The notes below the pieces were generated by a model, which saw only the letters and a list, made by a program, of their open reading frames with translations, had not been told where the DNA came from and ran no database searches. The position numbers were made by a program, and so were the translations under genes. From Streptomyces sp. WMMB 322 (GTDB taxonomy: Bacteria; Actinomycetota; Actinomycetes; Streptomycetales; Streptomycetaceae), in assembly GCF_900090145.1 (NCBI RefSeq), contig NZ_FMHI01000011.1, forward strand, positions 1-64,000: a stretch of DNA of 64,000 bases, read 5' to 3'. Numbering within the stretch: position 1 is the stretch's first letter; each line of letters starts with the position of its first letter. Shown piece by piece: positions 1 through 64,000 of the stretch.

Positions 1-146
1 TCCCTCTCCACCCCCTCGGGCAAAGAGACAATCCGCCGGAAATCCTCCGCCGTATCAGGAGCGTCATCATGCGGACGACGGGCACGCGAAGTGCGCATCG
101 ATACAGAAGTCATGTGCTTGGCCCACTTCCCCTCGGTGTACTGCAT
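1..146 (-). CDS. Partial helix-turn-helix-type small regulator (5' part only, runs off left edge)
   Basis: An open minus-strand frame runs off the left end of the window. The readable N-terminal part contains a stretch starting EDFRRIVSLPEGVER, which resembles the N-terminus of the small actinobacterial helix-turn-helix proteins of about 80 residues. In those, an acidic lead is followed by a resolvase-like helix-turn-helix. The helix-turn-helix itself would lie outside the window. The start is uncertain: in-frame ATG codons begin at 146, 113 and 98, and none has a good ribosome binding site. The family assignment is from memory of the N-terminal pattern only, so this is a tentative call. Confidence 0.33.
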   Translation of the reverse strand, partial: MQYTEGKWAKHMTSVSMRTSRARRPHDDAPDTAEDFRRIVSLPEGVER

Positions 147-898
147 CTGCGGACACCGCGGGAGACAAGACACAACCGGGACGGACCGAACAAACGGTCA
201 CGCGCAAAGACCGGGCTCTCGAACGAGCCCCGCTCCCGCGGATGTGCCTTCTTGCCGAAGCACTGACCTCCGCGTGCCCCCCACCCCCGACAGCAAACGT
301 CAACACCCGCCCCGCAGACGTGGCCTCGCACACCGTCCGGCCGCACCCCCGCGCACGACGAGACCGGGCAGGCGGTGTTTCCTGCCCTTCGGCCCGGTAA
401 CCCGGGGCCGCATGCCTTCCGACTGCGACCACGTGCGGACAGCTGCCGGCCTGCGGGGCCCGGGCGGTGCGCGTCTCTGCTCCGGCAGCGGAGGGTGCCG
501 GTCCCGTACGGGCGCAGGTCACGGCGCTCCGGGACCTGCCGGCCACTGCGCCGCGGCAGCCGATCTCCGCCTGACTCATGACATTTGCCGTATTTGTGAC
601 GGAGGGGCAGGCCGGGAACCCTCGCCCGGTCACCCATGCGGTGCCCTCCGCGTCCGCCGGGCCCGTGCCCGCCCCCGAGGGCGCGGTCCCCGGGAGCTCC
701 GCGTACGGCGTGCCGGCCGCGTCAGGCGGGCGGCACGACGGGGGAGCTGACACCGGCTGCCGCACCCCGGGCCTGCCGCTCCCCCGGGGCGCCTCCGGAC
801 CGACCGGACGGCCCCGACGGGGCCCGGAGAGCAATCAGCGGGGGAACGAACCCGAACCCGCCGGCGCCGCCGGCATCGCGGTAGAGGAGAGACGATCC
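147..898. other. 750-bp region with no convincing gene; candidate promoter near 577-603
   Basis: The long frames here, on both strands, have arginine- and proline-rich low-complexity translations without family resemblance. I read them as GC-rich shadows. A short AT-richer patch at about 577-603 stands out from the surrounding GC and is a plausible promoter for the thiamine-pyrophosphate enzyme downstream. No clear hexamers can be assigned. Confidence 0.4.
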
Positions 899-2911
899 AT
901 GTCCGAGAAGGTTTCCGACTACATCCTGCGCAGGCTGCGCGAGTGGGACGTCGAGCACGTCTTCGGCTACCCCGGCGACGGCATCAACGGCCTGCTCGCC
1001 GCCTGGGAAAGGGCCAAGAACGAACCGCGCTTCGTCCAGGCGCGGCACGAGGAGATGGCCGCGTTCGAGGCCGTCGGGTACGCCAAGTTCCGCGGCACGC
1101 TCGGTGTTTGCACCGCGACCTCGGGGCCCGGCGCCATCCACCTGCTCAACGGGCTCTACGACGCGAAGCTCGACCACGTGCCCGTCGTGGCCATCGTGGG
1201 GCAGACGGCACGTTCCGCGATGGGCGGTTCGTACCAGCAGGAAGTCGATCTGCACTCCCTCTTCAAGGACGTCGCTTCGGACTTCCTCGAGACGGTCACC
1301 GTCCCCGAGCAACTGCCCAACGTCCTCGACCGCGCCATCCGCACCGCCTACGCGCGCCGGGCTCCGACGGCCGTCATCGTCCACTCCGACGTGCAGGAGC
1401 TCGAATACCAGCCGCCGGGCCACGAGTTCAAGATGGTGCCCTCCAGCCTCGGCAGCAGCGGCTGGCACACCGAACCCGCCGAGGCGGCACTCGACCACGC
1501 CGCAGAAGTGCTCAACTCCGGCAAGAAGGTGGCCGTTCTGGCGGGCCAGGGCGCACGCGGCGCCCGTGCCGAGGTGCAGCAGGTCGCCGGGATGCTGCAG
1601 GCAGGCGTGGCGAAGGCGCTGCTCGGGATGGACGTGCTGCCGGACACCCTGCCATACGTCACGGGCCCCATCGGACTGCTGGGAAGCCGCCCCAGCTACG
1701 AGATGATGCGGGACTGCGACACCTTCCTCACCATCGGGTCGAGCCTGCCCTACAGCCAGTTCCTGCCGCCCTTCGGCAAGGCCCGCGCCGTCCAGATCGA
1801 CATCGATCCGCACATGGCCGGGATGCGCTACCCGTACGAGGTGAACCTGATCGGCGACGCCAGGTCCACGCTGCGGCGGCTGCTGCCCAAGCTCCGGCAG
1901 AAGGAGGAAGGGCGCGAGTGGCAGGAGGAGTTGATGGCCTCCGTCGACCGCTGGAAGGACGTCATGCGGCGCCGCGCCGAGGTGAGCGCGGACCCGGTCA
2001 ACCCCGAATACGTCGCCCACTGCCTCGATCCGCTGCTTCCCGAGAACGCGGTCATCACCGCCGACTCCGGCTCCACGACCAACTGGTACGCCCGGCACCT
2101 GACCATGCGTGGCACGATGCGCGGCTCCCTGTCGGGCACGCTGGCGACGATGGGCTGCGCCGTCCCGTACGCGATCGGCGCGAAGTTCGCCCACCCCGAC
2201 CGTCCCGTCGTCGCGCTCGTGGGGGACGGCGCGATGCAGATGAACGGGCTGGCCGAACTCATCACGCTCGCCAAGTACCGCATGTCCTGGAGCGATCCGC
2301 GGTTCGTGATCGGCGTGTGGAACAACCGCGACCTGAACCAGGTGACGTGGGAGATGCGTGCCATGAGCGGCTCGCCGCAGTTCGTTCCGTCCCAGGCCCT
2401 GCCCGATGTCTCCTACGCGGCCTTCGCCCGCACCCTCGGCATGACCGGCATCAGGGCCGAGAAGCCTGAGGACGTGGAGGACGCCTGGCGGCAGGCGCTC
2501 GACGCGGACGGCCCGGCCGTCGTCGAGTTCATGACCGACCCCGCGGTGCCGCCGATCCCGCCGCACGCAGACTGGGACCAGATCGAGTCCACGGTGGCTT
2601 CGATCGTCAAGGGCGACTCCGACCGCAAGGCCATGGTCAAGCAGGGCTTCAAGGCGAAGCTCCAGGAGTTCCTGCCCGGCAGCAGGCCCCACCCGTCGGA
2701 CGGTGACGAGGTACAGCACCAGGAGCCGGACACTGCCGCCGGCGCCCCAGGGACGGACGGGCGCGGGCGCAGCACCAAGGGCAAGGAAGCCAAGGGCGAC
2801 CGGGAGTCCGCCTCCGGACGCCACGGCGGGGAGAAGGGCGGCAGGAAGTCGAGGAAGCGCAAGGCCGAAGCGGGACGCGAGGACCGGGCGCCGAAGGGCC
2901 CGGACGCATGA
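899..2911 (+). CDS. Thiamine pyrophosphate-requiring enzyme (pyruvate oxidase / acetolactate synthase-like)
   Basis: This 670-residue protein has the three-part fold order of the TPP enzyme superfamily: N-terminal Pyr domain, central domain, and C-terminal TPP-binding domain. The cofactor-activating glutamate lies in the ARHEE motif at about residue 51. The TPP/Mg site is seen as GDGAMQMN at about 442-449, followed about 25 residues later by NN. Closest in plan are pyruvate dehydrogenase (quinone), pyruvate oxidase and acetolactate synthase, but the substrate cannot be fixed from sequence. Residues after about 590 form a charged Lys/Arg/Gly tail absent from the family core. The ATG at 899 is chosen because GAGGAGAG lies just upstream and the homologous region starts there; the open frame extends upstream to 578 without support. 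A 36-bp palindrome follows the stop codon. Confidence 0.85.
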   Translation: MSEKVSDYILRRLREWDVEHVFGYPGDGINGLLAAWERAKNEPRFVQARHEEMAAFEAVGYAKFRGTLGVCTATSGPGAIHLLNGLYDAKLDHVPVVAIVGQTARSAMGGSYQQEVDLHSLFKDVASDFLETVTVPEQLPNVLDRAIRTAYARRAPTAVIVHSDVQELEYQPPGHEFKMVPSSLGSSGWHTEPAEAALDHAAEVLNSGKKVAVLAGQGARGARAEVQQVAGMLQAGVAKALLGMDVLPDTLPYVTGPIGLLGSRPSYEMMRDCDTFLTIGSSLPYSQFLPPFGKARAVQIDIDPHMAGMRYPYEVNLIGDARSTLRRLLPKLRQKEEGREWQEELMASVDRWKDVMRRRAEVSADPVNPEYVAHCLDPLLPENAVITADSGSTTNWYARHLTMRGTMRGSLSGTLATMGCAVPYAIGAKFAHPDRPVVALVGDGAMQMNGLAELITLAKYRMSWSDPRFVIGVWNNRDLNQVTWEMRAMSGSPQFVPSQALPDVSYAAFARTLGMTGIRAEKPEDVEDAWRQALDADGPAVVEFMTDPAVPPIPPHADWDQIESTVASIVKGDSDRKAMVKQGFKAKLQEFLPGSRPHPSDGDEVQHQEPDTAAGAPGTDGRGRSTKGKEAKGDRESASGRHGGEKGGRKSRKRKAEAGREDRAPKGPDA

Positions 2912-3153
2912 TGCCCGCTCGGGCACCGGCCGGTTCGCCGGCGGCGGGGCGGCCCGGCCGGGCCGCCCCGCCGCCGAAGCTCGGCCCGTACCCACCGGGT
3001 GTGCCGGTGGCGGTGACGGGCGGACGGCTGGGGCCCGAAGCAGTGAAGTACCTGCGTACGGACGTCGAGGCGACCATGTATGTTCCCGACACCGCAGACC
3101 CGTCACTGCGCACCCTGCGCGTCGTCGCCGACGAGCGGGACGAGCGGGGCTGA
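2908..3153 (+). CDS. Small hypothetical protein (81 residues), doubtful start
   Basis: This frame overlaps the preceding stop codon in an ATGA arrangement and would encode 81 residues. Its first third is a Pro/Ala/Gly run encoded by a perfect 36-bp palindrome at 2940-2975, which looks like a terminator rather than coding DNA. The second half has a more protein-like composition, with hydrophobic and acidic residues spaced normally. The real start may therefore be an internal GTG near 3001. I recognise no family. It may be a small actinomycete protein or a chance frame. Confidence 0.33.
   Translation: MMPARAPAGSPAAGRPGRAAPPPKLGPYPPGVPVAVTGGRLGPEAVKYLRTDVEATMYVPDTADPSLRTLRVVADERDERG
2940..2975. 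terminator. Perfect 36-bp GC palindrome after the TPP-enzyme gene
   Basis: Two 18-bp arms (2940-2957 and 2958-2975) are exact reverse complements with no loop, 29 bp after the TPP-enzyme stop codon. A very stable cruciform or hairpin is expected, which fits an actinomycete-type terminator lacking a long U tract. It lies inside the small frame 2908-3153. Confidence 0.6.
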
Positions 3154-3357
3154 GAAGGGCGCGCAGGACGAGCCACGGCCGGCCCGGCCGGAGGCGGCAC
3201 CGCGTTCTCGCGCCGGCAGGGCACCTGGCGCAACGGGCCGGGGCCTACGGGGCGGGCGTGCACCACGTGCCCGGACCGGAGCCCGCGGCGGGCTCCGGTC
3301 CGGGCACCGCCCCAACGCCCGTGCTGCGGGCGCGGGACGCCGTACCGCCACGGCCGG

Positions 3358-3591
3358 TCATGCCCCCGCCGACGTCTCCCGGGCGCGGGCGCCCTCCCTT
3401 GTACGGCCGGGCGTGACCGGACGGTCCGGGTGGCGGCGCAGGTACTCGGACTCCAGCTCCGCCATCCGCACGCTGTGCGCGGACAGCGCGTCCTTCGGCG
3501 CGTGCAGCAGGGTGTCGTGCCGGGTGCGGTGGATGGTCTCGAGCTCCCTCAGAAGGTCCGCATCGGACAGCTCGCGGGGATCGATTCCCAT
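3358..3591 (-). CDS. DUF6158 family small protein
   Basis: This 77-residue soluble protein begins MGIDPRELSDADLLRELE and carries the histidine/arginine-rich segment IHRTRHDTLLH, with YLRRHP further on. I recognise this as the small streptomycete family DUF6158. Its function is unknown. The ATG at 3591 is preceded by GAGGGAGCC. It is divergent from the baeRF-type gene at 3748, from which it is separated by 156 bp carrying a SigB-like promoter for the other gene. Its neighbours (baeRF protein, DUF2795 protein) suggest a stress-related setting, which is inference. Confidence 0.75.
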   Translation of the reverse strand: MGIDPRELSDADLLRELETIHRTRHDTLLHAPKDALSAHSVRMAELESEYLRRHPDRPVTPGRTREGARARETSAGA

Positions 3592-3693
3592 GGGGCTCCC
3601 TCTCTCGACATCGGTCTCGTCTCGCTCATCGCCGTGCTGCGTCTGCGCCGGCCGGCCGCCGGCCGGGCCATTGCGCCCGTGCGAGCACCGCTC

Positions 3694-3718
3694 GTGTGGT
3701 TCGCGGCCGTACGGGTAC
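3694..3718 (+). promoter_or_regulatory. SigB-type promoter for the baeRF/DUF2795 pair
   Basis: GTGT at 3694-3697 and GGGTAC at 3713-3718 are separated by 15 bases. This matches the Streptomyces SigB-group consensus, GNNT with 14-16 bases to GGGTAY. The start codon of the baeRF-type gene lies 30 bases further on. The match is read by eye and unproven. Confidence 0.5.
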
Positions 3719-3747
3719 CCGTGCTCGGCAATCCAAGGAGGAAATCA

Positions 3748-4974
3748 ATGGAACTCGGATTCCTCGGTCCGCTCTTCGAGCGCAAGGGCCCTTGGGCGTC
3801 TGTCTACTTCGACACCCGCACGGCCTCCGAGGACGCCGCCGCCCGCCACCAGCTCAACGCGAAATCGGCACGTGACCGGCTCAGGGACCAGGGAGCCGAC
3901 GACGCCACGTGCCGAGCTGTGTACGACAGGCTCCTGGCGCTGTCCCGAGGGCCGGAACCCCCCGCTCACGCGGTCTTCGCCACCGGCGGCGAGGTCGTCC
4001 TGGACACGGAGCTGACGGTGCAGCCCCCCGGCGGCGGTCCGGTCGCCGTCTGGCAGGCGCTCCCGCACACGGGGCCGCTCGTCGAACTCGTCGACAGCGA
4101 TCCCCCGGCGCTGGTGGCCTACATCGACCGCAAGGGCGCCGAATTCGAGCTGACCGGCCCGTTCGGCGCGCAGCCGGCAGGCGGCGTCACCGGCAGTGAC
4201 TGGCCCGTGCACCGCACGCCCTCGGCCGACTGGTCCGAGCGGCACTTCCAGACCCGCGTCGAGAACACCTGGGAGCACAACGCCGCCGAGATCGCCGACG
4301 AGCTGCGCATCCGCTGGGAGAAGTGCGGCGCGGAAGTCCTCGTACTGGCGGGCGACGCGCGCGAACGCAGCTCCGTGCACGACCGTCTGCCGCCCGACCT
4401 GCGTGAACGTACGGTCCAGGCGGAGCACGGCGTCCGCGCCGACAGTCGCGCCGACGGGCCGGCCTCGAACACCGCCGGCGGCCGCAGGCTGCTCGCGGAC
4501 GAGGTAGCCGGAGCGCGGGCGCAGTACGCGCGGCAGCGTGCCGCGGACGTCATGGAACGCTTCCAGGCCGGGCGCTCGCCGGGCGGCGAGGGCCGGATCG
4601 ACGCCGCCGAGGGCGTGCCGGCGCTGGTCGAGGCCGCGCGCGAGCACCGCGTCGGCGTGCTGCTCGTACGGCCCGACGGCCCCGACGCGCGCCGCGAGGT
4701 CTGGGTGGGTGACGAGCCGGGCCAGATCGCGCTGCGCCGCAGCGAGACCCAGTACCTGGGCGCCACGGAACCCTCCCCGGCACGCGCCGACGACGCGTTG
4801 CTGCGTTCCGCGGCGGCGACGGGCGCCGATGTGCTGTGCGTACGGGACTCCGACATACCCGAAGGCGTGCCGCGCGACCTGCCGGACGGCGGTCTCGGAG
4901 CCCTGCTGCGCTGGCCGCACGAAGGAGCACCGCAAGGAGGTGGAGCCGGTGGAGGACAACATGCAACGCGGTAG
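3748..4974 (+). CDS. baeRF-type (bacterial eRF1-domain, Vms1/Ankzf1-like) protein
   Basis: This 408-residue soluble protein starts MELGFLGPLFERKGPWASVYFDT. The N-terminal 'W/SVYFDT' start and the later segments with VLVLAGDARERSSVHDRLP and a C-terminal LCVRDSDIPEGVPRDLPDG belong to the actinobacterial group of predicted bacterial archaeo-eukaryotic release-factor-like proteins (baeRF family 2). These are related to Vms1/ANKZF1 peptidyl-tRNA hydrolases. A role on stalled or hibernating ribosomes is proposed for the family but unproven here. The ATG at 3748 has an excellent AAGGAGGA six bases upstream. The 3' end overlaps the DUF2795 gene, indicating translational coupling. Confidence 0.7.
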   Translation: MELGFLGPLFERKGPWASVYFDTRTASEDAAARHQLNAKSARDRLRDQGADDATCRAVYDRLLALSRGPEPPAHAVFATGGEVVLDTELTVQPPGGGPVAVWQALPHTGPLVELVDSDPPALVAYIDRKGAEFELTGPFGAQPAGGVTGSDWPVHRTPSADWSERHFQTRVENTWEHNAAEIADELRIRWEKCGAEVLVLAGDARERSSVHDRLPPDLRERTVQAEHGVRADSRADGPASNTAGGRRLLADEVAGARAQYARQRAADVMERFQAGRSPGGEGRIDAAEGVPALVEAAREHRVGVLLVRPDGPDARREVWVGDEPGQIALRRSETQYLGATEPSPARADDALLRSAAATGADVLCVRDSDIPEGVPRDLPDGGLGALLRWPHEGAPQGGGAGGGQHATR

Positions 4975-5362
4975 TGACCCTCTGAATGTTCACCGGGACG
5001 ACGAGGCCAAGCGGGAGATGCAGGGCTGGATCCGGTCCGGGCACCCCACGAGGGCCGAGGAGTGGGACGACCCCGAGCCCGGCGCCGACGACGACCCGGA
5101 GATCACGGAGCACCCGGTCCAGCAGGGGCGGCGCGACCCGGACCGCGAGGAAGCGGAGGACGAGGCTCTGCGGTCCGAGCTGGCGCGGCATCTCGGCCGT
5201 CGCGCCTTCCCCGCCGACCGCGAGGGCCTCAAACGCACGCTCCTGGACCAGTACGCGCCGGAACCCCTGGTGGAGACGGTGCGCGAACTGCCCAAGGACG
5301 GCGACACGTACGGAAACGTTCAGGAGGTGATGGCCGCTCTGGGGCGGAAGCCTCAGGCGTGA
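4949..5362 (+). CDS. DUF2795 domain protein
   Basis: This 137-residue acidic protein has a disordered N-terminal half rich in Asp, Glu and Pro. It ends in a compact DUF2795-like domain at about residues 80-137: a pattern of small helices, including REGLKRTLL, then TYGNVQEVMAALGR at the end. The function of the domain is unknown. GTG at 4949 is preferred because AAGGAGG lies eight bases upstream. An ATG at 4961 with GGAGG close by is an alternative. Either start lies inside the end of the baeRF gene, so the two are probably translated as a coupled pair. A strong hairpin terminator follows at 5502-5543. Confidence 0.7.
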   Translation: MEDNMQRGSDPLNVHRDDEAKREMQGWIRSGHPTRAEEWDDPEPGADDDPEITEHPVQQGRRDPDREEAEDEALRSELARHLGRRAFPADREGLKRTLLDQYAPEPLVETVRELPKDGDTYGNVQEVMAALGRKPQA

Positions 5363-5501
5363 GCGGCCGGAACCGGAAGGAAGACCGCGGCCGTGGACGT
5401 GCCCGCGCGAGTGGGGCGTGGCGCGCCTGCGGCTCATCGTCCCGTAACGAGTGCTGTGCGGGTGCGAGCGGGCTGACTCCGGCTCCCGCCGTGTGAGAGC
5501 G

Positions 5502-5543
5502 GCGAAGCGGTTCCCGTCCCCGGGACGACGGGAACCGCTTCGC
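5502..5543 (+). terminator. Hairpin terminator, 17-bp perfect stem
   Basis: The arms at 5502-5518 and 5527-5543 are exact reverse complements around an 8-base loop. It lies 140 bp after the DUF2795 gene and likely ends that transcript. The remaining DNA between 5363 and 5825 is GC-rich and holds no gene that I can support. Confidence 0.75.
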
Positions 5544-5825
5544 TGCGCCTCTGCGCACGGCGGCGGGCGGGCGCGCGGGTTCCCGCGTCGGAGATTCACC
5601 GCCGCCAAGCACTGCCTCGGCCCGGCACGGAGCCGCCGGGCCGCCCCCGCCCACGCCCGCGCACACCCCGCGACGCGGGCCCGGCCTCAGGCGGGCACAC
5701 GCCCGCCGGACCGGCAGGGCGGCCCCGCTTCGCGGCGGGAACATGACAGTGATGGAGCGGGGGCGGAGCCCGGTCACGGGGGTGCGAAGGTTTACAGGCA
5801 ACCAGGTCAGAGAAGGCGCAGCTTC

Positions 5826-7697
5826 ATGGCAACATTCACCGACCGCGTCGGCCGGAGCCTGCGCGGCTTCCGCCGCCGGAACCTGCGGAGCCGGGCCGGG
5901 GCGACGAAGCCGGGCGCGGGGACGCTCTCGCCCCCGTTCGCGCGCCGGAACACTGACGCGGCGTCGGACGGAAGCCCCGCCTGGCGCAACTGGCCCGCCT
6001 CGCGGGCCTGGTCGGCCACCGACCGCCGGCTGTTCGAGCTGGTGGCCGACCGCGACTGGCCCGGCCCGGAGCGGGTGCTGCCCCGGCTGAGCCGGAGCGC
6101 CAACCACGGACGGCTGTGGTTCGCGGTTGCCGGTGCGATGGCGCTGGCCGACACACCGCGCTCCCGCAGGGCCGCGGCGCGGGGCCTGGCCTCCCTGGCC
6201 GTGGCGTCGGCGACGGTCAACACCCTGGGCAAGCAGGCGGTGCGGCGGGAGCGTCCGCTGCTGGAGGGCGTGCCGCTGATCCGGCAGTTGCACCGCCAGC
6301 CGGTGACCACGTCCTTCCCGTCGGGTCATGCGGCGTCCGCCGCGGCCTTCGTGACGGGAGTGGCCCTGGAGTCTCCCCGCTGGGGCGCCGCGGTCGCCCC
6401 TCTCGCGGCGGCGGTGGCCTTCTCCCGCGTCTACACCGGCGTCCACTACCCCAGCGACGTGCTGGTGGGCGCGGCCCTCGGCGTGGGTTCGGCGTTCGCC
6501 GTGCGCGGCATCGCCCCCACCCGTTCTCAACTCCCCTCCCCCGGGCGCCCGTTGGCCGACGCCCCGGCGATGCCGGAGGGCTCGGGGCTGGTGCTGGTCG
6601 CCAACTCCACGTCCGGTTCCCGGCTCGAGGACTCCGACCTCTTCCCCGGGACGAGCCTGCTGGAGGGGAACCGCGGCGAGCACAGCGAGTCGGCCGGGCA
6701 GGAGGAGTCCGCGGAGCCCCTCGAACCCCCGGCGCTGGCCGTCGTGCGGAGCATGCTGCCGAAGGCCGAGATCATCACCTGCGACCCGAAGTCCGACGAC
6801 ATCGTCGGGGCCCTCGAAGATGCGGCCCAGCGGGCGGCGGAGCTGGGCGGCGCGCTCGGCGTGTGCGGCGGCGACGGCACGGTCAACGCCGCCGCGGTCT
6901 GCGCGAAGCGTGCCGGTGTTCCGCTGGCCGTGCTGCCGGGCGGCACGCACAATCACTTCGCCTTCGACCTCGGCATCGAGGAGTTCGCCGACACCTGCCG
7001 GGCCGTGCAATCGGGCGACGCCGTCGCCGTGGACCTGGGACGCTTCACGCCCCAGCCGGGGGCGGCGCCGGGTGCCGAGGAGGTCGTGCGCGCGGCGGAC
7101 GCGGACGAGGCGAGCGGCCTGGAGGCCGAGCGTGCCCTGCGGTCACCGGTTCCGCCGGAGCCCGGTCCGGGCACCGCGGCGCCCGTGCTCCGGCCCGGAG
7201 AGCCGGGCTACTTCCTCAACACCTTCAGCCTGGGCGCGTATCCGGAGCTGGTCCGCATCCGCGAGCGGTGGGCCCACCGCATCGGCCCGTGGCCCGCCGG
7301 GGTGCTCGCCGCGCTGCGCGTCCTGCAGACGAGCGGGCCGGTCGAGGCCGGCCTGGGCGGCAAGGAGCGTGCCCTGTGGCTGCTCTTCGCCGGCAACTGC
7401 GCCTACAAGGTGGGGATGGCGCCCGTGCGGCGGCACGACCTCGCCGACGGCATGCTCGACGTCCGCCTCGTCAAGGCGGGGCGCTGGGCCCGCACGCGGC
7501 TGTTCATAGCGGCCCTCACCAGCGCCGTCGACCGCTCGCCGCTGCACAGCACGACGCGCCTGCGCCGGCTGATGATCACGGACATCCCGCCGGGCACCCA
7601 CCTCAGCTATGACGGTGAAGTGGCCAGGGCCCCGGGGCGGTTGCTGCTCGACAAGGAGCACGAGGCGCTGCGCGTCTACCGGCCGCTGAACGTGTGA
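5826..7697 (+). CDS. Bifunctional PAP2 phosphatase / diacylglycerol kinase-family protein
   Basis: This 623-residue fusion joins two lipid-metabolism domains. Residues about 130-215 hold all three PAP2 acid-phosphatase motifs: K-x6-RP (KQAVRRERP), PSGH, and SRVYTGVHYPSD. Residues about 310-620 form a diacylglycerol-kinase catalytic domain with GGDGTVN at about 348 and GGTHNHF soon after. PAP2 enzymes dephosphorylate lipid phosphates, while DAGK-family enzymes phosphorylate diacylglycerol or related lipids, so the fusion may interconvert or remodel membrane lipid head groups. The lipid substrates are unknown. The ATG at 5826 has GAGAAGG upstream. The next gene's GTG at 7694 overlaps the stop, but a leaderless start at 7766 is more likely for it. 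Confidence 0.85.
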   Translation: MATFTDRVGRSLRGFRRRNLRSRAGATKPGAGTLSPPFARRNTDAASDGSPAWRNWPASRAWSATDRRLFELVADRDWPGPERVLPRLSRSANHGRLWFAVAGAMALADTPRSRRAAARGLASLAVASATVNTLGKQAVRRERPLLEGVPLIRQLHRQPVTTSFPSGHAASAAAFVTGVALESPRWGAAVAPLAAAVAFSRVYTGVHYPSDVLVGAALGVGSAFAVRGIAPTRSQLPSPGRPLADAPAMPEGSGLVLVANSTSGSRLEDSDLFPGTSLLEGNRGEHSESAGQEESAEPLEPPALAVVRSMLPKAEIITCDPKSDDIVGALEDAAQRAAELGGALGVCGGDGTVNAAAVCAKRAGVPLAVLPGGTHNHFAFDLGIEEFADTCRAVQSGDAVAVDLGRFTPQPGAAPGAEEVVRAADADEASGLEAERALRSPVPPEPGPGTAAPVLRPGEPGYFLNTFSLGAYPELVRIRERWAHRIGPWPAGVLAALRVLQTSGPVEAGLGGKERALWLLFAGNCAYKVGMAPVRRHDLADGMLDVRLVKAGRWARTRLFIAALTSAVDRSPLHSTTRLRRLMITDIPPGTHLSYDGEVARAPGRLLLDKEHEALRVYRPLNV

Positions 7698-7752
7698 GCG
7701 CGGCCCCGGTCCGCATGGCGGTCGCCCGTGGCCTCCCCGGCCCGGCGCGCAA

Positions 7753-7758
7753 TAGCCT
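7753..7758 (+). promoter_or_regulatory. -10 element (TAGCCT) of a leaderless gene
   Basis: TAGCCT lies seven bases before the ATG at 7766. There is no ribosome binding site. This is the usual arrangement of leaderless genes in Streptomyces. Confidence 0.55.
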
Positions 7759-7765
7759 GCGCACC

Positions 7766-8605
7766 ATGGCGTCGAGGGACGGGACACAGGCGGCCGGGAA
7801 CGCGGAGACGGCCGTCTACACACACGGGCACCACGAAGCGGTACTGCGTTCGCACACGTGGCGTACGGCGGTGAACTCGGCGGGATACCTGCTGGGCGAA
7901 CTGGCGCCGCACATGCGGGTGCTGGACATCGGGTGCGGGCCCGGCACCATCACCGCGGACCTCGCGGCGCTGGTGCCGAAGGGCCACGTCACCGGACTCG
8001 ACTCGGCGCCGGGCGTGCTGGAGCGGGCCCGCGGCGCGGCGGCCGGCCGCGGGCTGGACAACGTGACGTTCGAGGAGGGCGACGTACACGCCCTGGAGCA
8101 CCCAGACGGCGCCTTCGACGTGGTGCACGCCCATCAGGTGCTTCAGCACGTGGGCGATCCGGTCCGGGCGCTGCGGGAGATGCGCCGGGTGTGCGCTCCG
8201 GGCGGAGTGGTGGCCGCCCGGGACTCCGACTACGGCGCGATGTTCTGGTATCCGTCCGTGGAGGGGCTGACCGGCTGGCAGGAGCTGTACCGGCGGGTGG
8301 CCCGCGCCAACGGGGGCGAGCCCGATGCGGGGCGCCGGCTGCATGCGTGGGCGCGTGAGGCGGGCTTCGGCAACGTCACGGCCTCGTCGTCCACTTGGTG
8401 TTTCGCCACCGGCGAGGAGCGCGCGTGGTGGAGCGGACTGTGGGCGGAGCGCACGCTGGCCTCGTCCTTCGCGGCATCGGCGGTGGAGGGCGGTCACGCA
8501 ACGCGGGATCAGCTGCGGGAGGCGGCGGACGCGTGGCTCGAGTGGGGCGCACGGGAGGACGGCTGGTTCGCGGTGCCTCACGGGGAGATCCTGTGCCGGG
8601 CCTGA
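7766..8605 (+). CDS. Class I SAM-dependent methyltransferase
   Basis: This 279-residue soluble enzyme has the Rossmann-type methyltransferase core. Motif I VLDIGCGPGT is at about 52-61, an acidic motif II region follows (GLDSAPGVLERARG), and the post-motif FDVVHAHQVLQHV is at about 118-130. This resembles UbiE/Methyltransf_11 enzymes. The substrate is unknown. A GTG at 7694 overlaps the upstream stop. I chose ATG 7766 because a TAGCCT -10 sequence sits seven bases upstream, and because the protein homology is expected to begin only after that point. Confidence 0.8.
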   Translation: MASRDGTQAAGNAETAVYTHGHHEAVLRSHTWRTAVNSAGYLLGELAPHMRVLDIGCGPGTITADLAALVPKGHVTGLDSAPGVLERARGAAAGRGLDNVTFEEGDVHALEHPDGAFDVVHAHQVLQHVGDPVRALREMRRVCAPGGVVAARDSDYGAMFWYPSVEGLTGWQELYRRVARANGGEPDAGRRLHAWAREAGFGNVTASSSTWCFATGEERAWWSGLWAERTLASSFAASAVEGGHATRDQLREAADAWLEWGAREDGWFAVPHGEILCRA

Positions 8606-8625
8606 CGTGCGCCGAGTCGCCCAAC

Positions 8626-8631
8626 TAGGGT
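8626..8631 (+). promoter_or_regulatory. -10 element (TAGGGT) of a leaderless gene
   Basis: TAGGGT lies seven bases before the ATG at 8639, which lacks a ribosome binding site. The same spacing is seen at 7753. Confidence 0.55.
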
Positions 8632-8638
8632 GCGGGCC

Positions 8639-8995
8639 ATGGACATTCTGGGGACTTCACTGCGCGTCTGCGTCGACGATCTGGACGCTGCAGTTCCGGC
8701 GTACGAGCGGCTTGCGAGCACCGAGGCGGTGCGTTTCACCCAAGGACCGGTCTCGGTCGCGGCGGTGGGGCCCTTCTTCTTGATGAGCGGCCCGTCGGAG
8801 CACCTGGAGATCCTCCGGAAGATCGCGGCGACGCTCGCCGTGAAGGACGTCCGCGAGGCCGTCGCGGATCTGGAGGCGGTCGGCGCGCAGATCGTGGCCG
8901 GCCCCAAGGAGACGCCCATCGGGCGCAGCGTGATCGCACGCCATCCTGACGGCAGCGTGTTCGAGTACGTCGACCGCCAGGAGGCGGAGGGGTAA
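8639..8995 (+). CDS. VOC (glyoxalase/dioxygenase superfamily) protein
   Basis: This 118-residue single-domain protein has the beta-alpha-beta-beta-beta pattern of the vicinal oxygen chelate fold. The opening strand is ILGTSLRVCVDDLDAAVPAYERL, split here only by its conserved loop, and the closing DGSVFEYVDRQ contains the metal-side glutamate typical of the family. One such domain forms half an active site, so a dimer is expected. The substrate is unknown. The start at 8639 follows a TAGGGT -10 at seven bases, so the transcript is probably leaderless. A hairpin terminator lies at 9027-9060. Confidence 0.75.
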   Translation: MDILGTSLRVCVDDLDAAVPAYERLASTEAVRFTQGPVSVAAVGPFFLMSGPSEHLEILRKIAATLAVKDVREAVADLEAVGAQIVAGPKETPIGRSVIARHPDGSVFEYVDRQEAEG

Positions 8996-9026
8996 CCGGG
9001 CCCGCCGGACACACCCGCCGTGCAGC

Positions 9027-9060
9027 CGGCCTCCCCCTGGCTTCGCCGGAGGGGAGGCCG
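9027..9060 (+). terminator. Hairpin terminator after VOC gene
   Basis: CGGCCTCCCC (9027-9036) pairs with GGGGAGGCCG (9051-9060) around a 14-base loop. It lies 30 bp after the VOC stop codon. Confidence 0.65.
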
Positions 9061-9149
9061 ACCCGTGCCGGGGGCCGTGGCCGGTGGGACCTCCCGGGCC
9101 TGGGCTGCCGGAAGTCCGGCGCTGCTGGACTTCCGGCGGTGACCGAAGC

Positions 9150-9284
9150 GTGCTCGGACTCGCGACCGGAGTCGTGACCGGACTCGTCCGGCAGCACATG
9201 CGGAACCTCAACGAGCTTGTGGGCACGGTGTTTTCGGGCCTGTCGCCGCCGGCGACCGACGAGATGGCCGGCGAACTGAGCTGA
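9150..9284 (+). pseudogene. Possible C-terminal remnant of a MarR-type regulator
   Basis: A short frame ending at 9284 reads VRQHMRNLNELVGTVFSGLS and closes soon after. This resembles the last helices of MarR-family regulators, where a long dimerisation helix is followed by an 'LSP-x-E/D-x-L' segment. No DNA-binding wing or start is found upstream. It is either decayed coding DNA or a chance frame. Confidence 0.22.
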
Positions 9285-9400
9285 TCAGGGCGCGAAGCAC
9301 GGGCGCCCGCGGACCGGCCCGGACATCGGCGCGTGGAGCGGGCGCCGGTGTCGGGACAACGGCGGAGGAGACGGGCCGGCCAGAAATTTGAAACGAACCA

Positions 9401-9470
9401 TTGACAGGAGCCCCGGCCCTGGGCACTCTCATGTGCACGCGATGGGCTAAACGATTTGCCAATGCGTTAT
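9401..9470 (+). promoter_or_regulatory. Promoter and LacI-type operators of the fructan locus regulator
   Basis: A TTGACA -35 box lies at 9401-9406. CTAAACGATTTG (9447-9458), centred on CG, is an imperfect LacI/GalR-type operator. AATGCGTT (9461-9468) immediately after may be a second half-matched site. The regulator starts at 9492, so autoregulation is likely. The region is clearly more AT-rich than its surroundings. Confidence 0.4.
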
Positions 9471-9491
9471 CCACTACTTTGGGCAGGGGTA

Positions 9492-10550
9492 ATGACACGC
9501 CGGATCGGGATCAAAGATGTGGCTGCGGCGGCAGGTGTGTCGACCGCGACCGTGTCGCACATCCTGAACGGCGTCGAAGGCAAACGGGCCAGCACCGAGA
9601 CCCGGCAGCGCGTCCTGCAGGTCGCCGACGAGCTCGGGTACGCGCCGAACGGCCTCGCCCGGGGGCTGCGGCTGAAGCGCTCGCACACCATCGGCTTCGT
9701 CAGCGACGAGATCGCCACCACCCCCCATGCCGGCCGGATGATCCTGGGTGCCCAGGAGGCCGCCGCGGCAGAGGGCCTGGTGCTGCTGCTGGTCAACACG
9801 AGCGGCGACGCCGAACTGGAGCGCACCAGCATCGAGATGCTGCTCCAGCGGCAGGTGGACGGCGTGCTGTACGCGGCGATGTTCCACAGAGTCCTGCGCG
9901 TGCCGGAGTCGATGCGCTCCACGCCCACCGTGCTGCTGGACGCGCGCTCCGACGACCCCGCCGTCCCCTTCGTCGTACCGGATGAAGTCCAGGGCGGGTA
10001 CACGGCGGTGCGTGAGCTGACCGGCCACGGGCACCGCAGGATCGGCGCGATCGTGCAGACCGTCGACATCCCCGCCCGGCAGGGCCGCCTGGAGGGCTAC
10101 CGCAAGGCGCTGGCCGAGGCCGGTGTATCCCACGACCCGTCTCTTGTCGCCGCCGAGACGGCAGTGCCCCACGGGACGACCACCGGCGACGTGGACGCCG
10201 GCCACCGGGCCGCGCGGCGGCTGCTGACGGCGGAGCGGCGCCCCACGGCATTGTTCTGCTTCAACGACCGGATGGCCGCCGGTGCTTACCGGGCTGCCGC
10301 CGAGTTGGGGCTCTCCATCCCCGGCGACCTGTCGGTCATGGGATTCGACAACCAGGAGCTGGTCTGCGAGACCGTCCACCCCGCGCTGAGCACGGTTCAG
10401 CTGCCGCACTACGAGATGGGGGCACGGGCCGTGGCCCAGTTGCTCGCACTCACCGGAAAACCGGGCCGGCCACCGGGCCCGGACACCCAGGAGAAGCTGC
10501 CTTGCCCGCTGGTGGCGCGGGCATCGGTCACTTCGCCGCCCCGACTCTGA
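9492..10550 (+). CDS. LacI-family transcriptional regulator of the fructan/sucrose locus
   Basis: This 352-residue regulator has an N-terminal LacI helix-turn-helix (IGIKDVAAAAGVSTATVSHI, followed by the hinge helix) and a periplasmic-binding-protein-like sensor domain containing FCFNDRMAAGAY and the closing GFDN-x-E-L-V. It probably represses the GH32 and ABC importer genes that follow on the same strand, with a fructose-containing sugar as inducer. The start ATG 9492 has AGGGGT just before it. A 14-bp palindrome with a central CG lies 11 bp past the stop codon and is a likely binding site. Confidence 0.85.
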   Translation: MTRRIGIKDVAAAAGVSTATVSHILNGVEGKRASTETRQRVLQVADELGYAPNGLARGLRLKRSHTIGFVSDEIATTPHAGRMILGAQEAAAAEGLVLLLVNTSGDAELERTSIEMLLQRQVDGVLYAAMFHRVLRVPESMRSTPTVLLDARSDDPAVPFVVPDEVQGGYTAVRELTGHGHRRIGAIVQTVDIPARQGRLEGYRKALAEAGVSHDPSLVAAETAVPHGTTTGDVDAGHRAARRLLTAERRPTALFCFNDRMAAGAYRAAAELGLSIPGDLSVMGFDNQELVCETVHPALSTVQLPHYEMGARAVAQLLALTGKPGRPPGPDTQEKLPCPLVARASVTSPPRL

Positions 10551-10560
10551 CACCGGGACG

Positions 10561-10574
10561 GCGAAGCGTTTCGC
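10561..10574. promoter_or_regulatory. LacI-type operator between regulator and GH32 gene
   Basis: GCGAAGCGTTTCGC is a 14-bp near-perfect palindrome with a central CG, the usual form of LacI/GalR operators. It lies in the 465-bp gap between the regulator and the GH32 gene. Confidence 0.5.
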
Positions 10575-10643
10575 ACCGTGACAGGCGACCGTCGCAACCG
10601 GTCGTCATCCCTGTCAGCACTTGAACACTGTGAGGGTACACAC

Positions 10644-10796
10644 ATGTCCCCTGAGACTTTCAATGAGCCGTCGAACCGGCACAGCCGGCCGGTGTCCGGC
10701 ACCGCTGCCGATCTGTCCGCAGGAGCGGGCGAGTTGGTCTGCGTGACCTCGTCCCGTTCCGCCGGCGCCCCGGCCTCTCAGGCACGGGAGCACTGA
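10644..10796 (+). CDS. Small unknown ORF (50 residues)
   Basis: A 50-residue frame starts with ATG 10644 and has GAGGG eight bases upstream. The product is Ser/Ala/Gly-rich with no signal peptide, membrane segment or recognised domain. It lies in the long leader between the LacI gene and GH32. It could be a leader peptide, a truncated gene or a chance frame. The rest of the gap, 10797-11015, holds nothing I can name. Confidence 0.25.
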   Translation: MSPETFNEPSNRHSRPVSGTAADLSAGAGELVCVTSSRSAGAPASQAREH

Positions 10797-11015
10797 GCCT
10801 CGCGCTCCCCGCCGACCCGGCGTCGGCACTTCAACAGCCCTTTCCGCACCTCGCCGTCGGCACCCCGCCGAGGCCCGCTCCGGTCGCCATGCCACCCGGG
10901 CCTGCAGCGAGTTCCGGTGGAAGCACTTCATCGAGTGCAACGAGGGGACCGAGGCAGGGCGGTCCGGTGACCGTCCCTCCTCGCATGCTCCTTGCACATG
11001 ACGAAAGGCACGTGT

Positions 11016-12521
11016 GTGTCCACTGCACCCCGTGATCCGTACCGGCCCGTCGCGCATCTGCGTCGTCCACGGAACTGGATGAGCGACCCCAACGGGCTGG
11101 TCTTCCATGACGGCCACTACCACGTCTGCTACCAGTACAACCCCTACGGCGCGAGTCACACGAACATGCACTGGGGCCACTTCCGCAGCCCCGACCTGCT
11201 GAGTTGGGAGTCCCTGCCGATCGCCCTGGCCCCGACCCCGGACGGTGAGGACGCCGACGGCTGTTTCTCCGGCAACGCCGTCTCCGACGGCGACCGGCTG
11301 GTCGCCTTCTACTCCGCGCACCGCGAGGACCGCTCGCCCCAGCATCAGCCGGTCACCAGCGCCACTTCCCGCGACGGCGGCCGGACCTTCCGGCCGCGGG
11401 GCGAACTTGTCATCCCCGCATGGCCCGAGGGCTGCACCATGTACCGCGACCCGTACGTCTGGCGGGACGGCGACCGCTGGCGGATGCTCGTCGGCTCCGC
11501 CCTCGCGGACGGCTGCGGCGCGGCCCTGCTGTACGAGTCGCCCGACCTGGAGGACTGGACCTACCTGGGGCCCTTCGACTCCCGCAAGCAGGAGCCGGTC
11601 GGCGGCACCGGCCTGAACACCGGCGAAGGCTGGGAGTGTCCCCAGTACCTGCCGGCGCAGTCCGGACGGCCCGGTGCCCTCGTCTTCAGCGCATGGAACG
11701 GTCACGGCGGCGCGCAGTGCGTCACGGCCCTGGTCGGCGAGGAACGCGGCAACGTCTTCGACGCCGGCCCGCCGGTCCTCGTGGACCACGGACCGGACTG
11801 CTACGCACCCGCTTTGCTGCGTGCGCCCGGGGACACCACCCGCGCCGAAGGCAGTGAGGGAGACAGATGGCTGCTGTGGGGCTGGTCCTGGGAAGCCCGC
11901 GAGGAATCCTGGTCGGTCGCAGACGGATGGGCCGGGGTGCTGACCGTCCCCCGGGAGATATCGGTCGGCAGCGACGGCACGCTGCGACAGCAGCCCGCCG
12001 CCGAGCTGCTCGGCCTGCGCGGCAGGCACACCGTCCGTGCCGAGGGCACGGCCCAGGGCCCCGAGCCGGTCGAACTCGGCGGTGTGCAGCGCGCGTTCGA
12101 TCTGACGGCCCGTCTGGAGACGGCCGGGGCGGCGGGCCTGCGGCTGCTCACCGCCCAGGACGGATCCGAGTACCTCGACATCCGTCTCGATGCCGCTGCG
12201 GGTGAACTGGTCGTCGACCGGGACCACGCCTCGCGGGACTCCCGCGCCCACGGTGGCTCCGCCAGGATGCCCTGCCCCACCGGCCGGCCGGCCGATCTGC
12301 GCGTGGTCGTCGACCACTCCATGGCCGAAGTCTTCCTGACCTCCACCGGCCAGGTGCTCACCATGCGCTTCTACCCGACGGGGGGCGACCCGTGGCGCCT
12401 CCAGGCCCACACCGCGACTGACGCGCGCTTGAGCTACGCGGTCGACGCCTGGGACCTGCTGCCCCTCGTGGTGAGGGAGCAGAGCGCCGGCACCGAACTG
12501 CCGCAGGAGCGGCCCACATGA
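11016..12521 (+). CDS. Glycoside hydrolase family 32 (intracellular fructan/sucrose hydrolase)
   Basis: This 501-residue enzyme cleaves beta-fructofuranosyl bonds in sucrose, inulin- or levan-type oligosaccharides. The GH32 signatures are present. The nucleophile motif reads WMSDPNG at about 21-27, with Asp24 retained but Ser in place of the usual Asn before it. The transition-state motif YRDP is at about 143-146, and the acid/base motif WECP is at about 205-208. A beta-sandwich C-terminal domain follows. There is no signal peptide, so it acts in the cytoplasm on sugars brought in by the downstream importer. GTG 11016 is chosen because GAAAGG lies seven bases upstream. ATG 10998 and TTG 10992 are alternatives. 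Confidence 0.88.
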   Translation: MSTAPRDPYRPVAHLRRPRNWMSDPNGLVFHDGHYHVCYQYNPYGASHTNMHWGHFRSPDLLSWESLPIALAPTPDGEDADGCFSGNAVSDGDRLVAFYSAHREDRSPQHQPVTSATSRDGGRTFRPRGELVIPAWPEGCTMYRDPYVWRDGDRWRMLVGSALADGCGAALLYESPDLEDWTYLGPFDSRKQEPVGGTGLNTGEGWECPQYLPAQSGRPGALVFSAWNGHGGAQCVTALVGEERGNVFDAGPPVLVDHGPDCYAPALLRAPGDTTRAEGSEGDRWLLWGWSWEAREESWSVADGWAGVLTVPREISVGSDGTLRQQPAAELLGLRGRHTVRAEGTAQGPEPVELGGVQRAFDLTARLETAGAAGLRLLTAQDGSEYLDIRLDAAAGELVVDRDHASRDSRAHGGSARMPCPTGRPADLRVVVDHSMAEVFLTSTGQVLTMRFYPTGGDPWRLQAHTATDARLSYAVDAWDLLPLVVREQSAGTELPQERPT

Positions 12522-12629
12522 CGGATCCGTCGCCCGTACGGCCATAAGGCCGGTGGGCGATCCCGAGTCCCCACAGCACACCTTCACACCCGTCCAGCCT
12601 TACCGCACCACACACCGGAGGCACCCACC

Positions 12630-13976
12630 ATGAACGTCGGCAACAACAGAACCCGCAGGACCGCCCGTGCAGCACTGGCTCTCGTCCTTCCCCTGGCGGC
12701 ACTCGCCGCCTGCGGCGGAGGCGGCGGCACAGGCAGCACCTCCGCCGAGAAGGGCAGCGGCAGCGGCACCATCAAGGTCTGGGCCCACCAGGGTCAGGCC
12801 AGTGAGGCCGCCGCCCTGAAGAACGCGGTGAAGACCTTCAACTCCTCGCAGAAGAAGGTCAAGGTCAAGCTGACGCTGATCCCCGACACCGACTACACCA
12901 AGACCATCACCGCCACCGACCCCTCCAAGCTGCCGGACGTGATGGAGTTCGACGGTCCGACCATGGCGAACTTCGTCTACAACAGGAAGCTCGCCCCGAT
13001 CGACGACCACGTCTCCGTCAAGACCCTGGCCAACGCCACGGACTCCATCAAGGCCCAGGGCCGGATAGACCGCAAGCAGTACGGCCTGGGTATGTACGAC
13101 TCCGGGCTCGGCATCTACGGCAACAAGAAGAAGCTCGACGAGGCCGGCATCAAGTACCCCAAGGGTCTGTCCGACAGCTGGACCGCCGACGAGTTCACCG
13201 ACGCCGTGAAGAAGCTGGCGGCCCAGGACTCCGACGGCAAGAGCCTGGATCTGCAGGAGAACAACGGCCTCGCCACCGAGTGGGGCACCTACGGCTTCGC
13301 CCCGGCGATCTGGTCGGCAGGCGGCTCCCTGCTGAAGAACGGCAAGGCCAAGGGCGCCCTGGACACACCGGAAGCGGCGTCCGCGCTGAAGACCTTCCAG
13401 TCCTGGAAGACCCACGTCGACCCCAACACCGACGGCAAGGCGTTCGCCAAGGGCCGCGTGGCGCTGAGCTGGGTCGGCCACTGGATGTACCCCGACTACA
13501 GCAAGGCCCTCGGGAAGGACCTCGTCGTGCTGCCGCTGCCCGACTTCGGCAACGGCTCCAAGACCGGCCAGGGTTCCTGGGCCTGGGGCATCGGCGCCGA
13601 CACCAAGAACGGCAAGGCCGCCGGCACCTTCCTCGACTCCCTCCTGAACGACACCAACGTCACCGCGATGACGAAGGCCAACGGTGCCCCTCCCGGCACC
13701 GAGTCCGCACTCGCCGAGAGTGAGCTGTACAAGAAGGGCGGCCCGCTGCAGCTCTTCGCCGACCAGCTCGCCAAGCCCTGTGGTGACAGCGACATCGACA
13801 AGACCTGCGTCGCCGTGACCCGGCCCGTGACCGGCGGATACCCCACGGTCACCGCCAAGTTCAGCCAGGCGCTGAACGACGTCTACGGCGGCGCCGACCC
13901 GAAGACCGCACTGGCCAAGGCCGCCCGCGCCATCGACCAGGACTTCTCGGACAACGGCGGCTACAAGCTGCCCTAG
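12630..13976 (+). CDS. Sugar ABC transporter substrate-binding lipoprotein (fructan locus)
   Basis: This 448-residue extracellular solute-binding protein is family 1 type. A lipoprotein signal peptide ends in LAAC with Cys28 as the lipidation site, followed by a Gly/Ser linker. The mature part has the aromatic-rich pattern of oligosaccharide-binding proteins. It should capture fructo-oligosaccharides or sucrose for the two permeases that follow. GGAGG stands upstream of ATG 12630. The TAG stop codon at 13974-13976 is part of the CTAG end of an 86-bp inverted-repeat element that separates this gene from the permeases. Confidence 0.88.
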   Translation: MNVGNNRTRRTARAALALVLPLAALAACGGGGGTGSTSAEKGSGSGTIKVWAHQGQASEAAALKNAVKTFNSSQKKVKVKLTLIPDTDYTKTITATDPSKLPDVMEFDGPTMANFVYNRKLAPIDDHVSVKTLANATDSIKAQGRIDRKQYGLGMYDSGLGIYGNKKKLDEAGIKYPKGLSDSWTADEFTDAVKKLAAQDSDGKSLDLQENNGLATEWGTYGFAPAIWSAGGSLLKNGKAKGALDTPEAASALKTFQSWKTHVDPNTDGKAFAKGRVALSWVGHWMYPDYSKALGKDLVVLPLPDFGNGSKTGQGSWAWGIGADTKNGKAAGTFLDSLLNDTNVTAMTKANGAPPGTESALAESELYKKGGPLQLFADQLAKPCGDSDIDKTCVAVTRPVTGGYPTVTAKFSQALNDVYGGADPKTALAKAARAIDQDFSDNGGYKLP

Positions 13977-14058
13977 GGCCTGTTTCGAAGTCCCGCCTGC
14001 GGGGCGGCGCCACGCCCGCCCTAACGGGCGGACGACGCTACTTCGAAACACGCCCTAG
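13973..14058. mobile_element. 86-bp CTAG-bounded inverted-repeat element (MITE-like), complete copy
   Basis: The element begins CTAGGGCCTGTTTCGAAGT and ends with the reverse complement of CTAGGGCGTGTTTCGAAGT, giving 18 of 19 matching terminal bases. An inner GC hairpin (GCCCG/CGGGC) lies between them. Both ends carry CTAG, which may be the target duplication or part of the ends. A partial second copy with the same left 39 bases (two mismatches) occurs at 60221. It lies exactly at the stop codon of the binding-protein gene. It could act as an attenuator that lowers permease expression relative to the binding protein. It has no transposase. Confidence 0.7.
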
Positions 14059-14128
14059 CCGCATCCATCGGCCGGGAGGGACGGACGCCGACGGCGCCAC
14101 CCCTCCCGGCCGGGAACAGGACTCCACC

Positions 14129-15118
14129 GTGACCACCGTGAACCCCGCGCCCGCAGCGCCTGACGGGCGGAAGCCGAGCCCGCCGCCGAGATCCCCGAAG
14201 TCCGTACGGTCTCCTCGTCCCCACCGCGACTGGGTGCACGGGCTGCTGATGTCCGCACCCGCCCTCGGCGGACTGATCGCCTTCGTCGGCGTGCCGTTCG
14301 TCTACGCCGTCTTCCTGTCCTTCCACCACGTGCTGCTCGGCTCACCGCTCCCGCCCCGGTTCTCCGGCCTGGAGCAGTACCGGCGGATCTTCACCGACCC
14401 CGACCTGTCCGGCCCGTTCCTGCGGGCCCTGCTCAACAACCTGACCTTCGCCGTGGCCGTCGTCCCCCTTCAGACCGCCCTCGCCCTCGGCCTGGCCATC
14501 CTGCTGAACCGCAAGCTGAAGGCCATCGGCCTCTTCAGGTCGCTGTTCTTCATGCCGGTCGTCTTCCCCATGGCTCTGGTCGCGGTCATCTGGCGGCTCA
14601 TCCTGGCCCGCAGCGACCAGGGCATGCTCAACTCCGCACTGGATGCGGTGAGTTTCGGCAACTGGGGCGCCTTCGACTGGCTCGGCAGCGCTGCCACCGC
14701 GATGGCCTCGATCATCGTGCTGTCCATCTGGCAGGGCGTCGGCTTCCAGATGGTCATCCTGCTCGCCGGCCTCCAGCAGATCCCCGGCGAGCTCTACGAG
14801 GCCGCCCAACTCGACCGGGCCTCCCGGTGGCAGCAGTTCCGCCACGTCACCCTGCCCGGCATCCGCGGCACTCTCGTCTTCGTCGCCCTGCTCACCTCGG
14901 TGCTGGCATTCCGCGTCTTCGACCAGGTCTACGTACTCGTCAAGGGCGGCGGACTCCACGAGGACGCCACCCGCACCGTGATGTACCAGGCCGTCACCAC
15001 TGCCTTCGACCAGAACAACATCGGCCAGGCATCCGCGATCACCATCGTCTTCTTCCTGATCGTCGTCGTCCTGACTCTCGTCCAGCGCCGCGTCGTCCGC
15101 CCCGGCAACGAGGACTGA
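14129..15118 (+). CDS. Sugar ABC transporter permease (MalF-type), fructan locus
   Basis: This 329-residue inner-membrane protein has a Pro/Ser-rich cytoplasmic N-terminus and about six membrane segments. The binding-protein-dependent transport (EAA) loop is at about 218-240, seen as ELYEAAQLDRASRWQQFRHV. It pairs with the next gene to form the channel. The start is GTG 14129 with AGGA upstream. Its stop lies two bases before the start of the second permease. No ATPase gene is present nearby. Confidence 0.87.
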   Translation: MTTVNPAPAAPDGRKPSPPPRSPKSVRSPRPHRDWVHGLLMSAPALGGLIAFVGVPFVYAVFLSFHHVLLGSPLPPRFSGLEQYRRIFTDPDLSGPFLRALLNNLTFAVAVVPLQTALALGLAILLNRKLKAIGLFRSLFFMPVVFPMALVAVIWRLILARSDQGMLNSALDAVSFGNWGAFDWLGSAATAMASIIVLSIWQGVGFQMVILLAGLQQIPGELYEAAQLDRASRWQQFRHVTLPGIRGTLVFVALLTSVLAFRVFDQVYVLVKGGGLHEDATRTVMYQAVTTAFDQNNIGQASAITIVFFLIVVVLTLVQRRVVRPGNED

Positions 15119-15120
15119 TC

Positions 15121-15957
15121 ATGATCCGCACACCACTTCGCCGCTTCTTCGACTACACCGTCCTGAGCGTGCTGGCCTTCGTCTTCGTCCTGCCGGCGCT
15201 CTATCTGATACTCGGCAGCTTCAAGCCCTCCGACGAGGTGCTGGGCGGCCTGACCGGCTTCCTGCCGACCAACCTGTCCTTCGACAACTACGCCGCCGTT
15301 CTGGACAACTTCGACTCGGACGCCACCGGCTACTTCTGGCGCTTCATGGGCATCTCGGTGCTCCTGGCCACCGTCGTGGTCCTCGGCGGCCTGCTCGTCA
15401 ACTCCATGGCCGCCTACGGACTCACCCGGCTGCACTGGCGGGGCCAGCGCGCCGTCTTCACGATCGTCCTGCTGCTGATGCTGGTGCCGTTCGAGGCGGT
15501 CGCGGTCCCGCTCTTCTACATGTTCAACGGGCAGCGCAACACCATCTACATCCAGGCCCTCCCCTTCATCGCCTACGCGTTCTCCGTCTACCAGTTCGCC
15601 ACCTTCTTCCGCGGTATCCCGCGCAGCATCGAGGAAGCCGCCCGCATCGACGGCGCCGGACCCTGGCGCACCTTCTTCGCGATCATCGTCCCCATGAGCA
15701 AGCCGGCGTTCGCGTCGGTCGCGATCCTGACGTTCCTCATCCAGTGGGGCTCGTTCCTGTGGCCCGTACTGATGGTCTCCGACCCCTCGGTGCGCCCGCT
15801 GCCGCTGGCGATCAGCGTCTTCCAGGGCCAGCAGCCGGTGGACTGGGGCCAGATCCTCGCCTTCGGCGTGCTACTGGTCCTCCCCGTCCTGGTCGTCTTC
15901 GCGTTCTTCCAGCGATGGTTCGTCCAGGGAGTCGCCGGCTCCGCCGTCAAGGGCTGA
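15121..15957 (+). CDS. Sugar ABC transporter permease (MalG-type), fructan locus
   Basis: This 278-residue membrane protein is of the MalG class with six predicted segments. The EAA loop reads SIEEAARIDGAGPWRTFFAI at about 175-195. It is the partner of the permease just upstream, and the two-base gap implies translational coupling. It ends the fructan operon. A bidirectional terminator hairpin follows at 16067-16095 before the convergent dehydrogenase gene. Confidence 0.87.
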   Translation: MIRTPLRRFFDYTVLSVLAFVFVLPALYLILGSFKPSDEVLGGLTGFLPTNLSFDNYAAVLDNFDSDATGYFWRFMGISVLLATVVVLGGLLVNSMAAYGLTRLHWRGQRAVFTIVLLLMLVPFEAVAVPLFYMFNGQRNTIYIQALPFIAYAFSVYQFATFFRGIPRSIEEAARIDGAGPWRTFFAIIVPMSKPAFASVAILTFLIQWGSFLWPVLMVSDPSVRPLPLAISVFQGQQPVDWGQILAFGVLLVLPVLVVFAFFQRWFVQGVAGSAVKG

Positions 15958-16066
15958 GCGTTCCGCGCACCGCCGAGGGGCGGCGGCCGGACCGTGTGCG
16001 CCGGCACCCGGCCGGCCCCGGGGAAGAACGGCCTGCCGCTCCGGCGCGGCGCCCCGGGGCGGATCG

Positions 16067-16095
16067 GCCCGCCCGCGAACTCCTCGCGGGCGGGC
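16067..16095. terminator. Bidirectional terminator hairpin
   Basis: GCCCGCCCGCGA (16067-16078) pairs perfectly with TCGCGGGCGGGC (16084-16095) around a 5-base loop. It lies between the convergent permease and dehydrogenase genes. Confidence 0.75.
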
Positions 16096-16109
16096 GGGTC
16101 TTCACCAGC

Positions 16110-17099
16110 TCACGGCACCACGACGATCTTCCGTCCCTTTCCCGCCGCGAAGCGGTCGAGGGCGTCCGGGTACTCGTCCAGGGGTAGGCGGTCGGAGATG
16201 AAGATCTCCGGGTCCAGCACGCCGCCCGCGAAGAGTTCGGCCGCACGCTCGTAGCTGTGCAGGACGGCCATCGAGCCGGTGATGGTGATCTCCTGGTTGT
16301 AGATCTTGTACGGCTCGATCGTGGCGGTCGTCGCGTAGTCGGAGACGCCGAACTGGAGGAAGGTTCCGGCCTTGGCGACGCGGCCGAGCCCGTCCTGGAT
16401 GGCGGCGGCGTTCCCCGTGGCGTCCACGACGAGGTCCCAGCCCTGCGGACGGTCCAGTTCGTCGGCGGTCGCGGCCGCGGAGGAGCAGCCCAGCCGCCGG
16501 GCGGTGGCCAGCCGCTCCTCGTTCAGGTCGAGCACGTCGACGGCGGCGGCGCCGGTCCGCTTGGCCAGTTCCAGCATCATCAGGCCCATGGTTCCCGAGC
16601 CGTAGATCAGTACGTGAGCGCCGAGTTGGCTCTTGAGGACGTCGTAACCCCGTACGGCGCAGGACAGCGGCTCTATGAGCGCGGCGTCCTGGGTGCGCAC
16701 GTGCTCGGGCAGCTTCACGCAGTTGGCGACGGGCGCGACGGCGTACTCGGCGGCGCCGCCGGCCGTGGTCACTCCGATCGCCGCCCAGCGTTCGCACAGG
16801 TTGTTGTGCCCGGTGCGGCAGTAGCGGCACTCGTAGCAGAACAGGGACGGGTCGACCGCCACCCGGTCGCCGGTGGACAGCTCCGTCACCTCGCTGCCGA
16901 CACCGACGACTTCGCCGGCGAACTCGTGACCGGGGACGAGAGGCAGCGACGGTGCGAACTCGCCCTGGCGGATGTGCAGATCGGTGCCGCACAGCCCGCA
17001 GGCGGCCACCCGGACGACGACCTGACGGGGGCCGGGTGCCGGGTCGGGCACGGTGGTGAGGCCGACCTTGCCCACCGACTCGACGAGAGCTGCCTTCAT
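16110..17099 (-). CDS. Zinc-dependent alcohol/polyol dehydrogenase (MDR family)
   Basis: This 329-residue cytoplasmic oxidoreductase is of the zinc medium-chain type. Catalytic zinc ligands are Cys37 (GLCGTD) with His58-Glu59 (GHE). Structural zinc ligands are Cys88, Cys91, Cys94 and Cys102. An NAD(P)-binding loop YGSGTMG is at about 165-171. The family includes sorbitol, mannitol and threonine dehydrogenases. Its position as the last gene of an ABC-importer operon suggests oxidation of an imported polyol. The start codon overlaps the upstream permease stop (ATGA). Confidence 0.82.
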   Translation of the reverse strand: MKAALVESVGKVGLTTVPDPAPGPRQVVVRVAACGLCGTDLHIRQGEFAPSLPLVPGHEFAGEVVGVGSEVTELSTGDRVAVDPSLFCYECRYCRTGHNNLCERWAAIGVTTAGGAAEYAVAPVANCVKLPEHVRTQDAALIEPLSCAVRGYDVLKSQLGAHVLIYGSGTMGLMMLELAKRTGAAAVDVLDLNEERLATARRLGCSSAAATADELDRPQGWDLVVDATGNAAAIQDGLGRVAKAGTFLQFGVSDYATTATIEPYKIYNQEITITGSMAVLHSYERAAELFAGGVLDPEIFISDRLPLDEYPDALDRFAAGKGRKIVVVP

Positions 17100-17977
17100 T
17101 TCACGGCTCCTAGAGACAGGCCCTGGACCAGCTTGTCCTGGGCGGCGAACCCCGCCGCGAGCACCGGCAGGGAGATGACGAGCGACGCGGCGCACACCTT
17201 CGCCAGGAACAGGCCCTGGCTGGTGATGAATCCGGTCAGGAAGACGGGTGCGGTCTGCGCGATCACACCCGTCAGGACCCGGGCGAAGAGCATCTCGTTC
17301 CAGCTGAAGATGAAGCAGATCAGGGAGGTCGCGGCGATGCCGGGCATGGCGATGGGCGCGACGACGCGGGTGAGGATCACCGGAAGCCGGGCCCCGTCTA
17401 TCTGTGCTGCCTCGATCAGGGCGCTGGGGATCTCCGAGAGGAAGGACTGCATCATCCACACCGCGATCGGCAGGTTCATGGAGGTGTAGAGGACGACGAG
17501 CAGCCAGATGTTGTCCAGCGTCCCGGTGTTCTTGGCGAACAGGTAGATCGGCAGCAGCCCCGCGACGACCGGGAGCATCTTGGTGGAGAGGAAGAAGAAC
17601 AGGACGTCGGTCCACTTCTTCACGGGGCGGATGGACAGCGCGTACGCGGCGGGCAGCGCCAGCAGCAGCACGAACGCGGTCGAGACGACGGACGCCGTCA
17701 GGGAGTTGGCGAGCGAGAACCAGGGGCTGGGTCCTCCCCCGGCGCCGAAGAACTCGCGGTAGCCGTCGAGTGTGAGGGGCGCCGCCAGCGACGGCGGATT
17801 CGTGGCGGCGTCGGCCTCGGAGTGCAGCGAGGTCAGGGCCATCCACAGCACCGGCAGCACGAAGACGAGCCCGACGAGCCAGGCGACGAGGCCCAGCGCG
17901 GCGTTCGTCCTGCGCACCCTCCTGGGGGCGGTCTCCACGGCGGGCGGTGCGGAATTCACGTTCGTCGCGGCGCTCAT
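17096..17977 (-). CDS. Sugar/polyol ABC transporter permease (MalG-type)
   Basis: This 293-residue membrane protein has about six segments and an EAA loop IPSALIEAAQIDGARLPVIL. It begins with a Thr/Asn/Pro-rich cytoplasmic tail. It overlaps both neighbours by four bases: its start overlaps the first permease's stop and its stop overlaps the dehydrogenase start. It belongs to the polyol-type operon. Confidence 0.86.
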   Translation of the reverse strand: MSAATNVNSAPPAVETAPRRVRRTNAALGLVAWLVGLVFVLPVLWMALTSLHSEADAATNPPSLAAPLTLDGYREFFGAGGGPSPWFSLANSLTASVVSTAFVLLLALPAAYALSIRPVKKWTDVLFFFLSTKMLPVVAGLLPIYLFAKNTGTLDNIWLLVVLYTSMNLPIAVWMMQSFLSEIPSALIEAAQIDGARLPVILTRVVAPIAMPGIAATSLICFIFSWNEMLFARVLTGVIAQTAPVFLTGFITSQGLFLAKVCAASLVISLPVLAAGFAAQDKLVQGLSLGAVK

Positions 17978-18969
17978 GATGCGGCCTCCTCGCGGAAGAG
18001 GGACGAGACCACCCGCAGCGCGAGGGTGGCGATGATGATGGAGCCGATCACGACGAGTACGCCGGCGGCGGAGGCCGTGCCGTACTCGTGGCCCTGGTAA
18101 AAGGTCTGGTAGATCGTGTACGGCAGGTTCGCGGTGCCGAGACCGCCCGAGGTGATGGTGAAGACGGCGTCGAAGTTCTGCACGATGTAGACGGTGCCGA
18201 GCAGCGCGGCCAGCTCCAGGTAGCGCCGCAGATGCGGCAGCGTGATGTAGCGGAAGACCTGCCACGCGCCCGCACCGTCGATGCGGGCGGCCTCGACGGC
18301 TTCCGTGGGGCGGCTCTGCAGCCCGGCGAGCAGGATCAGCATCATGAACGGCGTCCACTGCCACACCAGCGACGCCTCGACGGCGCCGAGCGGCATCTCG
18401 GGAACCCACTCGGGCTGGGGGGCGCCGTCGCCGAAGAGCCAGTGCAGTACGCCGTTGAAGAGCCCGTACTCGGGGTTGTAGAGGACGTGCTTCCACAGGA
18501 GGGCGGCGGCCACGGGCACCAGCAGGAACGGCGCGATGAGCATCGTGCGGACGGCCGCGCGTCCCCTGAAGCGGCGGTCGAGGAGCAGGGCGAGGAGCAT
18601 GCCCAGCACGAGGCTGACGAGCACGACGGTGACCGTGAGGAGGATCGTGGTGAACACCGACTTGCGCAGCTCCGGATCGCCCAGCACCTCGCCGTAGTTG
18701 GCCAGTCCGGCGAAGGAACGTGCCTCCGGGTACAGGGCGTTCCAGTCGAAGACGGAGATCACCAGCGTGGCCACCATCGGCAGCTGCGTGACGACGATCA
18801 GGAATATCAGCGCGGGCATCAGCGGCGCGCGGGTGACCCAGGCGCGCAGCCCGGCCGGTGGTTTCGCCGGCGGCGCGGACGGCGCGGTGCCGTGCGCGGA
18901 CGCGCCGGGTGATGCGGTCGCGGTGGTCGTGGTGTCGGTCGTGTTCGTCGTGTCTTTCGTATTTGTCAC
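17974..18969 (-). CDS. Sugar/polyol ABC transporter permease (MalF-type)
   Basis: This 331-residue membrane protein starts with a long Thr/Asp/Asn-rich cytoplasmic tail (residues 1-40, repeated DTT/TTT codons). It then has six membrane segments with an EAA loop TEAVEAARIDGAGAWQVFRY. The start is GTG 18969, with a GA-rich site upstream. The GTG overlaps the TGA of the binding-protein gene (GTGA). The low-complexity tail is unusual compared with the other permeases in the window. Confidence 0.84.
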   Translation of the reverse strand: MTNTKDTTNTTDTTTTATASPGASAHGTAPSAPPAKPPAGLRAWVTRAPLMPALIFLIVVTQLPMVATLVISVFDWNALYPEARSFAGLANYGEVLGDPELRKSVFTTILLTVTVVLVSLVLGMLLALLLDRRFRGRAAVRTMLIAPFLLVPVAAALLWKHVLYNPEYGLFNGVLHWLFGDGAPQPEWVPEMPLGAVEASLVWQWTPFMMLILLAGLQSRPTEAVEAARIDGAGAWQVFRYITLPHLRRYLELAALLGTVYIVQNFDAVFTITSGGLGTANLPYTIYQTFYQGHEYGTASAAGVLVVIGSIIIATLALRVVSSLFREEAAS

Positions 18970-20327
18970 TGCCCTCGCCCCTCGTACTCCTCGGAGATCT
19001 CTGCGGCCAGCTGCTGCGACTTCTTCAGGGCCGTCTCGACGGACTGCCGTCCGGCGATGGCCGCGCTGATCTCCTGGGAGACCTTGGTGCCCAGGTCCGA
19101 GAACTCGGGGATGTCCACGAACTGGATGCCGATGGTGGGGCGTTCCTGCACGCCCGGATTGCGCGGGTCGGCTTCGGTGATGGCCTTGCGCGTGGTCTCG
19201 CCGAATGCGCCGGCGGTCTTCTTGTACTCGGGTATGCGGTAGGTGGAAGTGCGTTTGCCCGCCGGGACGTTGGCCCAGCCGAACTCCTCGCCCACCAGCC
19301 GCTCGTACTCCTTGCTGGAGGCCCAGGAGATGAACTTCCACGCCTTGTCCTGGTTGCGGGAGGCCTTCTGCAGGCCCCATGCCCAGCTGTAGAGCCAGCC
19401 GGAGGACTTCGTCTTCACGATCGGTGCCGGCGCGTAGCCGATCTTGCCCTTGACGGGGGACTTGGCCGCTTCGAGCGAGCCGGCGCCGGAGGTGGCGTCG
19501 TACCACATGGCGGACTTGCCCTGCGTCATGTTGTTGAGGCACTCGGCGAAGCCGGACTGGGTGGCGCCGGACTCGCCGTGCTTGCGGACCAGATCGACGT
19601 AGAACTTGGTGGCCTTCACGAACGCGGGGTCGGTCAGCCTGGCCTTGTAGTCCTTGTCGAACCAGGTGCCGCCGAAGGTGTTGACGACGGTCGTGAGCGG
19701 AGCGATCACCTCGCCCCAGCCGGGCAGTCCGCGAAGGCAGATGCCGCTCATGCCCTTCTCCGCCCCGTCGGCCTTCGCGGCGAGGTCGGCGACCTGCGGC
19801 CAGGTCGGCTTGTCGGGCATCGTCAGGTTCTTCTTCTCGAAGATGTCCTTGCGGTACATCAGGAAGGAGGACTCCCCGTAGAAGGGCTCGGCATAGGTCT
19901 TGCCGTCCTCGCCCTTCAGGGACTCGCGGATGGGCGGAAGGATGTCCTTCTGGTCGAAGTCCTTGTCCTTCTTCAGGTAGCCGTCGAGGGGTTTGAGCCA
20001 CTCGTTCTTGGCGTAGATCGGCGCCTCGTAGTTGCTGATCGTGGCGACGTCGTACTGGCCGGCCTGGTTGGCGAAGTCCTGTCCGATCTTGTCCCGGACA
20101 TCGTTCTCCGGGAGCGTCGTGAACCTGACCTTGATGCCGGTCTTCTTGGTGAAGTGCTTGGCGGTGAGCTTCTGCAGCTCGACCATCTGCGGGTTGTTCA
20201 CCATCAGGACGTTGATGGTGTCGCCGCCGGTGGCGAGGCTCCCGGCGCCGGCGCAGGCGGCCAGCAGCACGTTGGCCGTGGCGACGCCTATGACTGCGCG
20301 TGTCCTGTGGCGACTGCGGGTGCGCAT
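18966..20327 (-). CDS. Sugar/polyol ABC transporter substrate-binding lipoprotein
   Basis: This 453-residue lipoprotein has a twin-basic, Arg-rich N-terminus, then LLAAC with Cys25 as the lipid site. The mature protein has the family 1 solute-binding pattern, beginning INVLMVNNPQMVELQ. This type resembles binding proteins for sorbitol/mannitol-like polyols. With the downstream dehydrogenase that is the most likely substrate class, but it is inference. The ATG at 20327 has AGGAG eight bases upstream. An in-frame ATG at 20345 has no such site. Confidence 0.84.
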   Translation of the reverse strand: MRTRSRHRTRAVIGVATANVLLAACAGAGSLATGGDTINVLMVNNPQMVELQKLTAKHFTKKTGIKVRFTTLPENDVRDKIGQDFANQAGQYDVATISNYEAPIYAKNEWLKPLDGYLKKDKDFDQKDILPPIRESLKGEDGKTYAEPFYGESSFLMYRKDIFEKKNLTMPDKPTWPQVADLAAKADGAEKGMSGICLRGLPGWGEVIAPLTTVVNTFGGTWFDKDYKARLTDPAFVKATKFYVDLVRKHGESGATQSGFAECLNNMTQGKSAMWYDATSGAGSLEAAKSPVKGKIGYAPAPIVKTKSSGWLYSWAWGLQKASRNQDKAWKFISWASSKEYERLVGEEFGWANVPAGKRTSTYRIPEYKKTAGAFGETTRKAITEADPRNPGVQERPTIGIQFVDIPEFSDLGTKVSQEISAAIAGRQSVETALKKSQQLAAEISEEYEGRGQ

Positions 20328-20421
20328 GTGCGGTCTCCTGGTCATAAGGGGGCGAAACGGGCGGTTGATGCGCGGAGCGGACCGTCGGCCGGACAGCAGA
20401 GCGCAGGTCCTGTACGGGCCG

Positions 20422-21183
20422 TCAGGCCCTGATCACTTGAGGTCCGCGCAGCGAGTACCGATGGGCCTCGGAGGCGGTGAGTCCCGTGGAGGTGACGATC
20501 GTCTGGAAGTCGCCGACCTCCGCGAAGCGGCAGAAGCTGACCGCGCCGAACTTCGTGTGCATTCCCGCGAAGATGCGGCGCCGCGAGGCCCGCAGCGCCT
20601 GCGCCTTGACCTCGCTCACGGCCGGATCCGGTGTGGTGAGGCCGTGTTCGCGGGAGATGCCGTTGGCTCCGACGAAGGCCAGATCGATGACGAAACCGGA
20701 GAGCATCTTCGTCGTCCAGTGATCGACGGTGGCGAGCGTGCCGCCCCGCACGCGCCCGCCGAGGAGCAGCACGGTGATCTCCTCGGCAGTCGCGAGCGCG
20801 CCCGCCGCGGCGAGCGAGGCGGTCACGACGGTCAGTGGACGGTCGCGCGGCAGGGCCTCGGCGATGAGCTGCGGCGTGAAGCCCTCGTCGATGAAGACCG
20901 TCTCCGCCTCGCCGAGGTGTTCGACCGCGGCGGCGGCGATGCGGCGCTTCTCCGGTACGTGCATGGTGGTGCGGAAGGCGAGCGTGGTCTCGAAGCCGGC
21001 GCTCTCCACCGGGTACGCGCCTCCGTGCGTGCGGCGCAGCAGCCCGTGGGACTCCAGTACGCGCAGATCACGGCGGACCGTCTCCTTCGCGACGCCCAGT
21101 TCGGCGGCGAGCTCGGCGACGTCGACGGAACCGCCTCGCCGGGCGGCCCCGACGATCTCCCGCTGACGTTCCTCCGCGCTCAT
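20422..21183 (-). CDS. DeoR/GlpR-family transcriptional regulator
   Basis: This 253-residue regulator has an N-terminal DeoR helix-turn-helix (VDVAELAAELGVAKETVRRD, then LRRTHGGA). Its C-terminal phosphosugar-sensing domain carries FIDEGFT, VVTASLAAAGAL and LAFVGANGIS. It lies 94 bp upstream of, and on the same strand as, the polyol importer, and probably represses it until a phosphorylated sugar or polyol accumulates. AAGGAG precedes ATG 21183. No clear operator was identified by eye. Confidence 0.87.
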   Translation of the reverse strand: MSAEERQREIVGAARRGGSVDVAELAAELGVAKETVRRDLRVLESHGLLRRTHGGAYPVESAGFETTLAFRTTMHVPEKRRIAAAAVEHLGEAETVFIDEGFTPQLIAEALPRDRPLTVVTASLAAAGALATAEEITVLLLGGRVRGGTLATVDHWTTKMLSGFVIDLAFVGANGISREHGLTTPDPAVSEVKAQALRASRRRIFAGMHTKFGAVSFCRFAEVGDFQTIVTSTGLTASEAHRYSLRGPQVIRA

Positions 21184-21415
21184 GGACGATGCTCCTTCCC
21201 TCTCCGTACGGTCACGGATCTGCCCGTTCGGGCCCGTGTGCAGAGTTGTACAGCCCCTCGAACACGGGGACCAGGCCAAGTACCGGCGCGATCGTGACCG
21301 TATCGGCCCGTTTCCTTGCAGTCCGCGCGGCCGCGTGCCCTGGGGCGGCGCGGCCCGCGCGGTCCACCGGTGTGCCTGTTTCTGGGGCCGGGATGCCCGT
21401 TCCCGGCCCGGCTCG

Positions 21416-23407
21416 TCACGCCGGGCGCATCCGGAAGTCGTACCGAGCGGGCAGCGGGTCCGAGGTGATCGCCGCCCAGGTCCCGGCCAGCACCTCGTCG
21501 CCCTCCCGCAGATCGTCGACTTCGAACCCCTCGTCGAAGACGGCCCGCGCGGCCTCCTTCTCGTCGTTCGCGAGCAGCACTTGGGCACGAAGGAGCCGGA
21601 AGCGGCCGCGCTGCCGGTACGCGGGCGGCAGCAGATCCAGCGCCTCGCAGGCGGCGGCCGTGCGGCCCGCCGCGAGCAGGACGGGCACGGCCTCCCGTAC
21701 GAACGCGGCGAGGGTGGGCGCACCGGCGGCCGTCGCCAGGTCCAGGGCGGCCAGGTAGCGGTCGGCGGCACGCTCGGGGTGCACTCCGGCGGCGTCGTCG
21801 TAGGCGTCGGCGAATCCGAGGCAGCGCAGGGACCAGGGTGTGGGCGCCGCCGCGGCGGAACGTTCCCAGCTGCGTACGGCCTGTGCGCGGTCGCCGGCGT
21901 GCCACTGCGCGACGCCCAGGTGGTAGTCGGTCAGCGGCCCCGAGGGGGCGCACTCCAACTGGTCGCGCCAGGCGTCGGAGACGAGCGAAGGGCCGGGGTC
22001 GGACGTGGTCGGAGCGGCGTGGCCGCCTGCGGTGTCGTCGAGGAAACGGCCGTTCGTCAGCAACTGTGCCCAGGGCCGCTGCTGTTCGCCCAGCGTCTCC
22101 CGGGGGAAGGGCGTGCCGCGCAACTCATGGCCGCCCCGGGCCACTTCGAGCGCTCCCCATCCGGAGCCGGTGGCAAGCAGGCGGCCGTCCTCCCCGGCCT
22201 CCGGCTCGGTGTCGGCGTGCGGGCGCCAGGCCGCGAAGGCCGCGTCCACGTCGGCGCGGGGCAGGGCCTCCTCCAGACGGGCGGCGGTGTGTCCGCGTGC
22301 GGCGGCCCAGTCGGGGCCGTGCACGATGGCCGGGTCTGCGGTGAGCGGCCCGTAGGCCTCCAGCCATGCGAACTCCCGCCCCGCCTCCAGCGGCACGTGT
22401 TCGAGCTGGGTGCGTGCGAGGCCCGCCTGGATCTCGGCGTAGCCGCCGGTGCCGGGCTCGGTCAGCCACTGTTGCCAGCGCCGCCCTCCGGGGCCGTGAC
22501 CCCACACGAACAGCTTCCGGCCCCTCAGCAGGTCCGTCGAGGTCTGGACGAGGCCTGAGCCCTGCTCGTCAAGGGAGGCGATCCACTTCCGCTCCTCGCG
22601 GGGGATCTCGTAGAAGTAGTCGGCCGGGAACTCGCTGCGCAGCGCGTACGAGCGGTCGGCACCGTCCCACTCGGGCACGGGGATGCGGCGAAGGCGCTGC
22701 TCGTAGGCGAAGTACCAGGTCTCGTCCGCCGGTACGAGGACACGGGTGTGCTCGTCCTCCGGCACCGCGATGTTGGACCACCAGTAGACGGGCACGGTGC
22801 GGTCGTGCGGATTGCGGATGCGCACGCCCACGTAGAGGAAGTCGGACCCTTCCGGGAGCCACAGGTCCACCTGGAACGGGGTGTCGCGCAGCCGCTCCCA
22901 CTCCCACAGCCGCAGCATGTCTCCCCCGTCGGGGGCCGGTACGCGGGCAGCGTGCAGGGGTGCGACGGAGAGCGTGGTGTGACCGGTCGCGCCGATGTTC
23001 CACTCGATGCCGCCGGAGAACCACGCGCCGTTCAGGGCGAAGTCCGCGGGCTGCACCACGGGGTTGGAGTAGAGCAGTTCGCGGCCCGTGGGTTTGTGGT
23101 GCAGGGAGTGGAGGCGGCCGCCGAGTCCCGGGAGCACGGTCGCGCGCAGCCGGTCGTTCTCCAGGACCAGAGCATCCAGGGGGGCCGGTGCGCGTTCGCG
23201 TGTGTAGCCGTCGAGGATGCGGGCGGGCAGTACGGACCGCAGCGGCGCGTAGCCGACCTGACGCGCCATGTCGGGCGGCAGCGCGGCGCGTTCGTCCTCG
23301 CCGATGGTGTGCATCTCGTCGAGCGGCGCGAGCGCGGGCAGCGGATTCTCCGGGCCGACCGGCGAGACGGGCAGGGTCAGGGTGGTGCGGCGCAGTGTCG
23401 TCGGCAC
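21416..23407 (-). CDS. DUF5107 / TPR-like protein associated with sugar loci
   Basis: This 663-residue soluble protein has a DUF5107 domain at about residues 40-330. It is a galactose-mutarotase-like beta-sandwich pattern, with the GLGGRLHSLHHKPTGRELLY region and WWSNIAVPEDEHTRVLVP. Helical tetratricopeptide-like repeats follow to the end (Ala-rich pairs, including LGVAQWHAGDRAQAVRSWER). The family is often found next to carbohydrate importers, but its biochemical role is not established. A carbohydrate-binding or epimerase-like task is possible. GTG 23407 is used because GAGGT lies just upstream. A cluster of 14-bp tandem repeats lies upstream at 23485-23596. Confidence 0.72.
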   Translation of the reverse strand: MPTTLRRTTLTLPVSPVGPENPLPALAPLDEMHTIGEDERAALPPDMARQVGYAPLRSVLPARILDGYTRERAPAPLDALVLENDRLRATVLPGLGGRLHSLHHKPTGRELLYSNPVVQPADFALNGAWFSGGIEWNIGATGHTTLSVAPLHAARVPAPDGGDMLRLWEWERLRDTPFQVDLWLPEGSDFLYVGVRIRNPHDRTVPVYWWSNIAVPEDEHTRVLVPADETWYFAYEQRLRRIPVPEWDGADRSYALRSEFPADYFYEIPREERKWIASLDEQGSGLVQTSTDLLRGRKLFVWGHGPGGRRWQQWLTEPGTGGYAEIQAGLARTQLEHVPLEAGREFAWLEAYGPLTADPAIVHGPDWAAARGHTAARLEEALPRADVDAAFAAWRPHADTEPEAGEDGRLLATGSGWGALEVARGGHELRGTPFPRETLGEQQRPWAQLLTNGRFLDDTAGGHAAPTTSDPGPSLVSDAWRDQLECAPSGPLTDYHLGVAQWHAGDRAQAVRSWERSAAAAPTPWSLRCLGFADAYDDAAGVHPERAADRYLAALDLATAAGAPTLAAFVREAVPVLLAAGRTAAACEALDLLPPAYRQRGRFRLLRAQVLLANDEKEAARAVFDEGFEVDDLREGDEVLAGTWAAITSDPLPARYDFRMRPA

Positions 23408-23484
23408 GGCTACCTCGATCCTCCGTGGGTGACCGCCGCCTTCCCGGGGCCCCTGATGACCATGGAACACGGTGGACGTCACCT

Positions 23485-23596
23485 TGAACAGGCCGCCGTG
23501 AACAGGCCGCCGTGGACAAGCCGACGTGAACAGGCCGCGGTGAACAGGCCGCGGTGAACAGGCCGCGGTGAACAGGCCGCGGTGAACAAAACGCCG
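23485..23596. repeat. Eight tandem 14-bp repeats
   Basis: The unit TGAACAGGCCGCGG is repeated eight times head to tail. Units 4-7 (23527-23582) are identical, units 1, 2 and 3 carry one or more changes, and unit 8 is degenerate. The array fills the gap between two minus-strand genes, the phosphopantetheinyl transferase stop and the DUF5107 start. Identical neighbouring units point to recent slippage. Confidence 0.9.
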
Positions 23597-23631
23597 CGGC
23601 GGTCCGCCGTCGTCCCGTCCGCGGTGAGCGG

Positions 23632-24291
23632 TCAGACGCGCAGGGCCCACGCGGCGGCGTAGCCGGCGGGCACGGCGATGTCGCCGACGTGCCAGCCCGG
23701 CGGTGAGGCGGCCCGCTGCGAGGTGCCGACGTACGTCACCGACGGCTCCTCCGCGAGACCGCTGCCGGTGCCCTTCAGATAGGCCTCCTTGCGGGTCCAG
23801 CACCGGGCGAACGCCGCGGGCCTGTGCGACGCCGGCAGGGCGGCGAGCTCGTCCCGCTCCCGGGGGTGGAGGGAGCGCGAGACCTCTTCGACGACGGACG
23901 GGCCGGGCAGCGACTCGACGTCGACTCCCACGGGTGCGGCGGCGAACGCGAGGAGCACCAGATCTCCCGCGTGCGAGAGCGAGAAGTGCACGGCGTCGCC
24001 CGCGAGCCCGGGTCTGCCGTGCGCGCCGCCGCACACGGGGCAGTCGGCCCGCACCAGCGGAAGCTCCGACGGCGCTGTGCCGGTTCGGCGGGCGAGCTCG
24101 CGGCGGAGCGCGGTGTGTGCGACGTGATAGCGGTCCCGGTCCTCCTGACGCCGGAACGCCCCCGCCCGTGCCCGTTCCTCCTCCGAGAGCCACTCCAGTT
24201 CCCGGGCGGCACGGGCGGCGTTCCCGGACACCCGCACGATCAGGGTCTCCGGGGCGGCGGGAGCTGGGGGAGGGGTGGGGCCGGCGGTCAT
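23632..24291 (-). CDS. 4'-phosphopantetheinyl transferase (Sfp-type)
   Basis: This 219-residue enzyme transfers the 4'-phosphopantetheine arm from coenzyme A to a carrier-protein serine. Diagnostic motifs are the magnesium-binding GVDVE and the downstream WTRKEAYLKGTGSGL, with FSLSHAGD before them. The length fits the Sfp/AcpT group. No carrier protein or polyketide/peptide synthase is in the window, so it acts in trans. Its ATG at 24291 is 14 bp from the GTG of the divergent kinase-like gene. A TACGTT -10 six bases upstream suggests a leaderless transcript. Confidence 0.85.
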   Translation of the reverse strand: MTAGPTPPPAPAAPETLIVRVSGNAARAARELEWLSEEERARAGAFRRQEDRDRYHVAHTALRRELARRTGTAPSELPLVRADCPVCGGAHGRPGLAGDAVHFSLSHAGDLVLLAFAAAPVGVDVESLPGPSVVEEVSRSLHPRERDELAALPASHRPAAFARCWTRKEAYLKGTGSGLAEEPSVTYVGTSQRAASPPGWHVGDIAVPAGYAAAWALRV

Positions 24292-24305
24292 GGTACGAAC
24301 GTACC
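24292..24305. promoter_or_regulatory. 14-bp palindrome forming the whole divergent intergenic region
   Basis: GGTACGAACGTACC, a palindrome except for the AA centre, is exactly the DNA between the PPTase ATG (minus) and the kinase GTG (plus). Both promoters must overlap the start regions, so a regulator bound here would block both genes. Confidence 0.55.
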
Positions 24306-25355
24306 GTGACCGACCCCCGGCTCTTCCCGGCGTCGCTGCCGGTGCTCAACGACATGCGGCGCACCGCGAGCGGACGCGAGTGGCTGGAGCAACTGCCCGC
24401 CCAGGTCGAGGAGTTCCGCGACCGCTGGGAGCTTCGGCTCCAGGCCCCGTACCACGGCGGCAGCTGCTCCTGGGTGGCTCCGGCGAGGCGGGCCGACGGC
24501 ACCGCCGCCGTGCTGAAGCTGACGTGGCCGCACCTGGAGGCGCGGCCCGAGGGCGAGGCGCTGAAGCTGTGGGCGGGCCGCGGTTCGGTACTCGTCCACG
24601 AGCACGATCCGGAGCGGTACGCGCTGCTGCTGGAGCGCTGCGAACCGGGCAGGCAGCTGCGCGCGGCGACCGGCCTGCCCGCGGAGGAACGGCTCCTGCT
24701 GGGCGCCGGGGTGCTGCGGCGGCTGTGGGAAGCGGGCACGGAGACGGGCGCCGGGGACACAGGTGGCGGCGCTGACACCGGGACGGGGGCGGGGGCGGGC
24801 ACAGAGACGGGGACGGGCCCGGGCACGGGGACTTGCGGCGGAAACCAAGTGCCGTCCGTGGAGCGCCTGTCGGTGGTGGCGGCCGGCTGGGCCGATCTCG
24901 CCGAGGAACGCATCGAGCGGTACGACTGGCCCGCCGGTGTCGACACCGGTCTCTTCCTGCTCGGTGCCGGGCTTCTTCGCGAACTCCCGTGCGCCGGCGG
25001 ACGGGAGACCGTCGTCCACGGCGACTTCAACCCGGGCAACCTCCTGACCGCTGAACGCGAGCCGTGGCTGGCGATCGACACCAAGCCGATGTACGGGGAC
25101 CCCGCGTTCGACCCGTGGCCGCTGATCCAGCAGATCGACGATCCCTTCGGACATCCCGACCCGCAGCGGGTGCTCGCCCGGCGTACCGCGCTCGTGGCCG
25201 ACGCGACCGGTACGGACGTGACACGCGTACGCGCCTGGGCAGTGGCACGCCTCGTCGACTTCCTGCTGTACCACCTCGACGGCGACGGCGACCTGTCGGA
25301 CTCCGTGCGGATGTCGGAGCAGGTACGGGCCCTGGCGGAGGTTGCCGAGCTCTGA
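24306..25355 (+). CDS. Aminoglycoside/hydroxyurea-type antibiotic kinase-family protein
   Basis: This 349-residue protein is of the streptomycin 6-kinase/hydroxyurea kinase type (APH_6_hur). The catalytic loop VVHGDFNPGNLL and the metal-binding segment AIDTKPMYGDPAFD are intact. The family phosphorylates antibiotics or other small molecules; the substrate is unknown. An inserted Gly/Thr-rich segment at about residues 144-180, encoded by near-repeat GC DNA, interrupts the domain and is likely a flexible loop. GTG 24306 is used. The gene shares its promoter region with the divergent PPTase gene. Confidence 0.72.
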   Translation: MTDPRLFPASLPVLNDMRRTASGREWLEQLPAQVEEFRDRWELRLQAPYHGGSCSWVAPARRADGTAAVLKLTWPHLEARPEGEALKLWAGRGSVLVHEHDPERYALLLERCEPGRQLRAATGLPAEERLLLGAGVLRRLWEAGTETGAGDTGGGADTGTGAGAGTETGTGPGTGTCGGNQVPSVERLSVVAAGWADLAEERIERYDWPAGVDTGLFLLGAGLLRELPCAGGRETVVHGDFNPGNLLTAEREPWLAIDTKPMYGDPAFDPWPLIQQIDDPFGHPDPQRVLARRTALVADATGTDVTRVRAWAVARLVDFLLYHLDGDGDLSDSVRMSEQVRALAEVAEL

Positions 25356-25527
25356 ACGGGCACCGGACGCGGCCCATTTCACTCCCCCGCCGGCCGAACC
25401 GGGGTCACGTCGGGAACCGGCTTCCCGGACGACTCCGACAACGCCGGGGCGCCGCCCGGCGAAGCCAGGGGGAGAGGCGCCGTAGCTGTCGTCGCGGGCC
25501 CGCGGAGATCGGAACGACAGGGCCTAA

Positions 25528-25533
25528 TAGGGT
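25528..25533 (+). promoter_or_regulatory. -10 element (TAGGGT) of a leaderless gene
   Basis: TAGGGT lies eight bases before ATG 25542, and no ribosome binding site is present. Between 25356 and 25527 I see only GC-rich inverted repeats. Confidence 0.5.
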
Positions 25534-25541
25534 CGAGGGCC

Positions 25542-26459
25542 ATGCAGATCCTGCGCACCCCCGCCGAGCGGTTTGCCGGCCTCCCCGACTTCCCCTACGA
25601 GCCCCGGTACGCCCACGTGTCCGACGACGAAGGCGGCGAACTGCGGATGGCATGGGTGGAAGACGGACCCCCCGATGCCGGTCCCGTACTGATGCTGCAC
25701 GGTGAGCCGTCGTGGTCGTTTCTGTACCGGCGGATGATGCCGGTGCTGGCCGCGGCCGGCCATCGCGTCGTCTGCCCGGACCTGGTGGGCTTCGGCCGCT
25801 CCGACAAGCCGACCGAGGTGTTCGACCACACCTACGCCCGCCACGTCGAATGGGTACGAACTCTGGTGTTCGATCAGCTCGGCCTCACCGGCGTGACGCT
25901 GGTCGGGCAGGACTGGGGCGGCCTGATCGGGCTGCGGCTGGCTGCCGAGCACCCTGAGCGCTTCGCGGGTCTGGTGGTCGCCAACACCGGCCTGCCCACC
26001 GGCGACTTCCCGATGCCCGACATCTGGTGGAAGTTCCGCGAAGCCATCCAGGGCGGGCCCACCCTCGACATCGGCCGGTTCGTGCAGTCCGGATGTCAGC
26101 GCCGGATGAGCGACGCGGTACGCGCAGCCTACGACGCGCCCTTCCCGGACGGTTCCTACTGCGCCGGCCCCCGGGCGATGCCCGGACTGGTGCCCACCTC
26201 ACCGGATGACCCCGCCGCTCCGGCCAACCGGGCCGCCTGGGCTGCGTTGCGCGACAGCCCGACTCCGATGTCGGTGGCTTTCAGCGACGGCGACCCCATC
26301 ACCGGGGGTATGGCCCCGGTCTTCCAGCGCGAGATGCGAGGCGCTCAAGGGCTCGATCATCCGGTCATCAGCGGTGCCGGGCACTTCCTCCAAGAGGATG
26401 CAGGTGAGGAGCTGGCCCACCACATCGCTGAGTTCCTCGAACAGCACACGAGTTCATGA
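25542..26459 (+). CDS. Haloalkane dehalogenase (subfamily I-type)
   Basis: This 305-residue alpha/beta-hydrolase hydrolyses carbon-halogen bonds. The oxyanion motif HGEPSW is at 53-58. The nucleophile elbow VGQDWGG has Asp124 and Trp125 as in haloalkane dehalogenases, rather than the Ser of esterases. The acid is likely Asp251 (SDGDPIT) and the base His281 (GAGHFLQED). Length and residue numbers match subfamily I. An epoxide hydrolase is less likely, because the Asp-Trp pair and HGEP favour dehalogenase. The natural substrate is unknown. It is convergent with the DinB-like gene. Confidence 0.82.
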   Translation: MQILRTPAERFAGLPDFPYEPRYAHVSDDEGGELRMAWVEDGPPDAGPVLMLHGEPSWSFLYRRMMPVLAAAGHRVVCPDLVGFGRSDKPTEVFDHTYARHVEWVRTLVFDQLGLTGVTLVGQDWGGLIGLRLAAEHPERFAGLVVANTGLPTGDFPMPDIWWKFREAIQGGPTLDIGRFVQSGCQRRMSDAVRAAYDAPFPDGSYCAGPRAMPGLVPTSPDDPAAPANRAAWAALRDSPTPMSVAFSDGDPITGGMAPVFQREMRGAQGLDHPVISGAGHFLQEDAGEELAHHIAEFLEQHTSS

Positions 26460-26491
26460 CCGGGCCGTAGGGCGGACGGGCACCGGCCGGC

Positions 26492-27031
26492 TCACTCCCC
26501 CGTCGCTCCGTCCGCCAGTTCCCTCGCCACGTCGAGCTGCCCCACGTGCCGGGCGTACTCCTGGAGCAGGTGGAAGAGGATCCAGGCCAGCGACGGCGCC
26601 TCGTCCTCGGTGGGGAAGCGTCCGCCGAGCCGCGCGTGGGCGTCCAGGCGGGCCTCGCGGACGATCTCGCGGGAGCGGTCGCACTGCGCGCGGAAGGCGT
26701 CGATGATGTCCGCCGTCGTGGCTCCGTCGGGGACGCGCCACCTGTCGTCGCCGCCTCGGTCGCCCCACGGGTCGGGAACCCGCTCGGCCTCGAACCCCCA
26801 TGCCAGCCAGCGGCGTTCGACGTAGGTCAGGTGCCGCACCAGCTCCAGCGGCGACCAGCCGGACGGCACGCGGCTGACCCGCAGGTCCGTCTCCGAGAGG
26901 CCGTCGAGCTTCCGCAGCAGGGTGTCGCGGTAGTAGTCGAGGTAGCCGCGCAGCAGCGCGTGCGGGTCGGCGACGGACGGATCGGGCTCGCCCGGCGGCA
27001 GCGGTGGGATGGGGGCTTGGATTGCGGTCAC
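26492..27031 (-). CDS. DinB/DUF664-family protein
   Basis: This 179-residue four-helix-bundle protein has the DinB-superfamily pattern. The first metal histidine is in SPLELVRHLTYVERRW and the second pair in LFHLLQEYARHVGQLD. The family includes thiol-dependent (mycothiol or bacillithiol) transferases, so a mycothiol-using detoxification enzyme is possible. GTG 27031 overlaps the preceding gene's TGA in a GTGA arrangement, so it is the last gene of the peptidase operon. Confidence 0.78.
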   Translation of the reverse strand: MTAIQAPIPPLPPGEPDPSVADPHALLRGYLDYYRDTLLRKLDGLSETDLRVSRVPSGWSPLELVRHLTYVERRWLAWGFEAERVPDPWGDRGGDDRWRVPDGATTADIIDAFRAQCDRSREIVREARLDAHARLGGRFPTEDEAPSLAWILFHLLQEYARHVGQLDVARELADGATGE

Positions 27032-27996
27032 AGCAGTCCCGGTTCGTCGTAGGTGAGAGTGCGGGCGTCGGCGTCCAGTACGGCCGGGACGCCGAGTGGA
27101 AGGGTGGGCGTGGACGGGCCGTGGCCGAAGCCGAGCTCCTCCACGACGGGAACGCCCAGCGGTTCGAGCCGGTCACGCAGCACGGCGCCGACCTCCTCCG
27201 GGTCACCGCACGCCGTCCATGACCCCAGGGCGATGCCGGCGACGCCGGTGAACCAGCCCGAGCGCAGCAGCTGCGTCAGCATCCGGTCGATGCTGTACGG
27301 CGGTTGGTCTATGTCCTCCAGCAGCACGATGGCGCCGTCGGCGGAGGGACGGGCGTGCGGGGTGCCGCGCTCGGCAGCCAGGAGGGAGAGGTTCCCGCCG
27401 AGGGTGATGCCGCGGGCGCGGCCGGGGACGAGCGTCCTGCTTCCCTCGCCCGGCCCGACCGTGAGGACCGACTCGGGGTCGAACAGCGAGCGCCGCAAGT
27501 GGTCACGCGTCGCTGCGTCTTCGAGGAACGCGGCGGTGGTCGGCATCGGCGCGTGCAGGGTTGCGAGGCCGAGGCGCTGCGAGAGGGCCTCGTGCAGGAC
27601 GGTGAGGTCGCTGTAGCCGACGAAGAGTTTCGGGCCCGCCTCGCGCAGCCGGTCCCAGTCGAGCAGGTCGAGGACGCGCTGGGTGCCGTAGCCGCCCCGC
27701 GCCGAGACGACGGCCGCGAACGACGGGTCGCACCAGGCTTCTTGGAGGTCCCGGGCCCGGTGCTCGTCGGTACTCGCGAGATGTCCCAGGGACGGGTGCG
27801 GATCGAGGACGTGCCGGCCGACGTGCGGCTCCAGGCCCCACTCGCGAAGCGCGGCGAGGCCGGCCTTCAGCCGCTCCTCGGGAACCGGGCCGCTGGGCGC
27901 GACGATCGCGACACGGTCGCCCCGACGCAGCCGGGACGGCCTGGTCAGTGCCGTGACTGCGGATGTGGATGTGGCTGTGGTCGTGCTGCTGCTCAT
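27028..27996 (-). CDS. LD-carboxypeptidase (peptidase S66, muropeptide carboxypeptidase)
   Basis: This 322-residue cytoplasmic S66 enzyme removes the terminal D-alanine from murein tetrapeptides, or acts on related compounds as MccF does. The catalytic serine is in GYSDLT. The glutamate is in LLEDIDQPPYSIDRML and the histidine in LGFGHGP, in the expected order. It overlaps the S9 gene upstream by four bases (ATGA). Together with the M55 aminopeptidase in the same operon it points to D-amino-acid-containing peptide recycling. Confidence 0.85.
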   Translation of the reverse strand: MSSSTTTATSTSAVTALTRPSRLRRGDRVAIVAPSGPVPEERLKAGLAALREWGLEPHVGRHVLDPHPSLGHLASTDEHRARDLQEAWCDPSFAAVVSARGGYGTQRVLDLLDWDRLREAGPKLFVGYSDLTVLHEALSQRLGLATLHAPMPTTAAFLEDAATRDHLRRSLFDPESVLTVGPGEGSRTLVPGRARGITLGGNLSLLAAERGTPHARPSADGAIVLLEDIDQPPYSIDRMLTQLLRSGWFTGVAGIALGSWTACGDPEEVGAVLRDRLEPLGVPVVEELGFGHGPSTPTLPLGVPAVLDADARTLTYDEPGLL

Positions 27997-30017
27997 CGGT
28001 TCAGCTCCAGTACCGGTACGTCGTCGCGTTCGATGCCGAAGGCCTGTGCGTACAGGGAGAGTTCGGCCTCCACGGCTCGGATGATCGTCTCAGCGCGGCG
28101 GAACCCGTGGCCCTCCCCCTCGAAGGTGAGGTAGGCGTACGGGACTCCGCTGCCGTCGACTTCGGCCACGAAGCGTTCGCACTGGACGGGCGGGCAGATC
28201 ACGTCGTCGAGCCCCTGCAGCAGCAGGAAGGGCACGCCGACCCGGTCGGCGTGGTGCAGGGGGGAACGGTCGTGGTAACGCTCGGGGACGCTTTCGCGCG
28301 GCCCGACCAGGGACTCCAGGTACTGCGATTCGAAGTCGTGGGTCTCGTCGGTGGCCCAGCCGGCGAGATCGAGAATCGGATAGCTGATCGTCCCGCAGGC
28401 GTAGAGGCCTTCCGCGGCAGGGGAGGTGAGGGAGGCGGCGCTGGTCCAGCCGCCGGCGCTGCCGCCGCGCACGGCGAGCCGTGCCGGGTCGGCTTCGCCC
28501 TCCGCCGCCAGCCGGCGTGCGACGGCGGCGCAGTCCTCGACGTCGACGATGCCCCACTGCTCGCGCAGCCGGTTGCGGTAGGCGCGCCCGTAGCCCGTCG
28601 ATCCCCCGTAGTTGACCTCCACGACGCCTATGCCACGTGAGGTGAAGTAGGCGATCTCCAGGTCGAGCACGAGTGGCGCACGGCTCGTCGGACCGCCGTG
28701 TGCCCACACCACGTACGGCGGCAACTCCCCTTCGGGTGCCTCGTATCCGGGGTGGCGCGGGGGGTAGACCTGGGCGTGGATGTCGCGGCCGTCGGGACCG
28801 GTGAAGGTGCGCTCACGCGGCTGGGGGTAGTGAGCCGGGTCGACCGGGTCCTTGTGGTGTGCCGCGACGACCCTGCTGTGGCCGGTGCGCGTGTCGAGTT
28901 CCACGACCTCGTACGAACTGTGCGGCCCGGCCGCGACGCCGAAGACCCGGTCGCCCGCGGCCGCGACCGCCGCCCATTCCGTCCAGGGGCCGGTGGAGTC
29001 GGCGAGTTCTCCGCTGTGCGGGTCGAGCACACCCAGCCGCAGGCCGCCCCGCCCGTGCAGCGTCGCGATCGGGCCGCTCTCCAGCGGCACGAACCACTTC
29101 TGTCCGATGCGCCACAGCCCCGCCGCGAACTCCTCCTCGCGGGGGCACAGATCGCGTCTGCGGCCGGGGTCGGTGGCGGAGGCGTCGAGATCGAGTCGCT
29201 GCAGATTCCACCAGCCGGACTCGTCGGAGGACATCAGCAGCGCCCCGTCGGGTGCCCATTCGACCTGCGCCACGGACTCCTCCGGGCCGCCCGCGACGGT
29301 CCGCACGTCCTCGAACCCGCCGGCGGCGGTCACACGGGCGGTCCTCACCTGCGTGCCGTCCCAGGGCATGGCGGGGTGGTCCCAGGCGAGCCACGCGGCG
29401 CGGCTGCCGTCCGGGGAGAGCCGCGGCCCCGTCACGAACCGGCTCGCGTCGTCGGTCAGCTCCCGCACGTGCCCGCGGTCGTCGGCCGCCGAGCCGTCCA
29501 GCGGCACGGCCGCGATCACTCGCCGCAGATCGGTCGGTCCCTCGCCGGTGAACTCCTCGAGCACGCACCAGACTTCGGGCCCCGCGGGGCCCTCGGGCAC
29601 GAGCAGCGGGTCGCACCAGCGCAGCCCGCCGGGGACGACTTCCGCGACGGGTGTGAGGGGGCGGGGCGCCCGGTCGGGCACGTCGGGCTCGTAGGCGTAG
29701 AGCCGCTGATCCGCGAAGTGGGTGAAGACGATCAGCGGCCCGCCCTCGTCGCGCGCGATGCCCGCCCACGGCACGCCGCCGTACTCGATGACGCGGTTGC
29801 GCACGTTCCACGGTGCCGGCAGCACCGACCGGGCCTCCCCGCCGTCCGCGGACAGCCTCATCAGGGCCCGCCGGCCGCCCTCGGCGGGGCGGGGCTCCGT
29901 CCACCACACCTCCTCGCCGACGGCGCCCAGGTAATCGGGCCGGCCGTCGTGCGACGCGACGAGGGCGGCGTCGATCGGGGAGGGCCAACTGCCGTACGGT
30001 GCCGTGGTCTTCACCAT
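27993..30017 (-). CDS. S9-family peptidase (prolyl oligopeptidase-like)
   Basis: This 674-residue protein has an N-terminal beta-propeller (about residues 1-400) and a C-terminal alpha/beta-hydrolase. The catalytic serine is in RGGSAGG. The aspartate is in LQGLDDVICP and the histidine in EGEGHGF. This is the dipeptidyl aminopeptidase/acylaminoacyl peptidase plan. There is no signal peptide, so it acts inside the cell on short peptides. It is the third gene of the minus-strand peptidase operon, between M20 and S66 members. Confidence 0.85.
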   Translation of the reverse strand: MVKTTAPYGSWPSPIDAALVASHDGRPDYLGAVGEEVWWTEPRPAEGGRRALMRLSADGGEARSVLPAPWNVRNRVIEYGGVPWAGIARDEGGPLIVFTHFADQRLYAYEPDVPDRAPRPLTPVAEVVPGGLRWCDPLLVPEGPAGPEVWCVLEEFTGEGPTDLRRVIAAVPLDGSAADDRGHVRELTDDASRFVTGPRLSPDGSRAAWLAWDHPAMPWDGTQVRTARVTAAGGFEDVRTVAGGPEESVAQVEWAPDGALLMSSDESGWWNLQRLDLDASATDPGRRRDLCPREEEFAAGLWRIGQKWFVPLESGPIATLHGRGGLRLGVLDPHSGELADSTGPWTEWAAVAAAGDRVFGVAAGPHSSYEVVELDTRTGHSRVVAAHHKDPVDPAHYPQPRERTFTGPDGRDIHAQVYPPRHPGYEAPEGELPPYVVWAHGGPTSRAPLVLDLEIAYFTSRGIGVVEVNYGGSTGYGRAYRNRLREQWGIVDVEDCAAVARRLAAEGEADPARLAVRGGSAGGWTSAASLTSPAAEGLYACGTISYPILDLAGWATDETHDFESQYLESLVGPRESVPERYHDRSPLHHADRVGVPFLLLQGLDDVICPPVQCERFVAEVDGSGVPYAYLTFEGEGHGFRRAETIIRAVEAELSLYAQAFGIERDDVPVLELNR

Positions 30018-30043
30018 GTGTGATGAGCCTCCGTGGGGTCGGG

Positions 30044-31372
30044 TCAGAGAGCGAGCAGGGCGCGGTCGAGGACGCGGGTGCCGAAGTGCAGGGCGTCCAC
30101 GGGGACGCGTTCGTCCACGCCGTGGAAGAGCGCCTGGTAGTCGAAGCCTTCGGGCAGCTTCAGCGGCGTGAAGCCGTAACCGGCGATGCCGAGCCGGGAG
30201 AACTGCTTGGCGTCGGTACCGCCGGACATGCAGAACGGGACGACGTGAGCGCCGGGGTCGAAGTGCTCCAGGGCTTCTCGCAGCACTGCGTACGCGGGTG
30301 CGTCCACCGGGGCCTCGAGGGGGACCTCACGGTGGTGGAACTCCCAGTCCACGTCGGGGCCGGTGAGCTCGTCGAGAGTACGGTGGAACTCTTCCTCCCC
30401 GCCGGGGAGCATCCGCCCGTCGACGAAGGCGGTGGCGCTGCCGGGGATGACGTTGACCTTGTAACCGGCGCTCAGCATCGTCGGGTTGGAGCTGTTGCGA
30501 ACGGTGGGCTCCACCAGGGCGGCGGCGGGACCGAGTTGGGCGAGGAGCTTGTCGGCGTCGAAGTCCGGGGCGTCGGTGTCCGGTTCGGGCAGGCCGTGCA
30601 CCACGGCCAGTTCCTTCAGGGCGGCACGCACCGTCGGAGTCAGCCGCTGCGGCCATTCGTGCTCACCGATGCGGGCGACGGCGGCGGCGAGCCTGCTCAC
30701 GGCGTTCGCACGGCTGACCTTCGAGCCGTGCCCGGCCTTGCCGCGGGCGGTGAGCTCGAGCCAGGCGGTGCCCCGCTCCCCCGCGGCGACGGGGTAGAGC
30801 CGCAGCCCGTCGCCGGCGTGGAAGGTGAAGGCGCCCGACTCGCTGATGCCCTCGGTGCAGCCTTCGAACAGGCCGGGATGGTGGTCGGTGAGGTAGTCCG
30901 AACCGTATTCGGCGCTGTCCTCCTCGTCCGCGGTGAAGGCCAGGACGATGTCGCGGCGCGGCCGCACGCCCGCGCGCGCCCATGCCCGCGCCACGGCCAG
31001 GACCATCGCGTCGGCGTTCTTCATGTCGATGGCGCCGCGGCCCCAGACCACACCGTCGCAGATCTCGCCCGAGAAGGGGTGGACGCTCCAGTCGGCGGGC
31101 TCCGCGGGCACCACGTCGAGGTGGCCGTGCACGAGGAGGGCGTCGGCCCCCGGATCGGAACCGGGAATCCTCGCCACGACGTTCGTACGCCCCGGGGCCT
31201 TCTCCAGCATCTGCGGCTCGATGCCCGCACCGGAGAGCCGCTCGGCGACGTATTCCGCGGCGGCACGCTCGGAGCCCTCGCCTCCGCCGCGGTTGGTGGT
31301 GTCGATGCGGATCAGCTCGGAGGTGAACGTCACCGCCTCGTCGAGCGCCGCCTGGTCGATGTGCTCACCCAT
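30044..31372 (-). CDS. M20-family metallo-hydrolase
   Basis: This 442-residue amidohydrolase of the M20/M25/M40 group has two metal ions. Metal-binding motifs are HGHLDVVP, GRGAIDMKN and DEEDSAEYG, with a late His near the end of the catalytic domain. A lid domain (AGHGSKVSRANAVSRL region) lies in the middle. Substrates are probably dipeptides or acylated amino acids. The ATG at 31372 overlaps the M55 stop by eight bases. In-frame starts further up (to 31507) lie in the M55 gene and are rejected. Confidence 0.85.
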   Translation of the reverse strand: MGEHIDQAALDEAVTFTSELIRIDTTNRGGGEGSERAAAEYVAERLSGAGIEPQMLEKAPGRTNVVARIPGSDPGADALLVHGHLDVVPAEPADWSVHPFSGEICDGVVWGRGAIDMKNADAMVLAVARAWARAGVRPRRDIVLAFTADEEDSAEYGSDYLTDHHPGLFEGCTEGISESGAFTFHAGDGLRLYPVAAGERGTAWLELTARGKAGHGSKVSRANAVSRLAAAVARIGEHEWPQRLTPTVRAALKELAVVHGLPEPDTDAPDFDADKLLAQLGPAAALVEPTVRNSSNPTMLSAGYKVNVIPGSATAFVDGRMLPGGEEEFHRTLDELTGPDVDWEFHHREVPLEAPVDAPAYAVLREALEHFDPGAHVVPFCMSGGTDAKQFSRLGIAGYGFTPLKLPEGFDYQALFHGVDERVPVDALHFGTRVLDRALLAL

Positions 31373-32198
31373 ACTGCTCCTCCACCGCTGCCGAGACGAC
31401 CGTCGTGACCGCCTTGAACGTGCGGATTCCCTCGTACATGCCCGGGGAGGTGTAGGCGACGCGGCGCTCCCCGGTGCGCTCCACGCCGGGCACGACAGTC
31501 GCGGCACCCACGAGATGCTCCGCGTCGAACTCCAGCTCCACCGTGTGTTCCTGAGGCGGCGACGGACTGGCCCGCACGGCGAGGGCGGCGGCCCTGCCGG
31601 CGGCGGACCTGATGTCCGCGGCCGTCCGCCCCGGTGTGCGGCAGACCGCCGCGTAGCGCGAGACGTAGTCCTTCACCGCGACTCCGTAGGCGTCGGGGGC
31701 GTACCCCTTGGCGTCCTCGATGGTGCGGTCGTCACCGGTCACGAGGACCACCGGCACCCCGTACTCCTCGACGACGAGGGCGTTGAGGAGCCCTTCGCTC
31801 GCGCGGCTCCCGTCGACCCAGACGCCCGTGACGGAGTTGGCCAAGTAGGTGTGCGCCAGTACGCCTTCGGTGCCGGCGCCCGTGTGATAGCCGACGAAGG
31901 CGATGCCGTCCACGTCGCCGTGCTGCACGCCTTCGACCATGCTGAGCGTCTTGTGCCTTCCGGTGATCATCTGTGCCCGGTCGTCGAGCTGTTCGAGCAG
32001 AAGATTCCGCATCGTCCAGTGCGCCTCGTTGATGAGCACCTCATCCGCACCGCCCTCGAAGAAGCCGATCACCGCTGCGTTCACGTCCGAGGTGAACATG
32101 GGGCGGCAGCGCTCCCACTGGGGGGTGCCCGGCAGGACATCCGCGGGCCATGTCACGCCGGTGGCGCCTTCCATGTCGGCGCTGATGAGGATCTTCAT
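31365..32198 (-). CDS. M55-family D-aminopeptidase (DppA-like)
   Basis: This 277-residue cytoplasmic zinc peptidase resembles Bacillus DppA, which removes N-terminal D-amino acids. Metal ligands are visible in ISADMEGATG (Asp and Glu), NEAHW (His) and VGYHTGAG (His). The start ATG 32198 follows a TAACGT -10 at seven bases, so it is probably leaderless. It is the first gene of the operon. DppA and an S66 carboxypeptidase also occur together in Bacillus dpp/ykf, which is established, and this supports a muropeptide or D-peptide role here. Confidence 0.85.
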   Translation of the reverse strand: MKILISADMEGATGVTWPADVLPGTPQWERCRPMFTSDVNAAVIGFFEGGADEVLINEAHWTMRNLLLEQLDDRAQMITGRHKTLSMVEGVQHGDVDGIAFVGYHTGAGTEGVLAHTYLANSVTGVWVDGSRASEGLLNALVVEEYGVPVVLVTGDDRTIEDAKGYAPDAYGVAVKDYVSRYAAVCRTPGRTAADIRSAAGRAAALAVRASPSPPQEHTVELEFDAEHLVGAATVVPGVERTGERRVAYTSPGMYEGIRTFKAVTTVVSAAVEEQYG

Positions 32199-32205
32199 GC
32201 CGGGA

Positions 32206-32211
32206 ACGTTA
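32206..32211 (-). promoter_or_regulatory. -10 element (TAACGT) of the peptidase operon
   Basis: Read on the minus strand, TAACGT is followed by seven bases and then ATG 32198. No Shine-Dalgarno sequence is present. The sequence through the spacer is nearly the same as at the TetR gene start (47791). Confidence 0.55.
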
Positions 32212-32402
32212 CGCGGTACGCAAACCCGGTGACACCCTTGTGGATAACTCCTGTGGTCTCGACCACTGAAGCCCTCTCGCTCTCCCCGCTGACCAGGCAT
32301 TTCACCCGCAGACGAAGGGTCTCTGCCGCCTCGCGCGACACGCGTCGCGTCAACGCCCGACGCGCCCGGCCCCAAGCGGAGCCACCGCACGAGGACCGGT
32401 CC

Positions 32403-34904
32403 TCAGCTCTCGTGCCCAAGCTGCAGATCGCGCTCCGTGCGCCCGCCGCCCTCGACCTGCAGCACCGTCGCCACCGGCGGATAGCCGGCAGCGATGACGG
32501 TGTACTCGCCGGCAGCCAGGTCGACGAAACGGAAGACGCCGTCCGCACGGGTGGTCGCGGTGTCCACGACGTTGCCCGCCGCGTCGAGCAGAGTGACGCG
32601 CGCATCCTCCACGGCCCGTCCGCCGGCCGCCCGCACGGTGCCGCGGAGCATTGCGCCGCCCGCCAGTTCGATGTCCTGCCGTGTCTCGCGCGCGGCCGGT
32701 ACGGACACCGGCAGCGCGGCGGGACGGTGTGCGGGGGCGCTCGCGGCGAGCGTGTACTCGCCGGCCACCAGCTGGTCCAGGACGTAACTCCCCTCCACGC
32801 CGCTGCGGGTGGCGGCCACGACCTCGCCCCGTACGTCGGTGAGGGTCACCGCCGCCTCCCGCACCGGCTGCCTGTCCGGGGTGAGCACGCAGCCCGCCAG
32901 GCGTCCCGCGCCGCCGAGCACGATGTCCAGCTCGACGGGGCGTTCCGCCGCCGTGACGCCGACCGCCTGCGGCTGATGACCGCTCGCCGCGGCGATCAGG
33001 ACGTAGGAGCCGGTGGCGGGCGTGCTCAGCGCATACCGTCCGTCCTCCCCCGTCGCACTCCGCCCGACCTGCTTCCCCGACGTGTCGATGAGGGTGAGCG
33101 CCGCGCGCGGCACGCTGCTCCCGTCGTGATGGCGCACGCTCCCGCACACGGGGACGCCTCCGGCGTGCGGGGCGCTCGCCGTGTCTGCCGCCGAGGGGGT
33201 GTGCGCCGGGGTGCGGGCCTCGGGGACGGCGGCGTTCTCGTTCACGAGCGGTTTCTCCTTGAGGAAGCAGGCGAAGATCAGCCCGAGCACGAGGACCGGG
33301 ACCAGGTACAGGAAGATGCGCGGCATGGCGTCGGCGTAGGCCTGTACGTAGATCTCGCGGAGCGGAGCGGGCAGTTTGTGCACCGCCTGCGGGGTCAGCG
33401 ACGAAGGATCGGGAAGCCGGTGGGGCACGTCGTTCGGCAGGCGCACGGCCAGCGCGTCGGTGAGGCGCTGGACGAAGAGCGTGCCGAAGACCGCGGCACC
33501 CACGCTGCCGCCGATCTGGCGGAAGTAGTTGTTGGCGCTGGTCGCCGCGCCCAGGTCACGGACCGGGACGGAGTTCTGCACGGCCAGGATCAGTACGGGC
33601 AGCACGAGCCCGATGCCCAGGCCCAGCACGGCCATCCAGACGCTGTACGCCTCGCGCGAGGTGCCGGCCTCCAGCCGCGACAGCAGCCACATGCCCACGG
33701 CCGAGAGGGCGCAGCCCAGCACGGGACAGATCCTGTAGCGACCGGTGCGGGAGATGAGCTGGCCCGAGACGGTGGAGGAGAGGACCACCCCGCCCATCAT
33801 GGGCAGCATCAGCAGTCCGGACCCGGTCGCGCTCACGCCGTCGACCATCTGGAGGAAGCCCGGCAGATAGCTCGCGGCACCGAACAGCGCGATGCCCACA
33901 GCCACTCCGACGACGCCGGTGACGTTGAAGACGGAGTCGCGGAAGAGGCGCAACGGCAGGACGGGTTCGCTCGCGAGGCTTTCGACGGCGACGAACAGCA
34001 CGGCGCTCAGCACCCCGCCCGCCGCCAGCCCGAGAATGACGGTGTCGTCCCAGTCGTACTCGGTTCCGCCCCAGCTCGTCAGCAGCACCAGGCACGTGGA
34101 GAACGCCGCCAGCAGTAGCGTCCCGAGCACGTCGAGCTTCGGACGTCCCGCCGGGCGCGGCAGCTTCAGCACCAGGGCGGTGACGACGAGGGTGACCAGG
34201 CCGAAGGGGACGTTGATGTAGAAGCACCAGCGCCAGGAGAGTTCGTCGGTGAACCAGCCGCCGAGCAGCGGTCCCGCCACGGAAGCCACACCGAACGCGG
34301 CGCCGATCAGGCCCATGTAGCGGCCGCGGTCGCGGGGCGGGACGACGTCCGCGATGATCGCCTGCACGCCGATCAGGAGGCCCCCGGCGCCGACGCCCTG
34401 GATCGCCCGGTAGGCGATCAGTTCCGTCATCGTGCGCGACCAGCCGGCGAGGGCCGAGCCGGCGACGAAGACGACGATGGCGAAGAGGAAGATCCCCTTG
34501 CGTCCGAAGAGGTCGCCGAGCTTGCCGTAGACCGGCAGCCCGATCGTCGCGGCCAGGAGGTAGGAGGTGACGGCCCAGGACATCCGGTCCAGGCCGTGCA
34601 GTTCGCCCACGATCCTCGGCAACGCCGTGGCGACGATGGTCTGTTCGAGCGCCGCCAGCAGCAGAGCGAGCATCAGCCCGACGAAGACCAGCCGCACGCG
34701 GCGCCTGCTGAGCCCTGCGGGGCTGGCCTGCCGGCGCTCCGCGGGGGGCTGCCCCGGACCGGGCCCGTGCCCGGTCCGGGGCCCGGTTCCGTGCCCGGTT
34801 TCGCGGCCGGCGTCCTCCACGGGCTCCCGCGCGGGAATCTCCAGGCTCACCTCGACGACCGCGGGTGACCGCGCCTCCGGGGGTTCCAGAGCCGTACCGC
34901 TCAT
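32403..34904 (-). CDS. DHA2-type MFS drug exporter fused to three carboxypeptidase-regulatory-like repeats
   Basis: This 833-residue protein has three parts. Residues 1-70 are a cytoplasmic Gly/Pro/Thr-rich tail. Residues about 70-560 form an MFS exporter of the 14-segment DHA2 class, with motif [12 protein letters not shown], the antiporter-type [10 protein letters not shown], and GPLLGGWF. Residues about 585-833 form three beta-rich repeats of about 80 residues, each with GRYAL/GSYVL/GVFRF followed by [16 protein letters not shown] or GEYTVIAA. The repeats match the carboxypeptidase D regulatory-like (prealbumin) fold. The exporter would expel lipophilic drugs using the proton gradient. The role of the tail is unknown. 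No regulator is adjacent. Confidence 0.85.
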
Positions 34905-35128
34905 CGCACTCCCCTGGTCGCATCCGGCCGTCTTCGGGGAGCATTTCTCGCATTACGTGACAGGACCGAGCAAGTCAGACACCACTGGGCTTTGAAGGGC
35001 CGCGGAAACCTCAAGTCCGTTGCCCGGGGCGCCTGTCGGGCGCTCAACTGCGGCTTTCGGCGGCGGACGCCGAGGGGAGGGCCCGGGCGCACGCCGTCCG
35101 CGTCCGCGCGAGAACCACTCGATCCGGT

Positions 35129-35156
35129 GAGCGGGTGTGCGGCCGCACACCCGCTC
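35129..35156. terminator. Perfect 28-bp palindrome after SRPBCC gene
   Basis: The arms at 35129-35142 and 35143-35156 are exact reverse complements with no loop. It lies 16 bp beyond the stop of the minus-strand SRPBCC gene and is a likely terminator. Between it and the MFS start at 34904 I see no gene. Confidence 0.6.
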
Positions 35157-35172
35157 TTCCGCTACTTCCGCC

Positions 35173-35619
35173 TCACTTCTCCGTCTCCGAGGCGAGCTTG
35201 GCGAGCATCTCGTCGTAGATGCGGGCCAAGCCCTTGGGCGCGAAGGTCCGCTCGAAGAAGCCGGCGACACCGCCCGCACCCGTCCATGTGGTCTTCACCG
35301 TGACGCGGGAGGTGCCCTCCGAGGCGCCCGGCCCGACCTGCCAGGTCGTGACCATCGTGGAGTTGCGGTCACTCTCGACCAGTTCCCCGCCGGCCGAGTC
35401 GCTGACGTCGACGAGGCAGTCGCGGACCCGCTTGCTGGTGGCCTGGATCTTCCAGTGCACGACGGTGCCCGCACCCTTGCCGCCCTCGCGCACCTCGTAC
35501 TCGCTGAAGTGACCGGGCAGCAGCTTCGGCCGGGTTCCGCTGTAGTCGGCGAGAGCGCTGCGCACCGCCTCCGGTTCCGCTGCGATCTCGCGATGGGTTC
35601 TCGACTCGACCTGCGCCAT
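35173..35619 (-). CDS. SRPBCC-fold (polyketide cyclase/START-like) protein
   Basis: This 148-residue protein has the START-like pattern, with REIAAEPEAVRSALADYS at the N-terminus, alternating beta strands, and a long C-terminal helix. Such proteins bind hydrophobic ligands in a deep cavity. No catalytic residue set can be assigned. The ATG at 35619 has AGGAGGAG upstream. It is divergent from the SOS-controlled radical-SAM gene, with the SOS box lying in between. Confidence 0.75.
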   Translation of the reverse strand: MAQVESRTHREIAAEPEAVRSALADYSGTRPKLLPGHFSEYEVREGGKGAGTVVHWKIQATSKRVRDCLVDVSDSAGGELVESDRNSTMVTTWQVGPGASEGTSRVTVKTTWTGAGGVAGFFERTFAPKGLARIYDEMLAKLASETEK

Positions 35620-35705
35620 GTGCTCCTCCTGCTGTTCACCGCGTCCGTTGCGTCCCGCTTGGCACCGGCAACCCAATCACCCCGCGAACGGGGGCCCAAA
35701 TCGGC

Positions 35706-35738
35706 TTGACGAGCATGTGGGAACAGATGTTCTATTCT
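35706..35738 (+). promoter_or_regulatory. Promoter with LexA-type SOS box
   Basis: GAACAGATGTTC at 35721-35732 is a perfect match to the actinobacterial SOS box GAAC-N4-GTTC. It lies between TTGACG (35706-35711) and TATTCT (35733-35738). LexA binding here would block the promoter of the radical-SAM gene that starts at 35772. The 21-base gap between hexamers is long, so the true -10 may differ slightly. Confidence 0.75.
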
Positions 35739-35771
35739 CTGTACGAACGGCACGCTGCACGAGGAGGGTCC

Positions 35772-36812
35772 ATGCGCTGGGAGAACCTGAGCGGCGACGG
35801 GTCGGCGGTGAACCCCGCCCTCTTCGGTACGGACGTGGTCACCCGCACCTTCAACACCCCCGAATTCGCCGGGATCACCTTTCACGAAGTGCGGGCACGC
35901 TCCATCGTGAACCGCGTGCCGGGGGCCTCCCGCATGCCGTTCGAATGGACGGTCAATCCCTACCGCGGCTGCTCGCACGCCTGCGTGTACTGCTTCGCCC
36001 GCGGCACGCACCGCTATCTCGACCTCGACACGGGCGCCGGGTTCGACTCGCAGATCGTCGTCAAGGTCAACGCCCCCGAACTGCTCCGGCGTGAACTGGG
36101 GTCGAGCCGCTGGCGCGGAGAGCACATAGCGATGGGCACGAACGTCGACTGCTACCAGCGGGCCGAAGGACGCTACCGCCTGATGCCCGGCATCCTCACG
36201 GCGCTGCGGGACTACACCAACCCGTTCTCCATCCTCACCAAGGGGACGCTCATCCTGCGCGACCTGGACCTGCTGCGCTCGGCGGCGGCCGTCACCGACG
36301 TGGGCGTCTCCGTCTCCGTGGGGTTCACCGACGAGGAGCTGTGGCGCACCGTCGAACCGGGCACCCCCGCACCCGAGCGCCGCCTCGACGTGGTCCGCGC
36401 CCTCAGCAGCCAGGGCATCCCGTGCGGCGTGCTGATGGCCCCGGTCATCCCGTTCCTCGGCGACTCCCCGGCCCAACTGCGCACGACGGTACGGGCGATC
36501 GCCGCCGCCGGAGCCACGTCCGTCACCCCGCTCGCGCTGCATCTGCGGCCCGGGGCGCGCGAGTGGTACATGCAGTGGCTGGCCAAGCACCACCCGGGAC
36601 TGGTGCGGCACTACGAGGGGCTGTACGCGGACGGTGCCTACGCCCCCAAGTGGTACCAGCGCCGCATCACCCGTCAGGTGCACGAACTGGCCGCCGAGTA
36701 CGGCATCGGACCCGCCTCACCCGGCACCCACCGGCGCATCGACGCCCGCCCCGACAGGGCCGGCGAGCAGGAGCCGGACAGCCCCGACTGCACGCAGCTG
36801 ACCCTGCTGTAG
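35772..36812 (+). CDS. Rv2578c-family radical SAM protein, SOS-controlled
   Basis: This 346-residue radical-SAM enzyme has the iron-sulfur ligands Cys67, Cys71 and Cys74 in RGCSHACVYC. It resembles the mycobacterial Rv2578c family and is distantly like spore photoproduct lyase. Its C-terminal half includes APKWYQRRITRQVHELA. The family's reaction is not established, but an SOS box in the promoter supports a role in DNA damage, as I recall for the mycobacterial homologue. ATG 35772 has GAGGAGGG upstream. Residues after about 310 are a polar tail. Confidence 0.8.
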   Translation: MRWENLSGDGSAVNPALFGTDVVTRTFNTPEFAGITFHEVRARSIVNRVPGASRMPFEWTVNPYRGCSHACVYCFARGTHRYLDLDTGAGFDSQIVVKVNAPELLRRELGSSRWRGEHIAMGTNVDCYQRAEGRYRLMPGILTALRDYTNPFSILTKGTLILRDLDLLRSAAAVTDVGVSVSVGFTDEELWRTVEPGTPAPERRLDVVRALSSQGIPCGVLMAPVIPFLGDSPAQLRTTVRAIAAAGATSVTPLALHLRPGAREWYMQWLAKHHPGLVRHYEGLYADGAYAPKWYQRRITRQVHELAAEYGIGPASPGTHRRIDARPDRAGEQEPDSPDCTQLTLL

Positions 36813-36855
36813 AAATCCGCTCGCACATCCGCGCCGCAGGCACGACGATCGCCGC

Positions 36856-37251
36856 ATGTCCGAACTCACTCACATCAGCGCCCCGCAGGGCGTAGCACCC
36901 GGCAACGGGTACAGCCAAGTCGTATGGGGCGAAGGCCGGTTCGTCGCCGTCTCCGGGCAGATCGCGCTCGACGAGAAGGGCGACGTCGTCGGCCGCGGAG
37001 ATCCCGCCGCGCAGGCCCGGCAGGTCTTCGCGAATCTGCGCCGCTGTCTTGCCGCTGCGGGCGCCGGGTTCGAGGACGTCGTGAAGCTCACCTTCTTCAC
37101 CACGGACGTCGGCATCCTGCCTGCGGTCCGCGAGGCGCGCGATTCCTGCATCGACGTCACGCGGCCGCCGGCGAGCACGGCGGTCCAGGTCTCCTCACTC
37201 ATCCACCCCGACCTGCTGCTCGAAGTCGAGGCGTACGCGGTCATCCGCTGA
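36856..37251 (+). CDS. RidA/YjgF-family enamine/imine deaminase-like protein
   Basis: This 131-residue protein has the RidA/YjgF fold. It begins with ISAPQGVAPGNGYSQVV, carries the VSGQIALDEKG segment, and ends with HPDLLLEVEAYAV. The typical arginine in the C-terminal half is not at the standard spot in my reading (TRPPASTAVQVSSL), so it may be a distant paralogue. RidA proteins hydrolyse reactive enamines made by PLP enzymes. It is probably on the same transcript as the radical-SAM gene or has its own promoter in the 40-bp gap. A terminator hairpin lies at 37365-37389. Confidence 0.75.
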   Translation: MSELTHISAPQGVAPGNGYSQVVWGEGRFVAVSGQIALDEKGDVVGRGDPAAQARQVFANLRRCLAAAGAGFEDVVKLTFFTTDVGILPAVREARDSCIDVTRPPASTAVQVSSLIHPDLLLEVEAYAVIR

Positions 37252-37364
37252 CGCCGACCGCCATCCGGCACGCACGGCCCCGTCGGCGGCGACCCGATGG
37301 GATGCCGGCCGCGGCCCGACAGCGCAGAGGGGCCGGCGCCTCCAGCACATCCGGCTACCTGAAC

Positions 37365-37389
37365 GGGCCCCTGCTCGATGCAGGGGCCC
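37365..37389 (+). terminator. Hairpin terminator after RidA gene
   Basis: GGGCCCCTGC (37365-37374) pairs perfectly with GCAGGGGCCC (37380-37389) around a 5-base loop. Confidence 0.65.
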
Positions 37390-37454
37390 GCCGTCGCTCC
37401 CGCACCAGCAGCCATGAAGACCCAAAGGGCTTCTCACTTCTCCTCGACGCGGGC

Positions 37455-37486
37455 GCCCGCACCAGGACCTGCCCGCACCAGGACCT
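37455..37486. repeat. Tandem 16-bp duplication
   Basis: GCCCGCACCAGGACCT occurs twice in direct tandem (37455-37470, 37471-37486). The surrounding 37390-37609 holds no gene that I can support. Confidence 0.85.
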
Positions 37487-37609
37487 GCCGTCCAGCGCCT
37501 GACATCTGCCTGCCAACTGCCTGCCTTCCCGGAACAGTTGTCGTGTGCTGTGAACGCTCACGCGGAGTCCTCCGGCACCTGAGGGAACCGACTGGAGAAC
37601 ACCCCTCTC

Positions 37610-37669
37610 TCAAACCGGTTTGAAAACTGCAGCCAGAACTCTTGACGGGCTCCGTTTTAAACCGGTTAA
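37610..37669 (+). promoter_or_regulatory. Promoter flanked by two LacI-type operators, mannoside locus
   Basis: TCAAACCGGTTTGA (37610-37623) is a perfect palindrome. TAAACCGGTTAA (37658-37669) is a slightly imperfect copy, with centres 47 bp apart. A TTGACG -35 box (37642-37647) lies between them, and the second operator covers the -10 region. This fits looping or double-site repression by the LacI regulator that starts at 37773. Confidence 0.75.
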
Positions 37670-37772
37670 GTGCCTGCCCAGGCTGCATGACGAGCGACCG
37701 CTTCAGCCGACTGTTCCGGCTCTCGCACGCAGCGACGGCCGGCACCACCCACACCGTCCGAGAGGGGAGACC

Positions 37773-38855
37773 GTGCGCCGAAGCCCGACGATCGCCGACG
37801 TCGCCCGCGCCGCCGGCGTGTCCAAAGGCACGGTGTCCTTCGTGCTGAACAACCGCCCCGGCGTCGCACCGGACACCAGGGAAAGGGTCCTGGCCGCGGC
37901 GACGGAGCTGGGATTCCGGCCGAGCCACCGGGCCCGGGCTCTGTCCTACTCCCGGGCGTTCGCGCTCGGCCTGGTGATGGCCCGGCCCGCCGAACTGCTC
38001 GGCGCGGACCCCTTCTTCCCCGCCTTCATCGCTGGAGTGGAGACCGAGCTGGCCAAAGTGGGGCATGCCCTGGTCCTGCGGGTCGTCACCGGCGGCTGGG
38101 AAGAGGAGGCCAACGGATACCGTCAACTCGCCGACGACGGGCGGGTGGACGGCGTCTTCCTTTCCGACCTGCGGGTGGGCGACGATCCCCGGCTGCCGCT
38201 CCTTCAGGAGCTGCGGCTGCCGGCCGTGACCTTGCAGACTCCGGACACGTCGCCCGCCTTCCCCGCCGTGAACCTGGACGAACGCACCGGGATCAGCGCC
38301 GCCGTGGAGCATCTGGCAGCGCTCGGGCACCGGCGCATCGCGCACGTGGCCGGGCCCCAGCAGTTCGTCCACGGCCGCCGGAGACGTGACGCCTGGGCGG
38401 ACACGCTGCGCGGCCTCGGCCTGCCTCCGGGGCCGGAGGCGGCAGGGGACTTCACCGCTGCCGGCGGTGCCGCGGCCACCCGGCGCCTGTTCCAGGACGG
38501 CGAGCCGCCGAGCGCCATCGTCTACGCCAACGATCTGATGGCGATCGCGGGCATCACCGTCGCGCACGAACTCGGCCTGAGCATTCCCGACGACCTCTCG
38601 GTCACCGGTTTCGACGACACCGAACTGGCCCGCCACGTGCACCCGTCGCTCACCACGGTGCGGATGGACGCCCTCGCCATGGGCCGCGCCGCCGCCCGCG
38701 CCCTGCTCCAACTCGTGGAGAAGGGCAGCGCGGAGAGTGTCGACCTGCCGCCGGCCGAGCTGGTTCTCCGACGATCCACCGCACCACCCGCACCGGGCGG
38801 CCTCCCCCGCCCCAGAGCCTCCCAAGCCGACGACGAACCACGGAGTTCCTCATGA
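37773..38855 (+). CDS. LacI-family regulator of the beta-mannoside locus
   Basis: This 360-residue repressor has an N-terminal helix-turn-helix (TIADVARAAGVSKGTVSFVL, then hinge) and a sugar-sensing domain with IVYANDLMAIAG and SVTGFDDTELA. It is probably autoregulated through the two CCGG-centred operators just upstream. The inducer is likely a mannose-containing oligosaccharide or its breakdown product. GTG 37773 has GAGGGGAGA upstream. Its stop overlaps the binding-protein start (ATGA), so regulator and transporter are on one transcript. Confidence 0.87.
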   Translation: MRRSPTIADVARAAGVSKGTVSFVLNNRPGVAPDTRERVLAAATELGFRPSHRARALSYSRAFALGLVMARPAELLGADPFFPAFIAGVETELAKVGHALVLRVVTGGWEEEANGYRQLADDGRVDGVFLSDLRVGDDPRLPLLQELRLPAVTLQTPDTSPAFPAVNLDERTGISAAVEHLAALGHRRIAHVAGPQQFVHGRRRRDAWADTLRGLGLPPGPEAAGDFTAAGGAAATRRLFQDGEPPSAIVYANDLMAIAGITVAHELGLSIPDDLSVTGFDDTELARHVHPSLTTVRMDALAMGRAAARALLQLVEKGSAESVDLPPAELVLRRSTAPPAPGGLPRPRASQADDEPRSSS

Positions 38856-40135
38856 AACGAGCACTTCCCCTCGCCATGGCCCTCCTCGTGCTGCCGCTCA
38901 GTGCCTGCGGCGGCGGCTCCGACGGCGGTGACGCAAAAGCCGCCTCCTCCAAGGGCCCGATCAAGATCTGGTACGCCAACAACCCCGACGAGATCGCCTG
39001 GGCCAAGAAGATGGTCGCGTCCTGGAACTCCGCGCACCCGGACGAGAAGATCCGTGCCCAGGAGATCCCGGCCGGAAAGAGCTCCGAGGAGGTCATCGGA
39101 GCGGCCATCACCGCGGGCAACGCCCCCTGTCTGGTCTTCAACACCTCCCCGGCGGCCGTGTCGCAGTTCCAGAAGCAGGGCGGCCTGGTGCCCCTCGACG
39201 ACTTCCCCGGTGCCACGGAGCACATCCAGAAGCGCTCCGGAGACGCGGCCGAGCAGTACAAGTCGGAGGACGGCAAGTACTACCAGCTGCCCTGGAAGTC
39301 CAACCCGGTGATGATCTCCTACAACAAGGACGTCTTCGAAAAGGCCGGACTCGACCCCGACAAGCCCCGCCTGAAGACGTACAAGGATTTCCTGGCCACG
39401 TCCGAGAAGCTCGTCGACAAGGGCGGGGTGAAGGCTGCGGTCTGGCCCGCGCCGAGTTCGGAGTTCTTCCAGTCCTGGTTCGACTTCTATCCGCTCTTCG
39501 CGGCGGAGAGCGGCGGCAAGCAGCTCCTGGAGGACGGCAAGGCGCAGTTCACCGGCCCCGAGGGGCAGCGGGTCGCGGACTTCTGGCGGTCGATGTACGA
39601 CAAGGGCCTGTCGCAGAAGGAGAAGTACAACGGGGACGCGTTCGCCGACGGCAAGGCCGCCATGACCATCGCCGGGCCGTGGGCCGTGAAGGTCTACGAC
39701 AAGAAGGTCGACTACGGCGTGGTCCCTGTTCCCACGTCGAAGGGCCGGCCGGCCGCGGAGACCCGCACCTTCAGCGACGCCAAGTCGGTGGGGATGTTCA
39801 ACTCCTGCAAGAACCGCGGTACGGCCTGGGAGGTACTGAAGTTCGCCAGCAGCAAGGAGCAGGACGGCAAGCTGCTGGAGACGACCGGCCAGATGCCGGT
39901 GCGGGAGGATCTGACGGGCACCTACGGGGACTTCTTCGCGAAGAACGCGAAGTACAGGACCTACGCCCAGGCGGCCGGGAACACCGTCGAGGTGCCCAAC
40001 GTGCCCCAGTCGATCTCCGTGTGGCAGAAGTTCCGGGACGCCTACTCGCGCTCGGTCATTTTCGGCAAGGCGGACCCGCAGACCGCGCTCAAGAAGGCGG
40101 CTGCCGAGGTCGAGAAGCTCGCCGGCCAGAAGTGA
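38852..40135 (+). CDS. Sugar ABC transporter substrate-binding lipoprotein (mannoside locus)
   Basis: This 427-residue lipoprotein has a signal peptide ending LSAC (Cys19) and a Gly/Ser/Asp linker. The mature part has the family 1 solute-binding plan with IKIWYANNPDE at the start. It should bind a mannose-containing oligosaccharide, given the GH130 gene downstream, which is inference. It lies between the LacI gene and two permeases. Confidence 0.87.
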   Translation: MKRALPLAMALLVLPLSACGGGSDGGDAKAASSKGPIKIWYANNPDEIAWAKKMVASWNSAHPDEKIRAQEIPAGKSSEEVIGAAITAGNAPCLVFNTSPAAVSQFQKQGGLVPLDDFPGATEHIQKRSGDAAEQYKSEDGKYYQLPWKSNPVMISYNKDVFEKAGLDPDKPRLKTYKDFLATSEKLVDKGGVKAAVWPAPSSEFFQSWFDFYPLFAAESGGKQLLEDGKAQFTGPEGQRVADFWRSMYDKGLSQKEKYNGDAFADGKAAMTIAGPWAVKVYDKKVDYGVVPVPTSKGRPAAETRTFSDAKSVGMFNSCKNRGTAWEVLKFASSKEQDGKLLETTGQMPVREDLTGTYGDFFAKNAKYRTYAQAAGNTVEVPNVPQSISVWQKFRDAYSRSVIFGKADPQTALKKAAAEVEKLAGQK

Positions 40136-40157
40136 CCAGCGCAGGGAGGTGCAGTTG

Positions 40158-41072
40158 ATGTCCTCGCCCACGAGGGGCGGCACGCGCCCCGGGAGCACGC
40201 GGCGGTCCTTCGGCCGCAACCTCCTGGGGCTCGGGTTCGTCTCGCCGTATCTGGCGTTCGTCGCGGTGGTCTTCGCCTACCCGTTCGGGTTCGCGGTGTG
40301 GATGTCGTTCCACGACTACTTCTTCGCCGCGCCGAACGCCATCGTGGAGTACCCGTTCGTCGGCTTCGAGAACTACGCCGCCGTGCTGAGCGACCCGGAC
40401 GTCCGTCAGGCATTCGGCAACATCGCCGTCTTCCTTGTCTTCAACGTACCGCTGACCGTGGGTCTTTCGCTCGTACTGGCCACCGCGCTCAACGCCAGGC
40501 TGCCGATGCGCTCGTTCTTCCGCGCGGCGTACTACCTGCCGTACATCACCGCAAGCGTGGCCATGGTCGGCATCTGGGTGTGGCTCTTCAGCAGCGGCGG
40601 CCTGGTGAACGAGGTTCTGGGACGGCTGGCTCCGGAGCCGTCGTGGCTGGTCAACGAGACTCTGGCGATGCCGCTGATCGCGGTGTTCGTCGCGTGGAAG
40701 CAGCTGGGCTTCTTCATCATGCTGTACCTCGCGGCGCTGCAGAACGTGCCGAAGGAGCTCTACGAGTCGGCGGACACCGACGGCGCGTCCACGGTGCGCA
40801 AGTTCCTCTCCATCACGGTGCCGGGCGTGCGCCCGGCGACGACACTCGTGGTGATCGTGGCCACGATCACCGGGGCGAACCTGTTCACCGAGCCGTACCT
40901 GCTCACGGGAGGCGGCGGTCCGGACGGAGCGTCCGCCTCCCCCGTCCTGCTCATGTATCAGCGCGGCATCGAGCAGGGAAGTCCGGATGTCGCAGCCGCG
41001 ATCGGGGTGCTGCTGGTGCTGTTCGTGCTGGCCGTCTCACTGATCAACCGCAAGCTGACGGAAAGGGGCTGA
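40158..41072 (+). CDS. Sugar ABC transporter permease (MalF-type), mannoside locus
   Basis: This 304-residue membrane protein has six segments and an EAA loop VPKELYESADTDGASTVRKF. ATG 40158 is preferred because GGGAGGTG lies seven bases upstream. GTG 40149 is an alternative. It is followed three bases later by the second permease. Confidence 0.86.
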   Translation: MSSPTRGGTRPGSTRRSFGRNLLGLGFVSPYLAFVAVVFAYPFGFAVWMSFHDYFFAAPNAIVEYPFVGFENYAAVLSDPDVRQAFGNIAVFLVFNVPLTVGLSLVLATALNARLPMRSFFRAAYYLPYITASVAMVGIWVWLFSSGGLVNEVLGRLAPEPSWLVNETLAMPLIAVFVAWKQLGFFIMLYLAALQNVPKELYESADTDGASTVRKFLSITVPGVRPATTLVVIVATITGANLFTEPYLLTGGGGPDGASASPVLLMYQRGIEQGSPDVAAAIGVLLVLFVLAVSLINRKLTERG

Positions 41073-41075
41073 GCC

Positions 41076-41927
41076 GTGATGCCCGCCGCCAACGCACGCC
41101 GAATCCACCGGATACCTCGGCTGCTCGTGCTGCTCGCCGGCGCGTGCGCGTTCCTCTTCCCCTTCTACTCCATGGTGCTCGGCTCGCTGCAGTCCGAGCC
41201 GAGCTCCGAACCGTCGGACGTACTGCCCGACCCGTCAGGCCTCACGCTGGGCAACTACACGGCCATCAACGACCGGGTTCCGCTGCTGAGGGCCGTCGTC
41301 AACTCGGGGATATTCACCGGGGGCGTCATCCTGTGCACCGTCGTCTTCGGCCTCCTGGCGGGCTACGCGCTGGCGCAGATGCACTTCCGCGGCAGAGGCG
41401 CCGTCTTCGGCACCGTGCTCCTGGTGCAGCTGGTTCCGTTCCAGCTGCTGATGATCCCGCTCTATGTGATGATCGTCCGCAGCTACGGGCTGGCCGACAC
41501 CTACCTCGGCATCATCCTGCCGTTCGCGATCAACTCGACGGCCGTCTTCGTCTTCCGCCAGTTCTTCCTGCAGCTTCCACGGGAGCTGTTCGAGTCCGCG
41601 CGGATCGACGGGGCGAGCGAGCTGGCGATCATGCTGCGGATCGCGGCCCCCCTGTGCAAGCCGGCCCTGCTGACCACCGTGCTGCTGACCTTCATCGGCC
41701 CGTGGAACGAGTTCCTCTGGCCGTTCCTCGTGACCAAGGACTCGGACATGCAGCCGCTGGCCGTGGCACTGGCCAACTACATCTCCAACGTCGCCGGGCG
41801 GGCCGCCAACCCGTACGGCGCGATACTCGCCGGGGCATGCGTGCTCGCGGCCCCGGCGGTGGCGCTGTTCCTCGCGTTCCAGCGCCGCTTCGTCTCCACC
41901 GACCTCGGATCCGGCATAAAGGGCTGA
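41076..41927 (+). CDS. Sugar ABC transporter permease (MalG-type), mannoside locus
   Basis: This 283-residue membrane protein has six segments and an EAA loop LPRELFESARIDGASELAIM. The start is GTG 41076, with ATG 41079 directly after it as the alternative. GAAAGGGG lies upstream. No ATPase gene follows, so it must use a shared one. Confidence 0.86.
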   Translation: MMPAANARRIHRIPRLLVLLAGACAFLFPFYSMVLGSLQSEPSSEPSDVLPDPSGLTLGNYTAINDRVPLLRAVVNSGIFTGGVILCTVVFGLLAGYALAQMHFRGRGAVFGTVLLVQLVPFQLLMIPLYVMIVRSYGLADTYLGIILPFAINSTAVFVFRQFFLQLPRELFESARIDGASELAIMLRIAAPLCKPALLTTVLLTFIGPWNEFLWPFLVTKDSDMQPLAVALANYISNVAGRAANPYGAILAGACVLAAPAVALFLAFQRRFVSTDLGSGIKG

Positions 41928-41930
41928 CAC

Positions 41931-43022
41931 TTGAGCACCGACACACCTCCCAACAACAAGACCGGCACGAACATCCCCTACACCCTGCGCCGGCTGGGCG
42001 TGGTCATGTCGCCACTGCCCGGTGAGGCCAACGAGAGGGAGGGCGTCCTCAACCCCGCCTCCGGGCGCACCCCCGACGGCACACTGCATCTGCTGCCCCG
42101 CCTGGTGGCCGGCGGCAACGTCTCGCGCGTCGGGCTGGCCGAGGTCACCTTCACCGACGGCATACCCTCCGGCGTCGAGCGCCGCGGCGTCGTGCTGGCG
42201 CCCGACGAGGGCTGGGAGCGCGGCAAGAACAACGCCGGCGTGGAGGACCCCCGCACCACCTGGGTCCCCTCCCTCGGCAAGTACGTCATGTCCTACGTCG
42301 CATACGGCCCCCTCGGCCCCAAGCCGGCCCTCGCCGTCTCCGGGAACCTCACCGACTGGACCCGCCTCGGGCCCATCCAGTTCGAGTACCAGCCCGGCCT
42401 CGACACCGACCTCAACCTCTTCCCCAACAAGGACGTCGTCCACTTCCCCGAACCCGTCCCCGGCCCGGACGGCGAACCCGCATACGCGATGCTGCACCGG
42501 CCCATGTGGGACCTGGGCTGGTTCCGTCCCGGCGAGGGCACCCACCTGCCCGCCGGCGTCACCGACGAACGCCCCGGCATCTGGATCTCCTACGTCCCGG
42601 CCGCCGAGGCCGAACAGGACATCCGCGCCCTGGTGCGCCCCCGGCAGCACCGCCTGGTCGCCCTGTCCGAACACCCCTGGGAAGCACTGAAGATCGGCGC
42701 CGGCCCCGCCCCCGTCCGCGTCGACGAAGGCTGGCTGCTCATCCACCACGGCGTGTCCGGCTCCATCGAGGATCCCTTCGAGCAGAACCAGCGGGTCTCG
42801 TACGCCGCGGGGGCGATGATCCTCGACCCCGCCGACCCGTCGAAGGTGCTGGCCCGTTCCGACGAGCCGATGATGGCCCCCGAGACGGAGGAGGAGCGCT
42901 CCGGCACCGTCCCGAACGTCGTCTTCCCCACGGCCATCGAGGAGGTCGGCGGGAAGCTGTACGTCTTCTACGGCATGGCCGACGCCCACATCGGCGTCGC
43001 CCTCCTGGAACGCGCCACATGA
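41931..43022 (+). CDS. Glycoside hydrolase/phosphorylase family 130
   Basis: This 363-residue cytoplasmic enzyme has a five-bladed beta-propeller plan. The GH130 signature GVEDPRTT contains the catalytic Asp106. GH130 members phosphorolyse beta-1,4- or beta-1,2-mannosides to alpha-mannose 1-phosphate, and some are hydrolases. The exact acceptor cannot be read from sequence. The start is TTG 41931 with AAAGGG upstream. Its end overlaps the oxidoreductase start (ATGA), so both act on the same imported sugar. Confidence 0.82.
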   Translation: MSTDTPPNNKTGTNIPYTLRRLGVVMSPLPGEANEREGVLNPASGRTPDGTLHLLPRLVAGGNVSRVGLAEVTFTDGIPSGVERRGVVLAPDEGWERGKNNAGVEDPRTTWVPSLGKYVMSYVAYGPLGPKPALAVSGNLTDWTRLGPIQFEYQPGLDTDLNLFPNKDVVHFPEPVPGPDGEPAYAMLHRPMWDLGWFRPGEGTHLPAGVTDERPGIWISYVPAAEAEQDIRALVRPRQHRLVALSEHPWEALKIGAGPAPVRVDEGWLLIHHGVSGSIEDPFEQNQRVSYAAGAMILDPADPSKVLARSDEPMMAPETEEERSGTVPNVVFPTAIEEVGGKLYVFYGMADAHIGVALLERAT

Positions 43023-44230
43023 CGGCGCCGCCCCTCGGCCTCGGGCTGGTCGGCTGCGGATCGTTCGGGGCGTACGTCCTGGATGCCGTGGCCGGCCTGC
43101 CCGGCCTGCGCATCGCCGCCGTCGCCGATCCCGACGCCTCGCGCGCGAGGCCGCTCGGCGCACGGCACGGCGCGACGGTGTGCGACGGCCTCGGCTCCCT
43201 GCTCGCCACGGACGGCGTGGACGTGGTGGCCCTTGCCACCCCGCCAGCCACCCACGCCCGGATGGCCATCGGCGCTCTCCGCGCGGGCAAGCACGTCTTC
43301 TGCGAGAAGCCGCTGGCCACCACCACCGAGGACGCCGCCCGGGTGCGGGACGAGGTGAACCGTTCGCCGGGCACTCTCGCCGTCGACCACGTCCTTCGCT
43401 ACAACCCGCTGCTGCGTGCGCTGCAGCGGCTGACCGCGGAGGGACTCCTCGACCCGCCCCGCCGCTTCCTCTTCGAGAACGACGCGTCCGACGAAGACCT
43501 CGGCCCCGGCCACTGGTTCTGGGACCCCGCGCACAGCGGGGGCATCTTCATCGAGCACGGCGTCCACTTCTTCGACGCGGCCCGCGCGCTGCTCGGCAGC
43601 GAGCCCGAGTCGGTGAGCGCCACGGCCGTGCAGCGCCCGGGCGGCCCCGTCGACATGGTGATCGCGGACGCCGTGCACCCCGGCGGCGTCCTCGCCACCC
43701 ACCTGCACTCCTTCACCCACGCCCACCGGTGCGAGCGCCAGCTGATGCGCCTGGACCACGGCTTCGCCGAGTCGCGCATCACCGGGTGGATCCCGACGTA
43801 CGCGGCCGTCATCGCGTGGACGGACGAGGAGGGCGCAGCCCGGTGGGAGGAAATCCCTTCCAGGACCGCTGAGTTGCTTGCCGTTCCCGGCTTCCGCCCG
43901 CACGGCGGCGAACGCGTCGCCGTCACCGTGCACCGGGGCGCGGGCGGGACCCGTCCCGCCCGCGGCAGAGGCGTCGCACGCAGCGTCCCGCACCGCGCGG
44001 AGGCCGTGATCGACCTCGGCGGCGAGGCCCGCAAACCCCATGTGTACGCGGAGAGCGTGCGGGCCGCCGTCGCCGACCTGCTGCACTGCGCGGCGGACGG
44101 TTCCACACCGGTCGCCGGCGCGCACGCCGGCCTGACGGCGGTCGCCGCGGCCGAAGCGGCCACGCGTGCGGCAGCGACAGGGACCGGCCAGAGCGTCTCC
44201 GTGCCCGCGAGGGCTCAGCCGTCCTCGTAG
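43019..44230 (+). CDS. Gfo/Idh/MocA-family oxidoreductase
   Basis: This 403-residue NAD(P)-dependent enzyme has an N-terminal Rossmann domain (GLVGCGSFGAYVLDAV) and the family motif CEKPLA, with His in VDHVLRYNP. The C-terminal alpha/beta domain carries GIFIEHGVHFFD. It could oxidise the sugar or sugar product released by the GH130 enzyme. Its last 16 bases overlap the end of the convergent PNPOx-like gene. The end of the protein (Ala/Thr/Ser-rich) is loosely conserved. Confidence 0.83.
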   Translation: MTAPPLGLGLVGCGSFGAYVLDAVAGLPGLRIAAVADPDASRARPLGARHGATVCDGLGSLLATDGVDVVALATPPATHARMAIGALRAGKHVFCEKPLATTTEDAARVRDEVNRSPGTLAVDHVLRYNPLLRALQRLTAEGLLDPPRRFLFENDASDEDLGPGHWFWDPAHSGGIFIEHGVHFFDAARALLGSEPESVSATAVQRPGGPVDMVIADAVHPGGVLATHLHSFTHAHRCERQLMRLDHGFAESRITGWIPTYAAVIAWTDEEGAARWEEIPSRTAELLAVPGFRPHGGERVAVTVHRGAGGTRPARGRGVARSVPHRAEAVIDLGGEARKPHVYAESVRAAVADLLHCAADGSTPVAGAHAGLTAVAAAEAATRAAATGTGQSVSVPARAQPSS

Positions 44231-44724
44231 ACGGTGCTGTCCTCGTCGGCCCGCCGGATCGTGCGCAGCGCGTGGCCCGGGTGCCAGACCTGGAAGACGA
44301 TGTGGGGGTCCTCGATCGTGATCCGCACGGCCTCCGAGAGTTCCGCGCGGAAGAGGTGGAAGCGCTCGGGCACTTCGCCCTCCGCCGCACCGGCGGCGTA
44401 GCGTGCGAACTCCTCCGGGTCCGTCACCTCGACCGCGCGTCCGGAGATGCGCACGTCGCCGCCGCCCATTCCCGTACCCGTGCCGGGGTTGGCGTACATC
44501 GAGAAACGGGGGTCGCGGCGCAGGTCGAGCGCCTTGCGGGAGCCGATCATCATGCCCAGCCACAGCTCGTCCCCCCTGAAGTCACCCTCCAGGCCGGTCA
44601 GGCGGGGCGCCCCGTCGGGGCGGATGGTGGCGAGCACGTGGTGCTGGAAAGCCTGGAAGCGGGCTCGTACGGCGTCGGCGAACTCGGGTTCGGCGGCGCG
44701 GAAGGCCGCCCAGCTCTCGGTCAT
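44215..44724 (-). CDS. Pyridoxamine 5'-phosphate oxidase-like FMN-binding protein
   Basis: This 169-residue split-barrel protein has the flavin-binding pattern HHVLATIRPDGAPRLTGLEG, then the substrate-side GMMIGSRKALDLRRDPR. This group includes actinobacterial F420- or FMN-dependent reductases and PNPOx-like proteins of unknown substrate. ATG 44724 is used; an in-frame start at 44757 is possible. It is convergent with the oxidoreductase gene, with a 16-bp overlap of the coding ends. Confidence 0.75.
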   Translation of the reverse strand: MTESWAAFRAAEPEFADAVRARFQAFQHHVLATIRPDGAPRLTGLEGDFRGDELWLGMMIGSRKALDLRRDPRFSMYANPGTGTGMGGGDVRISGRAVEVTDPEEFARYAAGAAEGEVPERFHLFRAELSEAVRITIEDPHIVFQVWHPGHALRTIRRADEDSTVYEDG

Positions 44725-44771
44725 GCGTCCATGCTGCCGCCGATACCCGACATCCACCGTCCGGATTGCGT

Positions 44772-44940
44772 CCGCTGCGTGAGCCGTACCGGCTCAGGCA
44801 GCCGGCGATCCCGGCCGCTCGGGCGGGCTTCGCACCGGACGGCGCCCAGGACACCTACGACCTCGACGGACAGGGCACGCACATCCCGATCGTGCGCTAC
44901 GGACGGCCGTTGCCGGTCACGGGCAGCTGTTCGGTCTGAC
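44772..44940 (+). pseudogene. Possible decayed C-terminal gene fragment
   Basis: A short plus-strand frame ends with TYDLDGQGTHIPIVRYGRPL before TGA at 44938-44940. This reads like the end of a secreted or enzymatic protein rather than random GC DNA, since it has balanced hydrophobic, Tyr and Asp residues. I find no start or upstream domain and cannot name the family. Its end overlaps the 3' end of the HEAT gene on the other strand. Confidence 0.22.
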
Positions 44941-45549
44941 CGCCCTTCTGCGGGGCCGCCCCTGCGCCGCGGGGATGCGCGCCAGCGCGGCCTTCGCGAA
45001 CGGTGAGAGCCGGTGGTGCTCGGCAGCCGCCGCCAGCACCGCGATGGCGCGCCGGTCCCCCAGGGCGCCCAGGCCCTGCACGCACGCCTCGGCGATCGGC
45101 CAGTAGTGCACCGGTCCCATCAGCAGCCGTTGGAGGACGGAGATCAAAGTGGGCACGGACTCGGGCGCCCGTAACGCCGTGAGCAGCCGCACGGCGTGCA
45201 GCGCGTAGCCGGTGCGCAGTTCGTTCGTGGCCAGAGCGGCGGCGGCGCGTGCGGTACGGGGGTCCCTCAGCCGTGCCAGGGCGTGGGCGGCGGTGGCGCA
45301 GCGCACGGGGTCGCGGTAGTTCAGCATGAAGATCAAGGTCTCGAAGCTGCGCCTGTCCCCCGCGCTGCCGAGCGCGAACGCCGCAACTTCCCGTGCCCAC
45401 AACGGGCGTTGGCTCTCCGACAGCACGGACGCCAGTTCGTCCCGTGCCGCGGGAGTGTCCTCCCTCGCGAGTGCGACCAGCCGCTCGTACTCGACCGGGT
45501 CCGCCTCCGCCCGGACGCGATCGATCAACGATCGGAATGCGTCGGCCAC
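44917..45549 (-). CDS. HEAT-repeat protein
   Basis: This 210-residue all-helical protein has repeated antiparallel helix pairs: ALGSAGDRRSFETLIFMLNY, LARLRDPRTARAAAALATNE and LGALGDRRAIAVLAAAAEHH. These fit HEAT/PBS-lyase-type repeats used for protein binding. GTG 45549 follows GGAGGGAG. It is divergent from the hydroxyacyl-CoA dehydrogenase gene; an imperfect palindrome at 45615-45629 lies between. The C-terminal Arg-rich end runs into the possible gene remnant on the other strand. Confidence 0.75.
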   Translation of the reverse strand: MADAFRSLIDRVRAEADPVEYERLVALAREDTPAARDELASVLSESQRPLWAREVAAFALGSAGDRRSFETLIFMLNYRDPVRCATAAHALARLRDPRTARAAAALATNELRTGYALHAVRLLTALRAPESVPTLISVLQRLLMGPVHYWPIAEACVQGLGALGDRRAIAVLAAAAEHHRLSPFAKAALARIPAAQGRPRRRAVRPNSCP

Positions 45550-45921
45550 TTGCGCTCCCTCCCCCACGTGCTCCGTCCCACAGCCCTGGAAGAGCCATAC
45601 CCCTGGCGCATTGGTTACCCACGAGTTAAGCTGCTCGTCAGAGCGGCGCCCCCGCTCAGGCGGCCTGGTGACGCAGCCGCCCGAGAGAGAAGTCGGTTCG
45701 GCGGGGGTCCGGGACGCGGCGTACCGCCGCGGCAGTGCCCGGGCATGCACGCCTGTACGGAACGGCCCCTGGGACAGGGCCGGTTGACCCCGATTCCCGT
45801 CCGGCTTCCCGAATTCCCAGAGTTTCGAATCTGCTGCCTTGCAGCCGCGCCCCGCACCTCCCCGTGCTGTGCGCGCGGCCGGCACACCCCATTCGTCAGT
45901 CGTCACACCTGGAGTCCCGTG
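45550..45921. promoter_or_regulatory. Divergent regulatory region with candidate operator at 45615-45629
   Basis: This 372-bp region between divergent genes holds TTACCCACGAGTTAA, an imperfect 15-bp palindrome in a locally AT-rich spot. It is a candidate operator, perhaps for the nearby TetR protein. The rest, up to 45921, is GC-rich and has no gene. Confidence 0.35.
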
Positions 45922-47706
45922 ATGGACCGTCCGCCTCTGCACACCATCGCCGTCATCGGTCTCGGCACCATGGGCACCGGCATCGCCGACGTCCTCGCCC
46001 GGGCTGGCCGTGAAGTCATCGGCATCGACATCAGTGACGCCGCCGCACGTCACGCCACCGAAGCCTTCGAAGCCTCCACCGCTCGCGCCGTCCGGCGCGA
46101 GCGGATGACGGAGGCCGAGCGGCGGGACGCCCTGGCCCGCTTCCGCACCTCCACCGACCTGGAGGACGCCGCCGAGGCGGACCTCGTCATCGAGGTGGTG
46201 CCCGAGGACTACGACACCAAGTGCCAGGTCTTCGCGGCGCTCGACACCGTCGTCAAGCCGGACACGATCCTCGCGACGGGCACCAACGCACTCTCCGTCA
46301 CGCGGCTCGCGGCCGACTCGGACCGCCCCGAACGCGTGCTGGGACTGCACTTCTTCCACCCCGCGCAGGCGATGAAGCTCGTCGAAGTCGTCTCCTCGGT
46401 GCTCACCTCGCCGGAGGCCGTCACCGCCGTGACCGACCTTGCGCGCGAACTGGGCAAGGAGCCCGTCGCGGTCGGCGACCGGCCCGGATTCGTCGCCGAC
46501 GGGCTGCTGTTCGGCTACCTCAACCAGGCCGCCGCCATGTACGAGTCGCGCTACGCCAGCCGCGAGGACATCGACAGCGCGATGCGCCTCGGATGCGGGC
46601 TGCCGATGGGACCGCTGGCCCTGCTCGACCTCATCGGCATCGACACGGCACGCACCGTGCTGGACGCCATGTACGCCGACTCGCACGACCGGCTGCACGC
46701 GCCCGCACCGATCCTGCGGCAGCTGAGCGACGCCGGTCTGACGGGCCAGAAGGCAGGCCGGGGCTTCTACTCCTACGAGGCTCCCGGCTCGTCCGTCGTC
46801 GTCGCCGACTCCGAAACCCCGGACGGGGACGCCGCACGCACCGGGGGCCGTCCCGTCTCCACCGTCGGCGTCGCCGGCTCGGGCACCATGGCGAGCGGCA
46901 TCGCGGAGGTCTTCGCCAAGGCCGGATACGGGACGGTGCTGGCCGCACGCAGCGAGGAGAAGGCGCAGACGGCCAAGGACCGCATCGCCAAGTCCTTCGA
47001 GCGCGCGGTGAAGAAGGGCCGGATGAGCGAGGACGACCGGGTCGCCGCGCTCGGCCGCATCACCCCCGCCGGTTCGCTGGAGGCTCTGTCCGGCGTCGAC
47101 CTGGCCGTCGAGGCCGTCGCGGAGGACCTGGAGGTCAAGCGGGAACTCTTCGCCAGGCTCGACGAGGTGTGCAGGCCCGGCGCGGTGCTCGCCACGACCA
47201 CCAGTTCCCTCCCGGTGGTGGCCTGCGCCCGCGCCACGTCCCGACCGCAGGACGTCATCGGCATGCACTTCTTCAACCCGGCGCCGGCGATGAAGCTCGT
47301 CGAGGTCGTGCGCACGGTGCTGACCGGGGACGAGGCTCACGCCACGGTCCGCGAGGTCTGCGCAGGCATCCGCAAGCACCCCGTGGACTGCGGCGACCGC
47401 GCGGGGTTCATCGTCAACGCGCTGCTGTTCCCGTACCTCAACAACGCCGTGAAGATGGTCGAGCAGCACTACGCCTCGCTCGACGACATCGACGCGGCGA
47501 TGAGGCTCGGCGGAGGCTACCCGATGGGGCCCTTCGAACTGCTGGACGTCGTCGGGCTGGACGTCTCACTCGCCATCGAGCAGGTGCTGCACAGGGAGTT
47601 CCGCGACCCGGGGCTGGCGCCCGCGCCGCTGCTGGAACACCTGGTCGCGGCAGGCTGCCTGGGCCGCAAGACGGGGCGGGGATTCCGCGAGTACGCACGG
47701 CGGTGA
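45922..47706 (+). CDS. Duplicated 3-hydroxyacyl-CoA dehydrogenase
   Basis: This 594-residue protein carries two tandem copies of the 3-hydroxyacyl-CoA dehydrogenase fold. NAD-binding loops are at about 13-18 (GLGTMG) and about 319-324 (GSGTMA). The C-terminal copy keeps the active-site set: TSSL serines, MHFFNP with His449, KLVEV, and GFIVNALL with Asn. In the N-terminal copy the serine region reads GTNAL, His143 is followed by FFHP, and the Asn is replaced by Asp (GFVADGLL), so that half may be weakened or altered. It probably oxidises 3-hydroxybutyryl-CoA and feeds the ethylmalonyl-CoA pathway 5 kb downstream. ATG 45922 follows GGAG at eight bases. Confidence 0.82.
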   Translation: MDRPPLHTIAVIGLGTMGTGIADVLARAGREVIGIDISDAAARHATEAFEASTARAVRRERMTEAERRDALARFRTSTDLEDAAEADLVIEVVPEDYDTKCQVFAALDTVVKPDTILATGTNALSVTRLAADSDRPERVLGLHFFHPAQAMKLVEVVSSVLTSPEAVTAVTDLARELGKEPVAVGDRPGFVADGLLFGYLNQAAAMYESRYASREDIDSAMRLGCGLPMGPLALLDLIGIDTARTVLDAMYADSHDRLHAPAPILRQLSDAGLTGQKAGRGFYSYEAPGSSVVVADSETPDGDAARTGGRPVSTVGVAGSGTMASGIAEVFAKAGYGTVLAARSEEKAQTAKDRIAKSFERAVKKGRMSEDDRVAALGRITPAGSLEALSGVDLAVEAVAEDLEVKRELFARLDEVCRPGAVLATTTSSLPVVACARATSRPQDVIGMHFFNPAPAMKLVEVVRTVLTGDEAHATVREVCAGIRKHPVDCGDRAGFIVNALLFPYLNNAVKMVEQHYASLDDIDAAMRLGGGYPMGPFELLDVVGLDVSLAIEQVLHREFRDPGLAPAPLLEHLVAAGCLGRKTGRGFREYARR

Positions 47707-47790
47707 CGCGTCTGTGAAGCGGGACAACCGGTGGGGCGGGCTGCTTGAGCCTTCCGCAAGCGGCCCGCCCCCCGAGTACGTCACGGCATG

Positions 47791-47796
47791 TAACGT
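47791..47796 (+). promoter_or_regulatory. -10 element (TAACGT) of a leaderless TetR gene
   Basis: TAACGT lies seven bases before ATG 47804. There is no ribosome binding site. Confidence 0.55.
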
Positions 47797-47803
47797 TCCC
47801 CAC

Positions 47804-48592
47804 ATGTCAGACACCGCGAAGCCGTCCCGTTCGCCTGCCGCGTCCTCCCAGCGCCTCAGGATGCGACGCGAGTTGGCGGCGGCGGCGATGGAACTCTTCG
47901 CGACGAAGGGGTACGAGGCCACGACGGTCGACGAGATCGCCGCGACGGCGGGCGTCGCCCGGCGCACGTTCTTCCGGCACTTCCGCGCCAAGGAAGAGGC
48001 GATCTTCCCGGACCACGACGACACCCTCGTGCGGGCACAGGCCGTCCTGGAGGCCGCGCCCCCGCACGAGAACCCGCTCGACACGGTGTGCCGCGGCATC
48101 AAAGAGGTCATGCGGATGTACGCGGCGTCGCCCAAGGGCAGCGTCGAGCGCTACAAGCTGACACGGGAGGTGCCGGCGCTGCGCGAGCGCGAGATCGCCT
48201 CCGTCGCGCGCTACGAGCGGCTCTTCACCCGGTATCTGCTGGGCCACTTCGACGAGGCGGCACACCGCGACGGCGACGACGATCCGCTCCTCGCGGAGGT
48301 CGCCGCCTCGGCCGTCGTCACGGCGCACAACCACGTGCTGCGCCGGTGGCTGCGCGGCGGCGGAGTGGGCGATGTGGAAGCGCAGCTGGACCACGCGTTC
48401 GCGATCGTGCGCAGGACCTTCGGCACGGGTTTCGGAGCGAACCGCCTGGCGGTCCCGGAGCCCGCCGGAGGTGCGGACGGCACCGCCCGGGCCGCGACGA
48501 CGCGGGAGGACGAGGTGCTGGTCACCGTCGCCCGCACGGACGCTCCGATCGGCGAGATCATGCGCACGATCGAGGAGGCGCTGCGGGACTGA
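47804..48592 (+). CDS. TetR-family transcriptional regulator
   Basis: This 262-residue regulator has the TetR helix-turn-helix TTVDEIAATAGVARRTFFRH followed by FRAKEEAIF. The C-terminal ligand domain is longer than usual, with an extra tail of about 50 residues at the end. Its place between the hydroxyacyl-CoA dehydrogenase and the ethylmalonyl-CoA genes suggests an acyl-CoA-responsive repressor. It is probably transcribed without a leader from TAACGT at 47791. Confidence 0.85.
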   Translation: MSDTAKPSRSPAASSQRLRMRRELAAAAMELFATKGYEATTVDEIAATAGVARRTFFRHFRAKEEAIFPDHDDTLVRAQAVLEAAPPHENPLDTVCRGIKEVMRMYAASPKGSVERYKLTREVPALREREIASVARYERLFTRYLLGHFDEAAHRDGDDDPLLAEVAASAVVTAHNHVLRRWLRGGGVGDVEAQLDHAFAIVRRTFGTGFGANRLAVPEPAGGADGTARAATTREDEVLVTVARTDAPIGEIMRTIEEALRD

Positions 48593-48643
48593 GCCCCCGC
48601 CGGGGGCTGTGGACGCGCGCGCCGCTTCGGCGAAGCTGGCTCC

Positions 48644-49309
48644 ATGACCGACGACCGTGAAGTGGACGCGAACAGGCTGGCCTCCGAGTCGCTCGCCGAG
48701 AACGACCCGACGGGGTGGTTCGAGCGGCTGTACGCCCTGGCCGCCGCCGGCGAGGCGACGGTGCCGTGGGACCGCGGCGAGCCGAACGCGCTGCTGGCCG
48801 GCTGGGCAGAGCGGCAGGGCCTGGACGGGGCGGGGAAGCGGGCGCTCGTCGTCGGCTGCGGGCTCGGGCGGGACGCCGAATTCGTGGCGGGGCTCGGATT
48901 CCGTACGACCGCCTTCGACATCTCGCCGACCGCGGTCCGCGGCGCCCGTGAGCGCTTCCCCGACTCGGCCGTCGACTACGTCGTGGCCGACCTTCTGGAC
49001 CCGCCGGCGGAGTGGGCGGGTGCCTTCGACCTCGTCGTGGAATCGGTCACCGTGCAGTCCTTGCCCCTCCCGGTACGTGCCGAGGCGATCGGCAACGTGG
49101 TCCGCACGGTGGCGCACGGCGGGAGGCTGGTGGTCATCTCCGCCGCCCGCGAGGAGGGCGAGCAGGTAGACGGTCCGCCGTGGCCGCTCACCAGGTCCGA
49201 AGTGGAATCCTTCGCGGTCCGCGGCATGCGGACAGCGGAGGTCGAGCAGGTGCCCCACCCGGGCGACCCGCACGTTCTGCGGTGGCGGGCGGAGTTCCGG
49301 CGGGTGTGA
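48644..49309 (+). CDS. Class I SAM-dependent methyltransferase (TPMT-like)
   Basis: This 221-residue methyltransferase has motif I ALVVGCGLGRDAEFVAG, with the C-G-L-G-R-D variant seen in thiopurine/thiol methyltransferase-like enzymes, and VPWDRGEPN upstream. The next acidic residue is in FDISPTAV. The substrate is unknown. A bidirectional terminator at 49355-49389 separates it from the convergent secreted-protein gene. Confidence 0.78.
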   Translation: MTDDREVDANRLASESLAENDPTGWFERLYALAAAGEATVPWDRGEPNALLAGWAERQGLDGAGKRALVVGCGLGRDAEFVAGLGFRTTAFDISPTAVRGARERFPDSAVDYVVADLLDPPAEWAGAFDLVVESVTVQSLPLPVRAEAIGNVVRTVAHGGRLVVISAAREEGEQVDGPPWPLTRSEVESFAVRGMRTAEVEQVPHPGDPHVLRWRAEFRRV

Positions 49310-49354
49310 CCGAGGTGGCAGCGCGTGGCAGAGCGTGGCAGGGCCCGAACGGCA

Positions 49355-49389
49355 CGGGCCCGCGGGACGCAGCCGCCACCGCGGGCCCG
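49355..49389. terminator. Bidirectional terminator hairpin
   Basis: CGGGCCCGCGG (49355-49365) pairs perfectly with CCGCGGGCCCG (49379-49389) around a 13-base loop between convergent genes. Confidence 0.7.
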
Positions 49390-49408
49390 CCGGGCTGTGC
49401 GCCCTGCG

Positions 49409-50158
49409 TCAGGAGCGCTTCGAGGACGAAGCCTGCGTGCCGGGAGCGGCGCACTCCGCGGGGAGCTTCACCTTCCCGGGCTTGTGCACGAAGCTGTCCA
49501 GCTTCGCCCATTCGTCCAGTTCGGGGTCGTAGAGATTCTGGAGACCGAACTGCAGCAACTGCCAGAACGTCCCTCTGTTGCGCTCGTCGACATAGACGTC
49601 GGCGAGCGCGATCGGGAACCGCAACTCCAGCCCCGGAGGCCGCTCCGGCAGGACCACTCCGACTCTCCAGTGATTCACGTGCCGGGGCTTGTTCAGCCGG
49701 AGGGTCTCCCGTCCGACGAACCGTGAACCGGCGAGGAACCGGTTCAGCGTCCGCAGGTTGAAGCCGGGGATCTGCGAGCACGGATGCACGTTCAGGCCCG
49801 GCCACTTGAAGGTGATCGTGTAGAGCGTGTTGCGGTAGATCAGGTTCGTGAACCAGATCGGGTACTGCGGGCCTCCGGCGGTCATCTGGCTGTCGCCGTT
49901 CTTCCCCTCCCAGGTGAAGGGGACCGTGATGCCCAGGTCACGGACGATCCACTTGCCCTTGGCGCGGAAGTTCCGCGGGAGCTGAGGCGGCTGCGGAGTC
50001 TTCGACCCGCCGGGCTGCTCGGCCGCGGCGGCGACGGAGGACGGCGCCGGTGCGGCCCTCTTCTCGGCGCCGGCCGGCGAGAGGGCCGTCACCGAGACGG
50101 TGATCACTGTGGCGAGAGCGGCCGAGCAGGCCGCGCGACGTGTCCGTGTCCAACCCAT
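49409..50158 (-). CDS. Secreted protein of unknown function
   Basis: This 249-residue protein has an N-terminal signal peptide with twin-basic start (MGWTRTRRAACSAALATVIT), then a hydrophobic stretch ending near SPAGA. A Pro/Ala/Ser linker follows. The mature domain (about 70-245) has many aromatic residues and motifs such as YPIWFTNLIYRNTLYTITFK. I recognise no enzyme family. ATG 50158 has GAGGAG upstream. An upstream in-frame extension to 50380 is Arg-rich and rejected. It is divergent from the AMP-binding enzyme gene. Confidence 0.68.
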   Translation of the reverse strand: MGWTRTRRAACSAALATVITVSVTALSPAGAEKRAAPAPSSVAAAAEQPGGSKTPQPPQLPRNFRAKGKWIVRDLGITVPFTWEGKNGDSQMTAGGPQYPIWFTNLIYRNTLYTITFKWPGLNVHPCSQIPGFNLRTLNRFLAGSRFVGRETLRLNKPRHVNHWRVGVVLPERPPGLELRFPIALADVYVDERNRGTFWQLLQFGLQNLYDPELDEWAKLDSFVHKPGKVKLPAECAAPGTQASSSKRS

Positions 50159-50412
50159 GGGTCTCCTCGGCTTCGACTCGTGCGCCGTCGTGGCGCGGTA
50201 CCCGAACTCAACGAACGGATCCAGAGGTCCCCGGGCGGCCGGGAAACCAAAAGCAACGGGCGGACCACGGCCTGTTCGGCCGAGCCTTCGCACGGACGGA
50301 GGTCGCCCGCGCCCTCTCGGAGGGCGGATACCACGAACTTTCCGGGCATATCCGGCTGACCTCGGGAAGTCGGAAAGCACAGGGACAGGACCGAGCGGAC
50401 CAGGAGGACGCC

Positions 50413-51903
50413 ATGCCTGCCGAGAACGCTTCGCCGCAGCTCAGCCGCCTGCTCGCAGGTCACCCGCCCGAGCCGGTCGCCCTGGTGCACGAGGGACGGC
50501 ACTGGACGTACGGCGACGTGGCCGCCGCGGCCGGAGCCCTGGCAGCGGAGATGGACCAACTGGCGGGCGAGCGGGTGGCGTTCATGCTGCCGACCTGCCC
50601 CGAGGCCGCCCTTGTGTACCTGGCCTGCTTCCGTTCGGGGGCCGTCGCCACGCCGGTCAACACGCGCTACGCACCGCCCGAGCTGGAGCGGGCGCTCCGG
50701 CGCGCACGCCCGCGCTGGCTGATCCTCGACGAGAGCCGGACGGACCGGCTCGCCGGTGTCGACCCGGCAGTCCTGGCAGGCGTCCGGATCCTGGTCGCCG
50801 GGCGCAGCGGGCGCTTCGAGCCGTTCGCCCCCCTGCTGACCTCCGGGCCCGGCAGCGATCCGCCGCCGCCCGCCCCGGACCGCCCGGCCGCACTGTTCTT
50901 CACTTCGGGCTCGTCCGGAGAGCCCAAGGGGGTCGTGCACAGCCACGGCTCCGCCCTGGCCATGCTCACCAGCACCTGTGAGGCGATGGGCGGCATCCGC
51001 GCCGACGACGTGGTGCAGGTGTGCGATCCGCTGGTGCACGTCAGCGGGTTCATCGAGACGCTGAGCACCCTGCTGGCCGGCGGAAAGGCCGTGCTGTACG
51101 ACGGCTTCGACCTGCAGAGCTACACCTCGGGGCTGCTCGCCCACCGGCCCACCCTGATCTGCACCCACGTCGACGTCCTGGCCCGGCTCGCCCGCGAGCC
51201 GCGGGCGGAGCACGCATGGTTCTCCTCGCTGCGCGGCGTCTACACCGGCGGCGACACCGTGCCCGGCGCACTGCAGCGCGACTTCAGAGCGCTGACCGGG
51301 CTCCCCATCGGCGTGGGCTACGGCCTGACCGAGGCGATCTGGCTCACCGTCGAGCGCGACCCGGGGTCCCACGGCGACAACTGCATCGGCACGCCCGTGG
51401 ACGGCACGCAGCTGCGCACGGACGAGAAGACCGGTGAACTGCTGGTGCGGGGGCCGATGGTGATGAGTCACTACTGGGACGACAAGGAGCTCACCCGGCT
51501 GTCGCGGTCGGACGGATGGCTGCGGACCGGCGACATGGGCTCGCAGGACGCAGACGGGCTCTGGTGGTTCCGTGGCCGCATCAAGGACTTGATCGTGCGC
51601 CGCACCTCCAAGATCACCCCCGGCGAGGTCGAGTCGGCGATCGACGAGCATCCGGAGGTTGCCGACTCGGCGGTCGTCGCAGCGCCGGACTCCGAGCAGG
51701 GCCAGGTACCGGTGGCCTTCGTGGTCCCTCGGCAAGGGAGCGGGCTCACGGCCGAGGGGCTGATGACGTTCCTGAAGAAGCGGATCGCCGCGTACAAGCT
51801 GCCCAGCCGCATCCACTTCCTCGACGCGCTGCCGCTCACGGCCAGCGGCAAGATCTCCCACCGCGACCTGCAGGAGACGGGGGCGCAGCGGCCGCGGTCG
51901 TAG
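50413..51903 (+). CDS. AMP-forming acyl-CoA ligase-like (class I adenylate-forming) enzyme
   Basis: This 496-residue cytoplasmic enzyme activates a carboxylate as acyl-AMP and then acyl-CoA. The ANL motifs are all seen: FFTSGSSGEPKGVVHSH, YGLTEAIW, RTGDMG, GRIKDLI and the C-terminal lysine loop LTASGKISHRDLQ. The acid is unknown; a short- or medium-chain acid is plausible near the hydroxyacyl-CoA and ethylmalonyl-CoA genes. ATG 50413 has CAGGAGG upstream. A hairpin follows at 52003. Confidence 0.83.
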   Translation: MPAENASPQLSRLLAGHPPEPVALVHEGRHWTYGDVAAAAGALAAEMDQLAGERVAFMLPTCPEAALVYLACFRSGAVATPVNTRYAPPELERALRRARPRWLILDESRTDRLAGVDPAVLAGVRILVAGRSGRFEPFAPLLTSGPGSDPPPPAPDRPAALFFTSGSSGEPKGVVHSHGSALAMLTSTCEAMGGIRADDVVQVCDPLVHVSGFIETLSTLLAGGKAVLYDGFDLQSYTSGLLAHRPTLICTHVDVLARLAREPRAEHAWFSSLRGVYTGGDTVPGALQRDFRALTGLPIGVGYGLTEAIWLTVERDPGSHGDNCIGTPVDGTQLRTDEKTGELLVRGPMVMSHYWDDKELTRLSRSDGWLRTGDMGSQDADGLWWFRGRIKDLIVRRTSKITPGEVESAIDEHPEVADSAVVAAPDSEQGQVPVAFVVPRQGSGLTAEGLMTFLKKRIAAYKLPSRIHFLDALPLTASGKISHRDLQETGAQRPRS

Positions 51904-52002
51904 GCGACCGCGTGGAGCGCCCGCGGGGCCGCACGCCGCACGTCGTACGCCGTACGCGGCGTGGGCCGCCGTCGCGGACGGGGCCGTAGCGGGCCGGCAC
52001 CT

Positions 52003-52031
52003 GCGCTGCGGGTCGGCTCGACCCGCAGCGC
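52003..52031 (+). terminator. Hairpin terminator after ligase gene
   Basis: Thirteen-base arms (52003-52015, 52019-52031) are exact reverse complements around a GCT loop. A CACAGA triplet repeat follows at 52064-52081, with no known role. Confidence 0.65.
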
Positions 52032-52188
52032 GGCACGCGGACCGCCCCCTCGCCCGGCACAGGCACAGACACAGACACAGACGGCAGCCTCCGGCGCCGG
52101 CTCCACAGCGGAGAGCCGGCTCCACACCGGAGCGCTCATGCGTGCGCGCCCTCACATCAAGTGAGAGAAATTATTGGCACGCAGTGTC

Positions 52189-52217
52189 TTGTGCGCTGGC
52201 ACCGGGTGTCATACCTT
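52189..52217 (+). promoter_or_regulatory. Candidate promoter of the ethylmalonyl-CoA operon
   Basis: TTGTGC (52189-52194) and TACCTT (52212-52217) are 17 bases apart, in the AT-richest part of the 496-bp gap. The ccr start codon is at 52400, so the leader would be about 175 bases. Confidence 0.4.
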
Positions 52218-52399
52218 GATGCATGTCCGGGTGCTGTCCCGACGGCACCACACCCGTACGTGCCCGGACGCCTGCGTCACAGGCAATCCGCGCTCACCAG
52301 CGCCGCCAAACAGCATCACCCGCCGAACCGACGGCTCTGCCTCACACCCGACGACCCTCAAAGCGTCTCCCTCAACAGCGCTTCGCCGGAGGCATTACC

Positions 52400-53800
52400 G
52401 TGAACAAGATCCTCGACGCGATCCTCGCGTCCGACACGACCGCCGAAGACTTCGCGAACCTTCCCCTCCCGGAGTCCTACCGGGCGGTGACCGTCCACCG
52501 GGACGAGGCCGGAATGTTCGACGGTCTCCCCTCCCGGGAGAAGGACCCCCGCAAGTCCCTCCACCTGGACGAGGTGCCCGTGCCCGAACTGGGGCCGGGT
52601 GAGGCGCTGGTGGCCGTGATGGCCTCCTCCGTCAACTACAACTCCGTGTGGACCTCGCTCTTCGAGCCGGTGTCCACCTTCGCGTTCCTGGAGCGCTACG
52701 GACGCCTCTCACCGCTGGCCAAGCGGCACGACCTCCCGTACCACATCATCGGCTCCGACCTCGCCGGCGTCGTGCTGCGCACCGGCGCGGGCGTCAACGC
52801 CTGGCAGCCGGGCGACGAAGTCGTCGCGCACTGCCTGTCGGTGGAACTGGAGGCGGCCGACGGGCACGACGACACGATGCTCGACCCGGAGCAGCGCATC
52901 TGGGGCTTCGAGACCAACTTCGGCGGGCTCGCCGAGATCGCGCTGGTCAAGTCGAACCAGCTGATGCCGAAGCCGGACCACCTCAGCTGGGAGGAGGCCG
53001 CCGCTCCCGGTCTGGTCAACTCCACCGCCTACCGGCAGCTGGTCTCCCGCAACGGCGCGGCGATGAAGCAGGGCGACAACGTCCTCATCTGGGGCGCCAG
53101 CGGCGGACTCGGCTCGTACGCCACGCAGTTCGCGCTGGCCGGCGGCGCCAACCCGATCTGTGTCGTCTCCAGCGAGCAGAAGGCGCAGATCTGCCGGCGC
53201 ATGGGCGCCGAGGCGATCATCGACCGCAACGCCGAGGGCTACAAGTTCTGGAAGGACGAGCACAGCCAGGACCCGAAGGAGTGGAAGCGCTTCGGCAAGC
53301 GTATCCGCGAGCTGACCGGCGGCGAGGACGTCGACATCGTCTTCGAGCACCCCGGGCGGGAGACCTTCGGGGCGAGCGTGTACGTCACCCGCAAGGGCGG
53401 CACCATCGTCACCTGCGCCTCCACCTCGGGCTACGAGCACACCTACGACAACCGCTACCTGTGGATGTCGCTCAAGCGCATCGTCGGCTCGCACTTCGCC
53501 AACTACCGCGAGGCGTGGGAGGCCAACCGCCTCATCTCCAAGGGCAAGATCCACCCGACGCTCTCGCGGACCTACAACCTGGAGGAGACCGGCCAGGCCG
53601 CCCACGACGTGCACCGCAACGTCCACCAGGGCAAGGTCGGCGTCCTCGCGCTGGCTCCCGAGGAGGGCATGGGCGTCCGCGACACGGAGAAGCGCGCCAA
53701 GCACCTGGACGCGATCAACCTGTTCCGCGACACCGAAGGTGAGCGGACCGGCAAGCACAGCAGGGACACCGAAGGCCAGCGGACCGGCAAGCATGCCTGA
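52400..53800 (+). CDS. ccr: Crotonyl-CoA carboxylase/reductase
   Basis: This 466-residue enzyme reduces and carboxylates crotonyl-CoA to ethylmalonyl-CoA using NADPH and carbon dioxide. It is the entry step of the ethylmalonyl-CoA pathway. The N-terminus (ILDAILASDTTAEDFANLPL) and the core DPEQRIWGFETNFGGLAEIA are characteristic. The NADPH site is WGASGGLGSYATQFA. GTG 52400 with GGAGG seven bases upstream is the start. The last 24 residues are two near-identical 12-residue copies not expected in the family. Its end overlaps the mutase start by eight bases. Confidence 0.95.
   Translation: MNKILDAILASDTTAEDFANLPLPESYRAVTVHRDEAGMFDGLPSREKDPRKSLHLDEVPVPELGPGEALVAVMASSVNYNSVWTSLFEPVSTFAFLERYGRLSPLAKRHDLPYHIIGSDLAGVVLRTGAGVNAWQPGDEVVAHCLSVELEAADGHDDTMLDPEQRIWGFETNFGGLAEIALVKSNQLMPKPDHLSWEEAAAPGLVNSTAYRQLVSRNGAAMKQGDNVLIWGASGGLGSYATQFALAGGANPICVVSSEQKAQICRRMGAEAIIDRNAEGYKFWKDEHSQDPKEWKRFGKRIRELTGGEDVDIVFEHPGRETFGASVYVTRKGGTIVTCASTSGYEHTYDNRYLWMSLKRIVGSHFANYREAWEANRLISKGKIHPTLSRTYNLEETGQAAHDVHRNVHQGKVGVLALAPEEGMGVRDTEKRAKHLDAINLFRDTEGERTGKHSRDTEGQRTGKHA
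53726..53797 (+). repeat. 36-bp tandem duplication at the 3' end of ccr
   Basis: Two 36-bp units (53726-53761 and 53762-53797) encode RDTEGERTGKHS and RDTEGQRTGKHA. The second unit contains the ATG (53793) of the mutase gene; the first has CAC at the corresponding place. Confidence 0.85.
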
Positions 53801-55814
53801 GCGAGCCAAGGACCGGCCGTGGCTGATGCGCACGTACGCGGGTCACTCCACGGCCGAGGCATCCAACGAGCTGTACCGGCGAAACCTCGACAAGGGCCAG
53901 ACCGGACTCTCGGTCGCCTTCGACCTGCCGACGCAGACCGGCTACGACCCCGACCACGTCCTCGCGCGTGGCGAGGTCGGCCGCGTCGGGGTTCCGGTCT
54001 CCCATGTGGCCGACATGCGGCGGCTGTTCGAGGGGATCCCCCTCGAGCAGATGAACACGTCGATGACGATCAACGCCACCGCCATGTGGCTGCTGGCGCT
54101 GTACCAGGTCGTCGCGGAGGAGCACGGCGCCGACATCTCCAAGCTCCAGGGGACGACGCAGAACGACATCGTCAAGGAGTACCTCTCGCGGGGCACGCAC
54201 GTCTTCCCGCCGGGGCCCTCGCTGCGTCTGACGACGGACATGATCGCCTACACCGTCGCCAACATCCCCAAGTGGAATCCGATCAACATCTGCAGCTACC
54301 ACCTCCAGGAGGCCGGTGCCACACCGGTCCAGGAGATCGCGTACGCGATGAGCACGGCCATCGCCGTACTCGACGCCGTGCGCGACTCCGGGCAGGTGCC
54401 GCAGGAGCGGATGGGCGACGTCGTGGCCCGGATCTCCTTCTTCGTCAACGCAGGCGTCCGCTTCGTCGAGGAGATGTGCAAGATGCGGGCCTTCACCCGC
54501 ATCTGGGACCGCATCACGCGCGAGCGGTACGGGATCGAGAACGCCAAGCAGCGCCGTTTCCGCTACGGCGTCCAGGTCAACTCCCTCGGGCTGACCGAGG
54601 CGCAGCCGGAGAACAACATCCAGCGCATCGTGCTGGAGATGCTGGCTGTCACCCTCTCCAAGGACGCGCGCGCCCGCGCCGTCCAGCTGCCCGCCTGGAA
54701 CGAGGCCCTGGGCCTGCCGCGGCCCTGGGACCAGCAGTGGTCGCTGCGCATCCAGCAGGTCCTCGCGATGGAGAGCGACCTGCTGGAGTACGACGACATC
54801 TTCGCCGGATCGCACGTGATCGAGGCGAAGGTGAACGAGCTCGTGGACGCCTCCTTCGCCGAGATCGAGCACATCGAGAAGCTCGGCGGGGCGATGGCAG
54901 CCGTCGAATCGGGCTATCTGAAGTCGCAGTTGGTCTCCTCGCACGCCGAGCGCCGCGGCCGCATCGAGTCCGGCGAGGAGAAGATCGTCGGCGTCAACTG
55001 CTACGAGTCGACGGAACCGAACCCGCTGACGGCGGACTTGGAGACGGCCATCCACACCGTCGATCCGGCGACCGAGGCCCAGGTGGCGGAGGCCGTCCGG
55101 CGCTGGCGTGCCGACCGCGACGAGTCGCCGGACGCCGGCGCGTCCCGCGCGCTCCGGCGGCTCAAGGACACCGCCGCCACCGACGCCAACCTCATGGAGG
55201 CGACGCTGGAGTGCGCCCGCGCGGGCGTGACCACCGGCGAGTGGGCCGGGGCCCTGCGTGAGGTCTTCGGCGAGTTCCGCGCGCCGACCGGCGTCAGCAG
55301 CGCCCCCGTCGCGGTGCCCGCCGAGGAGGGTTCCGCGCTGGCCGACGTGCGGCGCCGCGTGGAGCTGACGGCCGGGGAACTGGGCGTGGGCAAGCTCCGG
55401 CTGCTCGTGGGCAAGCCCGGCCTGGACGGGCACAGCAACGGAGCCGAACAGATCGCCGTACGGGCCCGCGACGCGGGCTTCGAAGTGATCTACCAGGGCA
55501 TCCGGCTCACACCGGAGCAGATCGCCTCGGCCGCGGTCGCCGAGGACGTGCACTGCGTCGGCCTGTCCATCCTCTCCGGCTCGCACGCGGAGCTCGTACC
55601 GGACGTGCTGGAGAGGCTGCGCCGGTCGGGCGCGGACGACGTCCCGGTGATCGTCGGCGGCATCATTCCCTCGGCGGACGCCGCGGCGCTGCGCGAGGCC
55701 GGAGTCGCCGCCGTCTTCACTCCGAAGGACTTCGGCATCACCGAGATCATCGGCCGTATCGTCAACGAAATCCGCACAGCGAACAAGCTCGACCCCCTGG
55801 AGGTCCCCGCATGA
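53793..55814 (+). CDS. ecm: Ethylmalonyl-CoA mutase (MeaA-type, B12-dependent)
   Basis: This 673-residue fused mutase isomerises ethylmalonyl-CoA to methylsuccinyl-CoA. The N-terminal part holds the substrate barrel (LPTQTGYDPDH, QNDIVKEYLSRGTH). The C-terminal B12 domain has the D-x-H-x-x-G lower-ligand motif DGHSNG at about 545-550, and LSILSGSH. The start ATG lies within the duplicated end of ccr, with an eight-base overlap and only a weak ribosome site, so translational coupling is expected. A methylmalonyl-CoA mutase role is less likely because it is encoded directly after ccr. Confidence 0.92.
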   Translation: MPERAKDRPWLMRTYAGHSTAEASNELYRRNLDKGQTGLSVAFDLPTQTGYDPDHVLARGEVGRVGVPVSHVADMRRLFEGIPLEQMNTSMTINATAMWLLALYQVVAEEHGADISKLQGTTQNDIVKEYLSRGTHVFPPGPSLRLTTDMIAYTVANIPKWNPINICSYHLQEAGATPVQEIAYAMSTAIAVLDAVRDSGQVPQERMGDVVARISFFVNAGVRFVEEMCKMRAFTRIWDRITRERYGIENAKQRRFRYGVQVNSLGLTEAQPENNIQRIVLEMLAVTLSKDARARAVQLPAWNEALGLPRPWDQQWSLRIQQVLAMESDLLEYDDIFAGSHVIEAKVNELVDASFAEIEHIEKLGGAMAAVESGYLKSQLVSSHAERRGRIESGEEKIVGVNCYESTEPNPLTADLETAIHTVDPATEAQVAEAVRRWRADRDESPDAGASRALRRLKDTAATDANLMEATLECARAGVTTGEWAGALREVFGEFRAPTGVSSAPVAVPAEEGSALADVRRRVELTAGELGVGKLRLLVGKPGLDGHSNGAEQIAVRARDAGFEVIYQGIRLTPEQIASAAVAEDVHCVGLSILSGSHAELVPDVLERLRRSGADDVPVIVGGIIPSADAAALREAGVAAVFTPKDFGITEIIGRIVNEIRTANKLDPLEVPA

Positions 55815-56797
55815 CAGCCCCGTCGCCGGACACCGGCCAGGCATCCCGCACGCTGCGCCCGCGGCGCTCCTGCATGGCCGTGCCCGGAAGCAACCCGCGC
55901 TTCCTGGAGAAGGCGCAGGGCCTCCCCGCCGACCAGGTCTTCCTCGACCTGGAGGACGCCTGTGCGCCGCTGGCCAAGCCGGACGCCCGGCACACCATCG
56001 TCAAATTCCTCAACGAGGGCGACTGGAGCGGCAAGACCCGCGTCGTGCGCGTCAACGACTGGACGACGCACTGGACCTACCGCGACGTGATCACCGTCGT
56101 GGAGGGCGCCGGGCAGAACCTCGACTGCATCATGCTGCCGAAGGTCCAGGACGCCCAGCAGGTCCAGGCCCTGGACATGCTGCTGACGCAGATCGAGACG
56201 ACGATGGGCTTCGAGGTCGGCCGCATCGGCATCGAGGCCCAGATCGAGAACGCCAAGGGCCTGGTGAACGTCGACGAGATCGCCGCGTCCTCGCCCCGCA
56301 TGGAGACGATCGTCTTCGGGCCGGCCGACTTCATGGCGTCCATCAACATGAAGTCGCTCGTCGTCGGCGAGCAGCCGCCCGGCTACGACGCGGACGCCTA
56401 CCACTACATCCTGATGCGCATCCTCATGGCCGCCCGCATGCACGACCTCCAGGCGATCGACGGCCCGTACCTGCAGATCAAGGACGTGGACGGCTTCCGC
56501 ACGGTGGCCCAGCGTGCCGCCGCGCTCGGCTACGACGGCAAGTGGGTGCTGCACCCCGGGCAGGTCGACGCCGCGAACGAGGTCTTCTCCCCCTCCCAGG
56601 AGGACTACGACCACGCGGAGATGATCCTCGACGCGTACGAGTACTTCACCTCCGAGAAGGGCGGCAAGAAGGGCTCGGCGATGCTCGGCGACGAGATGAT
56701 CGACGAGGCGAGCCGCAAGATGGCCCTGGTCGTCGCGGGCAAGGGCCGTGCCGCCGGGATGTCCCGCACGACGTCCTTCGAAGCTCCGGAGGCCTGA
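55811..56797 (+). CDS. mcl: HpcH/HpaI/CitE-family lyase (malyl-CoA / beta-methylmalyl-CoA lyase)
   Basis: This 328-residue magnesium-dependent lyase belongs to the CitE group. Substrate and metal sites are seen as RRSCMAVPGSNPRFLEKA, VFLDLEDACAP (metal-side acids), IEAQIENAKG and VFGPADFMAS. In the ethylmalonyl-CoA pathway it cleaves beta-methylmalyl-CoA to glyoxylate and propionyl-CoA. Its ATG overlaps the mutase TGA (ATGA). Confidence 0.88.
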   Translation: MTAPSPDTGQASRTLRPRRSCMAVPGSNPRFLEKAQGLPADQVFLDLEDACAPLAKPDARHTIVKFLNEGDWSGKTRVVRVNDWTTHWTYRDVITVVEGAGQNLDCIMLPKVQDAQQVQALDMLLTQIETTMGFEVGRIGIEAQIENAKGLVNVDEIAASSPRMETIVFGPADFMASINMKSLVVGEQPPGYDADAYHYILMRILMAARMHDLQAIDGPYLQIKDVDGFRTVAQRAAALGYDGKWVLHPGQVDAANEVFSPSQEDYDHAEMILDAYEYFTSEKGGKKGSAMLGDEMIDEASRKMALVVAGKGRAAGMSRTTSFEAPEA

Positions 56798-56802
56798 TCA
56801 GG

Positions 56803-57357
56803 ATGCAGTTCGGCCGCACATACGAAGAGTTCGCCGTCGGGGACGTCTACAAGCACTGGCCCGGCAAGACCGTCACCGAGTACGACGACCACCTGTTCTG
56901 TCTGCTCACGATGAACCACCACCCGCTCCACATGGACACCAACTACGCCGAGAGCACGACCGACTTCGGCAGGAACGTGGTGGTGGGCAACTACATCTAC
57001 TCGCTGCTGCTGGGCATGTCCGTGCCGGACGTCTCCGGGAAGGCCATCGCCAACCTGGAGATCGAGTCGCTCAAGCACGTGGCTCCGACCTTCCACGGCG
57101 ACACGATCTACGGCGAGACCACCGTCCTCGACAAGATCCCTTCCAGGTCGAAGAGCGACCGCGGGATCGTGCACGTCGAGACGAAGGGCTACAACCAGGA
57201 CGGCACGCTCGTCTGCGTCTTCCGCCGGAAGGTGATGGTGCCCACGGAGGCATACATCAAGGAGCGCGGAGGGGAGCAGCCGGGACGCCCCGAGCTGCGC
57301 GAGTCCGCCCCCGGCAAGTCCGCCCCCGGTAAGGAAACAGCGAAGGGAGGGAAGTGA
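56803..57357 (+). CDS. mch: MaoC-family dehydratase (mesaconyl-CoA hydratase)
   Basis: This 184-residue hot-dog-fold enzyme has the MaoC active-site segment MNHHPLHMDTNYAES, with the conserved Asp and His and NVVVGNYIYSLLLG. It would interconvert mesaconyl-CoA and beta-methylmalyl-CoA, between the dehydrogenase and lyase. The tail after about residue 155 is Lys/Gly/Pro-rich, with an APGKSAPGK duplication. It is spaced five bases after the lyase gene. Confidence 0.85.
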   Translation: MQFGRTYEEFAVGDVYKHWPGKTVTEYDDHLFCLLTMNHHPLHMDTNYAESTTDFGRNVVVGNYIYSLLLGMSVPDVSGKAIANLEIESLKHVAPTFHGDTIYGETTVLDKIPSRSKSDRGIVHVETKGYNQDGTLVCVFRRKVMVPTEAYIKERGGEQPGRPELRESAPGKSAPGKETAKGGK

Positions 57358-57358
57358 G

Positions 57359-58570
57359 ATGGGACGGCTCGCACAGACTGAAGGTCTCACGGAGATCCAG
57401 CAGGAGATCCTCTCCACGGTCCGCAGCTTCGTCGACAAAGAGATCCTCCCGGTGGCGACGGAGCTGGAGCACCGCGACGAGTACCCGACCGAGATAGTCG
57501 AGGGCCTCAAGGAACTCGGCCTGTTCGGCCTGATGATCCCCGAGGAGTACGGCGGCCTCGGCGAGTCCCTGCTCACTTACGCGCTGTGCGTGGAGGAGAT
57601 CGCGCGCGGCTGGATGAGCGTCTCCGGCATCATCAACACACACTTCATCGTGGCGTACATGCTCAAGCAGCACGGCACCCAGGAGCAGAAGGACCACTTC
57701 CTGCCGAAGATGGCCACGGGCGAGGTGCGCGGCGCCTTCTCCATGTCGGAACCGGGCCTGGGCTCGGACGTTTCGGCCATCTCGTCCAAGGGCGTCCGCG
57801 ACGGCGACGACGGGGACTTCGTCCTCAACGGCCAGAAGATGTGGCTGACCAACGGCGGTTCCTCGACGCTGGTCGCGGTGCTGTGCCGCACGGACGAGGG
57901 ACACCCCGAGGACGCCGCCCCCCACAAGTCGATGACGACGTTCCTGGTGGAGAAGGAACCGGGCTTCGGCGAGGTGCGGCCCGGGCTCACCATCCCCGGC
58001 AAGATCGACAAGATGGGCTACAAGGGCGTCGACACCACGGAACTCATCATGCAGGACCTGCGGGTCCCCGCGGATCGGGTGCTCGGCGGTGCGACCGGGC
58101 GCGGTTTCTACCAGATGATGGACGGCGTCGAAGTCGGCCGCGTCAACGTGGCCGCTCGCGGCTGCGGCGTCGCCCGGCGCGCCTTCGAGCTGGGCATCGA
58201 CTACGCACAGCAACGGCACACTTTCGGAAAGCCGATCGCCCAGCACCAGGCGATCCAGTTCAGGCTGGCCGAAATGGGCACCAAGGTGGAGGCCGCGCAT
58301 GCGCTGATGGTCGGCGCAGCACGCAAGAAGGACGCCGGTCAGCGCAACGATCTCGAGGCCGGGATGGCCAAATACCTCGCCTCCGAGTACTGCAAGGAAG
58401 TCGTGGAGGACGCGTTTCGCATTCACGGCGGGTACGGTTTCTCCAAGGAATACGAGATCGAGCGCCTCTACCGCGAGGCGCCGATGCTCTTGATCGGTGA
58501 AGGAACCGCCGAGATCCAGAAAATGATCGTAGGCCGCCGCCTGTTGGAGGAGTACCGCTTCCAGGGGTGA
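57359..58570 (+). CDS. mcd: Acyl-CoA dehydrogenase ((2S)-methylsuccinyl-CoA dehydrogenase)
   Basis: This 403-residue FAD enzyme has the acyl-CoA dehydrogenase signatures AFSMSEPGLGSDVS and RIHGGYGFSKEYEIERLYRE, and the catalytic-glutamate region IGEGTAEIQ. It would oxidise methylsuccinyl-CoA to mesaconyl-CoA. It is shorter than the proteobacterial enzyme of this step, which has an extra N-terminal domain; this is usual in actinomycetes. GAAGGGAGGG upstream is strong. It ends the ethylmalonyl-CoA operon. Confidence 0.87.
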   Translation: MGRLAQTEGLTEIQQEILSTVRSFVDKEILPVATELEHRDEYPTEIVEGLKELGLFGLMIPEEYGGLGESLLTYALCVEEIARGWMSVSGIINTHFIVAYMLKQHGTQEQKDHFLPKMATGEVRGAFSMSEPGLGSDVSAISSKGVRDGDDGDFVLNGQKMWLTNGGSSTLVAVLCRTDEGHPEDAAPHKSMTTFLVEKEPGFGEVRPGLTIPGKIDKMGYKGVDTTELIMQDLRVPADRVLGGATGRGFYQMMDGVEVGRVNVAARGCGVARRAFELGIDYAQQRHTFGKPIAQHQAIQFRLAEMGTKVEAAHALMVGAARKKDAGQRNDLEAGMAKYLASEYCKEVVEDAFRIHGGYGFSKEYEIERLYREAPMLLIGEGTAEIQKMIVGRRLLEEYRFQG

Positions 58571-58622
58571 TGTCCCGTTCGGGGTGTTTTCCCGCCGGCC
58601 GGGACGACATCCCGAACCGGGA

Positions 58623-58669
58623 TTACGGTCACGGACTGCCGCACTGGCTTGGCCAGTTGCCATCCGTAA
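58623..58669 (+). promoter_or_regulatory. Palindromic region upstream of psd
   Basis: ACTGGCTTGGCCAGT (58643-58657) is a 15-bp perfect palindrome with a 3-base centre. TTACGG (58623) and CCGTAA (58664) flank it as a second inverted pair. A partial stem-loop around 58571-58622 may end the operon before. This is a candidate operator or promoter for psd-pssA. Confidence 0.4.
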
Positions 58670-58738
58670 CCGATACCATCCCGTAAAGCCGCCGTCCCCC
58701 AATCACCGCCGCGGCTCCCTCCGCTACGAAGGTCATAC

Positions 58739-59386
58739 ATGCCCCACAGCCCATCCTCCGCACCACGCGGACGAGTCCGCATCGCGCGCGGAGCGTCGCC
58801 GTGGCTTCTGCCGACCGTGGCCACCGCGGCCGTCGGCCTCGTCCGGGCCCGCCGCTCGAAGAAGGCGGCGGCGCTCGCGGTGCCGGCGACAGCTCTCGCC
58901 GCGGGCATGCTCTGGTTCTTCCGCGACCCGGAGCGTGAGATCTCCGAGGGCCGCGTCATCTCTCCGGCCGACGGAGTGGTGCAGAGCATCATGCCGTGGC
59001 CCGACGGACGCACCCGCGTCGCGATCTTCATGAGCCCGCTCAACGTCCACGTGAACCGCGCTCCGCTCGCGGGCACCGTGGCCTCCCTGGAGCACATCCC
59101 GGGCGGCTACGTCCCCGCGTTCAACAAGGAGAGCGAGAACAACGAGCGGGTCGTCTGGCACTTCGACACCGAGATCGGCGACGTGGAGATGATCCAGATC
59201 GCCGGGGCCGTGGCCCGTCGGATCGTCCCGTACGTGCCGCAGGGCTGCAAGGTCGAGCAGGGGGACCGCGTGGGGCTGATCCGTTTCGGCTCCCGCGTCG
59301 ATGTCTACCTCCCCGAAGGGGTCGAGGCCGGTGTCGAGGTGGGACAGGCCACGACAGCAGGGGTGACTCGCCTTGACCGTGATTGA
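58739..59386 (+). CDS. psd: Phosphatidylserine decarboxylase
   Basis: This 215-residue membrane-associated proenzyme makes phosphatidylethanolamine. It belongs to the short bacterial type. The self-cleavage site is IRFGSR, Gly184-Ser185, which gives the pyruvoyl group on Ser185. Earlier conserved parts include WFFRDPER, ISPADGVV and SPLNVHVNR. Two hydrophobic stretches at about 20-60 serve as membrane anchors. GAAGG precedes ATG 58739. Its end overlaps the pssA start. Confidence 0.92.
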   Translation: MPHSPSSAPRGRVRIARGASPWLLPTVATAAVGLVRARRSKKAAALAVPATALAAGMLWFFRDPEREISEGRVISPADGVVQSIMPWPDGRTRVAIFMSPLNVHVNRAPLAGTVASLEHIPGGYVPAFNKESENNERVVWHFDTEIGDVEMIQIAGAVARRIVPYVPQGCKVEQGDRVGLIRFGSRVDVYLPEGVEAGVEVGQATTAGVTRLDRD

Positions 59387-60224
59387 TCCGGATACGCAGG
59401 CAGCCGCCTGGGTCGCCGAGGCCCAAGAGGACGACGACGAGATGCCGCTCTCGACGCGGCTGTCGATAGCCGACACCCTCACGCTGGGCAACGCCACCTG
59501 CGGCTTCATGGCGGTGTACTTCACCACCACCGGCGTGCTCATCCCGCACCTGACGGGCAGCGAGGACGGCGGCATGGCCCGGCACAGCGCCGCGACCGCC
59601 GTGATGCTGATGCTGCTGGCGTCCGTCTTCGACCTGTTCGACGGACTGGTGGCGCGGAAGCTGCGCAGCTCCGCGATGGGCGCGGAGCTGGACAACCTCT
59701 CCGACCTCATCAGCTTCGGCCTGGCCCCCGCCTACTTCGTCGCCACATGGGGCATGGTCGCCAACGACGCCAATCAGGAAGTGTCGGTGGTGGCCGCCGT
59801 CGTGGTGCTGCTGGCGGTGGTGCTGCGGCTCGCCAGGTTCTCGTGCGTGCCCATGCGCGACGGCATGTTCCAGGGCATGCCCGGCCCGTTCGGGGCGCTG
59901 ACCGTCGTGTCGATCGTGCTGCTGGAGCTGCCGTTCGTGCCGACGCTGCTGGCCATCATGGGCGTCGCCTGGCTGATGGTGAGCCGCGTCGAGTACCCGA
60001 AGCCGCGCGGCCGTCTGGCCGTGGCGATGCTCGGCTGGATCGTCGCGAGCATGGGGCTGCTGGCGGCCTGGGCGTTCGACGCCCCGGGCGGTGTGCTGCT
60101 GCTCCAGACCGGCTGCGCGCTGCAGGTCGTGCTCGGCGCCGTGATCCCGCTCTTCGCGACGGCGCGCAGGGTCCACACCTTCCGCGACAACCGCCGCGAG
60201 GCGAGGACCGCCGCACAGGGCTAG
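59373..60224 (+). CDS. pssA: CDP-diacylglycerol--serine O-phosphatidyltransferase
   Basis: This 283-residue membrane enzyme of the CDP-alcohol phosphotransferase family makes phosphatidylserine for Psd. The family motif is DGLVARKLRSSAMGAELDN, closing with SD, at about 91-112. About eight membrane segments are visible. TTG 59373 is preferred because AGGGG stands eight bases upstream; GTG 59379 is possible. The stop codon TAG (60222-60224) is part of the CTAG end of a partial copy of the inverted-repeat element found at 13973. Confidence 0.9.
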   Translation: MTVIDPDTQAAAWVAEAQEDDDEMPLSTRLSIADTLTLGNATCGFMAVYFTTTGVLIPHLTGSEDGGMARHSAATAVMLMLLASVFDLFDGLVARKLRSSAMGAELDNLSDLISFGLAPAYFVATWGMVANDANQEVSVVAAVVVLLAVVLRLARFSCVPMRDGMFQGMPGPFGALTVVSIVLLELPFVPTLLAIMGVAWLMVSRVEYPKPRGRLAVAMLGWIVASMGLLAAWAFDAPGGVLLLQTGCALQVVLGAVIPLFATARRVHTFRDNRREARTAAQG

Positions 60225-60262
60225 GGCCTGTTTCGAAGTCCCGTCTGCGGGGCGGCGTCAGG
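60221..60262. mobile_element. Partial copy of the CTAG inverted-repeat element
   Basis: The sequence matches the left 39 bases of the element at 13973 with two C/T differences. The right end is not recognisable afterwards, so it is a truncated copy. Like the first, it begins in the stop codon (TAG) of a gene. The remaining 60263-60409 holds a GC hairpin and no gene. Confidence 0.65.
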
Positions 60263-60409
60263 CACCGTCGTTCGGATCTCCGGGGCCCGGGTCGCAGACT
60301 GCGGCCCGGGCCCGGTTCCGTTGTGTGGCCGTGGTCGTTGCCGCAGGTCACAAGCCGTGATCCGCGAGGCAGCGGCATGTGTGGAGGCTCCTGCCGGCTC
60401 CCGTGGCGG

Positions 60410-61183
60410 TCAGCGGTCGAGCTGGAGGCGGGACCAGGCCCGCACGGCGAGCAGTCCCGCCAGGAGCGGGACCAGCAGTACGAGCGCCAGCTGGGCGGCG
60501 GAGACGTCCCCCGGCCGCATGGCCCACAACGAGGGTGCGGCGACGGGAAACCAGGCGCCGGTGCCCGAGACGACCATGACCTGAGCGACGACGACGGTGC
60601 CGATGGACGTCGCGATCCCCGGGAGCAGGCCCCGGCCGAGCGTCGCCGCCCACGCCGCCGGAGCCGCGAGCAGCCCGGAGAAGCTTGCCAGCGCGAGCAG
60701 CCGCACGAGCCCGGCGAGCGCTTCGCCGTCCGGCGTCCCGTTGCCCGCGGCGAGGCCGGTCACGGCGAGGACGGACACCAGCGCGACCGCGACACCGGCC
60801 GTCCAGGCGACGAACGCGGTCAGCTTCGCCGCCATGACGGTGGCCCGCGACACCGGCAGCGCGAACAGCCCGCTGACCGTGCCCTCGGCGAACTCCCGCC
60901 CCACCACCCACGCCAGCACGACCCCGAACCCGAGCAGGCTGCCCGCACCGGTGATCTGGGCGGCCACGCCGGTCAGCCGGTCCCAGCCCTGCGCGTCGGC
61001 GAACTCGCCCAGCTGCGCGAGGATTCTTTCGTTGCCCGCCTCCGCGGCCACGGTCATCGAGCCCGTCAGCACCGCGATGCCCGCGACGATCAGCACCGTC
61101 GCGGTCCGTACGACCCGGGACGCGGCGAACTTGCGCACCTCGACGGTCAGCGCCGCCGCGAATGCGGTGTTCATCCTGTTCAT
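60410..61183 (-). CDS. ABC-2-type transporter permease
   Basis: This 257-residue membrane protein with about six segments is the permease partner of the ATPase upstream. It has the ABC-2 pattern: an N-terminal cytoplasmic helix, VVGREFAEGTVSGLFALPVS with the Glu-x3-Thr elbow, and later hydrophobic helices. It is likely an exporter, of unknown substrate. Its start ATG 61183 overlaps the ATPase stop (ATGA). A second ATG at 61174 is possible. Confidence 0.82.
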   Translation of the reverse strand: MNRMNTAFAAALTVEVRKFAASRVVRTATVLIVAGIAVLTGSMTVAAEAGNERILAQLGEFADAQGWDRLTGVAAQITGAGSLLGFGVVLAWVVGREFAEGTVSGLFALPVSRATVMAAKLTAFVAWTAGVAVALVSVLAVTGLAAGNGTPDGEALAGLVRLLALASFSGLLAAPAAWAATLGRGLLPGIATSIGTVVVAQVMVVSGTGAWFPVAAPSLWAMRPGDVSAAQLALVLLVPLLAGLLAVRAWSRLQLDR

Positions 61184-61908
61184 ACCTTGCTCCGCTCGTC
61201 ATCGGCATGGACCAGCGCGAAGAAGGACCGTTCGATGTCCAGGCCGTCCGGGTCCAGCGTGCCGATCGTGCGGCCGCGGTTGACGACGGTGATGCGTTGC
61301 GCGGTCCGCGCCACCTCGTCGAGGTGGTGGCTGGAGACGAGCACCCCGGCCCCGGCGTCCGCTCTGCGCAGCAGTGCCTCCCGCACGAGGACGACTCCCG
61401 CCGGGTCGAGGGCGCTTGTGGGCTCGTCGAGCACGATCAGGTCCGGGTCGTGCTGGAGCGCACCGGCGACCCCGAGGCGCTGCAGGTTCCCGCTGGAGAG
61501 CACCCGCGTGCGCACACGGGCGTACTGTTCGAGACCGAGTTCGGCCAGCGCACGGGTCACTGTGGCGGGTATGCGCTGTCGCGGGACGCCTCGCAACCGG
61601 GCTGCCATCGTGAGGTTGGCTGCGACGTCGAGTTCGGGGTAGGCGAGCGGGTGGCCGACGAGATGGCCGACCCCGGCCCACGTCGTTGCGGACGCTTCGC
61701 CGAGGCCGCACCCGTTGAGGCGTACGGATCCGGAGTCGGGCCGCAGCATCCCCAGCAGGAGGCGCATCAGCGTCGTCTTGCCGGAGCCGTTGAGTCCGAC
61801 CAGAGCGTGGATCTGTCCGGCGGCGACGTCGAGGTCCATGTCGTGCACGCCGGCGCCGCCCGGAAATGCACGCTCCAAGTTCCGTGCCCGCAGGCGGAGT
61901 TCACTCAT
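61180..61908 (-). CDS. ABC transporter ATP-binding protein (exporter)
   Basis: This 242-residue ATPase has Walker A GLNGSGKTT at about 38-46 and Walker B LIVLDEP, with the H-loop in SSHHLDE. The signature reads LSSGN instead of LSGGQ, a tolerated variant. It powers the ABC-2 permease encoded next. Its start overlaps the TetR stop by eight bases, so the three genes form one operon. Confidence 0.87.
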   Translation of the reverse strand: MSELRLRARNLERAFPGGAGVHDMDLDVAAGQIHALVGLNGSGKTTLMRLLLGMLRPDSGSVRLNGCGLGEASATTWAGVGHLVGHPLAYPELDVAANLTMAARLRGVPRQRIPATVTRALAELGLEQYARVRTRVLSSGNLQRLGVAGALQHDPDLIVLDEPTSALDPAGVVLVREALLRRADAGAGVLVSSHHLDEVARTAQRITVVNRGRTIGTLDPDGLDIERSFFALVHADDERSKV

Positions 61909-62455
61909 CCCGGCCGCCCTCCACCGTTTCCAGCGCGGTGAGCACCGCGTCGCCGAGGGGGGTGTCCTCGCTCACCGACCACTCGAGGAGCGCCGCAGTC
62001 ACCGCGGCGAGTACGGCCGCGGCGGCCACCTTGGCGGACAGCGGCCGGGCTCCGTCCCGTATGAGCTGCTCTGCCACCAGCCGTTCCGTCTCGCCGTTGT
62101 TGCGCCACATCTCGCCCCGCAGGGCGGGTGTGCCCGCCACGATCCGCACCCGCCTGCGTACGACGTCGCCGTCCGGTTCCGGTACCCGCGACCATGCCTG
62201 GCGCAGGCCGCGGACCGCTCTGCGCAGGGGGTCCAGATCTTCCGGCTGGGCAGCGACGGCGTCGGCGACCAGGGCGTCGTAGGGATCTTCGAAGAGGACC
62301 TCGTGCTTGGCCGGGAAGTGCCGGAAGAACGTCATCTCGGTGACGCCCGCGGCGGCGGCGATCTGGGCCACGGTCGTCTGCTCGAACCCCTGGCGCTCGA
62401 AGAGAGTCAGGGCCGCCCCGGCCAGGCGCTCCCGTGTCCGCTCGCTCTTGCTCAT
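61901..62455 (-). CDS. TetR-family regulator of the ABC exporter
   Basis: This 184-residue regulator has a helix-turn-helix (TTVAQIAAAAGVTEMTFFRH, then FPAKHEVLF) and a C-terminal ligand domain. It probably represses its own operon through the 17-bp palindrome at 62492-62508. The genes are in the order tetR, ATPase, permease, all coupled. Confidence 0.87.
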   Translation of the reverse strand: MSKSERTRERLAGAALTLFERQGFEQTTVAQIAAAAGVTEMTFFRHFPAKHEVLFEDPYDALVADAVAAQPEDLDPLRRAVRGLRQAWSRVPEPDGDVVRRRVRIVAGTPALRGEMWRNNGETERLVAEQLIRDGARPLSAKVAAAAVLAAVTAALLEWSVSEDTPLGDAVLTALETVEGGRDE

Positions 62456-62491
62456 GACTCCCGGCCCCTCTCCCGTACTGCACCCGCGCCG

Positions 62492-62508
62492 ATGTTAGAG
62501 ACTAACAT
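62492..62508. promoter_or_regulatory. TetR operator palindrome
   Basis: ATGTTAGAGACTAACAT is a 17-bp palindrome (7-bp arms, 3-bp centre) 37 bp before the TetR start, in an AT-rich spot that also holds a TAACAT -10-like hexamer on the minus strand. Confidence 0.75.
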
Positions 62509-62691
62509 TTCGGCGCAGCCGAGCATGGCCGGTCCGCGCGGGGGAGACAAGGACGATGCCCGGCCCGCCCGCGCGCGCAGCGAAGCTGACGGGTCCGAGG
62601 CACGGACGGGCGCGACCGCGCGGCGTGCCCGGGTGGTGCGGGCGGTCCCGGTGCGCCGCGCCCCGGGACAGAAGCGGTTCTGCGACCGGCG

Positions 62692-63828
62692 TCAGAGGCG
62701 CTCCGCCGCCAGGTGTTCGGCGAGCTGCTCCAGCAGCGGGCCTGCCTGCGACATGCAGCGGGCCGCGTCTCTCTCCAAGTCGGTCAGGGCGTAGGCACGT
62801 TCGATGCCGGCGCTCTTGAGGGCCTTGTCGTCGAGCGCCAGGCGTCCGCACACCGCGAGGACGGGCCTGCCGGCCTTGCGGGACGCGGCGGCGACACCCG
62901 CCGGCGCCTTGCCGTGCAGGGTCTGCTCGTCCAGCGAGCCCTCCCCCGTGATGACCACGTCGGCGCGCTCGAGTGCGCCGGCGAAGCCGAGCACCTCCAG
63001 CAGCACGTCGATGCCGGGGCGGAACGTCGCGTTCAGGCCGACGAGCGCGCCGTAGCCGATGCCGCCCGCCGCGCCCGCTCCGGGCGCCTCGGCGGTCTCG
63101 GCCGCCCGCGGCCCGACGGAGTCGCCCATCACCTGCACGAAATGCGTCAGCGCCGCGTCGAGGACCTGCACGTCCTCCTCGCCCGCGCCCTTCTGCGGGC
63201 CGTAGACCGCGGCCGCTCCCTTCGGGCCGGTGAGCGGGTTGTCGACGTCGCTGGCGAGTACGACCTGGATGTCCTTGAGCCGTTCGTCGAGGCCGGAGAG
63301 GTCGGCGGAGACCATCTCCACCAGCGGGCCGCCGCCGTGCGGCACGGGATCGCCGTCCTCGTCGAGGAAGCGGGCGCCGAGCGCCTCGAGCATGCCGGCG
63401 CCGCCGTCCGTCGTCGCGGACCCGCCCACGCCGAGGACGACGGCGCGGGCGCCCGCCTCGACGGCGGCGAGGAGCAGCTCACCGGTGCCGCGTGTGGTGG
63501 CGGTCAGGGGAGCGAAGACGCCCGGCGGCATCAGTTCGAGGCCGGACGCCTCGGCCATCTCGACCACGGCGGTTCCCTCGCGCAGCGCGAAGGCCGCGGT
63601 GACGGGCGCGCCGAGCGGTCCGGTGACCTCCACCTCGTGGCGCTCGAAACCGGCGGCGACCGCTGCCGCCACGGTGCCGTCGCCGCCGTCGGCGACGGGA
63701 AGCGATTCCACACTCGCGTCGGGCCGCGCCCGCCTGATCCCTGCTGTGATCCGCTCGGCGACCTCCACGGCCGTCAGCGATCCCTTGAACTTGTCCGCGG
63801 CGATCAGTACGCGCGCCGTCGTCGTCAT
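62692..63828 (-). CDS. Glycerate kinase (GarK/GlxK type)
   Basis: This 378-residue enzyme phosphorylates glycerate. Characteristic segments are IAADKFKGSLTA at the N-terminus, PVADGGDGT, VGLGGSATTDGG-like VGGSATTDGGAGML, and ITGEGSLDEQTLHGKAP. It is a single gene with AGGGG upstream of ATG 63828. Its glyoxylate/glycerate link fits the lyase in the ethylmalonyl-CoA pathway (which releases glyoxylate), but the two are not in one operon. The gap from 62509 to 62691 holds no gene. Confidence 0.9.
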   Translation of the reverse strand: MTTTARVLIAADKFKGSLTAVEVAERITAGIRRARPDASVESLPVADGGDGTVAAAVAAGFERHEVEVTGPLGAPVTAAFALREGTAVVEMAEASGLELMPPGVFAPLTATTRGTGELLLAAVEAGARAVVLGVGGSATTDGGAGMLEALGARFLDEDGDPVPHGGGPLVEMVSADLSGLDERLKDIQVVLASDVDNPLTGPKGAAAVYGPQKGAGEEDVQVLDAALTHFVQVMGDSVGPRAAETAEAPGAGAAGGIGYGALVGLNATFRPGIDVLLEVLGFAGALERADVVITGEGSLDEQTLHGKAPAGVAAASRKAGRPVLAVCGRLALDDKALKSAGIERAYALTDLERDAARCMSQAGPLLEQLAEHLAAERL

Positions 63829-64000
63829 GGTTCTGCCCCTGGGTCTGTTTACGTTCGAACAGGCAGTCGCGCCGATGCGACCCTATCCGCCGCGAGGCCC
63901 CGGCCACCATGGGCTATACGACGGCTGCCTGCCACGTTCCCGTGCCGGAGGTAGCGGAACCTCCTCCCGGAGATCCGGGCGGACGAAACGCCGGGACCGA
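63829..64000. other. Right-edge region with no supported gene
   Basis: This region holds CTGTT/AACAG inverted pairs near 63844-63861, in the likely promoter of the glycerate kinase, and a 6-bp stem around 63946-63963. An open plus frame from 63909 runs off the edge but has no recognisable content. Confidence 0.4.

Follow-up and report, generated by a model that had tools for sequence, protein, structure and literature searches.

A short MITE at CTAG sites, often within TAG stop codons of Streptomyces genes, and its probable mobilisation by an IS5-family transposase

Correia, ERIC and RUP elements are short and non-coding; they form imperfect palindromes, have terminal repeats and duplicate TA. 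Among insertion sequences (ISs), duplication of TA at CTAG is presumably the habit of the IS427-type group of the IS5 family, which we take to be the group closest to the IS described below. From Mycobacterium shottsii, an element of the IS5 type with the 4-base sequence CTAG as direct repeats has been described, and the accessible part of that paper contains no occurrence of stop codons (PMC9241763). According to the accessible part of another report, the MITEs of Haloquadratum have termini in common with a transposon and an otherwise unrelated interior, and one of them exists without any intact transposase left in the genome (PMC3119063).

Here we analysed 64,000 nucleotides of Streptomyces sp. 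WMMB 322 (this whole stretch is called the window). A reading of this DNA made from the letters alone (the sequence-only reading) had singled out an 86-bp inverted repeat bounded by CTAG, and this structure was confirmed: CTAG was present at both outer borders (13973-13976 and 14055-14058), the 19-base ends (CTAGGGCCTGTTTCGAAGT and CTAGGGCGTGTTTCGAAGT) were identical at 18 of 19 positions, and the RNA fold of 13970-14062 was very stable (-55.8 kcal/mol, z -6.15; none of 200 shuffles was equally good). The CTAG ends stood, while the mobile unit itself proved to be narrower, a palindrome of 80 bp (13976-14055) whose 16-base terminal repeats match at 15 of 16 positions. It is flanked by a target duplication, TA at 13974-13975 and 14056-14057, the outer C and G belonging to the host (Table 1). 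The binding-protein ORF (12630-13976) terminates at the TAG at 13974-13976, and the element part of a truncated copy (60224-60263) starts in the TAG of a pssA-like gene; both stop-codon starts, the second of which had been placed at 60221, were thus correctly recognised. Exact matches to the 16-base terminus lay at 13976, 14040 (minus strand) and 60224 of the window, and a tolerance of up to three mismatches gave four window matches, against a shuffle mean of 1.14 (3 of 100 shuffles reached four). CTAG was indeed rare, with 5 sites in the window against 72.9 expected from dinucleotide shuffles (about 15-fold depletion), and three of the five belong to the two element copies. An Rfam search of 13500-14500, up to E 1, gave no match.

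Table 1. Positions of the element, its target duplication and the neighbouring features in the window.
Feature	Position	Strand	Remarks
Extracellular sugar-binding protein gene	12630..13976	+	ORF; name from the sequence and the sequence-only reading
Left TA duplicate	13974..13975	+	with the element's first G, forms the TAG stop of the sugar-binding protein gene
Element proper, internally deleted 80-bp MITE	13976..14055	+	termini GGGCCTGTTTCGAAGT and (inverted) GGGCGTGTTTCGAAGT
Right TA duplicate	14056..14057	+	followed by host G (CTAG)
Separate GC-rich stem-loop, outside the element	14069..14112	+	from folding; between the binding-protein and permease genes
Permease gene, same operon, downstream	14129..15118	+	ORF; name by inspection
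Truncated copy	60222..60263	+	TAG stop of pssA-like gene and left ~40 element bases; right end lost

In the source assembly (6.6 Mb, 32 contigs), the window terminus with one mismatch allowed occurred at 7 places, representing four copies at unrelated sites. Two of them, on other contigs, were full length (232 and 228 bp). The two halves of the window copy were 93-98% identical to these, and the window copy corresponds to the full MITE of about 230 bp minus about 150 bp from the middle. No transposase gene was present in the element, either in the 80 bp of the window or in the 228-232 bp of the full-length copies. All four copies had a TAG stop at one end, on the left in the two window copies and in the C12 copy and on the right in the C15 copy. 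A second terminus, CTGTCTGACAAATCCC, was found at 9 places of the source genome with up to one mismatch; all seven copies with the exact terminus lay in TAG stops, and the two longer copies with one mismatch lay outside detected stops. Another divergent copy (336 bp) lay in a stop; for two decayed copies, no ends could be credibly assigned. Around both terminus types, all copies of the source genome measured 80-286 bp, one of them being truncated. The three longer divergent relatives (285-336 bp; L300, L301 and L057 at G000:C21:39769, G000:C22:55571 and G000:C22:738673) had ends of the GGGGGTGTC/GGGAGTGTC type, with a detected stop codon in one of the three.

An IS with the same ends, for which the sequence-only reading had proposed to look, was found in other genomes: three copies of a 1018-bp IS5-family IS with the same terminus and a TA duplication were present in two of them (G122 and G208). 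The G122 copy encodes a 304-aa IS5-type DDE transposase (236 bits to NF033580, 'IS5 family transposase', cut-off 110; 96 bits to PF13340 and 46 bits to PF01609). One of its ends, GGGCGTGTTTCGAAGT, is the same sequence as the window element's right terminus; the other differed by one base, and TA stood on both sides. The two G208 copies (85% protein identity) had both ends identical to GGGCGTGTTTCGAAGT. The identity between element and IS covers 16 bases in a comparison that spanned about 18. TA flanked both sides of all three IS copies, and two of the three were located in a TAG stop. We dropped the idea that the G122 IS had turned a TAA stop into TAG, since the gene strand reads GGT-TAG before and after the insertion. 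Relatives of the IS with lower identity mostly had no reliable ends. Searches with the G122 transposase and NF033580 detected no intact partner transposase in the 32 contigs of the source assembly, the gaps between which could hide one; the only related piece was a 121-aa fragment. The element is therefore a MITE by its properties: it is short and without a transposase gene, it has terminal inverted repeats, a TA duplication and empty sites (below), its termini are common with those of an autonomous element, and several copies occupy unrelated sites.

Uninterrupted sites were found in relatives. The binding-protein/permease region was matched in 53 of 392 genus genomes at E 1e-100 (source included), and 30 other orthologous binding-protein junctions ended in TAG (23) or TAA (7). 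None of these 30 carried CTAG or the element at the stop, nor was there any CTAG in the stretch of up to 150 bases beyond it. Two genomes (G013 and G104) had matches to the window flanks left and right of the insertion and were uninterrupted, reading CTGCCG-TAG-CCGGCATCC. For pssA, matched in 148 of 150 genomes, 24 other loci were read and none contained the window element; in G145 the site is uninterrupted (CAGGGCTAGCTG, site CAGGGC-TAG-CTGCCG). Because the orthologs are uninterrupted and end in TAG or TAA, the stop codon is most likely older than the insertion. The sequence-only reading had the element providing the stop of its host gene; this did not hold, as relatives already have TAG or TAA there and the element gives only the final G of an existing stop. 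In G025, the pssA TAG is succeeded by one end of another CTAG element, similar in type but distinct from the window element (one end was read), and the pssA stop was most likely hit independently in that species.

The same junctions bear on another proposal of that reading, that the element is an attenuator between the binding protein and the permeases. Its position between these genes and its very stable fold would suit a conserved transcription terminator or attenuator setting the binding protein:permease ratio. However, all 30 other orthologous junctions lack the element, the same element stands at unrelated places of the source genome, and in 13800-14300 no intrinsic terminator of the U-tract kind (stem-loop followed by a T run) was found. 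Moreover, a separate stem-loop is already present downstream (fold of 14059-14128: -44.2 kcal/mol, z -5.15). We consequently regard a conserved terminator or attenuator as highly improbable, and rejected it on the orthologous junctions and the missing U-tract terminator. As a candidate for a native attenuator within the operon, the downstream stem-loop is preferable to the element. Its conservation was judged by inspection, similar inverted repeats occurring in the same spacer of orthologs; folding of the ortholog spacers gave weak results (z below -2 in 5 of 31), and the consensus fold gave no covariation support (covariation term +0.26, with a two-sided change in 2 of 10 pairs). The element extends a spacer that already existed, and the window copy may give the operon mRNA an extra hairpin and alter mRNA ends.

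Next, we compared the share of elements in stop codons with that of other CTAG sites. To locate gene ends we used codon-position GC bias, without annotation, a test that is blind in low-GC islands. TAG stops held 11 of 11 source-genome copies with the two exact termini, and 12 of 14 when altered ends were added (one of the three altered-end copies was in a stop). In 464 kb of the source genome, part of it in stretches where the gene test is blind, the background of 68 CTAG sites comprised 9 in stops, 55 in other non-coding or undetected DNA and 4 inside genes. The difference was highly significant (11/11 vs. 9/68, p = 2e-8), also when two terminus-like sites set aside from the background, both stops, were restored (11/70, p = 6e-8) and when mismatch copies were counted (11/13 vs. 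11/70, p = 2.5e-6). Requiring detectable coding on both sides left a background of 7/25 and five of ten two-ended elements, all five in stops (p = 0.006). CTAG clusters were seen in two stretches of the source genome (L366, G000:C22:550001-570000; L379, G000:C21:80001-100000), which are perhaps foreign islands of other composition.

In the genus as a whole, few genomes had the exact 16-base terminus (2 of 150, source included). BLAST with the full element matched 30 of 61 genomes (source included), many via short inner parts only. The core motif, with two mismatches allowed, was present in 83 of 199 genomes (source included; at most 37 per genome), and a reversed-motif control gave none among the matches listed. 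A scan of named genomes returned at least 119 stretches with the core, with Streptomyces, Wenjunlia and Actinacidiphila among the matches listed. This single core was joined to many termini (L084-L202 and L302-L361), including GGGCGTGTTTCGAAAG, GGCCGTGTCTGACAAA, GGCCCTGTCGTCAAA, GGGGGTGTCTGGTGGA and GAGCCTGTGTCATAT, which suggests, at the level of sequence, that ends may have been exchanged repeatedly between element families.

We pooled 198 core copies (120 from named records, 20/20 of G208, 14/14 of G089, 6/9 of G064, 20/37 of G077 and 18 from other relatives). The pooled count demanded GG and TA ends, and 95 copies were dropped before it (85 without such ends, 9 at a contig edge and 1 duplicate); in the named set, ends had been called in 112 of 120, part of them spurious, and 68 were kept. 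Of the 103 resolved copies, 77 had CTAG as target, which makes up 3.2% of NTAN there, and 63 lay in a stop codon. Of the 77 elements at CTAG, 49 were in stops, compared to 30 of 126 unoccupied sites of the same DNA, three terminus-like sites being set aside from this background (p = 2e-8). The named set alone gave 22/39 vs. 25/99 (p = 7e-4). Omission of CTAG sites inside genes left stop:non-stop ratios of 49:26 in elements and 30:81 in unoccupied sites (p = 2e-7), and a context-controlled recount with detectable coding on both sides, which excluded 24 elements and 47 sites, gave 35/52 vs. 22/67 (p = 2e-4). The excess over free CTAG sites (odds of about 4-6) is not accounted for by target choice alone.

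A sister terminus, GGGCNTGTTTCGAANGT, was found in 40 of 343 genomes and is absent from the source genome. In a sample based on this terminus (one locus per genome in 30 genomes, including solo or decayed ends, 12 of them without a detectable partner end), 11 of 30 were in stops, not above background (p = 0.17); the subsets with a partner end and with intact CTA...TAG had 9/18 and 3/8 in stops. These figures warn that the share of copies in stops differs between families and samples. The proposed preference for stops is strong in the genus (63/103) and in the source genome (11/11), though not exclusive and weaker in the terminus-based sample. Copies with the same core, GAG termini and 3-base TNA duplications (TGA, TCA, TAA or TTA; L127, L139, L180, L345 and L361) also occurred. 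Only 4/18 of this class were in stops, compared to 63/103 of the TA class (p = 0.004), a somewhat uneven comparison in that TNA can form a stop on just one of the two strands; the low share means that the method is not indiscriminate in calling stops. An earlier count of the TNA class was 3/12, and one of its stop copies, L113, was later lost at a contig edge. We do not claim a TGA/TAA analogue for the TNA elements, as 4/18 is close to the background shares per strand, 16% for CTGAG and 8% for CTAAG.

The excess of stops could reflect transposition machinery, or an element core, that responds not only to CTAG but also to gene ends, for instance to a structure associated with terminators. Its persistence without in-gene CTAG sites and in the context-controlled recount would agree with this. 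On the other hand, inspection of 77 sites revealed no extended base preference around CTAG, the terminus-based sample was not significant, the TNA-type relatives had no clear excess, and selection against insertions elsewhere would yield the same pattern; we consider such recognition unlikely. Less likely again is that the element is kept for a function at 3' ends, such as mRNA stabilisation or insulation, with stop copies under positive selection. The strong hairpin and the occurrence of the core in 83 of 199 genus genomes are what such a function would lead one to expect, yet none of the other species read at the two window sites had this element there, its orientation relative to the gene was not significantly biased (39 vs. 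24 stop insertions, p = 0.08), and the genes downstream were equally tandem and convergent (32 each, 1 undetermined).

Our preferred reading, to which we give a probability of roughly 0.84, is that the element is a MITE moved by an IS5-family transposase and inserted at CTAG with duplication of TA, stop codons being the surviving sites. The transposase would act in trans on the terminal repeats of the non-coding element. Insertion at CTAG duplicates TA and, both termini starting with G, rebuilds CTAG at each junction. As TA followed by the first base G is TAG, a TAG stop is restored at the same codon in either orientation, and by the same logic a TAA stop used as target would become TAG. CTAG is rare in Streptomyces, with a minority of its sites in stops, and insertions at these spare the protein and so would survive. 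The sequence-only reading of a mobile element at CTAG, often in TAG stops and nearly harmless, is supported by the copies, termini, empty sites and enrichment in most samples, all observed directly, as were the TA duplication, the CTAG target and the autonomous IS elsewhere. Mobilisation by the IS5-type family is what we infer from the sequences. Likewise, we infer that the stop-codon excess is due mainly to selection rather than to active targeting of gene ends.

This reading explains in a simple way how a mobile element can occupy the end of a gene without protein change, the target TA and the first G forming TAG. For genomes poor in CTAG it predicts the places where such elements build up, and it points to a source of species-specific hairpins at gene 3' ends and within operons. 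A bolder version, which we regard as unlikely, is a large Streptomyces MITE family with one core, whose termini were exchanged many times to follow various IS5-type transposases, with a nearly harmless niche in TAG stops that are rebuilt on insertion and, in addition, real steering to gene ends. If true, stops would exceed free CTAG sites because of this steering and not through selection alone.

In the literature covered, of which subscription journals are mostly outside, we recognised no report of Streptomyces MITEs in stop codons and no description of a shared core with exchanged termini in Streptomyces. The Haloquadratum MITEs belong to other families and other hosts, and insertion in stops is not described in the accessible part of that report (PMC3119063); as with one of them, no intact partner transposase was found in the assembly of the source genome. 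Compared to Correia, ERIC and RUP as generally described, the Streptomyces element differs in its target, CTAG instead of plain TA, in its Streptomyces core and in its enrichment in TAG stops. The partner IS resembles IS5-family ISs in its IS5-type DDE transposase, G-starting terminal repeats, TA duplication and CTAG target; the window element, at 80 bp and without a transposase gene, differs from them. Judged by its sequence, the element would be of a kind already known, a MITE of an IS5-type IS, and its stop-codon niche in Streptomyces an apparently new feature.
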